Source: Pirellula sp. (GTDB lineage: Bacteria; Planctomycetota; Planctomycetia; Pirellulales; Pirellulaceae). From it: DNA of 42,380 nucleotides. Below the pieces are notes generated by a model. It was not told the DNA's origin. It was given only the letters and a program-made list of their open reading frames with translations, and did no database searches. Shown piece by piece: positions 1 through 42,380 of the stretch. Position 1 is the first letter of the stretch. Each line of letters begins with the position of its first letter. The stretch is taken from the NCBI GenBank assembly GCA_025459245.1, contig JALOQZ010000006.1, positions 1 through 42,380 of the forward strand, written 5' to 3'. Made by a program: the position numbers and the translations under genes.

Positions 1-348
1 GGCATGGACGAAGTCACGCTCAGCGCCCCAACTCAGGTGCAACATATTGCTTATGGCATGCTGACTCAAACGACATGGACACCAGCCTCCTTCGGCCTTG
101 AGCCCATCCGCGTCGACGATTTGATCGTCGATGGTCCCAAGGAAAGCGCCGATGCCATTCGCTCCATCCTACAAGGACAAAGAGGGCCGAAGCGAGACAT
201 CGTCGTCGCCAACACGGCTGCGACTCTCTGGGTCAGTGGCCACACGCACTCGCTCGTCGACGGCGTAGCGAAAGCCCAGCAAGCTATCGACACGGGCAAA
301 GCAGCCGCGGTCTTGCACAAACTGAGCCAACTCTCGCATCAAGTGTGA
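1..348 (+). CDS. trpD: Anthranilate phosphoribosyltransferase, C-terminal part (cut by window start)
   Basis: This is the last ~115 residues of TrpD, which transfers phosphoribose from PRPP to anthranilate in tryptophan synthesis (cytoplasmic). The reading frame is open at base 1. The first residues read GMDEVTLSAPTQV, matching the conserved 'GLDE(V/I)S...PT' segment of the family, followed by the typical FGLEP, the 'GPKESADAIRSIL' segment, the GPKRDIVVANTAATL helix and a C-terminal helix rich in Lys/Ala. The ATG at 4 is therefore internal, not a start. The gene ends with TGA at 346-348 and converges on the next gene, whose stop lies 30 bases away. Its trp neighbours, if any, lie upstream of the window. 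Family assignment is confident; nothing can be said about the catalytic N-terminal half. Confidence 0.88.
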   Translation, partial: GMDEVTLSAPTQVQHIAYGMLTQTTWTPASFGLEPIRVDDLIVDGPKESADAIRSILQGQRGPKRDIVVANTAATLWVSGHTHSLVDGVAKAQQAIDTGKAAAVLHKLSQLSHQV

Positions 349-378
349 AAGCGAACAGATTCTTATTTACTCAAGGCT

Positions 379-2472
379 CTAGACCAAATACTCGAAATAG
401 AAATCGATCCAGAAGTCGAGCTCAAAGTCGCTATTCCATGGATTTAGAAAAGGTGGCTCAAAAGTATCGATCAGGGGACCGGGATCCGAATTGGGTGTTG
501 GCTCCCAACCCCAATCGGGAAGCGTTCCGCTGGGATCGACTGGACGTGGACCTTGGTCATCGCTCAGTACATCAGCAAACAAACTGAAACGCGATGCTCC
601 GGTCGTCGTGGTCGTTCGCAAACGGCTTGTCGCACGCAACAGGTAGGAGCCTTCGGAAAGCCAAACATATTCGGTTTGAACGTTGGTGCCCGCGGAGGAG
701 AACGCGGCAACAATCTCTCCGGTTCGCGCGTTGTGGATCGTGATTTGTGTACCGATATCCTGGTCATTCGCGAGCGACGCGAGATCGAATCGGAAGAGTT
801 GCGACTTGGAAGAATGGAGAACAGATATGTTTTCTGCGCCCGAACTTACTTCGGAACGGACCACTTCCCTCAAACCATTTCCAGCGTCCGTCGCGAAATT
901 GATGTTTGCGATGTAGTTCCCTTGCTGTTGTTCGGAGCTAGGGCTTTTGCGAACAAACAACAAGTAATCTTGATTCGCGGTTGGCGAGTCAACTTGAATG
1001 GTAAAACCTCCATCGGGTCGAGCGTTCACATCAGCGGCCACGCGATCGCCGTTTGGCGTGAGCACATAGACCTCCAGTCCTGTGCTGGATAGACCGACCG
1101 GATCTACGACAACGGTGAACGATGGCGACGGACTGGCGGGAGAGCGAAAGGCCCAAATGTCTCTATCGACACTACTCGCGATGGATGATTGAAGATCGTA
1201 CCGTGTCGCAGCCAAGAAGCCCGGTGTCGTTTCCAGGCGCGTAGGATTGGCAAGGTTATCGTTCGCACCAACTTCGGTATCGATCAAGAATCCTTGGGCG
1301 AACAAGGAATCGACATCGATCAACGCTATAGATCCTGAGTCTTCCCCATTTTGATCTGCGTCGTAGGGTGGTGCTTTGATATCTGGCTGCAAATGGGAAG
1401 GCCTATAGTCCAGTTCAATCCGATAGTCGCCGATCCCGAAGACGTCATCCGAATTGCGGGATACTCTTATAAACAAGGCGTTATGGTTTTGGAGAGATCC
1501 CAATTCGATCTCAAGATTATTATCAAAAATACTATCCGCCTTGGCATCGGCGATTTTATTTCCGAATCGATCCAGTATTTCCAATCTCGCTTTGACTAAG
1601 CTCACTCCAGCGGCCATCAGTCGGACGGTTACTTTTTCTTGCCCAGGGACCGGTGTGAATCGATAGAAATCCACATCGCTCATCGTATGCAGACTGCCAC
1701 CGATCGTTATAGGAGAAGAAATGTTGTAATTCGCAGGAGTTGCGATCGAGGTGGCTCGAGCTCTCGTGTTGTTGTTCGATGGCTCAAAGACATCGATGCG
1801 AGCGCCGTACAGGGAACGAATTGCCGCAATATCGGTCGACTTCAAAGTTCGGTTTGGCCCCGAGTAGTTACCGTTCATGACAGCTCCTGGAACTGTATTA
1901 TCGGCCAATCCCAGTGCGTTTCCTGCTTCATGCAACAGAACCGAATACAACTCAACGGGGCTTCCAAGCTCGTTTGAGCCAGGCAAAGAAACCTGATTGT
2001 CAGGTCCAGGATCTGCCAGGAAGTAATTGATATCGGTGTTGAGAAGGACATCCCCTGACCACGTACCAGCATTGGGCTGGAATGGTAAGGCATTCGCTAA
2101 AGCATTCGATTGCGGGAACGCTCCTACCCTTATTTCTCCAAAGCGTGGGTCACCGAAGGGCAAGCCGATCGCACCGAAACTATCCCCCCGATCAGGGACC
2201 AATCCAACATTGAAGTTGGCGTGAATCGACCAAGTCTGAAAGGCTTTCAAGACCGCTTCCTGCCATTCGCGCCGATCCGCCACTTGATCAAATCGTTGGC
2301 GGATGTCGTTTGAATAAGCACCGATCGCAGCGTCATCGGTCGGGAAACTTACGGATAAAGAACGAGCATCCGGCCAGGGGGTTCCAAAAGTCGCCATGAG
2401 ATGCCTGCATTCAAGCTTCTCCAACGAGATTGCTCGAGGGCATCGATGAATGCGGGTTTGCGATTGTTTCAT
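379..2472 (-). CDS. Exported matrixin-like (metzincin) protein with degenerate zinc site
   Basis: The 697-residue protein starts with a basic stretch and SLEKLECRHLMA (about residues 16-27), the LEPR-XLL type motif found near the N-terminus of many planctomycete exported proteins. Residues ~35-220 resemble an M10 matrixin catalytic domain: the helix HEAGNALGLAD (181-191) sits where HExxHxxGxxH is expected, followed by a Met-turn-like VMNGNYSG and the usual 'IAAIRSLYG' closing helix. The second and third zinc ligands are Asn185 and Asp191 instead of His, so zinc binding is doubtful. Residues ~245-365 and ~430-540 look like PPC-type beta-sandwich domains (DVDFYRF, DRDIWAF). The acidic/aromatic C-terminus has no recognised anchor. 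No clear ribosome site precedes the ATG. The gene stands alone, 67 bases downstream of the TPR frame. Export is inferred from the motif and domain type. Confidence 0.75.
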   Translation of the reverse strand: MKQSQTRIHRCPRAISLEKLECRHLMATFGTPWPDARSLSVSFPTDDAAIGAYSNDIRQRFDQVADRREWQEAVLKAFQTWSIHANFNVGLVPDRGDSFGAIGLPFGDPRFGEIRVGAFPQSNALANALPFQPNAGTWSGDVLLNTDINYFLADPGPDNQVSLPGSNELGSPVELYSVLLHEAGNALGLADNTVPGAVMNGNYSGPNRTLKSTDIAAIRSLYGARIDVFEPSNNNTRARATSIATPANYNISSPITIGGSLHTMSDVDFYRFTPVPGQEKVTVRLMAAGVSLVKARLEILDRFGNKIADAKADSIFDNNLEIELGSLQNHNALFIRVSRNSDDVFGIGDYRIELDYRPSHLQPDIKAPPYDADQNGEDSGSIALIDVDSLFAQGFLIDTEVGANDNLANPTRLETTPGFLAATRYDLQSSIASSVDRDIWAFRSPASPSPSFTVVVDPVGLSSTGLEVYVLTPNGDRVAADVNARPDGGFTIQVDSPTANQDYLLFVRKSPSSEQQQGNYIANINFATDAGNGLREVVRSEVSSGAENISVLHSSKSQLFRFDLASLANDQDIGTQITIHNARTGEIVAAFSSAGTNVQTEYVWLSEGSYLLRATSRLRTTTTTGASRFSLFADVLSDDQGPRPVDPSGTLPDWGWEPTPNSDPGPLIDTFEPPFLNPWNSDFELDFWIDFYFEYLV

Positions 2473-2539
2473 GATGGACGAATGAATCCGCTATCTTGGA
2501 AGAGAGAGAAAAGTAGTAAAGCAATCCATTCACTGGAAA

Positions 2540-3376
2540 TCATTCCTGATGTGCAGTCGCTGTCGTCTCCTTTGAGAACCGCACAAGCGACTGAATGGCG
2601 TCGAAAAGAGGGGCGCTGCGTATTGGGTCCAAATCTGGATCCTGACCTAATACATCTAAGCCGTACCCTCGAGTAATCGACCGCCACAAGTAGCGCAGAG
2701 CAATTGTCTTGCTTTCAGGTCGCACCTTGGAGATCAACGCATGAGCACAGGCCATTTGGTATTGAGTAGGGGGGCTCCGCGGAATACCGGATTCCAGCTC
2801 CTGCATCGCCTCGAGCGCCTCCTCGATACGTCCAAGCCTGGCTAACAAAACACAATAGTCCGCCAAACTCGATTCGTTGTCCGGATAGATCTGTACGATT
2901 CGCTTCATGTAGGACAAGGATCGATCCAGATCATGGAAGTATTCGGAATGCACATGAGCTAAGTTCTGAAGAACTTCCAACCGATCGGGAGCAATCTTTT
3001 CTGCCGACTCAAGATCGGAGAGCGCTTTTTCGGGGGATCGCGGCAGCTGTGCTAACGCCCTGGATACCCAATCTTCCCATAGAGACGGTTCGAGCTTTAA
3101 GCCTCGCTCGTAGTCCGATCGCGATTCGCTGGAATTCTTTTGTAGACGAAACAGTCTGGATCGCAAAAAGTAAAAGCGATTCCAATTCGGCTCCACCTCG
3201 ATCGCGTGATCCATGTCCTCGATCGCATCCTCGATGCGCGAAAGTTTTTCACGAACTCGAGCCCGCTCTGCATAGGCGAGTGCATTTTGAGGTTGAATCG
3301 AGAGAAGTTTGCTAAGGTCTATTTCAGCACTTCTCCAGTCCTGAACACTTGTGTGCACCGCAGCCCTGCGCACCAA
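2540..3376 (-). CDS. TPR protein, probably the frameshifted C-terminal tail of the upstream kinase
   Basis: The frame encodes about five tetratricopeptide repeats, e.g. 'ALAYAERARVREKLSRIEDA', 'NRFYFLRSRLFRLQKNSSES', 'LADYCVLLARLGRIEEALEA'. The first usable start is a TTG at 3376, but the frame stays open upstream to the TGA at 3533-3535. The stretch before the TTG also reads as TPR sequence (IHWLTLGDAFQKVGQVDSAL, then FAFGKVIEQTPGQEIG). The coding signal therefore begins well before any sensible start and overlaps the end of the kinase frame, which in the same bases gives Arg/Ser-rich, non-TPR sequence. The simplest reading is one kinase-TPR protein split by a one-base deletion between about 3480 and 3532. 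As a separate protein it would be a soluble protein-interaction scaffold. Confidence 0.6.
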   Translation of the reverse strand: MVRRAAVHTSVQDWRSAEIDLSKLLSIQPQNALAYAERARVREKLSRIEDAIEDMDHAIEVEPNWNRFYFLRSRLFRLQKNSSESRSDYERGLKLEPSLWEDWVSRALAQLPRSPEKALSDLESAEKIAPDRLEVLQNLAHVHSEYFHDLDRSLSYMKRIVQIYPDNESSLADYCVLLARLGRIEEALEAMQELESGIPRSPPTQYQMACAHALISKVRPESKTIALRYLWRSITRGYGLDVLGQDPDLDPIRSAPLFDAIQSLVRFSKETTATAHQE

Positions 3377-5532
3377 CCCGATCTCTTGGCCGGGAGTTTG
3401 TTCAATGACCTTCCCAAATGCGAATAGGGCCGAATCGACTTGGCCAACCTTCTGGAATGCGTCGCCAAGCGTAAGCCAATGGATAGATGCGAAAAGCGAT
3501 CGCGGCTCGATGATTCCACAAGGACTCGTATGTCATACCTTCCTTCTTGCTCTAACTTGGCAGGATCGAGCGTGGCAGAATCGAGATTCGCGTGAAGCTC
3601 GGATAGCTGCGAGGCGACCTCTAACCATTTTCCAGACAATCGCTTGGCTTTGTCGTCTTCCCCTTGTGTTCGCTCGAGAAGCAAGCTGGAAGCTAGCGTC
3701 AGTGAGTCGATGGCATCTTGAAGAAAATCGCTTCGCTCGGTCGGCGGTAGCCTCTCAACCAACACCCTGGCGGGTTCAACGGATGAATCTTTCTCGCTAG
3801 CTACCGACTGCGTTAGCGACTGCAATCGGTCCTGAGAAGCTTTCCATGAATCGCTTTGCATCAGCAGGCCCGGTAGGATGGCAGCGACATCTGATCGCCA
3901 GAGGCGAACCGCGTTCATCGCGGCAAATGAATCCGCTCGTTTCATTTGCCACACAGCAGCGCATGCAAACAGCGCGATGAGTAGCGACGATAGCATCGCA
4001 ACAGGAATCACCGAAAAAAGTCTAGGGTAACGGCGTCCGATCTTCCTTATCCGACTTGATAGGATCGGCTCCTTGGCGTGCTTCAGGGGTAGATGGGATC
4101 GCTCACGTCCGACATCTTCCAAGAGGAGAGAGCCATTTGGATATCGGTTCGAAGGATCGCACGCAAGACATTTTGTGATGATCGCTTTCATCCCAGCGGA
4201 GACACTGCGAGAGGCGAAGCGAGGCGAATCCTTTCTGGCCTCGATCGCGCGCGAAAGATCACTCTCGGCGCTCGACGTCGGAGATTCGAAGGGGAGTCTT
4301 CCTTCGACCAATTCGTACAGGATGATCCCGAGCGAATAGATGTCCGATTCGGGGTTGATTAATACCTTCCTCCCGAGCAAAGACTGCATTTGTTCGGGAG
4401 CCATGTAAGGGAGCGTTCCGCCTACCCAAGACTCCTGCGCGAGAGCTTGATCGCGCGACAGATTGAAGTCGATAAGAGCCGGTTCGCCATCATTCTTAAG
4501 CAGAATATTGGCTGGCTTTAAATCACCATGAACAATATCGCGATCGTGAGCATGAGCGAGTGCTGCTGCCAGTCGCTGAGCGAACCAGCTGATGAACTCA
4601 CTGTGAGAGAGTCTCTTTACTCTTTGAAGTGGATGGGTCGCGGCATCGCTCCAAAGCCGCGGTATTCCATTCTCAACGAAGCCGTCGACTTGATCGGATG
4701 TTGTAGAAGAATCTTCAGCTTTCGTCGTAAGCTTGAGCTCCGCATCTCGCACAGTCCCGATGAGAGATTGGCCATTGCGATTCGATTCCATGGACTCGTT
4801 TCGAAACCAATCTGCCAAGGTTGCAGCGCCGAAATAGGGCATGCAAAGCGCGGTGTATTCGCGAATGCGATGAATCGAATAGAGCGGGATGATTCCGGTG
4901 TGCTGCAATCTTGCAAGATTTCCTGGTTCGTTTAGCGTTCGCCTCACAATTTTCAAAGCCACATACCGACTAGCCAACTCCGGTTGCGTGGCTAAAAAGA
5001 CTTCGCTAAACGCTCCTCGACCAAGCATCGCCACTAAATGAAATCCGTCGAACGTTCCACCGATGCGCAGATCGAGTTTCCCTTTCGCGACGTTGGCGAC
5101 CAAAGGGGAGTTAGGAAATCGAGACGGGCTAAGCTCGTTCCGACGGCTGGAGTCTTGGCTCCCGACACGCTTAAACCAAGAATCTTCCTCGATGTGCGGT
5201 ATCCAGTCCCATCGCTCCAGCTCTATTGGCAATCCTCGCGACATTCGAGCGCGATATTCTTCGAAGCCGAGCATGCGAAGATACTTTGGATGCTTAGTAA
5301 GACTGGGGATCCTATCGCAATACCATCGGACACCCGGCTCTCTGCCATTTCGATAGCGCAGATCGATATCACAGCGGAGCAGCTCGACCAATCCCTCCAA
5401 GTTTTCATCAACCCATTTCTTCGAAACATATTGCCCTAGATAAGAATCTTCCGGCCTCCAATTCAGTTCGAATTGTTCGAGCAGCTCTTCCAGCGCTTCA
5501 TCGTAACTCGCTTTATTCGAAACATCGCTCAT
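3319..5532 (-). CDS. Membrane Ser/Thr protein kinase, C-terminus apparently frameshifted
   Basis: Hanks-type protein kinase of planctomycete type. It has an N-terminal ~150-residue region, a kinase domain from about 161 to 480, a transmembrane helix at ~504-528, then an extracytoplasmic or periplasmic tail. Visible motifs are the glycine loop GRGAFSEV (171-178), ATP lysine VALK (K194), catalytic loop HGDLKPANI (HGD instead of HRD, D337), metal-binding DFN instead of DFG (355-357), GTLPYMAPEQ, and 'SDIYSLGIILYELVEGRLPF'. The HGD and DFN variants keep the catalytic and metal Asp. After about residue 670 the sequence turns Arg/Ser-rich while TPR repeats continue in the -1 frame, so the true product is probably a kinase-TPR fusion ending at 2540. 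It follows an ECF sigma gene by 106 bases on the same strand, a common planctomycete pairing, and may act on that sigma factor or its pathway (inference). Confidence 0.82.
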   Translation of the reverse strand: MSDVSNKASYDEALEELLEQFELNWRPEDSYLGQYVSKKWVDENLEGLVELLRCDIDLRYRNGREPGVRWYCDRIPSLTKHPKYLRMLGFEEYRARMSRGLPIELERWDWIPHIEEDSWFKRVGSQDSSRRNELSPSRFPNSPLVANVAKGKLDLRIGGTFDGFHLVAMLGRGAFSEVFLATQPELASRYVALKIVRRTLNEPGNLARLQHTGIIPLYSIHRIREYTALCMPYFGAATLADWFRNESMESNRNGQSLIGTVRDAELKLTTKAEDSSTTSDQVDGFVENGIPRLWSDAATHPLQRVKRLSHSEFISWFAQRLAAALAHAHDRDIVHGDLKPANILLKNDGEPALIDFNLSRDQALAQESWVGGTLPYMAPEQMQSLLGRKVLINPESDIYSLGIILYELVEGRLPFESPTSSAESDLSRAIEARKDSPRFASRSVSAGMKAIITKCLACDPSNRYPNGSLLLEDVGRERSHLPLKHAKEPILSSRIRKIGRRYPRLFSVIPVAMLSSLLIALFACAAVWQMKRADSFAAMNAVRLWRSDVAAILPGLLMQSDSWKASQDRLQSLTQSVASEKDSSVEPARVLVERLPPTERSDFLQDAIDSLTLASSLLLERTQGEDDKAKRLSGKWLEVASQLSELHANLDSATLDPAKLEQEGRYDIRVLVESSSRDRFSHLSIGLRLATHSRRLAKSIRPYSHLGRSLNKLPAKRSGWCAGLRCTQVFRTGEVLK

Positions 5533-5638
5533 CTGTAAACCCGGAGCCGTACTGGGAAACTATCTCGAAGGTGGGAAGGACTTCCTAGGAGAGGAGGTCC
5601 ATTGGATTTACTGGTCCGCCAAAAATCTCGTTGGAATC

Positions 5639-6220
5639 TCAATCTAGTTCCTCGTCGTCCGATAACACCTTGGCAAGCCGCTCGCGAGCACTCTGCAGCA
5701 ATCGCTCGACACTACGGTGCGAACGTTCGGTCCTTTGGCTAATTTCTTCGACCGTGAAGCCTTGAACGCGAAGCAACACAACCGACTTTTCAGCTGGTTT
5801 GAGGCACTCCGTCGTCTCGAATAAGGCGGCCTCGAATTCTTCTGGCGATGCTTTCCCGACGAAGTCTTCACCCTCCAGTGCGTCGATCGAATGGGTGCGG
5901 CGGGAGTCCCGTTTTAGGGCATGGCGTTTGGCTCCATTGCGGCGGACTTTGTGAATAGCCACGACGGCCATCAATTGCCAGAGGGTCCCTCCTTCCGGTG
6001 CGTCGTACTTACCTGCGGAGACCCCTCGGAACAAGCTCTTGAAAATGCTTTGGACGATGTCCTGAGGCTCGACTTGTGCCCGCAGAGCGTCGTTCATCTG
6101 GCTCGAGACCAGCCCGAGAATCCTTGGGGCATAGCGTTCGTACAAAGCCGCTGCCGCCTGCTGGCTACCGCTGCGAACTTCGAGAATTAGGGATTGGTCA
6201 GAGGAGTTAGGAGAGCTCAT
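5639..6220 (-). CDS. ECF-type RNA polymerase sigma factor
   Basis: The 193-residue protein has the two-domain layout of ECF sigma factors. Sigma region 2 spans about 20-95 (LYERYAPRILGLVSSQM..., VEPQDIVQSIFKSLFRG, 'LWQLMAVVAIHKVRR'), then a short charged linker, then sigma region 4 at about 135-188 with the helix-turn-helix 'VQGFTVEEISQRTERSHRSVERLLQSARERL'. There is no anti-sigma gene beside it. The downstream gene on the same strand is a Ser/Thr kinase, so control by phosphorylation is plausible, as proposed for kinase-linked ECF groups. The ATG at 6220 has no strong ribosome-binding site. A terminator of the gene upstream (6308-6347) separates the two transcription units, so it probably has its own promoter in 6221-6307. 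Confidence 0.9.
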   Translation of the reverse strand: MSSPNSSDQSLILEVRSGSQQAAAALYERYAPRILGLVSSQMNDALRAQVEPQDIVQSIFKSLFRGVSAGKYDAPEGGTLWQLMAVVAIHKVRRNGAKRHALKRDSRRTHSIDALEGEDFVGKASPEEFEAALFETTECLKPAEKSVVLLRVQGFTVEEISQRTERSHRSVERLLQSARERLAKVLSDDEELD

Positions 6221-6307
6221 GGAAAAGTTGAAAAATTCGGGGTGGCGAAATGGCCATCAACCGTTCTTCGTGTGTCATTGTACTTAAGGGGCAAGAAACC
6301 GGCCTTG

Positions 6308-6347
6308 AAAAATAAAAAGTGCGGCCCCGTCGCCCACGAAGCCGCAC
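6308..6347 (-). terminator. Rho-independent terminator of the minus-strand secreted-protein gene
   Basis: Perfect 7-bp arms GTGCGGC (6319-6325) and GCCGCAC (6341-6347) enclose a 15-nt loop. Read on the minus strand the hairpin is followed directly by a T-rich run (6308-6318). It lies 23 bases after the stop codon of the gene ending at 6370. Confidence 0.8.
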
Positions 6348-6369
6348 CGACAGCCCTCTCCCTGGACCG

Positions 6370-7344
6370 TTATCGTCGAATTTCGAACTCTTTGAACTCG
6401 ACAATCTTTCCGCCTCGAATTCCGCGGTTCGTGAGGGTGTCTACCCCGGCTCCACCTTCGAAAATTGCGTCTTCCCCCGCAGATACATTGGTTCCCGACA
6501 AGGAGTCGCGACCTGCATCAAGACTAACGATAATGTTCTTCCCCGCCACGACGTTCGTTAAGGAAACCGAATCGTTGCTTACCCCGGTGAAAACCCCAAG
6601 ATCCTCGGAAGCAAAGAAATCTGAAATCGAAACGATGTCGGCACCTGCATCGGTATTTACGGAAGCGAGGAAGGCGCCGCTACTGGTAATGGTGACAGAA
6701 TCCGCCCCTCCTTTTGTTTCGACGGAAAGCATATCGCCGGCTGTGCAACCCTTGATTGTCACAGAATCGTTGGACTCGTCACCAATCACGGTGAGAATTG
6801 TCCCTACGTTCATCCCTGTGAGACTGGCATTCAGACGGCCAAGACCACCATCGATGTAGAGCTCTTGCCCGACGTCTGCAACTGCCTGGAGCGATTGCCC
6901 GAGGATAGAGATGCTGTCGTCGCCCAATCCACCTTCGACGGCCAAATTGTTACCAACAACGCTTCCGTCCATGGCAAGCAAATCGTTACCTTCTCCGAGG
7001 CTTACGTACAGATCATTCCCGAGATTGACATCCAGGACAACCACGTTGTCATTGCCGTTCTCCATACGAATCTCGGTCGCGTTCAATACGGCTCCGGGAA
7101 AGGTAACTGACGGAAGGCCATTTACCAGAGTTCCTGCCAACCCTGTTACGGTGATATCGGGGAGCTGGGTGGATGGGTTCAACACTTCCTTGAATTCAAT
7201 ACTGTTGTCCAGATTGTCACCGAAAACGGTAAGGAGCGACCCCTCCAGTGCGACCTGTACATTACCGCTCGCCAAAGTTGCTTCACTTGCAGCCACAAAG
7301 CTGACGCCTGCAACCAACATCAATCGAAAAATCTTTTTAACCAT
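6370..7344 (-). CDS. Secreted Asp/Gly-rich repeat protein (beta-helix-like), signal-peptide paralogue
   Basis: I start it at the ATG at 7344, where MVKKIFRLMLVAGVSFVAAS forms a classic signal peptide (Lys-rich n-region, hydrophobic core, likely cleavage after ATLASG or so). GAAGG lies about ten bases upstream. An earlier in-frame start at 7434 would place a non-hydrophobic stretch before the signal. The 324-residue product is a series of short repeats with GNDN, GEGNDLL, GGLGDDSI, GGADSV and DAGADIV turns, resembling the Gly/Asp-rich calcium-binding or beta-helical repeats of secreted proteins, though not strict RTX nonapeptides. It is clearly homologous over its whole length to the divergent gene at 7773: both have LEGSLL/VEGSLL near the N-terminus, 'GDNLDN', 'NGLPSV.F', 'NDL.V.LG.GND' and an end reading FEGGAGVDTL...KEFE. 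Function unknown; probably extracellular or envelope-associated. Confidence 0.78.
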   Translation of the reverse strand: MVKKIFRLMLVAGVSFVAASEATLASGNVQVALEGSLLTVFGDNLDNSIEFKEVLNPSTQLPDITVTGLAGTLVNGLPSVTFPGAVLNATEIRMENGNDNVVVLDVNLGNDLYVSLGEGNDLLAMDGSVVGNNLAVEGGLGDDSISILGQSLQAVADVGQELYIDGGLGRLNASLTGMNVGTILTVIGDESNDSVTIKGCTAGDMLSVETKGGADSVTITSSGAFLASVNTDAGADIVSISDFFASEDLGVFTGVSNDSVSLTNVVAGKNIIVSLDAGRDSLSGTNVSAGEDAIFEGGAGVDTLTNRGIRGGKIVEFKEFEIRR

Positions 7345-7772
7345 CGCAGTGCCTTCGCATGTATTGAGAAAAGAAGCTCGCCCTAGAGCCAATCCGAATC
7401 CATCGGGAACCGCGGCTTGTGCCGAAGCGGCCAATGTTTTCGGCTAGGACCTAAGCGTCACGAGTGATGCAAGACGCGGTGCTTGCTAGCCTATTCATCA
7501 AGTGACGTCGCTTAGGGAAGTTCGTTTGGGCCGCGATATCCGCCACTTGTCCCAAAAAATTTGTGCGACGGTCGAAGTCCCTAGATTCGCTCATCTTGAA
7601 ATAACAGCCATCGATGGTTGCGCATTTGTGGCGGTTCTGCGAGATGCCATGACCTTCCCTATTCAATCCTCCTCACGTGGGAGACTCGCACGCGGCGAAT
7701 CGCACTCACGCGGTGTTTTGGGGATGGAGTTGACTTTCATTGTTTAGGGCTTTTGATTGGAGGAAGGTGATC
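7345..7772. other. Divergent intergenic region with hairpin
   Basis: This 428-bp gap separates two divergently transcribed paralogues and must hold both promoters. The only structure I see is an inverted repeat, CCTAAGCG (7450-7457) with CGCTTAGG (7509-7516), extended inside by TCAC and GTGA. I find no convincing short gene here. A GGAGG ribosome-binding site at 7759-7763 serves the gene at 7773. Confidence 0.45.
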
Positions 7773-8510
7773 ATGCATCGAAATCGTTTATCTCGTTTAG
7801 GAATTGAAGCCTTGGAGGGGCGATCCCTCATGGCAGGTGATGTATTCGCTGCTGTTGAGGGGAGTCTGTTGTTGGTCGAAGGCGACAACCTCGACAATCA
7901 AGTAACGATCGCTCAAACAGCCGCAGGGGACGTAGTGGTATCCGGTCAAAACGGAACCACGATCAACGGCTTGCCGTCAGTTCGCTTCGTCCGCCCGGCC
8001 TTGAATGCAGCCGAGGTTCGTATGGGCAGCGGCAATGATACTTTGGTGCTCCGAGGTGTTCAGCTTACCAACGACCTTTTTGTGGATCTCGGCGCTGGCA
8101 ATGATCGATTGACGACAGTTGCGGCGGCTCCGGTGACCGTCGGTGCAAATGCCTCGATCTATGGTGAAAGCGGAAACGACACTGTCGTCCTCAATTCACT
8201 CACCGTCCGCGAGGATTTGTTTATCGACGGTGGAATCGGTCGCGACGTAGTAAACATTACCGACGCGGCTGTTGTTGAGGACATTGGAATCTTTACTGGA
8301 GCTGGGGATGATGTGGTCCGAATGACTAACACCAGCAGCAACAAGGTCACTGTTAGCTTGGACGAAGGCAGCGATCGACTAGAAGCGAATAACGTTGCTG
8401 CCGCTACCGACATCATCTTCGAAGGTGGAGCGGGCGTCGACACGCTACTAGCGGTAGATGTTCTGGCGGGAATCTTCCGCGACTACAAGGAATTCGAACG
8501 TTTCCTGTAA
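7773..8510 (+). CDS. Exported Asp/Gly-rich repeat protein with LEPR-XLL-type N-terminus
   Basis: The start is set at the ATG at 7773 because GGAGGAAGG (7759-7767) precedes it; an in-frame ATG at 7740 lacks such a site. The 245-residue protein begins MHRNRLSRLGIEALEGRSLM, an LEPR-XLL type motif (LxxLExRxLMA), then GDVFAAVEGSLLLVEGDNLDN and a run of Asp/Gly turns (GSGNDTL, GAGNDRL, GESGNDTV, GAGDDV, GGAGVDTL). It parallels the gene on the other side of the divergent gap almost domain for domain but is about 80 residues shorter and carries a different kind of N-terminal signal. A terminator follows at 8541. Function unknown; the acidic turns could bind calcium (inference). Confidence 0.78.
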   Translation: MHRNRLSRLGIEALEGRSLMAGDVFAAVEGSLLLVEGDNLDNQVTIAQTAAGDVVVSGQNGTTINGLPSVRFVRPALNAAEVRMGSGNDTLVLRGVQLTNDLFVDLGAGNDRLTTVAAAPVTVGANASIYGESGNDTVVLNSLTVREDLFIDGGIGRDVVNITDAAVVEDIGIFTGAGDDVVRMTNTSSNKVTVSLDEGSDRLEANNVAAATDIIFEGGAGVDTLLAVDVLAGIFRDYKEFERFL

Positions 8511-8540
8511 GAGTCAAGTCTTGGGATCACCGTGAATTCA

Positions 8541-8580
8541 AATACCCCCTGCGGCCTTCCGTTGCAGGGGTATTTTGTTT
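8541..8580 (+). terminator. Rho-independent terminator
   Basis: Left arm AATACCCC(C)TGC (8541-8552, one bulged C) pairs with GCAGGGGTATT (8564-8574), followed by TTGTTT. It lies 30 bases after the stop at 8510 and isolates the ars cluster from upstream transcription. Confidence 0.82.
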
Positions 8581-8705
8581 CCCCAAACTTGCTCTTCAAA
8601 CCGCTTCACTTTGCGATCCGGGTTACCAGAGTAAAATAGCCTGTCGTACACTATCTACCTTATCTCCCCAATCGGCATGGATGTGGTCCGGCACCACTGG
8701 CAAAC

Positions 8706-9041
8706 ATGACAAAATCGAAAGCCAGAACAAAACCTTGTTGCGATGACACCGAGCGACTCCCTCTCCCCTCCGATGCCACGGCTGAGGAACTTGCCTCTCT
8801 CGCTTGGGCAATCGCACACCCCGCTCGAGTCCGGATCGTGCGTCTTCTCATGAGTCGATCCGCATGTGTCTGCGGTGAAATCGTCGAAGAGATGCCCTTA
8901 GCGCAATCAACTGTGTCCCAACATCTCAAAATCTTAAAGGAATCTGGGCTCGTCGAGGGCGAAGTCGATGGCCCGCGCGTCTGCTATTGCATCAATCCGA
9001 CTGCGCTAAAGAAACTCAAGAAACTTGTTGCGTCCATCTAG
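8706..9041 (+). CDS. arsR: ArsR/SmtB-family metalloregulatory repressor
   Basis: The 111-residue protein is a winged helix-turn-helix regulator. It has 'ELASLAWAIAHPARVRIVRLL', then SRSACVCGEIVEEM with a CxC pair at the position used by ArsR to sense As(III)/Sb(III), then the recognition helix 'LAQSTVSQHLKILKESGLV' and the wing 'GEVDGPRVCYCINP'. Further Cys residues near the N-terminus (PCCDD) and in the wing (CYC) could add to the metal site. It is the first gene of the arsenic cluster (arsR-arsD-arsA) and should repress it until arsenite binds. The ATG at 8706 has only a weak upstream ribosome site. I could not identify an operator with confidence; the ~120 bases upstream are the place to look. 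Confidence 0.92.
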   Translation: MTKSKARTKPCCDDTERLPLPSDATAEELASLAWAIAHPARVRIVRLLMSRSACVCGEIVEEMPLAQSTVSQHLKILKESGLVEGEVDGPRVCYCINPTALKKLKKLVASI

Positions 9042-9060
9042 CCTACAGCCCGACAAAAGG

Positions 9061-9080
9061 TTATCGTTATTCGACGATAA
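9061..9080. promoter_or_regulatory. Small hairpin between arsR and arsD
   Basis: TTATCGT (9061-9067) and ACGATAA (9074-9080) are perfect 7-bp arms around a 6-nt loop, placed 14 bases before the arsD ribosome-binding site. It has no T-run, so it is more likely an RNA processing or translation-tuning hairpin, or an operator half-site pair, than a terminator. Confidence 0.4.
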
Positions 9081-9103
9081 GACATGAGACTTTGGAGGGA
9101 AGC

Positions 9104-9469
9104 ATGAAAACGATTCGAGTCTATGATAAACCGATGTGCTGCTCGACCGGAGTATGCGGTCCGGAGGTAGATCCTGTCCTGCCACGTTTCGCTGCCGATT
9201 TGGAATGGCTCGCTTCGCAAGGCCACTCGGTAGAGCGATACAACTTGGCCCAGCAACCGCAAGCGTTTATTGATAACACACTGGTGCACCAAAGCTTGTC
9301 TACTGAAGGAACGGATTCTTTGCCATTGATTTTGATCGATGGCGATATCGTCTCACGGCGCACCTATCCCACTCGCGAAGAATTCCTGGATTTGCTCCAA
9401 GGTAAGCGAAAGACAATCCTTCAGATCGACCAAGGTGGTGGATGCTGCGGATCGACAGGTTGTTGTTAA
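9104..9469 (+). CDS. arsD: ArsD arsenite metallochaperone
   Basis: The start ATG at 9104 is fixed by GGAGGG at 9094-9099 and by the family's N-terminus: MKTIRVYDKPMCCSTGVCGP gives Cys12, Cys13 and Cys18, exactly the arsenite-binding triad known from plasmid ArsD. The product is 121 residues, the usual length, with a thioredoxin-like fold ('LPLILIDGDIVSRRTYPTREE'). It ends GGGCCGSTGCC, keeping both C-terminal vicinal Cys pairs (114/115 and 120/121). In the known system ArsD hands As(III) to ArsA and raises the activity of the pump. The next gene is arsA, 17 bases downstream, as expected. Confidence 0.95.
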   Translation: MKTIRVYDKPMCCSTGVCGPEVDPVLPRFAADLEWLASQGHSVERYNLAQQPQAFIDNTLVHQSLSTEGTDSLPLILIDGDIVSRRTYPTREEFLDLLQGKRKTILQIDQGGGCCGSTGCC

Positions 9470-9486
9470 CGTAATCGATAAACCAT

Positions 9487-11271
9487 ATGTTCGATTCTTT
9501 CTTAGAGCACGCTCCTCGCAATTTGTTCTTCACAGGGAAGGGGGGCGTCGGCAAGACCTCGGTCGCTTGCGCCACCGCTGTAAAGCTTGCCGATCAAGGT
9601 AAAAGAGTCCTGCTTGTATCGACCGACCCCGCCTCGAATTTGGATGAAGTCCTCGGGGTTTCGCTGACGAATAAACCGACACCAGTGCCGCTGCATGCCA
9701 GCGGAGCTATCGCCACCAGTTCGACGCTGTACGCGTTGAATTTGGATCCCGAGAAAGCGGCTGCTGAATATCGTGAACGGATGGTTGCACCCTACCGAGG
9801 TCTTCTCCCACCGGCGGCGATCGCCAGCATGGAAGAGCAATTCTCGGGATCTTGCACTTTGGAGATCGCGGCATTTGATGAGTTCTCACGATTGCTAGGC
9901 GACCCGACTGCGACCCATTCCTTCGACCACGTTGTGTTTGATACAGCGCCGACAGGCCATACCCTCCGTCTATTAACTCTTCCATCGGCTTGGTCTGGGT
10001 TCATGGAGCAGAATACATCTGGTACGAGTTGCCTAGGTCCTCTCGCAGGATTACAGGCACAGCAGTCTCTTTATCGCGAGACGGTCAAAGCGTTAAGCGA
10101 CCCTGCCACCACGACGCTAGTGCTGGTAGCGAGAGCCGAGAAAAGCGCGCTGCGCGAAGCCGCGCGCACCAGCGAAGAGCTTGCAACGCTTGGGGTTGCC
10201 AATCAGAGCTTGATCATCAACGCGATGTTCGAAGCCCACGACACCTCCGACCCAGTCGCGATGGCCATGCAGCGTCGCGGTGAGGTTGCCTTAAGCGAAT
10301 CACCTGTAGCACTGAAGCAATTGCCAACCACCTATCTTCGATGGAAGCCAACAGGTGTCCTCGGTCTGGAATCGCTTCGTGCATTGTTTTGCGAAGAATC
10401 AATCGAGTCACTTGCCGAGCGGCAGCCAAAGACATCGATACCGATGCAGCCGTTCGGCACTTTGATTCAAGAATTGGCAAAACCAGGACACGGTGTCATC
10501 TTGGCCATGGGCAAAGGGGGCGTTGGCAAGACGACCATTGCGACGGCTGTTGCGATGGGGCTCGCCGAGTTGGGTTACTCCGTCCATTTAACGACGACAG
10601 ATCCGGCAGCCCATATCGCTGCTACCCTCGGCGCGGAATCCTTGCCCGGCCTCACGGTTGGTCGAATCGATCCTGTCGCCGAGACAGAGAAATATCGACG
10701 CGAGGTCATGCAAAAGGCTGGCTCGACCCTGGATGCCGCAGGCAAAGCGCTGCTCGAGGAGGATCTGCGCTCCCCTTGCACAGAAGAGATTGCCGTCTTT
10801 CGCGCCTTCGCAGATGCTGTTGCATCGGCAGCTAATCGGTTCGTCGTACTCGATACCGCACCCACAGGGCATACGATTCTCTTGCTGGACTCGGCTTTGG
10901 CCTATCACCGCGAAGTAACTCGTCAAACCAGCGAGATGCCAGAGGCCGTCACGCAATTGCTACCTCGTCTACGCGATCCAGAGTTCACCCGCGTGCTGAT
11001 TGTGACGCTTCCCGAAGCAACGCCCGTTCACGAAGCCGCTTCCTTGCAGCGGGATTTGCGAAGAGCTCAAATCGAACCGTTTGCATGGATTGTTAACCAA
11101 TCGCTGCACCCCATTCCAGTCACCGATCCGCTACTACTACACCGCCAGATCCACGAAGAGAAGTATCTGCAGGAAGTCATCTCGACTCACTCAAAGCGAG
11201 CTGTACTGATTCCGTGGCACAGCGAACCGCCCGTAGGTAGAGAACAGCTCGATGAACTTATCCATTCGTAG
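9487..11271 (+). CDS. arsA: ArsA arsenite-stimulated ATPase (two nucleotide-binding halves)
   Basis: The 594-residue protein holds two homologous P-loop halves: GKGGVGKT at 17-24 and again at 342-349, each followed by a TTTDPA/STDPAS signature and the DTAPTGHT(L/I)LL switch. The three Cys residues that form the As(III)/Sb(III) site in the known enzyme have counterparts here: Cys123 (SGSCTLEI), Cys182 (TSCLGPLAG) and Cys431 (SPCTEEI). The enzyme uses ATP to drive As(III) extrusion through a membrane partner (ArsB or Acr3). No such permease is present in this cluster. Length and domain order match the family. The ATG has little ribosome-site sequence, so coupling to arsD translation is likely. 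A 60-nt inverted repeat follows the stop directly. Confidence 0.96.
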   Translation: MFDSFLEHAPRNLFFTGKGGVGKTSVACATAVKLADQGKRVLLVSTDPASNLDEVLGVSLTNKPTPVPLHASGAIATSSTLYALNLDPEKAAAEYRERMVAPYRGLLPPAAIASMEEQFSGSCTLEIAAFDEFSRLLGDPTATHSFDHVVFDTAPTGHTLRLLTLPSAWSGFMEQNTSGTSCLGPLAGLQAQQSLYRETVKALSDPATTTLVLVARAEKSALREAARTSEELATLGVANQSLIINAMFEAHDTSDPVAMAMQRRGEVALSESPVALKQLPTTYLRWKPTGVLGLESLRALFCEESIESLAERQPKTSIPMQPFGTLIQELAKPGHGVILAMGKGGVGKTTIATAVAMGLAELGYSVHLTTTDPAAHIAATLGAESLPGLTVGRIDPVAETEKYRREVMQKAGSTLDAAGKALLEEDLRSPCTEEIAVFRAFADAVASAANRFVVLDTAPTGHTILLLDSALAYHREVTRQTSEMPEAVTQLLPRLRDPEFTRVLIVTLPEATPVHEAASLQRDLRRAQIEPFAWIVNQSLHPIPVTDPLLLHRQIHEEKYLQEVISTHSKRAVLIPWHSEPPVGREQLDELIHS

Positions 11272-11272
11272 T

Positions 11273-11332
11273 CTATCCGAAAACCATTAGCCGCTCTGGC
11301 GCTAGCCTCGGTTTTCGATGGTTTTCGGATAG
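11273..11332. repeat. Large inverted repeat after arsA
   Basis: Perfect 15-bp arms, CTATCCGAAAACCAT (11273-11287) and ATGGTTTTCGGATAG (11318-11332), surround a 30-nt GC-rich spacer containing 'GCCGCTCTGGCGCTAGC' and a second GGTTTTCG copy. It begins one base after the arsA stop codon. There is no strong T-run on the plus side. It may be a REP-type element, a terminator, or an mRNA-stabilising hairpin between arsA and the next gene. Confidence 0.75.
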
Positions 11333-11381
11333 GCTCTTAGTCCACATCTATAAAGCGATTCACTCTTCAACAAACTCAAAC

Positions 11382-12035
11382 ATGATGCCCTCCACCGAGA
11401 ACTCCTCTTCCGCTATTTTCCCATCCGTAACGGAATACTTAGAAGCCTGTCGCAAGGAGTTCCATGCGATACCTGATGATAGGAAGCAAGTTCTCGAGTC
11501 GGTGGCGAAGTTTGTACAGAAAGAATTACAAAGTAAGCGGCCGGCGCGATTGACTTTTATCTGCACGCATAACTCGCGCCGCAGTCACTTGTCTCAGATT
11601 TGGGCGCAAGTCGCAGCAGCTTACTATCGCGTTCACCCCGTTGAGACCTTTTCCGGAGGGACAGAAGCGACCGCGCTAAATCCCCGAGCCGTCGCGGCGA
11701 TGCGCAGGGCGGGATTATCCATCGCGGCAAAAGACCCGAACACGAGCAATCCAATCTACGAAGTCCAGTTCGCGTCCGATGTGCAACCGATGCTGGCATT
11801 TTCTAAGATCTATAACAGCCCCCCCAACCCTGTGGAGGGCTATTGTGCGATCATGACTTGTTCGCATGCCGATGAAGCGTGCCCGCTCGCCATGGGCTGC
11901 GCTTCCAGGATCGCCGTTCGTTATGACGATCCCAAAGCATCCGACGACACACCAGAAGAGTCGGCGATCTACGATGAGCGTTGTCGCCAAATATGCCGCG
12001 AAATGCTTTACTTGTTCTCCAAGGCAGAAAGGTAG
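11382..12035 (+). CDS. Arsenate reductase-like low-molecular-weight phosphatase family protein
   Basis: The 217-residue protein has the CX5R phosphate/arsenate loop at residues 61-67 (FICTHNSRRSHLSQIWAQ), the GGTEATALNPRA segment, and a C-terminal DDTPEES...ERCRQI region. This is the long variant of the LMW-phosphatase fold that is often found in ars clusters and annotated as arsenate reductase or protein tyrosine phosphatase. It carries extra Cys residues in TCSHADEACPLAMGC (about 156-170), candidates for the resolving cysteines used when As(V) is reduced. Location straight after arsA supports a role in As(V) reduction feeding the ArsD/ArsA pathway. The start is ATG 11382 (or the adjacent ATG 11385); no clear ribosome site is visible. 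Assignment to the fold is confident, the arsenate role likely. Confidence 0.82.
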   Translation: MMPSTENSSSAIFPSVTEYLEACRKEFHAIPDDRKQVLESVAKFVQKELQSKRPARLTFICTHNSRRSHLSQIWAQVAAAYYRVHPVETFSGGTEATALNPRAVAAMRRAGLSIAAKDPNTSNPIYEVQFASDVQPMLAFSKIYNSPPNPVEGYCAIMTCSHADEACPLAMGCASRIAVRYDDPKASDDTPEESAIYDERCRQICREMLYLFSKAER

Positions 12036-12192
12036 TATTCGATCGCGAAAGCCTGGGCTTTGCCAATAATTCTCGAATTTCTCGGATTTCACCTAGCTGA
12101 GTTGACTGGTTCCTACGCGTTTCCAAGTAGAAGCGTCCCCCGAAGCAGTCCACGTCGCATCGATACGATGCCAGAAACTAGGCAGGTGTTCC

Positions 12193-12426
12193 TTGATACC
12201 AATCCTCCTTGATGACTTCATTGCCTTCCTCGTCGTTCTTGTGCTCTGTTTCGCAAGCGCCTTTTTGGGAGAGCTGTTTGGCTGTTTGCTAAGACACCGT
12301 TTTTACCCTCGAAGGTTTGCTAGGGCCGTTTCGAGAGGAACGTTGTTCGGCATATCCGCATTCGTCCTCATGGGTCTGGCCACGATTGTTGTTTCAGGCA
12401 GAGATGCGGTCGGCGTCAATTTCTAA
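12193..12426 (+). CDS. Small membrane protein, C-terminus apparently lost by frameshift
   Basis: The 77-residue frame starts with TTG at 12193 (AGGTG a few bases upstream, no in-frame ATG). It encodes two hydrophobic helices, 'FIAFLVVLVLCFASAFLGEL' and 'FGISAFVLMGLATIVV', separated by an Arg-rich loop (RHRFYPRRFARAVSR), then ends abruptly at VNF-stop. In the -1 frame the bases just after the stop continue as a third hydrophobic helix. It is not recognised as a known family. It lies 157 bases after the arsenate-reductase-like gene on the same strand and might belong to that unit, but there is no evidence for a role in arsenic transport. Confidence 0.4.
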   Translation: MIPILLDDFIAFLVVLVLCFASAFLGELFGCLLRHRFYPRRFARAVSRGTLFGISAFVLMGLATIVVSGRDAVGVNF

Positions 12427-12539
12427 GCCTCATTCTCGCTTTGTCGCTGTTGCTCGCGTTTTGGACCGCCGCTCGATACGAATCCATTGTCTATGAGCAA
12501 GCCAAAGTGTCTGCAGAGAAAAAAATGAAAGGCATATGA
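12427..12539 (+). other. Downstream part of the frameshifted small membrane protein
   Basis: In the -1 frame relative to the preceding gene, sequence from about 12420 reads FLSLILALSLLLAFWTAARY, then ESIVYEQAKVSAEKKMKGI, ending at TGA 12537-12539. One extra T in the TTT run at 12420-12422 would fuse both parts into a ~115-residue three-helix membrane protein reading ...VNFLSLILALS.... There is no good start codon for this part alone. Confidence 0.4.
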
Positions 12540-12693
12540 ACTTGCTCCGCAGATGGATAACCCCAACTAAATAACAGAAGAACGAAACTCTTTCGATCTG
12601 TATCTGACCGTGAGCTCATCTTTCGGAGCGAACGGCTGCAAACCGCTCCGGCCGGTCATTAAGCTTTGCTCTGGACTGTTTAAGGTGACGATT

Positions 12694-14019
12694 ATGAATC
12701 AATCAGAGATTTCTTCCAGAACTTACAAGTTGACTAGAGATCGCTCTTTCTATGGTATCACCCTTACACAGTTTCTGGGTGCATTCAACGACAATTTCTT
12801 TAAGCAGTTGATGCTGCTGCTCGCTATACCCATGGCACCTGGATCGCTCGATCAACAGCAGGTTGCAACCATCGTCTTTGCATTGCCTTTTGTTCTCTTC
12901 TCAGGTTTAGCAGGATATCTTTCAGATCGATACAGCAAGCGGCGTGTGATTGTATATGCGAAGATAGCAGAGATCGGAATCATGCTTCTGGGGTTGCTTG
13001 GCTTCTTGTTCTACGGAGTCACTGGATACACCGGCCTGTTGTTGGTACTCGCGTTCATGGGGACACACAGTGCGTTTTTCGGACCTAGCAAATACGGAAT
13101 CTTGCCAGAGCTTTTTCCCAGTCACGAGCTCTCGAAAGCCAATGGTATTGTGTTGATGACGACGTTCATCGCGATCATCTCCGGTACCGTTGTGGCCGGT
13201 GGGATTGGGTCATTGCTTGTAAGTCCGGACCAGGCCTTAGACGATGCAGCCCCTCGCCTATGGGTTGGTTCGGCGGTCGGAATTGGACTCGCTATGATCG
13301 GAGCTTGGACCAGCCTCTGGATCCGGCCTGTGCCGCCCGCTCAGCCAAAGCTTGTTCTTCAAAAGGACTCGTGGTTTGTTTCCCGTACGACGTTGAAGTT
13401 ACTTTTCCAGGATCGGCCTTTAATCGGCGCGATCCTCGCCTCGAGCGTATTCTGGCTTGTTTCCGGTATTGCAATGCAAGCCGTCAATAGCTTTGGAATG
13501 AAGCAATTGGAGTGCGGGGCGTTATCTACGAGTATCATGACCGCGAGTATTGGCGTTGGTATCGCCGTGGGATCTCTCGTAGCGGCGAGACTATCGCGAA
13601 GCTCCGAGAGTGGGACGGTTGTGAGATACGGCATGATCGGAATTTTTCTATCGCTTGTGATCATGTCGATCTCTCTCCCCTCAAACGATCCCAGTCAATG
13701 GAGTCATTGGCTGGGATACCCGGGGTCTTTGCCAGTGCTGATGCTCCTAGGGACTTCAGCAGGTCTGTTTGCTGTCCCCTTGCAAGTCTTCCTTCAAGCT
13801 AGGCCGCCCGAAAATCAGAAAGGACGGATGCTAGCCGCGATGAATCTATCCAACTACATCGCCATTTTGCTTTCTGGCACTGCTTACGGAATCCTGGACC
13901 TCATCGTCACAACCTTTCAACTCCCCCGTAGCCTTCTTTTCGGCTTCATGTCGCTCCTCATACTTCCGCTCCTCCTATGGTATCGACCTGTTTTTGCCTC
14001 GAAGCCGGCAGACGACTAG
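12694..14019 (+). CDS. MFS transporter, LplT (lysophospholipid transporter)-like
   Basis: I use the ATG at 12694, preceded by AAGGTGA, not the more upstream GTG at 12610, because the conserved start of the family (YGITLTQFLGAFNDNFFKQ) begins about 20 residues after it. The 441-residue protein has about twelve hydrophobic helices. The signature 'SAFFGPSKYGILPELFP' with 'ELSKANGIVLMTTFIAIISGT' is typical of LplT and of the MFS half of acyltransferase/acyl-ACP synthetase fusions, which flip lysophospholipids across the inner membrane. No acyltransferase domain is attached or adjacent. It converges on the kinase gene, with only 17 bases between stop codons. Substrate is inferred from family only; a link to the ars genes is not supported. 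Confidence 0.8.
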   Translation: MNQSEISSRTYKLTRDRSFYGITLTQFLGAFNDNFFKQLMLLLAIPMAPGSLDQQQVATIVFALPFVLFSGLAGYLSDRYSKRRVIVYAKIAEIGIMLLGLLGFLFYGVTGYTGLLLVLAFMGTHSAFFGPSKYGILPELFPSHELSKANGIVLMTTFIAIISGTVVAGGIGSLLVSPDQALDDAAPRLWVGSAVGIGLAMIGAWTSLWIRPVPPAQPKLVLQKDSWFVSRTTLKLLFQDRPLIGAILASSVFWLVSGIAMQAVNSFGMKQLECGALSTSIMTASIGVGIAVGSLVAARLSRSSESGTVVRYGMIGIFLSLVIMSISLPSNDPSQWSHWLGYPGSLPVLMLLGTSAGLFAVPLQVFLQARPPENQKGRMLAAMNLSNYIAILLSGTAYGILDLIVTTFQLPRSLLFGFMSLLILPLLLWYRPVFASKPADD

Positions 14020-14036
14020 AGACAACAGAAGGCCCA

Positions 14037-15722
14037 TTATCGAAATGGTCCTCTCGTTCGCTGGGCTTCGAAACTAGTTGCTGACCTGAGCAAGGAGAAG
14101 TACTGAATGATGCCTATCAGAATGAGCGAAAGAGTCGTGGGAACAGTTCGATGAATCTCAGGTAGCTCCAGGGGTTGCGTATAGTTTAGATAGGTCAAGT
14201 GGATGCCGTAGCCGATCAATGCGGCCAAGGTGACATAGACGACCAAATTCTTACGGCAGCGGAGCACAGAGCCGGCAACGATCACGTGATAGAGCAGGAC
14301 CAGCGAACTATTCGCGCTGGCAGCCCAAAACAACAGAGCGGTCAGCAGGGCTAGATCGCAGGTGAGCCATACATAAAAGACCCATGCGGCACTCTTTGTG
14401 CGCATGAGGGTATACTGCCAGACATAAGCATTGATTGCTGTCAAGGCGGTGACGACAGTAGCTGCTTGATGAAACTTCGCATCAGGATACAAACCGCTGT
14501 AAAAACATATCAAGTGATAAACGTAGAAGATCGCCAATCCACACCAAGTTACTGCTAGACCAGGTCGATTTCGGGCCCATCGAACCAAGCGGCGCGACAA
14601 TCCAAGTGGCCTGGCTTGGATCGGTTCATCATCGAGAAATCGCTGCAGATCATCCGCTAATTCCCCCGCGTTCTCGTAACGACGCAACGGCTCGGTCTCA
14701 AGGCACTTCATGCAGATCGTATCGAGCGAGCGTGGAATGCGCCGTTGGATTAGTCGAGGGGGAACGATCTCGTGCTCGCGGATCTTCTGAATCAACGAAA
14801 CGAGGCTACCCGAATCCGTCGCAATCGGAGCGAGGCCAGTTAACCCTCGATAAAGCACAGCTCCAAGTCCATAAACATCCACAGCTCGGCTTGCGAGCCC
14901 CATATCTACTGAAGCCAACTCCGGTGCCATGTAGCCCGGTGTACCTAGTAAATCTCCTGCGACCGTCGCCTTCGAATCGCGGTCCAAGTACTTTGCAATT
15001 CCGAAATCCGTAATCCAAAAGCGTTGTGTACTTCGATCCACCAGAATGTTAGAAGGCTTTATATCGCGATGGATGATGCCGCGATCATGAACTACGGAAA
15101 CGGCGCGACAAATCGTAATGAGCTGTTTTAGGAAGGTCACCGTATCCATCGTGCCTTGTCGAAAAACTTCTTCGAGGTTCTCCCCCTCGATATACTTCAT
15201 GACGATGAATGGTTCGCCTTGTACATCTCCGATTTCGAAGATCGGTACTACCGATTCGCTATCGACTTGAGAGGCTGCTTCTGCTTCTAAGAAGAACCGT
15301 TCCATGTCGGATGGCGCTGAAAACATATGCCGACGAATCATCTTGATGGCGACGATGCGATTGGGGCGAATCTGCCTCGCCTTGTAGACGACTCCCATTC
15401 CTCCTCTCGCAATCTCGCCGAGGATTTCGAAGTTATCGAATAGCGGGTGATGGCTGTTGCTCTCATCCTCCACTACCGTTCGGAAATCACCCCTCTGGTG
15501 CGATGTGGATTGACTGGATTTCGTAGCCTCGGCTCCTTCGGGATTCAGCGAGTCTGCGCGAAGCATTGCGACCACGGCCGATCGCACGGACAAACTATAC
15601 TGCGATTGCGATTGAACCCAATCCTCCAGCGCCGATTCGGGTCCGGTCTCAACGGCACTCAAAAACAACTTATGAATCTGTTGATAGCGATCGCGTTCTC
15701 GCGCCAGTTCATCTTCTGTCAT
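14037..15722 (-). CDS. Ser/Thr protein kinase with C-terminal multi-helix membrane domain
   Basis: The start ATG (15722-15720) overlaps the stop of the upstream sigma gene in an ATGA, giving 561 residues. The kinase domain covers about 98-365: glycine loop ARGGMGVVYKA (105-115), ATP lysine K127, IIHRDIKPSNI (HRD 218-220), DFG (239-241), GTPGYMAPEL. Motifs are complete, so it should be active. From about residue 388 to 555 there are around six hydrophobic helices ('LAIFYVYHLICFYSGLY', 'LALLTALLFWAA', 'LSLILIGIIQYFSLL') with short loops, so unlike the usual single-pass receptor kinase the tail is an integral membrane domain. The N-terminal ~95 residues are cytoplasmic and may contact the sigma factor. 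Tight overlap with the ECF gene implies co-translation and a shared pathway. Confidence 0.88.
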   Translation of the reverse strand: MTEDELARERDRYQQIHKLFLSAVETGPESALEDWVQSQSQYSLSVRSAVVAMLRADSLNPEGAEATKSSQSTSHQRGDFRTVVEDESNSHHPLFDNFEILGEIARGGMGVVYKARQIRPNRIVAIKMIRRHMFSAPSDMERFFLEAEAASQVDSESVVPIFEIGDVQGEPFIVMKYIEGENLEEVFRQGTMDTVTFLKQLITICRAVSVVHDRGIIHRDIKPSNILVDRSTQRFWITDFGIAKYLDRDSKATVAGDLLGTPGYMAPELASVDMGLASRAVDVYGLGAVLYRGLTGLAPIATDSGSLVSLIQKIREHEIVPPRLIQRRIPRSLDTICMKCLETEPLRRYENAGELADDLQRFLDDEPIQARPLGLSRRLVRWARNRPGLAVTWCGLAIFYVYHLICFYSGLYPDAKFHQAATVVTALTAINAYVWQYTLMRTKSAAWVFYVWLTCDLALLTALLFWAASANSSLVLLYHVIVAGSVLRCRKNLVVYVTLAALIGYGIHLTYLNYTQPLELPEIHRTVPTTLSLILIGIIQYFSLLRSATSFEAQRTRGPFR

Positions 15723-16288
15723 TTCGATAGATCCGGGTGGAGTTGAACCTGGAGCCAAGCGCGAGCAACCCTCCAATCGTTTTTCACGGTCGCCGGTGAA
15801 ACACCTAATGCTTCCGCTGTTTCGTCCACCCCCATTCCCGCAAAGTATCGCAACTCCACAACGCGGGCATGCCGCTCGTTCAATTCTGCGAGCCTATTGA
15901 GGAGGTCATCGAAGGCGACGAGATCCGATGGGTCCACGGACAAATCGAGCATCAGCGCTTCATCGAGAATCAATTTCTTGGCACTTCCACCCCGTTTCTC
16001 CGCCTTGCGTTTCCTCGCATGATCGATCAGGATGCGCCGCATCAAATTGGCGGCCACGGCAAAGAAGTGGGTTTTGTCTTTCCAGTCGACTTGCGTTTGA
16101 TCGATTAGACGCAAAAAGGCTTCATTCACCAATGCGGTAGGCTGCAGGGTGTGGCAGTCGTTTTCCTCTCGCATTTTGTTCGCGGCGATCGCTCTTAGTT
16201 CGTCATAGACGTGCGAAATCAGCTCATTGACATACCTTCGGTCGCCGTTCGCTACCGCTGCGAGGAGTCGTACGGTTTCACCCGACAT
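15719..16288 (-). CDS. ECF sigma factor (long-known 'ECF subfamily, TIGR02999-like')
   Basis: The start is set at ATG 16288 (MSGETVRLLAAV), two codons after an in-frame TTG; length 189 residues. Sigma region 2 includes 'HVYDELRAIAANKMREENDCHTLQPTALVNEAFLRLID', then 'KTHFFAVAANLMRRILIDHARKRKAEKRG', both characteristic of the TIGR02999-type ECF family abundant in Planctomycetes and Acidobacteria. Region 4 is 'LNERHARVVELRYFAGMGVDETAEALGVSPATVKNDWRVARAWL'. No anti-sigma gene is present. The stop overlaps the start of the kinase gene, so the kinase is the likely partner in signalling (inference from arrangement). The palindrome at 16370-16393 lies upstream and may regulate it. Confidence 0.92.
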   Translation of the reverse strand: MSGETVRLLAAVANGDRRYVNELISHVYDELRAIAANKMREENDCHTLQPTALVNEAFLRLIDQTQVDWKDKTHFFAVAANLMRRILIDHARKRKAEKRGGSAKKLILDEALMLDLSVDPSDLVAFDDLLNRLAELNERHARVVELRYFAGMGVDETAEALGVSPATVKNDWRVARAWLQVQLHPDLSK

Positions 16289-16369
16289 AATCAATCGCCC
16301 ATGAAAAAATGATACCGATGCCGATCTGCCGATTGTAACCGCCCGCGAAAACTACCCCCAATTCCGGTA

Positions 16370-16393
16370 AACAGAAAATGATCGTTTTCTGTT
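16370..16393. promoter_or_regulatory. Inverted repeat in divergent gap upstream of ECF sigma gene
   Basis: AACAGAAAA (16370-16378) and TTTTCTGTT (16385-16393) are perfect 9-bp arms around TGATCG. It lies 81 bases upstream of the ECF sigma start on one side and 80 bases upstream of the small membrane protein start on the other, a position suited to an operator shared by both. A hairpin function in RNA is the alternative. Confidence 0.5.
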
Positions 16394-16473
16394 AGCCCCT
16401 CTCATCGGTTTGTACGCGTTGAAGATTGGAGTTCGTTACTCACGATTTTCATCCATTCCGCAGGAGAGACGAA

Positions 16474-16674
16474 ATGAGACAACAGTCAGCCTTTACTACC
16501 TATGACGCTTTCGAAACTTTTTTGCTATCTGCGTTTCTCGGGATTCTCATTTTTCTGCCCTCGATGGTAGAAGCAGGTGCGGATGCCTTTGGGCGACAGG
16601 TTAAGAAGGTGGAACAGATTTCAGAAGATCTCTCGGTAAGCTTGAACGCCCAGTTTCGTCAGCTAATCCGTTAG
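16474..16674 (+). CDS. Small membrane protein, unknown
   Basis: The 66-residue frame starts at ATG 16474 with GGAGAG about eight bases upstream. It has one hydrophobic helix (FLLSAFLGILIFLPSMVEA) followed by a polar amphipathic tail with many Gln/Lys/Glu (QVKKVEQISEDLSVSLNAQF), which could be a short coiled coil. I do not recognise a family. It is divergent from the ECF sigma/kinase pair and lies 70 bases before the aminotransferase gene. It could be a stress peptide or sigma target; this is only positional inference. Confidence 0.5.
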   Translation: MRQQSAFTTYDAFETFLLSAFLGILIFLPSMVEAGADAFGRQVKKVEQISEDLSVSLNAQFRQLIR

Positions 16675-16744
16675 GCTAGGGAGTCCACCCGCAACCGTTG
16701 TTCGCAGTAGTGACGCTTTCCACCTTCACAGAGACAAGAAGAGC

Positions 16745-17935
16745 ATGTGGCCGCGAAAGACCATCGATATCGCTTGGGCTGATCTGGTCTATGGTGCGCT
16801 TCGATGCCTATGGCCCGGGGATACCGATTTACAGCAAAGGGAGATCGAGCAAAGCTTGGGGGGCGAGGATCAAGTTTTAACCTGCCTATCGGTACGAACG
16901 GGTTTTGATCTCTTGCTCCAGTCGCTTCGATTCCCCCCAGGTAGCGAGGTGATGATGAGTGCGATTACGATCCCCGACATGATCACCATCGTAAAAGAGC
17001 ACGGGCTGGTCCCGATTCCGTTCGATCTCGACTTCGATACGCTTGCTCCCACGCAAGCGGACCTTCAAAAGGCGTTTTCTGAGAAGACTCGTGCGATTGT
17101 GATCGCGCACCTCTTTGGTGTTGTTATTCCGATGGAGCAACTCGTTGAATTTGCCAAGACTCATGGGATTGTTTTGATCGAGGATTGCGCCCAATCGTTT
17201 TGTGGTTGGGATGAGATTTCCAAGTCTGAAGCGGATGCCAGCCTCTACAGCTTCGGGCCTATCAAAACGGCAACGTCACTCGGGGGCGCGATCTTACGAG
17301 TCCGAGATGCATCAAGGTTGAAATCGATCCGAGAGTTGCAGAGCCAATACCCGCAACAAAAGGGGAGAGCGTATGCGGTTAGATTTCTCAAGTACAGTTT
17401 GATGAAAGCGGCATCCACGAGAATCGCCTATCGAGGCATTCTCTGGGTGATACGGATTATGGGCCGCGATCCTGACACCACGATCAATTCGTTTGCAAAG
17501 AACTTTGGCAAAGGGAATCTATTCGAGAGGATTCGGCAAAGGCCGTGCGGCGCCTTGATCGCCATGATGAAGCGTCGAATACGAACGTATCGGAAATCTC
17601 GGATTGCCGATCGCACGCAAATGGGAAAGGAGCTTGGTATGCGGCTGCAGAGTCGCATCGCAATTCCCGGCATTCATGCTTGTCACCATTCGCATTGGGT
17701 GTTCCCGGTTGTAACTGATGCTAGTCATTCTTTGGCAAGCCATCTTCAGCGCTGTGGCTTTGACGCGACGACGAAACACAATCTCAGCTTGCTGGAACCG
17801 CCGCTCGATGACATCGAGCGAGATGCCCCAGTGTTGCGGAACTTGTTCTACAACATTCTCTTTCTACCGATTTATCCCGAGCTAACTCCGCGAGCAATCC
17901 AGCGATTAGTGGATTCCATCAAGCCTAATGCGTAA
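16745..17935 (+). CDS. DegT/DnrJ/EryC1/StrS-family PLP aminotransferase-like protein
   Basis: The 396-residue protein has the layout of sugar aminotransferases acting on nucleotide-linked keto sugars. It shows 'RTGFDLLLQSL' and 'GSEVMMSAITIPDM' at the N-terminal cofactor side, 'DLDFDTLAPTQADL', 'TRAIVIAHLFGVVIPME', 'GIVLIEDCAQSF' with Asp147 for the pyridine nitrogen, and 'YSFGPIKTATSLGGA' with Lys174 at the Schiff-base position. The C-terminal half is less typical and Arg-rich. AAGAG precedes the ATG. The gene is isolated from any sugar-synthesis cluster in the window, so the substrate is unknown; cell-surface polysaccharide modification is the usual role of the family. Confidence 0.8.
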   Translation: MWPRKTIDIAWADLVYGALRCLWPGDTDLQQREIEQSLGGEDQVLTCLSVRTGFDLLLQSLRFPPGSEVMMSAITIPDMITIVKEHGLVPIPFDLDFDTLAPTQADLQKAFSEKTRAIVIAHLFGVVIPMEQLVEFAKTHGIVLIEDCAQSFCGWDEISKSEADASLYSFGPIKTATSLGGAILRVRDASRLKSIRELQSQYPQQKGRAYAVRFLKYSLMKAASTRIAYRGILWVIRIMGRDPDTTINSFAKNFGKGNLFERIRQRPCGALIAMMKRRIRTYRKSRIADRTQMGKELGMRLQSRIAIPGIHACHHSHWVFPVVTDASHSLASHLQRCGFDATTKHNLSLLEPPLDDIERDAPVLRNLFYNILFLPIYPELTPRAIQRLVDSIKPNA

Positions 17936-18026
17936 CCGTGTAACCCTGAATTTCATACATATTCTGCGTGCCGAAGTCAGCCGATGTCGAACCTTGCGAT
18001 CACAACCAGTACGAACTAGACTTCCT

Positions 18027-18043
18027 GGTAGCAAAATGCTACC
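18027..18043. promoter_or_regulatory. Palindrome upstream of the toxin-antitoxin pair (possible operator)
   Basis: GGTAGC (18027-18032) and GCTACC (18038-18043) are perfect arms around AAAAT. It lies 22 bases before the antitoxin start and 9 bases before its ribosome-binding site (GGAGGG, 18052-18057), where an autoregulatory operator of a toxin-antitoxin operon would be expected. Confidence 0.5.
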
Positions 18044-18065
18044 TTTGAATTGGAGGGTTAATTGT

Positions 18066-18443
18066 ATGGGTCAACCGGTAAAACTATCGGACGAGCTCGT
18101 CGACGATGCTCGTGCAGTTGTGCCGTTCTCGCAGCGGAGCATTGCTGGACAAATTGAATTCTGGGCCGGGTTGGGAAAATCGATCGAGCCTTTGCTTCGT
18201 GGAGATCGTGCGCTATCGCTTCAGATGGCAGGAGGAGAGAGACCGCTATCGGAGCTTCTTGCAGAAGTGGAGTCGGCCAAAGGTCGCAAACGTCTTGAAG
18301 CAGTTCTGAATAATCGCCCTTATCCGCATTTCAAGCCTGTTGCTGGTCACCCCGAGTTGATTTGCCGCATTGAAGAGAATGGCAGCGAAACGATAGGTCG
18401 ATTTGTTGGACGTGAATTTATTGCGGTCGAGGTCCCGCGTTGA
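18066..18443 (+). CDS. ParD-like type II antitoxin
   Basis: The start is ATG 18066, set by GGAGGG nine bases upstream; an open frame extends back to 17928 without support. The 125-residue product begins MGQPVKLSDELVDDARAVVP, then FSQRSIAGQIEFWAGLGKSIE, which matches the ParD-like antitoxin family (ribbon-helix-helix type N-terminus with the R-S-I-A-G-Q-I-E motif). The C-terminal part ('NRPYPHFKPVAGHPELICRIEENG...GRFVGREFIAVE') is a longer beta-rich extension that may bind the toxin. Its stop overlaps the toxin start in TTGA. It should neutralise the downstream kinase toxin and repress the operon (family inference). Confidence 0.8.
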   Translation: MGQPVKLSDELVDDARAVVPFSQRSIAGQIEFWAGLGKSIEPLLRGDRALSLQMAGGERPLSELLAEVESAKGRKRLEAVLNNRPYPHFKPVAGHPELICRIEENGSETIGRFVGREFIAVEVPR

Positions 18444-18985
18444 GCCTGCCATTTAGCTTCCTTGACAAGCGACCGATCATCGTAGCCTTGGCCGGCTCGA
18501 ACGGTGCAGGCAAGTCAACTTTCTATGAAAGTTACCTATCCGACGCAGGACTGCGATTTATCAACGCCGATGAATTGTCCGCATCGTTAGGATTATCGCC
18601 CTACGAAGCAGCCGAATTGGCAACGTCGGTCCGTAGGGAACTGGTAAATCAGCAAGAAAGCTTCATCTTTGAAACGGTGCTGTCCGATCCTGTCGGAGAG
18701 AAAGTAGATCAGCTCACTGCCTACGCAGCGCTCGGGTACACCGTCGTTCTCATCTTCATCCGCATCGAAAGCGCTAATGAATCGAGCAGGAGGGTCGCCA
18801 TGCGAGTTTGTCAAGGCGGACATGATGTCCCCGATGACAAGCTCCGTGCAAGATTCGAACGAACTCTTGCAAATCTACAGCGAGCGATTGAACGTCTCCC
18901 TCATGTAATCGTCTTCAGCAATGAGGACTTGAGCAATCCTTATCAATTGATGGCCGTCTATGAGAATGGCCAAGTGATGGAGTAA
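18440..18985 (+). CDS. Zeta-toxin family P-loop kinase (toxin)
   Basis: The start is a TTG at 18440 overlapping the antitoxin stop (TTGA); no ATG is available before the P-loop. The 181-residue protein carries the Walker A motif AGSNGAGKSTFYE (19-27 region), 'RFINADELSASLG', 'SFIFETVLSDPVGEK' and the distal 'RVCQGGHDVPDDKLRARFERTLANL' with paired Arg residues, all typical of the zeta-toxin/PezT-like group that phosphorylates UDP-N-acetylglucosamine. Partnering with a ParD-like antitoxin instead of an epsilon antitoxin, and the bacterial chromosomal context, make it a non-classical zeta module. Non-toxin P-loop kinases of the same family cannot be excluded. The rare TTG start and stop-start overlap would keep toxin output low and dependent on antitoxin translation. 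Confidence 0.82.
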   Translation: MSLPFSFLDKRPIIVALAGSNGAGKSTFYESYLSDAGLRFINADELSASLGLSPYEAAELATSVRRELVNQQESFIFETVLSDPVGEKVDQLTAYAALGYTVVLIFIRIESANESSRRVAMRVCQGGHDVPDDKLRARFERTLANLQRAIERLPHVIVFSNEDLSNPYQLMAVYENGQVME

Positions 18986-19542
18986 GCAGAAGAAAATCGA
19001 AGCGAGCCAATAACTCTGGCTCCCTTCGCGCCCGGCTTGGGGGAGAAGGGCTGGGGTTGAGGGGGAGAATTTGCAAGGTATTCAGCGCGATTCGACACGC
19101 GGAATCATTTAGTTAACCGACCCAGAATCAATGCTCAATAATTGTTGCGATCATTGGGGCGGGTAATCTCTCGCGGCGACCGTTCTTTCGTCCCTATCGG
19201 GACTTCAGGTAACGTGGGATGCAGGGCCCAGCGTTGAAACGCTGGGCTATTCTCTGCCGTCCCTACCGGGACTTAGAGCGACATCCCAACCCGTGGCGTT
19301 AGTGAGGGATCGTCTTCTTGAGGACTTCGAGTGGTAGCGCCACCTTGCCTTCCTTGGCAGCAGCCTGTCCCTCATTTACGATTCGGGTCGGGATGGCCGT
19401 CTGTCCCTCCCTACCCGCATCGGCGGACCCATTTAATGAGTTGGTTTAGTTCCCACTGGTGGAGAACTGTTCAATTTGCGACCTCAAATCCGAACCCTAC
19501 TGCTCGCGCTTACCTAGCTTTTTCTTTGGAAGAATAACCCTT
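18986..19542. repeat. Repeat-rich intergenic region with REP-like hairpins
   Basis: No convincing gene lies in this 557-bp gap. It holds GAGCCA/TGGCTC arms (19004-19022); a G-rich stretch (19030-19066, 'CTTGGGGGAGAAGGG' type) resembling a common dispersed repeat; the palindrome GTCCCTATCGGGAC (19190-19203); a long hairpin CCCAGCGTT/AACGCTGGG (19227-19246); and a second near-copy GTCCCTACCGGGAC (19259-19272). The two GTCCCTA-CGGGAC copies are 69 bases apart with the hairpin between them, suggesting one composite dispersed element, not a CRISPR array. Confidence 0.7.
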
Positions 19543-19890
19543 CTAAGTACTTTCTAGATTTTGCGAAGGGCTGTGCTTCATCGCTTCTCTAGAAGCCAGT
19601 CGCCTTCGATACATCAAAAACACAATCGCTACGATCGTCGACTGAATCGGTGCAAAAACTAACCCGGCAACCCCGGAATCCTTAACGCTACTTCCCTGTA
19701 GGTAGAGATCCCATTCGTATGCAATCCAATCTTCTACTAATACAAAAGCAAAAACACCCCCGAAAAGCGTACAGCATTGAATCAACGGTAAAAAACGACT
19801 CACATTACCTGTATGCGTTAACGAACTCCACCGAAACATGTAAATCACAAACATTGCCTTCAATAGGCTGATCTCGTTAAACGTATACAT
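19543..19890 (-). CDS. Hypothetical membrane protein
   Basis: The 115-residue frame starts at ATG 19890 and shows three hydrophobic segments: 'LLKAMFVIYMF', 'FLPLIQCCTLFGGVFAFVLV' and 'GLVFAPIQSTIVAIVFLMY', the last followed by a positive RRRLASRE tail that would stay in the cytoplasm. I recognise no family. The ribosome site is weak and the region is richer in A/T than its neighbours, in keeping with an accessory gene. It could be a real small integral membrane protein or a chance frame; hydrophobic periodicity and loop charges favour the former. Confidence 0.45.
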   Translation of the reverse strand: MYTFNEISLLKAMFVIYMFRWSSLTHTGNVSRFLPLIQCCTLFGGVFAFVLVEDWIAYEWDLYLQGSSVKDSGVAGLVFAPIQSTIVAIVFLMYRRRLASREAMKHSPSQNLEST

Positions 19891-20202
19891 TCTGCTTGAT
19901 TGTTTACCAAAACCCTTTTTGTTTGATGTTGATCACGATTTTTGGGTCCAGATTGCATTACCGTGGGTAGAGATCGAGTCCGCCACAGTAGAACATGATG
20001 TCTTTTTTGAAGAATCGATGTTTCGATAGCCACTCGCTCGTCGCTTGATGGACATGATTTACCTGGTGATCTCTTGGGCGATAGCATTTGTGATTCTATG
20101 CGTACGGTACGTCACAATGTTGTTCCAAGTCGCATCCTAGAAAAATTGACTGCTGCTCGTGCTTTTCATTTTTATGCCCCTCATCTTCGACTCTCCATCT
20201 CT
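19891..20202. other. Intergenic region without recognisable gene
   Basis: The 312-bp gap between two minus-strand genes is relatively A/T-rich. Short frames on both strands lack start sites and family-like sequence. I see no hairpin with a T-run; it probably holds the promoter of the small membrane protein gene. Confidence 0.4.
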
Positions 20203-20808
20203 TTACTGCTTACGGCTCAAGCTCCGCGGCAAGAATCGACCGGTCTGTTTGGCGTAGTTTGCATAGCGTTCGCCGTACGCCTCCAGCAGCGCTCTTTCTT
20301 CTTGAGGAAGCCGAGCCGCTAGCAGTCCTAGGAGGGAAGCGCAGCCGAGTAGGAGCAGACCGTTCGCGGATAGAAGACACACGCTAACCATCAATCCGGC
20401 AGTGGCGACGTAATAGGGATGTCGGATCCATCGATACGGTCCAGTCGTTACCAGCTGCCCCTTAGCTCGCACCGCAGCTGTTCCGGAAAGACTTTTGCCA
20501 AGGTGTCTAATGGACCAAACGAAGAGGGCAATCGAGAGCAGCCCGATCGGCATACCGCTCCAGCGAAGCGAGGTCGGGATCGCGAGCAACGCCCACGATA
20601 TTGCTTCGGGGTAAAACAAATAGGTCGTTGCAACGAGCGCGAGAGGTAGCGTGCAGGCTCGGATTGCGAACGAGAACCAAAGCGAGTCTCGAAGCGGAGG
20701 ATCTTCGGGAGACGCTGCGGCCGAACGTCTCTTGGCAGGGACAATGCTAGCTAAAGCAAGACAGATGAGGATGCCGATCGCGGAGCGGAATGGGAGATCG
20801 ATCAGCAT
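20203..20808 (-). CDS. Isoprenylcysteine carboxyl methyltransferase (ICMT)-like membrane methyltransferase
   Basis: The 201-residue protein has about five hydrophobic helices and the family signature 'LVTTGPYRWIRHPYYVATAGL' (from about residue 119), followed by 'LPQEERALLEAYGERYANYAKQTGRFLP'. Together these form the S-adenosylmethionine-binding end of the ICMT/phospholipid methyltransferase superfamily. In bacteria without prenylated proteins the substrate is usually unknown, often a lipid or small molecule. It follows the gene at 20821-21141 by 12 bases on the same strand, so the two are likely co-transcribed. Family placement is good, substrate unknown. Confidence 0.82.
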   Translation of the reverse strand: MLIDLPFRSAIGILICLALASIVPAKRRSAAASPEDPPLRDSLWFSFAIRACTLPLALVATTYLFYPEAISWALLAIPTSLRWSGMPIGLLSIALFVWSIRHLGKSLSGTAAVRAKGQLVTTGPYRWIRHPYYVATAGLMVSVCLLSANGLLLLGCASLLGLLAARLPQEERALLEAYGERYANYAKQTGRFLPRSLSRKQ

Positions 20809-20820
20809 CGGGCGACGGCG

Positions 20821-21141
20821 TTAAGCAGCGGAAGCGTTTCTCACGTTCGGCTGTGGAGCTCCTTTGGCGGGAAATCGATTGGCCATGAAGAGCCGCTCCC
20901 ACCAATTCGCTTTACGGAGCCGCGGGTCGCTCAAAGAGACAGAATGGATTTTTCCTTTGCGGGTTTCCAACAGCACATCTCGTTCTCGCACTTCGCGAAC
21001 GATCCAGTACTTATCCACTTCGTAGCTATAGAGTTCTCCATGCGGAGAGGGAGCGATATTCTTCGCACGGGGGCCGGGCGATAGACTGTGCTTTTCTCGC
21101 GTGTACACAACCCAGTCGTTGGGGTGAAACGGTCCGCTCAT
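20821..21141 (-). CDS. Conserved-looking hypothetical protein (SH3-like/beta-rich)
   Basis: The 106-residue protein starts MSGPFHPNDWVVYTREKHSL and includes 'YSYEVDKYWIVREVRERDVLLETRKGKIHSVSLSDPRLRKA', a pattern of short beta strands typical of a small barrel; it ends in a basic Arg/Lys region. There is no signal peptide or membrane helix, so it is probably cytoplasmic. I believe similar proteins occur in planctomycetes but I cannot name a family. It is the first gene of a two-gene unit with the ICMT-like methyltransferase. Function unknown. Confidence 0.65.
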   Translation of the reverse strand: MSGPFHPNDWVVYTREKHSLSPGPRAKNIAPSPHGELYSYEVDKYWIVREVRERDVLLETRKGKIHSVSLSDPRLRKANWWERLFMANRFPAKGAPQPNVRNASAA

Positions 21142-21381
21142 TTGAACGTGTCCTAGCTTCGCAATCAGGTGGAAAAAGCTACTTTGTAAGGTAGGAAAAG
21201 CTCCAGTAAGGAGTTGACGGAACTAGCGCATGGTTGCTTGGGTGGCAGGACCCTTGCGACCGCTACAGTTTCAGTATTCTTGAATGAGAACGGTCGAGAA
21301 TCCAGGTCAGCATGAGAGGAAATGGGAGAATTGCCGCGAAAAGGTTGGATTTTCTTGCTTGAAGGGGATTAAGGGACAGCG

Positions 21382-21858
21382 ATGGAGAGTCGGATGGTAT
21401 CAGTACAGTTTGTATGCTTAGGGAATATATGCCGTTCGCCGGCGGCCCAGGGGGTAATGGAGACGTTGGTTCGGACACGGGGAATGGACGATCGGTTCGC
21501 GATCGATTCCGCGGGAACGGCGGGCTATCACATAGGACGACCGCCGGATGGACGGATGCTCGCTTCCGCGCAAAAACGGGGTTATGAGTTGGCAAGCCGT
21601 GCCAAGCAGTTCGAAAAGTCGCACCTTCGCTCCCGGACATTGATCTTGGCGATGGATAGGGAAAATTTGCGAGACATTCTTTCGTTGGCAGAGGGAGTTC
21701 CTGCACACATCAAGCTCTTCAGCGATTACCTGGATGAATCGTGGCCCCGCGATGTACCCGACCCGTACTATGGCGGCGAAGAGGGGTTCGAATACGTGCT
21801 CGACATGCTCGAAGCGGGCTGCCCCAAGATCCTGGACGAGCTCTTGAAAAAGTTTTGA
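21382..21858 (+). CDS. Low-molecular-weight protein tyrosine phosphatase
   Basis: The 158-residue protein has the family's complete active site: the CX5R loop VCLGNICRSP (Cys12 to Arg18) near the N-terminus and the general-acid motif DVPDPYYGG near residue 130. It also has 'DSAGTAGYHIGRPPDGRM' and 'LILAMDRENLRDI', and the usual length. It removes phosphate from protein tyrosines or small phospho-compounds in the cytoplasm. An alternative start at ATG 21394, preceded by GGAG, would shorten it by four residues without touching the catalytic loop. It is distinct from the ars-linked phosphatase at 11382. There is no tyrosine kinase or polysaccharide cluster nearby; recA follows 246 bases later. 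Confidence 0.92.
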   Translation: MESRMVSVQFVCLGNICRSPAAQGVMETLVRTRGMDDRFAIDSAGTAGYHIGRPPDGRMLASAQKRGYELASRAKQFEKSHLRSRTLILAMDRENLRDILSLAEGVPAHIKLFSDYLDESWPRDVPDPYYGGEEGFEYVLDMLEAGCPKILDELLKKF

Positions 21859-21939
21859 GATTCTTTCCAAACGCTCTTTCCCGTGACCAGACGTGTCCCG
21901 ACCTCGACGAAAAATACTCTCAGTCAATCGGAGGTCTGA

Positions 21940-22051
21940 TTGTGAACGGGAGATGAATTCGATAGCATCGCACTTACCGCGATGGAGTCGCACTTACGCC
22001 CAGAGATGACCTCTGCCCGGTGAACAAGTCTTATGAGGGATGCTTGTTCAC
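21940..22051 (+). promoter_or_regulatory. recA leader with direct repeats and a GAAC/GTTC inverted repeat
   Basis: A possible promoter is TTGTGA (21940-21945), a 17-bp spacer and TAGCAT (21963-21968). Next, TCGCACTTAC occurs twice, at 21968-21977 and 21988-21997, exactly 20 bp (about two helical turns) apart. Then GTGAACAAG (22020-22028) and CTTGTTCAC (22043-22051) form perfect 9-bp arms with a 14-nt spacer. GAAC...GTTC is the core seen in Gram-positive-type LexA boxes, but the spacing here is much longer, so an SOS operator is only a hypothesis. Confidence 0.45.
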
Positions 22052-22104
22052 GTGACATACTCATAATCTCTCGCTTTGCTTTTAAGCGAAAAGGGAATGG
22101 AAGA

Positions 22105-23229
22105 ATGGCCGCATCCAGCAAGAATGCAGGAAAGAAGAAGACCGATAAGGGAGGACCTAGCGAACCTTCCGGCATGGAGAGCATCTACAAACGCGAACCC
22201 GCGTTGAAGACCGCCTTGCAGCAGATCGAAAAGCAGTTTGGCGAAGGTTCGATCATGCCTCTTGGCGGTGAGACCCAGCTCAAAGTGGAGGGGATCAACA
22301 CCGGTTCATTGTCGCTCGACATGGCTCTCGGAGGAGTGGGTATCCCGCGAGGTCGGATCATCGAGATCTTTGGCCCAGAATCGAGCGGTAAGACAACCGT
22401 ATCCTTGCACATCTGCGCGCAAGCTCAGAAGAGCGGCGGCATTGCGGCAATCATCGACGCCGAGCATGCGTTTGACCCCAGCTGGGGCAAGAAGCTTGGT
22501 GTCGAGCTTGATACGCTTCTAGTCAGCCAGCCCAGCAGCGGTGAAGAAGCAATGCAGATCACCGAAATGTTGGTCAAGAGCAACGCGGTGGACGTGATCG
22601 TAGTCGACTCGGTCGCCGCATTGGTTCCGAGGCAAGAACTAGAAGGGGAGATCGGCGACAGCCACGTCGGTTTGCAAGCGAGATTGATGAGTCAATCGAT
22701 GCGAAAGCTCACAGGTGCAATCGCTCGTTCAAAAACAGCGGTGATCTTCATCAACCAGATTCGCGAGAAGATTGGGGGCATGTCCTATGGCAGTCCCGAA
22801 ACGACCCCTGGTGGACGTGCGCTGAAATTTTACGCTTCATGCCGTATCGATGTTCGCCGAATCGGACAGCTGAAGGACGGTGAGGAAGTCGTCGGACAGC
22901 GGGTCAAGGTAAAGATCGTCAAGAACAAAGTGGCGCCACCTTTCCGCGTCGCCGAGTTCGACATGATGCACACCTGTGGTATCAGCTACGAAGGCGATTT
23001 GCTCGACTTGGGAACGGCCCACAAGATCCTTAGCCGCAGCGGTGCTTGGTACAAGTACGGCGATACTTACATTGGGCAAGGAAAAGAAAAGGCAAGAAAC
23101 TTCCTGGTCGAGAACAAGGAAGTGGCAGCTGAGATACGGGATGCGATTTTGGCTTGCGGCGGCTACGCAGGACCGGAAGGCAAACCGGAAGCGGGCGACG
23201 ATGTGGACGAGGGAGTGGCCGACTCCTAA
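22105..23229 (+). CDS. recA: RecA recombinase
   Basis: I start it at ATG 22105 (AAGGGAATGG upstream); the frame extends to 22033 but that part is unlike RecA. The 374-residue protein has a Lys/Ser-rich N-terminal extension of about 30 residues, then '[21 protein letters not shown]', Walker A GPESSGKT (90-97), '[12 protein letters not shown]', the '[14 protein letters not shown]' Walker B, the '[29 protein letters not shown]' L2 region and an acidic C-terminus ([11 protein letters not shown]). It binds single-stranded DNA for homologous recombination and triggers LexA autocleavage. The leader contains repeats that may be regulatory. A long hairpin 57 bases after the stop probably ends the transcript. 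Confidence 0.97.
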
Positions 23230-23285
23230 GCCGTAGCGAAACCAGAGCGTCGAGCGCATTGCAGCGTCGCGCTGAAGAACTTTTA

Positions 23286-23359
23286 AACCGCAGGGGCCGC
23301 AGCGTGCACTGAGGAGAAGATCAAAGACTTTCTCCTTGCACTCCGCGACCTCTGCGGTT
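23286..23359. repeat. Long imperfect palindrome after recA (REP-like or terminator)
   Basis: AACCGCAG (23286-23293) pairs with CTGCGGTT (23352-23359), and inner segments (CGTGCACTGAGGAGAA with TTCTCCTTGCACTCCGCG) continue the pairing with mismatches. The total stem is about 30 bp with a short loop near 23320-23328. It belongs to the 'CCGCAG-AGG' style of dispersed bacterial palindromes and is different from the GCAAAGGCGC-type palindromes at 32981-33797. Just after it, TGGGCATTGGAGA occurs twice (from 23367 and 23380), doubling the ribosome-binding region of the sulfatase gene. Confidence 0.65.
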
Positions 23360-23397
23360 CTTTCACTGGGCATTGGAGATGGGCATTGGAGAGCGGA

Positions 23398-24921
23398 ATG
23401 ACCAATCGAACCACTTATCGGGCTGCAACGAGATTCTGGTTGCTCGCCTTGGCCGTATTCGGGTGTTTGTTCGAGGTGGCTGCCGGCCAAGGTTCCGAGC
23501 CGCGATCGAAAAAGCCGAACATCGTTTGGTTTATTGTCGACGACATGTCGGCCAACTTTTCTTGCTACGGCGAGCGGTTGATTGAAACACCCCATGTGGA
23601 TCAATTGGCAAAAGAAGGAACTCTCTTTCGTAATGCCTTCATCACCGCCCCCGTCTGTTCGCCGTGCCGCTCGGCTTTGATTACGGGAATGTATCAGACG
23701 AGTATCGGGGCGCATCACCATCGAAGCGGGCGAGGAGAGCTAAAGATCCACTTGCCGGAAGGGGTAACCCCGCTCCCTCTTTTGTTTCAGCAAGCGGGCT
23801 ACTACACCTGCATTGGCAGCGGGCTTGAAGCAACCGAAAACCAGCCGGCGGCCAAACGAAAGGCGCTTGGAAAAACCGATTACAACTTCGAGCACGATCT
23901 TTCGATGTACGACGCCAACGATTGGCGAGACCGAAAACCAGATCAGCCGTTTTTCATGCAGGTGCAGCTTGCGGGAGGAAAGCTTCGCGGCGGAACCGAT
24001 GCTTCCGCTACCCGCTTTGCGGAGCAAGCGGCCAAAGAGTTCGGACAATCGGTCGATCCGCAGCGTGTAGAGCTACCCCCCTATTATCCGCGAGATCCAG
24101 TTTTGCTTCGCGATTGGGCTGCATATTTGGATTCCGTTCGCATGACCGATTTGCATGTTGGCAAGGTGGTGGAGCGATTGAAGCGAGAGGGGCTTTATGA
24201 GAACACTTGGATCGCTTTCATGACCGACCACGGAATCAGCCATGTACGCGGCAAACAATTCCTGTACGACGAGGGGACACATGTGCCTCTGATCATCCGA
24301 GGGCCGGGTGTCACTGCCGGTGCGATCCGTGAAGATTTAGTCGAGCACATCGATTTGGCTGCCACGAGTTTGAGTGCGGCGGGAATTCCATTGCCGAGTT
24401 CGATGCAAGGAGATGATTTGTTCGGAACCGGCTACAAGGCGAAAGAGGCTGTATTTTCGGCTCGCGATCGATGCGACGAAACGGTCGAACGCCTTCGAAG
24501 CGTCCGGACCGATCGATTCTTGTACATACGCAACTTCTATCCAGAGCGACCGCATCTTCAGCCGAATGCCTACAAAGATGGGAAGTCGATTTTGGAGTCG
24601 CTTCGCAAGCTGCACGCAGCAGGGGAGCTGAGTCCACTCAGCGAACGATTGCTTTTTTCACCCACTCGCCCCCGAGAAGAGCTTTATGAGTGGCGAGAAG
24701 ACAAATGGCAAGTGTCGAATCTAGCTGAGGATTCTCGTTATGCAGAGGAACTGGTCCGGCATCGTGAGCGTTTGGATCGCTGGATTGCAGAAACGCAGGA
24801 CCGGGGAGACGAATCGACCGAAATGTACGATTCCGACATGCGAGTCTATGTCGGGAAGGGAAATCCCGTTGTCGAAAAGAACATCGGGTTGATGAAACAG
24901 TGGGCTGCAGAGGGGAAGTAA
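23398..24921 (+). CDS. Secreted type I sulfatase (formylglycine-dependent)
   Basis: The start ATG 23398 gives 507 residues with a signal peptide (FWLLALAVFGCLFEVAAGQG, about 13-32). The sulfatase core follows: 'KPNIVWFIVDDMSANFSCYG' with the metal-binding Asp pair (48-49), the maturation motif CSPCR (87-91) whose Cys becomes formylglycine, 'LITGMYQTSIGAHHHRS', and 'TDHGISHVRGKQFLYDEGTHVPLIIRGPG' with the second metal Asp/His. Planctomycetes hold many such enzymes for sulfated algal polysaccharides; the actual substrate cannot be read from sequence. Mature enzyme is expected in the periplasm or outside. No formylglycine-generating enzyme is encoded in the window. A hairpin at 24929 closes the gene. 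Confidence 0.93.
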   Translation: MTNRTTYRAATRFWLLALAVFGCLFEVAAGQGSEPRSKKPNIVWFIVDDMSANFSCYGERLIETPHVDQLAKEGTLFRNAFITAPVCSPCRSALITGMYQTSIGAHHHRSGRGELKIHLPEGVTPLPLLFQQAGYYTCIGSGLEATENQPAAKRKALGKTDYNFEHDLSMYDANDWRDRKPDQPFFMQVQLAGGKLRGGTDASATRFAEQAAKEFGQSVDPQRVELPPYYPRDPVLLRDWAAYLDSVRMTDLHVGKVVERLKREGLYENTWIAFMTDHGISHVRGKQFLYDEGTHVPLIIRGPGVTAGAIREDLVEHIDLAATSLSAAGIPLPSSMQGDDLFGTGYKAKEAVFSARDRCDETVERLRSVRTDRFLYIRNFYPERPHLQPNAYKDGKSILESLRKLHAAGELSPLSERLLFSPTRPREELYEWREDKWQVSNLAEDSRYAEELVRHRERLDRWIAETQDRGDESTEMYDSDMRVYVGKGNPVVEKNIGLMKQWAAEGK

Positions 24922-24928
24922 CGATGAT

Positions 24929-24961
24929 GGTTCGGCCGCGAAGAGTGATTCGCGGTGAACC
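24929..24961. terminator. Hairpin between convergent genes (bidirectional terminator)
   Basis: GGTTC (24929-24933) pairs with GAACC (24957-24961), and inside it CCGCGAA (24936-24942) pairs with TTCGCGG (24949-24955) around GAGTGA. It sits between the stop of the sulfatase and the stop of the convergent zinc-ribbon gene. The flanking T-content is modest. Confidence 0.65.
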
Positions 24962-24982
24962 ACTCTTTGTTACTCCCAGTGA

Positions 24983-25522
24983 TTACTTCCTGCGAGCAAG
25001 CACGATCGAGACGATGAATCCGATCAAACTAACCGTTCCGATCGTCAGGTAGGTGTACATGTAGGGGGCGGCCGCTTCAAAGGCCCTTTTCATCTGGAAG
25101 TAGTCCGGGGTATAGATCTCCGAGAGCCCCGTGTAAGCGATGACGTTCCAAGTGTCCCACGCGGCGACGGGGGGCATATTCTCGACCGCCTTTCGCGCTT
25201 CCGAGTAGTAGTCCTCCTCTGTTTTGCTCAGGTCGACGGGAAAAGTGAGTCGTTCGTAGGCCATCAATCCGCCATATCCCAAAAAACAAATCGCGGATAG
25301 GAGGAAGATTCCGGTGAGGACACGGAGCAAGAGATTGGGTGGAGTCGCAGTCTCCTCGGCGGGTGAAGACGCGGTCGGAATGGGTTGCAGGGATGAGAAA
25401 TGACGGACCGTAGGGACGTCCACCGACTGACCGCAGGAAGAGCATTGCAAAGACATCCCCGCTTGGGAGCGGCTGACGGGAATTTGCGCCCCACAAGAGC
25501 ATGGCAGGAGAAATAGACTCAT
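24983..25522 (-). CDS. Zinc-ribbon membrane protein, unknown function
   Basis: The start at ATG 25522 gives 179 residues beginning MSLFLLPCSCGAQIPVSRSQ. Upstream in-frame sequence to 25657 lacks family-like features. The N-terminus holds two CxCG/CxxCG knuckles (PCSCG and QCSSCG) about 20 residues apart, a minimal zinc ribbon common at the start of planctomycete membrane proteins. Two hydrophobic helices follow: 'LLLRVLTGIFLLSAICFLGYGG' and 'YTYLTIGTVSLIGFIVSIVLA', with a 60-residue polar loop containing many aromatic residues (DYYSEARK, WDTWNVIAYTG) between them, probably extracytoplasmic. I do not recognise a function. It stands alone and converges on the sulfatase gene. Confidence 0.7.
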   Translation of the reverse strand: MSLFLLPCSCGAQIPVSRSQAGMSLQCSSCGQSVDVPTVRHFSSLQPIPTASSPAEETATPPNLLLRVLTGIFLLSAICFLGYGGLMAYERLTFPVDLSKTEEDYYSEARKAVENMPPVAAWDTWNVIAYTGLSEIYTPDYFQMKRAFEAAAPYMYTYLTIGTVSLIGFIVSIVLARRK

Positions 25523-26467
25523 AGACTTAGGGAAGAGCTCGATAGGGTGAACAGGGAGGTGGGATTTCGGGTTGCGGAGATTATGCCAACACTTCGATCG
25601 TCCTGGCTGGACCAGTGCTGGCGCAGTTTGCGGAATCGATTCTACCTTGCAAGTCACCGCAGATCATGCCTACGGAAGGGCTTGCCAATCGGTTTTCCAC
25701 GAGTTACCGCAATCTGATAAAGTCTTCGTCCAATCACTGGACCGAGCAGATGGTGCAGTTAAAATAAGAGTGCTGTTGCGAAGAGAGACGAAGGCCGGGA
25801 GCTGGAGTCTTTTTTTGTGCGACCTGCTAAACGATCCCACCGCTGAATTGTTCGAGTCAACTAAAGCTCCAACCGTTTTCCTATCTTAGGTTGGCAACAA
25901 AAAGAACACGACCGTCGATCAGCGCTTGGGTAAGAGTGAACTTGCACGGTCCAAAGCATCTCATCCTTACAACAGGAACCCGAGAGGGTTGATGCTTGGA
26001 CGGCAATGCACTCTAGGTTGAAAAAGGAATGATGGCAATTGATGCCTGGTTTCAATTTCTGACCTAAGGTAGGCAGTATTCGCCGGCGGCATTGGCAGCC
26101 ATGGATGCAATCGGTCGTGTTCCAGTTCCTCGTGCGGTTTAGCCGTTCGATCCTTGAATTGATCCAATCCTATTGAGAGATGATTTGGAGATACCGCTCC
26201 GCAGGATTTGCGCGAGTGTTTGATTCTTGGGAGGATGAGGGGGTGTGTACGATCCTGCGGATTTGAAGCGGGGTATCGACGCAAGGCGAGGATCGCCGAA
26301 TTTTTTTCCTATTCGTAAATATTTACCAATTATAGTCGGAGTGGGGTTCGCATTCAGTTAGGTGCTACACTTCCCATGCCTCGCTCAGGCAGGGGAAGGT
26401 TTTCGGACCATGCTGACTACGAGCACACCCACCCTCCATTCAATTCGTGGTTTCAGGAGCTTTAACC
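25523..26467. other. Long intergenic region upstream of the primary sigma gene
   Basis: I see no convincing gene in these 945 bases; short frames on both strands lack ribosome sites or protein-like composition. Two structures are visible. A long imperfect hairpin spans 26191-26276, with CCGCAGGAT (26199-26207) pairing ATCCTGCGG (26252-26260) and outer ATACCGCT/AGCGGGGTAT. A perfect A/T palindrome GTAAATATTTAC lies at 26315-26326, five bases before TATAGT (26331-26336), a possible -10 box for the sigma gene. A small RNA could be encoded here but nothing proves it. Confidence 0.45.
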
Positions 26468-28030
26468 TTGTTCGACGGCCTGTTGGATTTCGATGATGAT
26501 TTGCCTCGCAGCGCTGACGACTTGGATGGTCTTCGCAAGCTGTCGCTTGAGGAGGAAGGTGATGATCTGGGCGATACGGTTGTCGATGTCGTAGTACCAG
26601 AGGACCAAGTCCAACTCGAGAGCGATGATGATTTGCTCTCCGGTATGGACGAAATCGAAACTTGGTCGGATGACCCGGTTCGGATGTATTTGACTCAGAT
26701 GGGAGAGATCCCACTTCTGACCCGTCAAGAAGAAATCCGGCTGGCGAAGAAAATCGAAGTCACGCGACGACGATTCCGCACCAAGCTGCTCGAGTGCGAT
26801 TACGTGGTCCAGTATGCCTTCAAGATTCTCAAGCGTGTTCATACTGGCGAACTGCCATTCGATCGCACGGTCCAGGTCTCCGTCACCGACCGTCTGGAAA
26901 AAGATCAGATATTGGGACGGTTGCCTCACAACCTCAAGACGCTCGACGTGCTTCTCAAGAGAAACCGTCGCGATTACCGCAATGCTCTGAGCAAGAGTGT
27001 TCCGGAAAAGAAGCGTATTGAGGCTTGGCAATCGCTCGCGCGACGCCGCCGCAAAGCGGTCCGTCTCATTGAGGAATTGGGTCTGCGCACGCAGCGAATC
27101 GAAGCGATGATCAGCGTTCTCGAACGACTGAGCCAGCGTGTCGATGAGATCCTCCATGATTTGGCGACTCTCAAATCGCACCAAGTTGCACCTTCCCAGG
27201 TCGCTCAGTTGAAGCGAGAGTATCGTCAGATTCTGGTTGCCACCCAAGAAACTCCATCCTCGCTTCGCAACCGCGTGGCGATGGTGAAAAAGGTCTTCAC
27301 CGAGTATCAGCGAGCTAAGAAACAGCTCAGCGAAGGCAATTTGCGGCTCGTCGTCTCCATTGCAAAGAAGTATCGAAACCGTGGACTCAGCTTCTTGGAT
27401 TTGATCCAAGAGGGCAACGCGGGTTTGATGCGTGCGGTGGACAAATTCGAGTATCGACGCGGTTTCAAGTTCTGCACTTACGCAACATGGTGGATCCGCC
27501 AGGCGATTACTCGCGCTGTCGCGGATCAAAGCCGAACCATTCGAATTCCGGTTCACATGGTGGAAACCATGTCCCGCGTTCGAAATGTATCCCGCCAGTT
27601 GCTGCAAGAGCTTGGTCGCGAACCGACCTTGGAAGAGACAGCGCGACGAGCCGAAACAACGATCGAAGAAGCGCGGCGTGTGTTGGCGATGAGCCGATAC
27701 CCGATTTCGCTCGATCGTCCTGTCGGCAATAGCGAAGACAGCCAGTTCGGGGACTTGCTCCCAGATGGCACTGCAGAAAGCCCAGCGATCGGCGCCGGAC
27801 AAGAGATGTTGCGATTGCGAATCAACTCCGTCCTCAAGACGCTGAGCTATCGCGAACGCGAAATCATCAAACTTCGGTACGGTCTCGGCGACGGCTACAG
27901 CTACACGCTGGAAGAAGTGGGCCACATCTTCAAAGTGACGCGAGAACGCATCCGTCAGATTGAGGCGAAAGCGGTTCGCAAGCTTCAGCAGCCAAGCCGT
28001 TCCCAAGAACTCGTTGGCTTCCTCGATTAA
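26468..28030 (+). CDS. rpoD: Primary (RpoD/SigA-type) RNA polymerase sigma-70 factor
   Basis: The start is most likely the TTG at 26468 ([13 protein letters not shown]...), since CAGGAG lies nine bases upstream; the in-frame GTG at 26447 has no such site. The 520-residue protein has an acidic N-terminus, region 1.2 from about residue 67 ([22 protein letters not shown]), a ~200-residue non-conserved helical region, regions 2.1-2.4 from about 282 ('[60 protein letters not shown]'), region 3, and region 4.2 ([27 protein letters not shown]). Full promoter-recognition helices support housekeeping or RpoS-like group 1/2 status; region 1.1 is short. A clear terminator follows. Confidence 0.93.
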
Positions 28031-28070
28031 TCGAGCAGCTTAGACTGCTGCTGGATAGAAACAATCTCCA

Positions 28071-28110
28071 ACCTCAGCCGTTTGCCTTGCAAGCGGCTGA
28101 GGTTTTTTTG
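28071..28110 (+). terminator. Rho-independent terminator of the sigma factor gene
   Basis: ACCTCAGCCG (28071-28080) pairs perfectly with CGGCTGAGGT (28094-28103), with a 13-nt loop, followed by a run of seven T's (28103-28109). It lies 40 bases after the sigma stop codon. Confidence 0.92.
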
Positions 28111-28184
28111 TGGGTGGGCTGATCTCGCAGGAGCGAAATGGGGCACTGGATCATCCTCTTATAGGTCGAATGGGACCGATAGGA

Positions 28185-28340
28185 CTTACCGGAGGGCTTG
28201 CGCCCGTTCCGTTCACTGTGTTGTTTACCGGAGGGCTTGCGCCCGTTCCGTTCACTGTGTTGCTTACCGGAGGGCTTGCGCCCGTTCCGTTCACTGTGTT
28301 GCTTACCGGAGGGCTTGCGCCCGTTCCGTTCACTGGGGTT
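28185..28340. repeat. Four tandem copies of a 39-bp unit
   Basis: Units start at 28185, 28224, 28263 and 28302. The unit begins CTTACCGGAGGGCTTGCGCC and ends CGTTCCGTTCACTGTGTTG. Copies differ by single bases (28224 is T instead of C; the last copy ends in CACTGGGGTTG). Inside each unit, GGAGGGC-TTGC-GCCCGTTCC is a near-perfect hairpin, so the array is a row of four hairpins. The last unit overlaps the 3' end of the acetate kinase gene and supplies its stop codon. Because 39 is divisible by three, all frames run through as 13-residue repeats, which gives spurious frames on both strands. Confidence 0.95.
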
Positions 28341-29496
28341 GCGATAGGCGGCTGATGGCCCACTCTTCGTCGGTGCGAACGGCGAATACCGATAGCTGAT
28401 GGCCCTGCGGTGAAAGTCTTGCAAGACCGCCGACCCAGGTAGGTGCAACATTTTGTTCTTCGTTTAGCTCGAATCCAAGCCATCGAAAGCCCGATATCAC
28501 CTTGCTCCGAATCAATGCCGAATTCTCGCCAATGCCAGCAGTAAAGAGAACCGAGTCGACACCTTCCATGAGCGCGATATAGGCTCCCATGCACTTTTGG
28601 ATGCGTCGGACGAACATATCGATGGCGAGTATCGCACGACTATCTCCAGCCTCCGCCATCGCTTCGATACGGCGCATATCCGATTCTCCACACAAGCCTT
28701 TCATTCCACTCTCGCGAAGCAAGGCGGTCTCGACAGACTCTGGATCCCAGCCTGACTGTCGCTGCATGTAGAAGATGGCGCCGGGATCGACATCGCCGCT
28801 TCGTGTCCCCATGGCGACACCCTCCAACGGTGTAAACCCCATCGATGTATCGACTGGAATGCCATCGATCGAAGCCGTAATGCTGGATCCACCTCCCAGG
28901 TGCAACGATAGGATACGGTGCTTTGCTTTGCCGCGGGGAGCATTCTGATTCAAAAATTGGATCGTCTTTTGAACAACGAACGAATGCGAGGTCCCGTGTG
29001 CACCGTACCGACGAATTCCATACGAGCTATACCAGCTATCGGGAACTGCGTAGCGTGTTGCAATCTCTGGAAGCTGAGAAAAATAGGCTGTATCAAAAAC
29101 CATGGTAGCTGGAATGACCGGGAACCGTTGCCACAGATTCTCTACGACTTGGCGAGCTGGTGGGTTATGCAAAGGGGCTAGTTTGTCCAGCAACCGCAGC
29201 TTTTCGATCGCCTCCGCGGTGACTCGTGTTGGGGCTGGAAACATTGCACCACCATGAACAACTCGATGTCCGACCGCGTCGATCGCGCCCATATCGACAT
29301 AGTGCAACATCCTCTCAATCGCTTCCTCATAACATCCAGCATCACCGCCAGACTGCCCGATACGGTCCACCAACCCTCGGATCGATTTCGCACCCGTCTG
29401 GGGCTCGACAACCGCATACTTGAGCGATGTGCTACCGACGTTGAGTACTAGGATCGCAAGGTTTCTGGAAGCGTCTTTCAACTTTCTATCATCCAT
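28330..29496 (-). CDS. ackA: Acetate kinase
   Basis: The start ATG 29496 overlaps the last eight bases of the upstream helicase gene (ATGGATGA), giving 388 residues, close to the family's ~400. Conserved acetate kinase elements are LVLNVGSTSLKY (phosphate-binding start), 'GHRVVHGG' (Arg91 equivalent), 'LAPLHNPP', VFDTAYF (usually FDTAFH; the catalytic Asp is kept), RRYGAHGTSH (usually YGFHGTSH; His180 equivalent kept), LHLGGGSS, 'FTPLEGVAMGTRSGDVDPG' and AGIGENS. It interconverts acetate + ATP and acetyl phosphate + ADP. No phosphotransacetylase or phosphoketolase lies next to it. The C-terminal SRLSQPQ and the stop codon run into the 39-bp repeat array. Confidence 0.95.
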   Translation of the reverse strand: MDDRKLKDASRNLAILVLNVGSTSLKYAVVEPQTGAKSIRGLVDRIGQSGGDAGCYEEAIERMLHYVDMGAIDAVGHRVVHGGAMFPAPTRVTAEAIEKLRLLDKLAPLHNPPARQVVENLWQRFPVIPATMVFDTAYFSQLPEIATRYAVPDSWYSSYGIRRYGAHGTSHSFVVQKTIQFLNQNAPRGKAKHRILSLHLGGGSSITASIDGIPVDTSMGFTPLEGVAMGTRSGDVDPGAIFYMQRQSGWDPESVETALLRESGMKGLCGESDMRRIEAMAEAGDSRAILAIDMFVRRIQKCMGAYIALMEGVDSVLFTAGIGENSALIRSKVISGFRWLGFELNEEQNVAPTWVGGLARLSPQGHQLSVFAVRTDEEWAISRLSQPQ

Positions 29497-32400
29497 TCCC
29501 TCGAATGAGTGAGACCAAGTCTTGAGTGGAGAGTTTTGCGGCAGCGCCAGCTCCATCGAGAACACCTTCGACCAGATCGCGCTTGGTTTCATGAAGCGCG
29601 AGAATCTCTTCTTCGATAGTGTCTCTCGCGACGATGCGATAAACCATGACAGGTTTGTCTTGGCCAAAGCGGTGAGCACGGTCCGTCGCTTGATCCTCGA
29701 CGGCGGGGTTCCACCACGGATCCATATGGATCACATAGTCGGCCGCCGTGAGATTGAGTCCGGTACCGCCCGCTTTAAGGGAGATCAAGAATGCGGTGCT
29801 GTTGCCGTTTTGGAAAGCATCGACCAGTCGTTGTCGTTCCGCAGCCGGAGTTGATCCATCGAGATACTCATACGAGATACCTTGATCATCCAGGGCCTTT
29901 CGGATGAGCGCGAGGTGTTCTGTGAATTGGCTAAAGACCAAGGCTCGGTGCCCTTCATCGCGGAGGTTCTGCAAAGTCTCGCAAAGTTGATCGAGCTTGG
30001 CCGACGAGCGATCCCACTTCTTGTTGACGATACCTGGGTGGCAAGCGAATTGACGAAGCCGAGTAAGCAAGGAAAGGATCTTGAAACGCTGGTCCTTTTG
30101 ATCCGGTAGTCCAACGATTCCTTGCAGTTCTCCGATCGCCGTACGACGGACCAATTCATATTGCGATCGCTCCGCTGGACTCAGATCGACATACAAAACG
30201 GATTCCGTTCTTGGTGGTAGCTCTTTAAGAACTTCCTCTTTGGTTCGCCGCAAGATAAAGGGTCTCAATCGATCCGCCAGCAGTCGCTTGGAGACATCGC
30301 ATCCGTTCTTTTCGATCGGTGCAGCGTACTTCGATCGGAACGACTCCCATCCTCCGAGTACTCCGGGGGCAACAACGCTGAACAAGCTCCAAAGTTCGCC
30401 GAGATGGTTTTCCATCGGGGTGCCGGTGAGGGCGATGGTCCACTTCGCATTGAGCGTTGATACCGTCTGCGACGTCTTGCTTCTAGCATTTTTGATGGCT
30501 TGCGCTTCGTCCATCACGAGCGTCCCCCAATCCACCTTTGCCAGTTCGGAGCCATCTCGGAGGGCGATGGCATAGCTGCTTACGACCAAATCGCCTGGCT
30601 TCAAATTTTCAAGCAGTTCCCGTCGATCCGATTCACGATACAAAATGGGGGTAAGCGATGGCGCAAATCGCTGGGTCTCTCGAATCCAGTTGAAGCCAAC
30701 GGAGGTGGGCGCCAAGACCAAAGTGGGGCCCTCGGAAGCCCGCGATGTTAGGACGGCCAGCGTTTGAATGGTTTTACCGAGCCCCATATCGTCAGCCAAT
30801 ATTCCGCCGATTCCCCACTCCGAAAGACGGCTCATCCATTTGAACCCTTCGGCTTGATAGTCGCGCATGATGGTCGAGAAACCCTCGGGTAGTTGGGGGT
30901 CCAAGTCCCGAGCGCGAACCATCTTCTGCATGCAGTCTTGCCATGCCTTCGTCGCCTTCAGGTCGATCCCCATGCCATCCAAAGACTCGAGCGCTGGGGC
31001 GGCAGAGCCATCCATAATCAGCGACTTGCGATCGGAATGGCAAGCCCCCTTCAGTTGGATCAGTTTCTCGCGAAGACTCTGCTGAATGCGGACCCACTCT
31101 CCATCACCGAGCTGCATAAACTCGCCCAGAACGGGATTGCTGGTCCCGTCGAGCTTTTCGAGCAAGCTCTGCAGAGAAAGGCTTTCACTTCCTATTTGAC
31201 ATTCACCACCGATTCCAAACCAATTTCGCTTCGACGATACCTCGATACGAAGCTGGGATGCGTGGAGGGACCCAATAAACTTGGGAGCCTTTGCGCTCTT
31301 ATCGTCCCACAGCACCTCGATCTCATTGCGGTGCTGCTCCAGTCTCTCCAAAAACTCCAGTGCATCATTTAGTTCAGAAATAACACCGGTGAAAGGAATC
31401 TCCCCCGACGGCTTGATGCGTAGCGAAGAGCAAATCGTGTCCGCTCTTACTAACTCATCGTCCGTTGCCCGAACCCACTGAACCGGCTTACCATCCAAGG
31501 TCCCCGGGTTGATAGCGGGTTGAGAGCCTGGATAGGTAATGACGCCGGATTGGGTCCGTATACGAACTCCAAAGTCGAGTTGTCCGTCGGATCGAGAGCG
31601 AAGCAAAAGTAGCAGATTCCCTGGGTCGGGTACTCTCGGACCTGCGAGCCATTCGGGGAGTACGATAGGCAGATTCTTTTGAAGGACCAAAAGTTGCGAA
31701 AGCAACTTTTCCTTGTGCTTGACCGGGATTGGCGGCTGAGCGACGAGATGTTGTATCACGTCTCGCTGCGCTCTTGTCAGGTCGGCGACATAGATAGTCG
31801 ACAGCTCCCTATCGTGGATGAACAACCCCTCACCGCTGAATGTACAGGTCCTCGCGGCGGCTGAGTTCGTGGCTCCGGTCAAGAGAAATGAGAGAGCGCC
31901 GTCTTCCTCCTTGACACTGAGATAAACCATGCCCTTGAGAATTCTCCCAGGCTTCTCGTCGATTTCTACGTTGGGAGCGTTGACCAGCTCTCCTAGAGCT
32001 TGCAGCGAAGATGGATTCCAGTTGTAACCATAATCTGCACAACTTCTAAGTACTTTGAGATCCAACGGGGAAAGGATGTCTAGATGCTCATTCTTAATTG
32101 TCCGCGGCGGTAGCCTCTTTCCTTTTGTGAACCCCTTGCCCGTTTTCTTCATTGTTTGAATCAGGGGGTGGATGAGAAGCTGGCCGTTTGTCGTTTCGAT
32201 CGACCACACGAATTTTCTAGCCAAAGCAGCTTGCTCGAGATCGGGTAACTCACCCTTGGGTGGCGTCAAAGGTGTTGCGTGTTTGGCAAAGTTCTCCAAG
32301 ATCGTGAGCGTCTTTTCACCTGGATCGGTTACAAATCTCAGCAGATTTGGGGAACCGGCACTAAATCTCTTGCGGAGCAGCAAGGTGGAGAGAGGCGAAC

Positions 32401-32833
32401 TTTCGTCCTCCAGATCGTACATCAGCTCGTTCGCGACAATCTTGATGTGCTGACAGTACTTGTCTCCCACGGCGTGGCCGCAATCGCACTTGACTGCCGG
32501 TTTGGTGGGCCCCAGATGCACATAAACGTGGGCTAGCGAATTCGCGGTCTCAACCTCGGTGATGATTTCCCCCGTCGCATAGACAGAGAGGTAATTCACA
32601 AAAAGGGGCTCAATATCAGGCTCAACATCGAAAAGCCCGAAGTCTTGAAACGTTTTCTCTGCCCGCTCAAACCAGTCATCCACAATTGAACGGGGAGCCT
32701 GGGTCGATCGGGCGGATGATTTCGACTGAAGCTGGGGAGGAATCAAGCTGAATCGTTCGTTCAAAACCTCGGAAAAGAGCTTTTTGAAATTCTCAAAGTC
32801 ATTGGTCTTTCGTTTTGGTCTGTTCCGTGACAC
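29489..32833 (-). CDS. SWIM zinc-finger SNF2-family helicase/ATPase
   Basis: I place the start at GTG 32833 because GGAGGA (32838-32843) precedes it at ideal distance; a TTG at 32950 would add 39 residues of poor quality. The product is about 1114 residues. An N-terminal SWIM zinc finger (CDCG...YCQH: Cys116, Cys118, Cys127, His129) is followed by a ~500-residue middle region and a complete SNF2 motor: ADDMGLGKT (680-688), Walker B DEAQ (775-778), 'ALTGTPMENHLGELWSL', 'ALVFSQFTEHLALIRKAL', and 'KAGGTGLNLTAADYVIHMDPWWNPAVEDQATDRAHRFGQ'. It is expected to translocate on duplex DNA and remodel protein-DNA complexes or act in repair. It overlaps acetate kinase by eight bases, so the two are co-translated, an unexpected partnership. 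Confidence 0.92.
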   Translation of the reverse strand: MSRNRPKRKTNDFENFKKLFSEVLNERFSLIPPQLQSKSSARSTQAPRSIVDDWFERAEKTFQDFGLFDVEPDIEPLFVNYLSVYATGEIITEVETANSLAHVYVHLGPTKPAVKCDCGHAVGDKYCQHIKIVANELMYDLEDESSPLSTLLLRKRFSAGSPNLLRFVTDPGEKTLTILENFAKHATPLTPPKGELPDLEQAALARKFVWSIETTNGQLLIHPLIQTMKKTGKGFTKGKRLPPRTIKNEHLDILSPLDLKVLRSCADYGYNWNPSSLQALGELVNAPNVEIDEKPGRILKGMVYLSVKEEDGALSFLLTGATNSAAARTCTFSGEGLFIHDRELSTIYVADLTRAQRDVIQHLVAQPPIPVKHKEKLLSQLLVLQKNLPIVLPEWLAGPRVPDPGNLLLLLRSRSDGQLDFGVRIRTQSGVITYPGSQPAINPGTLDGKPVQWVRATDDELVRADTICSSLRIKPSGEIPFTGVISELNDALEFLERLEQHRNEIEVLWDDKSAKAPKFIGSLHASQLRIEVSSKRNWFGIGGECQIGSESLSLQSLLEKLDGTSNPVLGEFMQLGDGEWVRIQQSLREKLIQLKGACHSDRKSLIMDGSAAPALESLDGMGIDLKATKAWQDCMQKMVRARDLDPQLPEGFSTIMRDYQAEGFKWMSRLSEWGIGGILADDMGLGKTIQTLAVLTSRASEGPTLVLAPTSVGFNWIRETQRFAPSLTPILYRESDRRELLENLKPGDLVVSSYAIALRDGSELAKVDWGTLVMDEAQAIKNARSKTSQTVSTLNAKWTIALTGTPMENHLGELWSLFSVVAPGVLGGWESFRSKYAAPIEKNGCDVSKRLLADRLRPFILRRTKEEVLKELPPRTESVLYVDLSPAERSQYELVRRTAIGELQGIVGLPDQKDQRFKILSLLTRLRQFACHPGIVNKKWDRSSAKLDQLCETLQNLRDEGHRALVFSQFTEHLALIRKALDDQGISYEYLDGSTPAAERQRLVDAFQNGNSTAFLISLKAGGTGLNLTAADYVIHMDPWWNPAVEDQATDRAHRFGQDKPVMVYRIVARDTIEEEILALHETKRDLVEGVLDGAGAAAKLSTQDLVSLIRGNG

Positions 32834-32980
32834 AGAATCCTCCGCTCGCAATCGTTGGTCATCGACAGGCAGCCAGCGACCTGTCCCACCCCCCAGTTTA
32901 ACAGCTCTCCCAAACCAGGACGAGCCACTGAGGTTACGACACAAAAACAACTCCGAGCCGATTATTACGAACCTGAGATC

Positions 32981-33065
32981 TCACGCGAAGGCGGTAAGAC
33001 GCAAAGAAGAATTCGAGTCAAGAACCTAATGCTCCTCCCTTTGCGAGCTTTGCGCCTTTGCGTGA
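32981..33065. repeat. Palindrome P1 of the GxxExxY-associated repeat family
   Basis: The left arm starts TCACGCGAAGGCGGTAAGAC and ends GCAAAG (32981-33006). The right arm CTTTGCGAGC...GCGTGA (33039-33065) pairs with it with a few mismatches, leaving a 32-nt loop. The same arms recur in P2 and P3. It lies between the helicase start and the gene remnant at 33109. Confidence 0.85.
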
Positions 33066-33108
33066 TGCTTCTCTTCCCCTCTGAACAGCTGGAATCTAGG
33101 GCCCCAAA

Positions 33109-33201
33109 GATCGTCGAGTCAATCTATCGATCCCTTTCGGTAACGATCTGTGCAAAGATAGTGTTTCTCGAGTTGCCAACAAATTGACGGAATCGGAGTA
33201 A
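33109..33201 (+). pseudogene. 3' remnant of a second GxxExxY-family gene
   Basis: In the frame starting at 33109 the bases read D-R-R-V-N-L-S-I-P-F-G-N-D-L-C-K-D-S-V-S, then RVANKLTESE and TAA at 33199-33201. The intact gene downstream ends D-R-R-L-G-L-L-I-N-F-G-A-D-L-F-K-D-G-V-S, then RVANKLTESE. The DNA is nearly identical over the last ~35 bases and into the following palindrome. No 5' part is present: upstream lies palindrome P1. It is a truncated duplicate, not a gene. Confidence 0.88.
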
Positions 33202-33209
33202 AAAAGACC

Positions 33210-33292
33210 TCACGCAAAGGCGCTAAGACGCAAAGAAGAAGTGTGTTCAAAGCACTATCGCCCAACACTTTGCGAGCTTTGCGCCTTTGCGT
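33210..33292. repeat. Palindrome P2 of the GxxExxY-associated repeat family
   Basis: Left arm TCACGCAAAGGCGCTAAGAC then GCAAAG (33210-33235); right arm CTTTGCGAGCTTTGCGCCTT then TGCGT (33268-33292). Pairing is near perfect with a 32-nt loop. It begins eight bases after the stop of the remnant gene and ends 35 bases before the intact gene's start. Confidence 0.9.
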
Positions 33293-33327
33293 AATGCAAA
33301 AAACACTCCCAATAGAGAGAATCGAAC

Positions 33328-33717
33328 ATGCATGAAAACGAGATCGCGAAGGTTATCATTGACGTTGGGTTTCAGATTCATCAACAACTTGGACCGGGTT
33401 TACTCGAATCTGTCTACGAGTCGATCATGGTTTACGAGTTAAGGAAACGTGGATTTCAAGTTGTGAATCAAGTTCCTGTTCCCGTGTTCTGGGATGGTGA
33501 GAAGATGGATGTCGGATTTCGCGCGGATTTAGTCGTAGAGCACAAGGTAATTGTCGAGCTGAAGTCAGTCGAAAGTGTTCATCCAGTCCACAAGAAGATC
33601 CTCTTAACTTATCTACGCATTGCGGACCGAAGACTCGGTCTTCTGATCAACTTCGGCGCTGATCTGTTCAAAGATGGAGTGTCTCGAGTTGCCAACAAAT
33701 TGACGGAATCGGAGTAA
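33328..33717 (+). CDS. GxxExxY-family protein (PD-(D/E)XK nuclease-like)
   Basis: The 129-residue protein carries the signature GLLESVY (Gly24, Glu27, Tyr30) that names the family, then 'VGFRADLVVEHKVIVELKSVE' with Asp67 and the E-x-K pair Glu77/Lys79 in the arrangement of PD-(D/E)XK nuclease-like folds, then 'HKKILLTYLRIADRRLGLLINFGADLFKDGVSRV'. Length and motif order are typical and no frameshift is seen, so it should be functional. ATG 33328 lacks a strong ribosome site (AGAGAG at about -12). It sits between palindromes P2 and P3, and a truncated copy lies upstream. The biochemical role of the family is not established to my knowledge; nuclease activity is inferred from the fold, and a link to the palindromes is inferred from position. 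Confidence 0.9.
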   Translation: MHENEIAKVIIDVGFQIHQQLGPGLLESVYESIMVYELRKRGFQVVNQVPVPVFWDGEKMDVGFRADLVVEHKVIVELKSVESVHPVHKKILLTYLRIADRRLGLLINFGADLFKDGVSRVANKLTESE

Positions 33718-33726
33718 CGTTAGACC

Positions 33727-33797
33727 TCACGCAAAGGTGCAAAGACGCAAAGAAGAAGAGGTAGCTCAAAGACCTGCCGCGCTCACCCTTTGCGTGA
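33727..33797. repeat. Palindrome P3 of the GxxExxY-associated repeat family (shortened right arm)
   Basis: The left arm TCACGCAAAGGTGCAAAGAC then GCAAAG (33727-33752) matches P2's left arm. The right arm keeps only CTTTGCGTGA (33788-33797), lacking the GAGCTTTGCGCC part seen in P1 and P2. It starts nine bases after the intact gene's stop, with the same AGACCTCACGCAAAGG junction as at P2. Confidence 0.85.
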
Positions 33798-33841
33798 TGA
33801 TTCTCTCACTTTGAAGAGTCAGACTGGGGTGTTGGGTTCTA

Positions 33842-34798
33842 TCACGAGCAAGATTTTGTAGCCGAAGGTTCTAAGGCTGCAGGAGGAGCCGCAATGACTT
33901 CGATCGGTTCCGCAGTGGATGGATGCGAAAAGCTCAATCGCATCGCATGAAGCATATAGCCTCCATCTCCTGGCAAACCCGGGTTCACAGCAATCGGCAA
34001 TCCCCCCATACCGTACAAAGGGTCCCCAACGAGGGGATAGCCAATAGAAGCGAGATGGATACGAATTTGATGAGGACGACCTGTTTCGATCTCGATTTCG
34101 AAAAGCGTTTCGTGAGCTCGTCGCTGGAGGACAGTCGCAACGCTGCGTGCTCTCTTTCCACTGCTAGACGCGGCATGAACGGTTCCCAATCGGGGGTGGG
34201 GAATCGGACCGATACGTTGATCAATCTCATAGCGATCCTTCTCCGCAACGCCTTGCGCGAGGGCCCGATAGACTTTCCTAATAGAAGGCCATTGTTCGGT
34301 GAGGGCCCGAACGGATCGTTGGTTCAACCCAAAGAGGACAATACCGGAGGTGGCTCTCCCCAGTCGGTGCAAGGGCCGGGCATGAGGGTAATGAGTTCGC
34401 ACCTTCATCAGCAGCGAGTTTTGGTAGAACCCCGCGCCTGGGATTGTTGGCAAACCGCTCGGTTTATTGACGGCAAGAACATCGCTATCCTCGAACAGGA
34501 TATCAAAATGCTGTGGCGTCTCTTCTTCCTCCCAGCCAGGGCGATCCCATACGATGACTTGCCCCGAGGCAATACGACAATCCAAGCCCGCGGGCCTCTC
34601 GTCGATCCAGATCTCTCCGGTCAAGATTCGTTCGGCCCACTGTGAGCTGCTGGAGTGAGGAAACGCGTTCGCCAAATAATCGACGAGCAGCATCCCTTCC
34701 TGTGGCCGTTGGACTTGGTGTCTATAGCGGTAACCGTCGTTGCATCGCATAATGGTCTTACGGTAATCGAACCAATGCGAGTCGGGAACCGAGAGCAT
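33842..34798 (-). CDS. RluA-family pseudouridine synthase-like protein, catalytic Asp replaced
   Basis: I start it at ATG 34798 (318 residues); an upstream start at 34879 would overlap the divergent dgkA gene. The N-terminal part is S4-like ('LLVDYLANAFPHSSSSQWAERILTGEIWIDE'). The synthase domain has 'FEDSDVLAVNKPSGLPTIPG', 'RPLHRLGRATSGIVLFGLN', 'KVYRALAQG', 'FEIEIETGRPHQIRIHLASIGYPLVGDPLYG' and 'HAMRLSFSHP'. In RluA enzymes the third motif is HRLDxxTSG and that Asp attacks uridine; here it is Gly (HRLGRATSG, codon GGG). The rest is well preserved. It may belong to a subgroup using another residue, or be an RNA-binding protein without synthase activity. Confidence 0.85.
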   Translation of the reverse strand: MLSVPDSHWFDYRKTIMRCNDGYRYRHQVQRPQEGMLLVDYLANAFPHSSSSQWAERILTGEIWIDERPAGLDCRIASGQVIVWDRPGWEEEETPQHFDILFEDSDVLAVNKPSGLPTIPGAGFYQNSLLMKVRTHYPHARPLHRLGRATSGIVLFGLNQRSVRALTEQWPSIRKVYRALAQGVAEKDRYEIDQRIGPIPHPRLGTVHAASSSGKRARSVATVLQRRAHETLFEIEIETGRPHQIRIHLASIGYPLVGDPLYGMGGLPIAVNPGLPGDGGYMLHAMRLSFSHPSTAEPIEVIAAPPAALEPSATKSCS

Positions 34799-34834
34799 CG
34801 GAATGCCCGCATCGAAAGAAATAGAAAAGCCAAC

Positions 34835-35284
34835 ATGGGAGAAGATTCGAACAACCGTACGAATCACCGGGCGAATCAACCAAGTGAAGCGTTGAACAAA
34901 CCAAAGAGGTGGCTACTTCCAAAGAGGATTAGCTTTCAACATGCCTTGCGGGGTGTCTCTGTTTACTTGCTCGAGCACACCCATGCGAGATTCCATTTCG
35001 CCGCCGCTCTATGCGTCTTGGCCACCGCCTTTTGGTTGCAGATAGACACCCTTCGCATTGCTTTGCTTTTGCTAGCTATCGGGTTGGTTTGGGTTGCAGA
35101 AGGCCTTAACACGGCACTTGAGTATCTAGCAGACGCAGCGGTGCCGCAAAACGATCCGTTGGTTCGGAACGCCAAAGATGTTGCCGCCGGGGCGGTGTTG
35201 TTGGCTGCGGCTATTTCCAGCTTGATTGGCCTGTGCGTGCTGGGACCAGCCTTCATCCACTGGATTAGTTCAGCCAGTCGATGA
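34835..35284 (+). CDS. dgkA: Diacylglycerol/undecaprenol kinase, DgkA family
   Basis: The start ATG 34835 gives 149 residues; the frame upstream to 34655 is opposite the pseudouridine synthase gene and is not supported. The core reads 'SFQHALRGVSVYLLEHTHARFHFAAALCVLATAFWLQI', 'IALLLLAIGLVWVAEGLNTALEYLAD', and 'DPLVRNAKDVAAGAVLLAAAISSLIGLCVL', i.e. three membrane helices with the family's catalytic E-x-x-N-T-A-(I/L)-E and A-K-D-x-A-A-G-A-V motifs. It phosphorylates a lipid (diacylglycerol or undecaprenol) at the inner membrane; Gram-positive-like undecaprenol kinase is possible. It diverges from the pseudouridine synthase gene with about 36 bp between start codons and overlaps the convergent small gene by 20 bases at its 3' end. 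Confidence 0.9.
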   Translation: MGEDSNNRTNHRANQPSEALNKPKRWLLPKRISFQHALRGVSVYLLEHTHARFHFAAALCVLATAFWLQIDTLRIALLLLAIGLVWVAEGLNTALEYLADAAVPQNDPLVRNAKDVAAGAVLLAAAISSLIGLCVLGPAFIHWISSASR

Positions 35285-35501
35285 GAGCGACCATGCAGAG
35301 TATAGAAAATCCAGCGAGGGCGATCCAAAGCCAGCTCAAGAGTCGGCCTGGGTGTTTGAGATCGTACTCTTCCGAAATGCGAAGCACTAATTGCTCCGCT
35401 TGCGGCAGAGAAAGTCCCAATTCGTCACGATAGAGGCACACGGCCTCCGACCACTGACCCGCACGGATCAGATGGATTGCCAAAGAATCCAAATTCGACA
35501 T
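35265..35501 (-). CDS. Small tail-anchored membrane protein, unknown
   Basis: The 78-residue protein starts at ATG 35501 with GAGAG about nine bases upstream. The first 55 residues are helical and charged (MSNLDSLAIHLIRAGQWSEA, then VCLYRDELGLSLPQAEQLVL), vaguely like the ribosomal L7/L12 C-terminal pattern of an alpha-helical hairpin. The end is one hydrophobic helix (WLWIALAGFSILCMVALIDWL), so it is probably anchored in the membrane by its C-terminus. I recognise no firm family. Its 3' end overlaps the convergent dgkA gene by 20 bases. Real coding is likely because of the ribosome site and the consistent protein pattern. Confidence 0.55.
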   Translation of the reverse strand: MSNLDSLAIHLIRAGQWSEAVCLYRDELGLSLPQAEQLVLRISEEYDLKHPGRLLSWLWIALAGFSILCMVALIDWLN

Positions 35502-35641
35502 GATGCTCTCGGTCGATCCGTCAGCTTGGCAAAATAGGGTGAGTTGAGGACCCTGGCAAGCTGCGGTATGGTTTGAACATGGGTTTGAGGATTTCTTTTC
35601 ATCGACCCACCGCTTTCTAAGTCTTTAGTCAAACCTTCGTC

Positions 35642-35670
35642 TTGAGGCGAAATTTTGGCATTTCTATACT
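35642..35670 (+). promoter_or_regulatory. Candidate sigma-70 promoter for the LptD-like gene
   Basis: TTGAGG (35642-35647), a 17-bp spacer and TATACT (35665-35670) form a good vegetative-type promoter. Transcription would start near 35677, giving a leader of about 170 bases before the GTG start at 35848. The rest of 35502-35847 shows no gene. Confidence 0.5.
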
Positions 35671-35847
35671 CCCGTCGAGATACGCCTGGTTGGAACCGGG
35701 CGGACGAAGCCCTTTTGATCGGGAGCGGAACGGATTCCCACCCAGCTTTTTGCCACACCATCGCAACCTCGCCGGCCTCTGTACCGACGTTTGGCTGCGA
35801 CTGATTTTCAAGCTTGTTGCCAATCGGCGACATCCTTTGGGATCGCG

Positions 35848-38800
35848 GTGCGCGCGGTGAGATCTGCCGTTTGCTGGCTATTGCTAATCGCTTTCGCGGT
35901 TGGAGGGATCCATCCAGGGACTACGGAAGCGACCGAGATTGGGGTACCACTTGCGGATCCCAAGTTTTCGATCAGCGTCTTCTCTCGAGAGGCCACTCGC
36001 CAAAAGCAAGGGGTCTATGAAGTCCTCACGTTCAACGGTGGAGTCCGAATCTATCAAGGCAACTTTGTGCACACGGCGGACAAGGTTGTGATCTGGATCG
36101 ATCGCTCGCAGCCAGAAAGCGTTTACGAAACTCAAGCCTTCAAGTACATCGTCGAGTCCCGAGGAAACTGCGAGGTCCGATTTGGCGACGGGCAATCTCT
36201 CCAAGATCAACAGTGGATGGGGCGGTTATTCAGTCACTACGAACTGGAGACGCGAGCCGATGTGTGGCTTGAACCGAAAGGCCCTCCTCCTGACCTGACT
36301 TCCCCGCTATCGTCTCAAAGTTTATCCGGCGTCGAACCTGCAATCGCTTGGACAACAGCAGATTCTGCCATGCGAGTGAAGCTAGCGGCACAAATGTCTA
36401 ACGACCCAGCTTTGCTAACACCTCCACCCCCTTCACCAACAAACTCACTCGGTGCATCCAGTGGTAATGGCATGATCATCGGGAATCCGAGCATGGGAGG
36501 AACAGTGATAGATCCTGGCACCATGCCCGGATCGTATCCAGTGCAAGGAGGCTTGGAGAATCTACCTTCGCCTAACGGATCGGCCCCCTCGCTTTTGCCA
36601 AATAGCACGCCTCGTGCATCGGACGTGAACGCATTTCAAATAGGTACACCTGGTCCCGAAGTCATGATACCGGCACCGGTCGCTGCTCCGGTTGCGATGG
36701 GCAATCCCAATGCGGTGGCCCCAAGACCGTTTGGAGCCAGGCGTTTTGACTTCTCTGGCCGCGGGGGTATTGAACCTCGCTTTGAGATGATGAATCGGCC
36801 GGAACGGGGAGACTCAGTTCTCACTTTCTCAGGAGGAATTCGACTTCGATTCCAGGATACAACCGTAGCGACAGCCGACGGGGTACTCGATATGGGGACT
36901 GTATTGATTGAAGCGGATCGCGCTGTGATCTGGTCTGCCAATCTCCAAAAGCTTATCTCGGGCCAAGTCGACGATATGCCGGTTGAGATCTACCTCGAGG
37001 GTAATGTCGTATTTCAACAGGGAGCTCGGCGCGTTTACGCCGAGCGGATGTACTACAACGTGCAATCGGAATACGGCATGATCCTCGGAGCGGAGCTTCT
37101 TACCGATGCTCCCCAGTACGAAGGGATCCTGCGCATCAAAGCCGATGTCGTTCAACAGCGCTCGCGAGAGAATTTCCTGGCCCATCAAGCTGCGTTGACG
37201 AGCAGCCGGTTAGGTGTTCCGAGATACTGGCTGCAATCGGATCGGATCGAGTTGAGCGATCGAAGCCAGGATCCTCAGCGAACGCTATTTGGCCGATCAT
37301 TCTCGAGTCAAGCCAGCAGCGAGACGGGCATGAAAGCGAGAGCTAGGCACAACTTTGTTTATCTCGAAGGCTTCCCAGTCTTCTATTGGCCCGTGCTCGA
37401 TACCAATGTCGATACGTCGGGATTCTATCTGACAGGCCTCAAGGTTCGGAACGACCAGATCTTTGGCAATCAAGTTTTGTTGGACTGGAACCTTTATCAA
37501 ATCTTTGGCATTCAAGCGTTCGATGGGACAAGCTGGACTCTGTCGACCGATTATCTTGAGAAGCGGGGCTTAGGAGTCGGTACGCAGTTTCAGTACAACG
37601 TCCCCAGCGCGTTCCCAAGCGGATCGGCTAGCGGAATCGTCGATTTCTGGGGTATCCGAGACAAAGGACTGGATGTACTGGGCTCGGATCGAACAAACCT
37701 CACTCCCGAAGAACTAACTCGGGGCAGGCTATTGTTCCGACATCGCCAGCTCCTGGCACCCGACACCGAGTTCTGGGCGGAAGGGGGCTGGATCAGCGAT
37801 CGCAATTTCCAGGAACAATACTTTGAGCAGGAATGGGATACGCAAAAGGACATGACAACAGGTCTCCGCCTGCGTCAGTATCTCGACAATCAAATGCTCG
37901 ATGTCTTTGCACAGTTTCAAGTCAACGACTTTCATACCGAAACGAGCTGGTTACCCAGACTGGACCATTATTGGCTCGGTCAAACACTCGGCCCTTACTT
38001 CACGTACTACACCCATAGCGATGTAGGTTACGCACGGCAACGAGCCGCTTCGACGCCCACCAATGCGGCCGATGCTGCGAAGTTTCAGTTGCAGCCCAAC
38101 GAGGTTGACGCTTCGGGCATACAAGCGATGACACGACACGAACTGAATCTCCCAATCGATACGGGGATTACCAAATTTGTCCCCTACGTTTCTGGTGAAG
38201 CTGCTTACTGGGGAGAGGATGTCAACGGCGATAGTCTTACCCGATTGACTGGTCAGGCAGGCTGGAGATCGTCGACTCCGATTTGGAAAGTCTTCCCAGA
38301 TGTCCAAAGTACCGTGTTCAACCTCAATGGTCTCTCGCACAAGATAAGTATGGAAAGTCAGTTCCTCTACGCTGATACAACGCAAGACTTGGACCTGCTG
38401 CCCCTTTACAACCCACTCGATGACAATTCGCAAGAACACTTCCGACGCAGATTGGTATTCAACACGTTTGGTGGTACTCTACCGGACGAGTTCGACGCCA
38501 GAAACTATGCTGCCCGTCAGAGCATGCAACGCTATGTCACCGCTGGAAGCAATGAAATTGTGACCGATCAGCTCCAGTCGCGAGTTGGGCTTCACCAACG
38601 ATTGCAAACCAAACGGGGCGTGGCGGGAAAGGAACGCATCGCCGATGTCGTTGAGTTTGATGTAGATGCGATTCTCTTCGGCGACAAAGATCGCGATAAC
38701 TTTGGCGAGACAATCGGAGGTATCAATTACGATTTCCGATACCACATCGGCGATCGAGTTACCTTGGTCAGCGACGGTTACTATGACCTCTTCGAAACAG

Positions 38801-39174
38801 GTCTCAAGGCGACGACGATCGGTGGTGTGATCAGTCGACCGGGAAGAGGAGAAGCTTACTTGGGCGTAACTAGTTTGGAGGGCCCCATAAGCTCCACGTT
38901 GCTAACGACGTCGGTGAACTACCGCATGAACGAAAAGTGGTTAGCAACGGGTGGAGCCTCGTATGATTTCAGCGCCGTTGGAAATATCGGACAGACCTTG
39001 GGTATCACTCGGATCGGCGAATCGTTTCTATTTCGCGTCGGAGCGACGATCGATTACGGTCGTGACAACGTCTCCTTCCAGTTTGCACTCGAACCTCGTT
39101 TCTTCCAGCGACGTGGGCTTGGTGTAGCAGGTGGGCAAGCCATAGCACCCGCTGGATTGTATGGATTGGAATGA
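35848..39174 (+). CDS. lptD: LptD/OstA-like outer-membrane assembly protein
   Basis: The start is uncertain: GTG 35848 (GGGA upstream) or GTG 35857, each leading into a signal peptide (RSAVCWLLLIAFAVGG). About 1108 residues. A first OstA/LptA-type strand domain (GVYEVLTFNGGVRIYQGNFV and on, ~54-86) is separated by a Pro/Ser/Gly-rich linker (~155-300) from a second one ('DSVLTFSGGIRLRFQDTTVATADGVLDMG', ~322-410). The large C-terminal half ('GFPVFYWPVLDTNVDTSGFYL' and on) shows the alternating pattern of a beta barrel. In the known pathway LptD inserts lipopolysaccharide into the outer membrane. No other lpt gene is nearby. Two OstA domains and a low-complexity linker are unusual compared with proteobacterial LptD. 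The stop overlaps the M32 peptidase start (ATGATGA). Confidence 0.78.
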   Translation: MRAVRSAVCWLLLIAFAVGGIHPGTTEATEIGVPLADPKFSISVFSREATRQKQGVYEVLTFNGGVRIYQGNFVHTADKVVIWIDRSQPESVYETQAFKYIVESRGNCEVRFGDGQSLQDQQWMGRLFSHYELETRADVWLEPKGPPPDLTSPLSSQSLSGVEPAIAWTTADSAMRVKLAAQMSNDPALLTPPPPSPTNSLGASSGNGMIIGNPSMGGTVIDPGTMPGSYPVQGGLENLPSPNGSAPSLLPNSTPRASDVNAFQIGTPGPEVMIPAPVAAPVAMGNPNAVAPRPFGARRFDFSGRGGIEPRFEMMNRPERGDSVLTFSGGIRLRFQDTTVATADGVLDMGTVLIEADRAVIWSANLQKLISGQVDDMPVEIYLEGNVVFQQGARRVYAERMYYNVQSEYGMILGAELLTDAPQYEGILRIKADVVQQRSRENFLAHQAALTSSRLGVPRYWLQSDRIELSDRSQDPQRTLFGRSFSSQASSETGMKARARHNFVYLEGFPVFYWPVLDTNVDTSGFYLTGLKVRNDQIFGNQVLLDWNLYQIFGIQAFDGTSWTLSTDYLEKRGLGVGTQFQYNVPSAFPSGSASGIVDFWGIRDKGLDVLGSDRTNLTPEELTRGRLLFRHRQLLAPDTEFWAEGGWISDRNFQEQYFEQEWDTQKDMTTGLRLRQYLDNQMLDVFAQFQVNDFHTETSWLPRLDHYWLGQTLGPYFTYYTHSDVGYARQRAASTPTNAADAAKFQLQPNEVDASGIQAMTRHELNLPIDTGITKFVPYVSGEAAYWGEDVNGDSLTRLTGQAGWRSSTPIWKVFPDVQSTVFNLNGLSHKISMESQFLYADTTQDLDLLPLYNPLDDNSQEHFRRRLVFNTFGGTLPDEFDARNYAARQSMQRYVTAGSNEIVTDQLQSRVGLHQRLQTKRGVAGKERIADVVEFDVDAILFGDKDRDNFGETIGGINYDFRYHIGDRVTLVSDGYYDLFETGLKATTIGGVISRPGRGEAYLGVTSLEGPISSTLLTTSVNYRMNEKWLATGGASYDFSAVGNIGQTLGITRIGESFLFRVGATIDYGRDNVSFQFALEPRFFQRRGLGVAGGQAIAPAGLYGLE

Positions 39175-40697
39175 TGACACAGAAATTGCTTGAACAAGTC
39201 TATGAACATGCGCGACAATCATCGCTCTTGAGCGGAACGCTCGCGCTGCTCGAATGGGACCACCACACTTATATGCCGCCGCAAGGGGGAGACGCTCGAT
39301 CGGAACAGGTCACGTTGTTGAGCGGCCTGCTTCATCAACGGAATACCGATGCCGCGTATGGTGATCGTTTGCGAGAACTCTCTTCTGCAGATTCTATGGC
39401 TGGTTTGAGCGAGATCGATCAAGCCAATGTGCGGGGGTTGCTGCGCGACTTTGAAAAGAATGTCTTGCTACCTGAAGCCTTGGTAATGGCCACCGCCCGA
39501 GCCACTTCGCGGGGCCAGCAAATTTGGGTCGACGCCAAACAGAAGAAGGACTTCGGTTTGTTCCGAAGCTCCCTCGAAGAGATTGTTCAGTTGCGACGCG
39601 AGGAAGCGACAATTCTTCAGAAGCCAAACCGAACCCGTTACGATAGTTTGCTCGATCAATACGAAGAGGGGGCTGACTCCGCTCAAGTAGCGATGGTGTT
39701 TGCTGAATTGCGAGATGCACTCGTTCCCTTGGTGCGCGATGCGTTAGATCGAGAGTCCGAGCGACCGAGCCGCTTGCCTATCGAAGCGAACTTTTCGATC
39801 GAGGGTCAAAGGGCGTTGTCCCGCTGGGTCGCCGAGAAGATTGGCTTTGACTTTGAGCGAGGTCGGCTAGATGAAACGGTGCATCCGTTTTGCACGACGC
39901 TCGGACCGCACGATCATCGAATTCTGACTCGCTATCATCAAGACTCGTACAGCAGCGGACTCTATGGCGTCTTGCATGAAGCTGGGCATGGCATGTATGA
40001 ACAAGGCCTGCCGGTGACGATGCATGGTTTGCCAGTTGGTTCCGCAGCATCGCTCGGCGTTCATGAGTCTCAGTCCCGTCTTTGGGAGAATATGGTCGGT
40101 CGATCGAAGGGGTTTTGGTCTTGGCTTTATCCCGAAGCGATTCGCCATCTCCCAAGTTTGTCACGAGTCTCCATCGACCAAATTGTCGCCGACCTCAATC
40201 GAGTGGAGCGGAGTTTGATTCGAATCGAGGCAGACGAGACCACCTACAATCTTCACATCTTCATTCGATTCGAGATCGAAAAGCAAATGATAGATGAGGA
40301 GCTACCTGTCGATGAGCTTCCAGACCTGTGGCGGCAGAAGTATCGAGACTACCTCGGTATTGAACCAGCAGACGACGGAGAGGGTGTTTTACAAGACGTT
40401 CACTGGTCCGCGGGATTGATTGGCTACTTCCCAACGTATGCACTTGGAAACCTTTATGCGGCGCAGTTGATGGAAACGGCTTCGCAAGCGTTAGGGGATC
40501 TCGAGTCCATGTTCTCACGCGGCGAATTCCAACCACTGCTGGACTGGCTTCGAGCGAAAGTGCATTTGCATGGCCGCACGTATCTACCTCACGTTTTAAT
40601 GGAAAAAACAAACGGTAGTCCGCTGTCAGCCAAGCCATTCCTCCACTATCTCTCGGGCAAATTATCTGGCTCTCCAGCACAGGGTTGGGCTCGCTAG
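39171..40697 (+). CDS. M32-family metallocarboxypeptidase (carboxypeptidase Taq type)
   Basis: The start ATG 39171 overlaps the preceding stop; 508 residues, normal for M32. Signatures are 'LLEWDHHTYMPPQGGDARSEQ' near the N-terminus, 'DETVHPFCTTLGPHDHRILTRY' (the HPF and DxRxT-like region), the zinc motif HEAGH at 269-273, 'HESQSRLWENMVGRS' supplying the third ligand, 'ADETTYNLHIFIRFEIE' and 'GYFPTYALGNLYAAQL'. It removes C-terminal amino acids, most often in the cytoplasm. The four-base stop-start overlap with the LptD-like gene implies translational coupling, though no functional link is known. Confidence 0.94.
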   Translation: MMTQKLLEQVYEHARQSSLLSGTLALLEWDHHTYMPPQGGDARSEQVTLLSGLLHQRNTDAAYGDRLRELSSADSMAGLSEIDQANVRGLLRDFEKNVLLPEALVMATARATSRGQQIWVDAKQKKDFGLFRSSLEEIVQLRREEATILQKPNRTRYDSLLDQYEEGADSAQVAMVFAELRDALVPLVRDALDRESERPSRLPIEANFSIEGQRALSRWVAEKIGFDFERGRLDETVHPFCTTLGPHDHRILTRYHQDSYSSGLYGVLHEAGHGMYEQGLPVTMHGLPVGSAASLGVHESQSRLWENMVGRSKGFWSWLYPEAIRHLPSLSRVSIDQIVADLNRVERSLIRIEADETTYNLHIFIRFEIEKQMIDEELPVDELPDLWRQKYRDYLGIEPADDGEGVLQDVHWSAGLIGYFPTYALGNLYAAQLMETASQALGDLESMFSRGEFQPLLDWLRAKVHLHGRTYLPHVLMEKTNGSPLSAKPFLHYLSGKLSGSPAQGWAR

Positions 40698-40748
40698 AAA
40701 GAGGACGAGCGTGGACAATGAACTGACGCTATTCGCGATTTTGCGGGT

Positions 40749-40844
40749 TATTCTGCGTACGCAGAATACGCAAGCTTAACTTCGGCGACTTCTCTCTCCG
40801 TCGCCAAAAAATTCCTCTCGATTGATTTCGCAAACCTACGTTTG
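40749..40844. promoter_or_regulatory. Two perfect palindromes upstream of the HPt-like gene
   Basis: TATTCTGCGTACGCAGAATA at 40749-40768 is a perfect 20-bp palindrome, flanked by TTGCG (40741-40745) and CGCAA (40769-40773), which extend the symmetry apart from a 3-base insertion (GGT). A second palindrome, GCAAAC-CTAC-GTTTGC, lies at 40829-40844. The first could be a dimer-binding operator or the terminator stem of the peptidase gene (no T-run); the second is close to the next gene's start. Confidence 0.6.
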
Positions 40845-40908
40845 CAAGGTTTCTCTCCGGATCGTGAATCGTGGAGAGGCAACCCCACTCACTTCAACAG
40901 GTAATCAG

Positions 40909-41313
40909 TTGTCGGTAGCATCCATCGTGTCCAAACAAAGAACCACGTTCTCCGAGTTTGATTCGCTTATCGAGCGACACCAAGGAAACGTCGAATCTGC
41001 ACTTCAAGAAATCGAGGGCTTCATTGAAACCTTGCAAAGGGATATGCAAGTCCTCGAGCGGCAAGTCAGCCGCGAAGACTCCCTCACCGTCGCGAGCGTC
41101 GCCTACCGTTTAAAGTCGACAGCGAAGAGATTGGGGATCGATCTGATCCATCAATCTGCGGTTCAAATTGAAACATCCGCACGCAAAAACCGATTGGGCC
41201 AGCTCGCTGCAGAAATCGACTTGATGAAGTACCAAGTCGAGCTCTTCACGCAATCCGCCCAAATTCAGAAGGAATCTCTGGACGAGTTCAAGGTCCCGTT
41301 GAGCTCTTCTTAA
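40909..41313 (+). CDS. HPt-like helical protein lacking the phospho-acceptor histidine
   Basis: The start is uncertain (TTG 40909 with AGG upstream, GTG 40927, or an earlier start near 40822). The ~134-residue protein is all-helical. The segment VAYRLKSTAKRLG followed by IDLIHQSAVQIETSARKNRL matches the HPt domain pattern (AHxLKGxAxxLG...LE...), but the phosphorylated His is Tyr (residue 66 in this numbering) and the Gly is Ser. Preceding heptad-like sequence ('LQEIEGFIETLQRDMQVLERQVS') forms a helix or coiled coil. It would be a pseudo-HPt, perhaps a decoy or regulator of a response regulator. No histidine kinase or receiver lies in the window. It overlaps the convergent peptidase gene by 26 bases. 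Confidence 0.5.
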   Translation: MSVASIVSKQRTTFSEFDSLIERHQGNVESALQEIEGFIETLQRDMQVLERQVSREDSLTVASVAYRLKSTAKRLGIDLIHQSAVQIETSARKNRLGQLAAEIDLMKYQVELFTQSAQIQKESLDEFKVPLSSS

Positions 41314-42380
41314 GCCTCGGAACCGCCTGCATCAATTGGCTCCATCCCAATGCTGAAATACGACAACCGCTGGCATGCACGGTTGTTAGCTTGGGGATCT
41401 CGCGAAGTACGTTGATCGCATTGTCATCGACGGATGTCCCCGCGATCCACAACGTTTGTAACTGGGGGTGCCCTCTCAACGCATCGATCGCTCCGCTACC
41501 GATCGCACAATTTGATACATCTAGCTCTTGAAGGCGAGGCATTTTCGCGATCCTCTTGAAAGCCTCATCGCTGATCTTTGTCGATTCCAAGTTCAGTCTG
41601 GTGATATCCCAATTGGCATTCATGTCCAACCAAACGGTGTCATCTGTTTGGGTGAAGGAAAGATCGATCGAGTCCCACCTGCGTCGTCCGCCGAGTCCAT
41701 TCAGTAGCCAATCAGCGGTCGCTGGACATCGGCTCAAGACCAGTTCGTTACGATCGGTGTAGGGCAAATACTCCTCGTCTCGAAATGGTGCTGTCTGCAA
41801 AAAGCTTGCATAGCTGCGCATCAATTCCTCGTCGCTCAAGTTGCTCCAGCCACTGGAGTCGCCTCGATGGTAAAGCCGGGCTAGCCGCTCCTTAAAACCG
41901 CTGGACGATTTCTCTTCTTCCATCCAAAAGTGAGTCAATCCGCAGGCTTGGCTATAGCGCTGCGGCAAATCCCTCGAATCTCGAAAGGCTAAACCCGTCG
42001 CGCCGCCAAACTCTTCCCAGGGAAACCAAACTTGATCATGCAATAGCCTATATCTCCCTGGTTGCAGACGGCTAGCATCCCATCCGCCGATATCGACCAA
42101 GAATGCGGTGCCCAAGTCGCGAGTCGAGAGAGATTCCATATAGAGAGAGATCCCCTCCACCGCCCAGAATCCAGGAGTCCTGTCGGCATCAAAAACAACA
42201 GGCTTCCCCGAAGCCTCCGAAAAGAACTGGTGAGTCAGTTCGTGCACCAGGGTGCTGAAATTACGTGCCCCTTCAAAATAGAAGAAGGAAGCCTTTTGAG
42301 TGGGGCTGTAGTATCCATTGGATATGGATACATTTCGAACGCTGCTTGAAAGGGCGTTCAAATAGGCTTCTTTCGATCGA
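41288..42380 (-). CDS. Gluzincin-type metallopeptidase with leucine-rich repeats (partial)
   Basis: The frame is open at the window edge (codons R-S-K-E-A-Y-L precede the first in-frame TTG at 42361), so the N-terminus is missing. Visible are the zinc motif LVHELTHQFF and 'TPGFWAVEGISLYMES', whose Glu is the third ligand as in gluzincins of the MA clan, then 'QRYSQACGLTHFWMEEE'. The C-terminal ~100 residues hold about four leucine-rich repeats ('ITRLNLESTKISDEAFKRIA', 'LQELDVSNCAIGSGAIDAL', 'LQTLWIAGTSVDDNAINVL', 'LTTVHASGCRISALGWSQL'). Putting LRRs after a peptidase domain suggests substrate or surface recognition; such LRRs are common in planctomycetes. Secretion is likely but the signal would lie outside the window. 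Confidence 0.82.
   Translation of the reverse strand, partial: RSKEAYLNALSSSVRNVSISNGYYSPTQKASFFYFEGARNFSTLVHELTHQFFSEASGKPVVFDADRTPGFWAVEGISLYMESLSTRDLGTAFLVDIGGWDASRLQPGRYRLLHDQVWFPWEEFGGATGLAFRDSRDLPQRYSQACGLTHFWMEEEKSSSGFKERLARLYHRGDSSGWSNLSDEELMRSYASFLQTAPFRDEEYLPYTDRNELVLSRCPATADWLLNGLGGRRRWDSIDLSFTQTDDTVWLDMNANWDITRLNLESTKISDEAFKRIAKMPRLQELDVSNCAIGSGAIDALRGHPQLQTLWIAGTSVDDNAINVLREIPKLTTVHASGCRISALGWSQLMQAVPRLKKSSTGP

What the first reader, a model, noticed from the sequence alone, without database searches (positions are those of the whole stretch)
32981..33797. GxxExxY nuclease-like gene and its truncated copy are each bracketed by related palindromes
Order on the plus strand: palindrome P1 (32981-33065), 3' remnant of a GxxExxY gene (33109-33201), palindrome P2 (33210-33292), intact GxxExxY gene (33328-33717), palindrome P3 (33727-33797). 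Remnant and intact gene share the ending SRVANKLTESE plus the junction TAA-N(3-4)-AGACCTCACGCAAAGG, and the offset between copies is about 516 bp, so the duplicated unit contains gene and palindrome together. The proteins have a PD-(D/E)XK-like layout (Asp67, Glu77-x-Lys79). This resembles REP/RAYT systems in logic (an enzyme gene flanked by the palindromes it may act on) but with an unrelated enzyme fold. Homologous recombination between palindromes could also explain the remnant.
Basis: partly seen in the sequence, partly recalled or inferred. Interest (0 to 1): 0.78.

Follow-up and report, generated by a model that had tools for sequence, protein, structure and literature searches.

The report
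Nuclease gene inside repeat-built hairpin element
A small gene for a likely DNA-cutting enzyme, known only as 'GxxExxY', sits, here and in most of the relatives examined from many bacterial phyla and one archaeon, between mirror-image arrays of short repeats that look like the ends of a mobile element, which would give this nameless gene family and these puzzling repeats a shared explanation.

Summary
The window holds three related palindromes, an intact GxxExxY gene (PF13366, PD-(D/E)XK fold) and the 3' remnant of a second copy. Elsewhere the gene is bracketed by inverted arrays of 8-10 nt units: 78 of 88 usable phylum loci and 62 of 74 usable named loci (best-scoring, not random), against 14 of 880 and 5 of 740 random placements and 1 of 29 PIN genes. 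Arm type follows the protein tree (23 changes; shuffled minimum 45). One arm pattern occurs in 23 of 199 genomes, 22 with PF13366, mostly as gene-less hairpins. Copies 84-95% alike sit at unrelated sites; one 500-nt insert (element plus an outer palindrome) faces an empty orthologous site in six relatives read. Genes of the 23S-rRNA intervening-sequence protein (PF05635) share the plan (25 of 29), and an outer palindrome in one bacterial family hosts both kinds. Best reading: a dispersed selfish hairpin element whose nuclease acts on its own arms. Movement is inferred from sequence; enzyme action is untested. Nine paper searches found no description.

The parts
32976..33068 (.). Palindrome P1: left arm CTCACGCGAAGGCGGTAAGACGCAAAG, right arm CTTTGCGAGCTTTGCGCCTTTGCGTGATG
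   Evidence: ssDNA fold z -4.5, 0 of 200 shuffles as stable
33109..33201 (+). 3' remnant of a second GxxExxY gene copy, ending SRVANKLTESE-stop; the stretch before it is interrupted by stops
   Evidence: (78% to 33625-33717, offset 516)
33205..33297 (.). Palindrome P2 (CTCACGCAAAGGCGCTAAGACGCAAAG ... CTTTGCGAGCTTTGCGCCTTTGCGTAATG)
   Evidence: z -5.6, 0 of 200
33328..33717 (+). Intact GxxExxY gene, 129 aa, PD-(D/E)XK nuclease family; E27, D67, E77, K79 invariant
   Evidence: PF13366; TIGR04256; invariant residues; model pLDDT 93.8; restriction-endonuclease-like fold
33722..33806 (.). Palindrome P3 (CTCACGCAAAGGTGCAAAGACGCAAAG ... CCTTTGCGTGATGATTCTCT); shorter stem
   Evidence: z -2.1, 8 of 200

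Best explanation
The window holds one intact and one decayed tandem copy of a small selfish element. An element is a single gene, GxxExxY (PD-(D/E)XK nuclease family), bracketed by inverted arrays of a few short units (8-10 nt; TCACGCAAAGGCGCTAAGACGCAAAG type here) that can pair as a long stem. SHOWN from sequence: the frequent bracket, arm type tracking protein lineage, near-identical copies at unrelated sites, an orthologous site with and without an element-bearing insert, purifying selection on the protein with its catalytic residues, and gene-less hairpin copies. INFERRED: the nuclease recognises its own kind of arm as a DNA hairpin or cruciform and cuts it or the target, and repair or replication copies the element (with or without the gene) into a new site, often the interior of another palindrome or a gap between co-directional genes. 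Hairpins without the gene would be non-autonomous derivatives. Transcription probably comes from neighbouring genes.
For: Arms: 78 of 88 usable phylum loci and 62 of 74 usable named loci score >=14, against 14 of 880 and 5 of 740 random placements, 0 of 88 and 1 of 74 shuffled flanks and 1 of 29 PIN genes. Arms belong to the element: mispaired flanks reach it in 117 of 870 and 851 of 5402; Mantel r 0.41 with protein identity, 0 of 500 permutations as high; 23 changes of arm class on the protein tree, shuffled mean 56.8, minimum 45; elements of one genome are about as alike as matched pairs, 0.371 vs 0.339, 24 pairs. Pattern copies: 229 places in 23 of 199 genomes, reversed control 0; 22 of the 23 hold PF13366 (Fisher p 4e-7); leaving out three genomes whose only place is a gene's own arm, 19 of 20 (p 4e-6 to 5e-6). 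Movement: five copies in one genus, two of them in one genome, share DNA over the element but not the flanks; a 500-nt insert against an empty site in six relatives read, from three genera; element in 2 of 7 groEL-dnaJ sites of another genus. Selection: dN/dS 0.07-0.12 in five of six pairs, the sixth not computable.
Against: No clear target-site duplication in 39 anchored loci. The 500-nt insert includes an outer palindrome that is also dispersed with other contents, so the GxxExxY element was not seen arriving alone. Gene-less hairpins could be made without this enzyme. The association of pattern and gene across genomes is partly built in, because gene-bearing elements carry the pattern. No empty relative of the window's own site was found, and its genome (82% complete) has one PF13366 gene. 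No activity is known; fold hits are middling (best Z 9.1). Loci came from best-scoring matches. Passing was lower in some phyla (Bacteroidota 26 of 33, Fidelibacterota 0 of 2), and without Bacteroidota the arm-class signal on the tree is weak (6 against a shuffled minimum of 6).
Confidence: 0.6

Rival explanations
1. RNA-level element. The arms matter as an RNA stem: the promoterless gene is read through from the host operon, the stem is processed (RNase III or GxxExxY itself) so that insertion is tolerated, as with intervening sequences of 23S rRNA. The nuclease acts on RNA or regulates its own message, and spread is passive.
For: Sense orientation in 86 of 96 contexts with co-directional neighbours; the upstream arm often lies close to the start codon; the same plan is used by PF05635 genes, whose published members lie in 23S rRNA stems cut by RNase III (PMC4990558, passages); an outer palindrome hosts both kinds.
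Against: PD-(D/E)XK enzymes mostly cut DNA (recalled). Gene-less hairpins and near-identical dispersed copies need DNA movement. The window element lies antisense to both neighbours. Sense orientation is also normal for operon genes.
Confidence: 0.2
2. Passenger gene. The tandem-unit palindromes arise by replication slippage or template switching, or are moved by another enzyme; GxxExxY genes are only tolerated passengers of such hairpins.
For: Many hairpins have no gene (26 of 30 pairs taken from the partial list are 32-233 nt apart); several unit families share one outer palindrome; arms gain or lose units between near-identical sites (L016 against G458).
Against: Arm type tracks the protein across samples; 22 of 23 genomes with the searched pattern carry the gene family; the gene is under purifying selection with invariant catalytic residues.
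Confidence: 0.14
3. Anti-phage or toxin-antitoxin gene that happens to sit in repeats.
For: Small nuclease, patchy distribution (184 of 392 genomes of the phylum).
Against: No PADLOC or PHROGs match; no relative of the window protein in phage records or, at close range, in viral contigs; the bracket stays unexplained. Partner genes were not checked systematically.
Confidence: 0.04

Closest known systems
Intervening sequences (IVS) of 23S rRNA with the S23 / four-helix-bundle protein (PF05635)
   Same: Small ORF inside a stem of terminal inverted repeats, sporadic distribution, suspected selfish element of unknown mechanism (PMC4990558, passages read). PF05635 genes in this phylum show the same plan: 25 of 29 with inverted arms.
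   Different: The gene here is a PD-(D/E)XK nuclease; no rRNA was found around it; arm periods are mostly 8-10 nt (96 arms with a clear period) rather than 7 or 14 (17 of 24 PF05635 arms), and the unit sequences differ.
REP/REPIN palindromes with RAYT (TnpA-REP)
   Same: Enzyme gene flanked by palindromes, with gene-less palindromes elsewhere in the same genomes (family features recalled; papers seen only as a search listing).
   Different: No Y1/HUH enzyme; arms are inverted arrays of short units with no GTAG/CGTC tag (tags as named in the title of PMC3733652, listing).
Short tandemly repeated repetitive (STRR) sequences and tRNA-Leu intron P6b stems of Nostoc
   Same: Inverted arrays of 7-nt units that fold as hairpins, function unknown (PMC2670836 and PMC4476775, passages read).
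   Different: No gene or enzyme was linked to them in those passages; unit length matches the PF05635 elements rather than the GxxExxY ones.
Homing endonuclease genes in group I introns, including a PD-(D/E)XK example (I-Ssp6803I; recalled, not looked up)
   Same: A nuclease gene carried inside a structured element that it could help to spread.
   Different: No self-splicing intron found: Rfam had no match in 32500-34300 and none over the element in 20 loci.

Membership tests
GxxExxY protein family (PF13366 / TIGR04256) | Score above the curated cut-off | tested here: met
   131.6 bits against 22; 133.6 against 35
PD-(D/E)XK nuclease superfamily | Core fold and D...ExK residues | tested here: met
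   D67 and E77-x-K79 invariant in 51 sequences; model pLDDT 93.8 nearest SSO0001 Z 9.1 (rmsd 4.6, 101 aligned), Hjc 1gef Z 6.5 (rmsd 3.5, 87 aligned); plain Foldseek had no hit at E <= 0.001
PD-(D/E)XK nuclease superfamily | Nuclease activity | not testable with these tools
   needs purified protein
REP/RAYT | Y1/HUH (TnpA-REP) enzyme beside the palindromes | tested here: not met
   the only Pfam match of the gene is PF13366; neighbours are SNF2-type and pseudouridine-synthase genes
REP/RAYT | GTAG or CGTC tag at one foot of the palindrome | tested here: not met
   feet read AGA(C/T)CTCACGC and GCGT(G/A)ATG; tags as named in the title of PMC3733652 (listing)
23S rRNA intervening sequence | Lies inside 23S rRNA | tested here: not met
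   no Rfam match in 32500-34300
23S rRNA intervening sequence | ORF is the S23 protein (PF05635) | tested here: not met
23S rRNA intervening sequence | ORF bracketed by a stem of terminal inverted repeats | tested here: met
   in the window the bracket is two complete hairpins
23S rRNA intervening sequence | Excised from RNA by RNase III | not testable with these tools
   needs RNA work
Classical insertion sequence | DDE, HUH or other known transposase gene | tested here: not met
   one gene in the element, PF13366 / TIGR04256 only
Classical insertion sequence | Target-site duplication | tested here: inconclusive
   length classes near expectation in 39 anchored loci apart from 4 five-nt cases against 0.9 expected; at most AG at the one resolved site
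Known anti-phage defence system | Match to a PADLOC model | tested here: not met
   0 families

The most novel reading that the evidence does not exclude
GxxExxY genes are the autonomous members of a hidden superfamily of hairpin transposons found in bacteria and archaea. A lone PD-(D/E)XK nuclease recognises the array of short units in its own arms and moves both gene-bearing and gene-less hairpins into the interior of other palindromes. The S23/IVP elements of rRNA and elsewhere are a second branch with the same niche, and long-known hairpin repeats such as the STRRs of cyanobacteria are their remains.
Probability: 0.4. Interest if true: 0.95.

Novelty: new variant of a known kind. Interest (0 to 1): 0.84.

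Why it matters
It ties a widespread nuclease family without a function, a common class of palindromic repeats for which the searches found no name, and the old puzzle of rRNA intervening sequences into one testable idea. If the nuclease moves the hairpins, it is a transposition chemistry without a known transposase, with arms whose code can be read from sequence and matched to each protein.

Tried and rejected
Phage records gave no relative of the window protein, and a viral-contig scan with the single protein (close relatives only) gave none, so a phage origin was not pursued. PADLOC and PHROGs gave nothing. A search for target-site duplications found no clear signal. Synteny of the window's own site failed: in the two nearest homologues of its pseudouridine synthase (L293, L294) no SNF2-type or GxxExxY gene was found in the locus. 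groEL-dnaJ sites show presence and absence, but the spacers are too divergent to place ends. The L029 site is not cleanly empty in its relatives. The first flank listing and the first profile used the wrong strand for minus-strand loci; corrected from then on. (60 of 88) was replaced (78 of 88), which measures from the domain ends so that arms inside N-terminal extensions are not lost. Four of 92 genes and six of 80 named loci were dropped for short flanks; one of 30 loci each for PF05635 and PIN. Mispaired flanks score >=14 more often (117 of 870, 851 of 5402) than random places, because unrelated elements share unit types. The ten phylum loci under the threshold look by eye as if they carry unit arrays; that is not a count.

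Full report
WHAT IS IN THE WINDOW. The gene (33328-33717, 129 aa) is PF13366 / TIGR04256. P1 and P2 fold far better than shuffles (z -4.5 and -5.6), P3 only modestly (z -2.1, 8 of 200). The neighbours are a SNF2-type helicase gene and a pseudouridine synthase gene, both on the minus strand, so the gene lies antisense to both. The own genome has one PF13366 gene and 9 places of the left-arm pattern, three of them in the window, against 0 for the reversed control. Of the other six, read, four (L005, L008, L009, L010) run into another repeat family, L006 has a facing arm just upstream, and L007 shows neither.

A FREQUENT BRACKET. A phylum search found PF13366 in 184 of 392 genomes. I read 91 loci (the window gene, 30 given, 60 fetched; best-scoring matches, not a random draw), which hold 92 distinct genes, 88 with enough flank. 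The best local complementarity between 300 bp upstream and downstream of the domain reaches 14 in 78 of 88; in 14 of 880 random placements in the same loci; in 117 of 870 mispaired flanks; and in 0 of 88 shuffled flanks. The arms are inverted arrays of short units: CACAGAG, CGCAGAG, CACGGAG, CGCAAAG, CACAAAG, CACGAAG, CATGAAG, CACAGAT and others; where an internal period is clear (96 arms) it is 8, 9 or 10 in 93 and 11 in 3. Ends tend to read TT(A/C)ACC...GGT(G/T)AA, more clearly downstream. A scan of named genomes kept the best 80 of 582 relatives; 62 of the 74 with enough flank pass, against 5 of 740 random placements and 851 of 5402 mispaired flanks. The 74 span 14 named phyla plus 3 unassigned records; loci of 13 of the phyla pass, among them one Methanosarcinales archaeon (1 of 1), Cyanobacteriota (6 of 6) and Bacteroidota (26 of 33); Fidelibacterota is 0 of 2. 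Of seven plasmid records with a hit I fetched four and read three; all three show facing arms by eye: Sphingomonas between fabD and fabG, Bacteroides after radA, Bernardetia. As a control family, PIN genes pass in 1 of 29, their mispaired flanks in 3 of 812.

ARMS BELONG TO THE ELEMENT. Across 140 bracketed genes, protein identity and arm similarity correlate (Mantel r 0.41, 0 of 500 permutations as high; 0.40 after GC; 0.29 for pairs between the two samples only). On the protein tree the arm class changes 23 times against a shuffled mean of 56.8 and minimum of 45 (126 labelled rows); the CAC/CGC class 27 times against a minimum of 29; among the named rows the arm class 13 times against a minimum of 15; without Bacteroidota 6 against a minimum of 6, which is weak. 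Host phylum also keeps some signal (25 against a minimum of 28), so descent is not wholly detached from hosts. Elements of one genome are about as alike in their arms as expected from their proteins (24 pairs, 0.371 vs 0.339); G012 alone holds five elements with visibly different arms.

GENE-LESS COPIES. The exact pattern ACCACAGAGRCACAGAG occurs 229 times in 23 of 199 genomes, the reversed control never. Of those 23 genomes 22 have PF13366, against 96 of 199 overall (Fisher p 4e-7). This is partly built in, since a gene-bearing element carries the pattern: in three genomes (G061, G068, G193) the only place is a gene's own arm; without them it is 19 of 20 (p 4e-6 to 5e-6). Of 30 plus/minus pairs taken from the partial list, 26 are 32-233 nt apart, too close for the gene, and 4 are 352-472 apart. 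Of 30 such loci read, 5 (L266, L270, L281, L283, L287; L266 and L287 are one element) had a GxxExxY gene in the locus and 25 had none.

MOVEMENT. In one genus, elements L016, L024, L029, L034 and L048 (the last two in one genome) share 84-95% DNA identity that stops at or near the element's ends, within 100 nt of the domain on either side. One search lists 24 pairs at 80% identity or more; others among them are orthologous sites whose identity runs through the flanks. Joined flanks of the L016 site give one match across the junction in 13 of 17 genomes of the family (some at 71-76% identity, where paralogues are possible). I read six of these at base level, from three genera, and all six are empty. 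G362 is filled, and so is G458, by the spacing of its two flank matches and its left junction. The insert is 500 nt with at most a 2-nt (AG) duplication. It contains more than the element: an outer palindrome (TACCTTTATAAAAATATTTTGACCAATTTTGGCAAAA ... TTCCGACTCGTTCGGGTTAGG) that recurs elsewhere. In 20 places with its left half that I fetched, plus extensions, the interior varies: CGCAAAG hairpins without a gene (L371, L376), other unit families, an almost bare one (L365, 38 nt), and in L382 a PF05635 gene (E 1e-12) between arms of its own. The right half scored poorly in several of these, L382 among them (14, against 30-42 in the clear cases). So the outer palindrome appears to host both gene kinds, and the GxxExxY element was not itself seen arriving alone. 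In another genus the groEL-dnaJ spacer holds the element in 2 of 7 genomes, a short spacer in 3 and other inserts in 2.

THE SECOND FAMILY. PF05635 genes (named 23S rRNA intervening sequence protein) in the same phylum pass the bracket test in 25 of 29, their mispaired flanks in 21 of 812; 17 of 24 arms with a clear period have 7 or 14 nt. None of 20 such loci had an rRNA match in Rfam. Published IVS work describes an ORF in a stem of inverted repeats, horizontal spread and an unknown mechanism (PMC4990558, passages). Heptamer hairpins of unknown function are known in Nostoc (PMC2670836 and PMC4476775, passages). No paper found in the held library joined these to GxxExxY: searches. The papers that name GxxExxY or PF13366 are incidental where seen (PMC8934634 and PMC12085832, passages; PMC9756366 as a listing only). 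Most subscription papers are not held, so this is no proof of novelty.

THE ENZYME. The model is confident (pLDDT 93.8) and restriction-endonuclease-like: best Z 9.1 to SSO0001 (4ic1; Cas4 by recall), archaeal Holliday-junction resolvase Hjc 6.5; values under 8 may mean only a common arrangement, and plain Foldseek had nothing at E <= 0.001. dN/dS is 0.07-0.12 in five pairs, not all independent; a sixth had no usable dS. By a simple longest-ORF rule the gene is in sense with both neighbours in 86 cases, antisense to both in 10, mixed in 44 and undefined in 4; 86 of 96 is far from an even split, though ordinary operon genes would also show this.

CONCLUSION. That the GxxExxY gene and its arms form one dispersed element is well supported (about 0.9, my estimate). 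That the nuclease acts on the arms to spread the element is the best mechanism but inferred (about 0.6). The window is a modest example, a tandem pair with one decayed copy; the wider pattern is the finding.

Noticed in passing
L101-L130 (PF05635 loci): Four-helix-bundle / IVP genes are bracketed by inverted arrays of short units, mostly 7 or 14 nt in period, in 25 of 29 usable loci.
   Followed up: partly
L362-L387, L016: An outer dispersed palindrome in one bacterial family holds different tandem-unit hairpins, a GxxExxY element (L016) and an IVP gene (L382) in its interior.
   Followed up: partly
own genome, L005, L008, L009, L010: Single CTCGCAAAGGCGCTAAGTCGCAAAG-type arms followed by a second repeat family, ATCTTTTTGCC(N)TCATTTTTTTGCC, with facing GGCAGAAAAATG units in L005.
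   Followed up: no
L284: A gene-less hairpin whose flanks (about 15 nt) are themselves inverted repeats (TCCGGAATGGTTTGA / TCAAAACCATTCCGGA), as if inserted into another hairpin.
   Followed up: no
L013, L020, L025, L062, L069: ATGAACC at the left end of the arm: the upstream arm may be translated as an N-terminal extension of the GxxExxY protein.
   Followed up: no
L034:1267-1377: A group II intron domain match (Rfam RF01999, minus strand) lies just upstream of the element.
   Followed up: no
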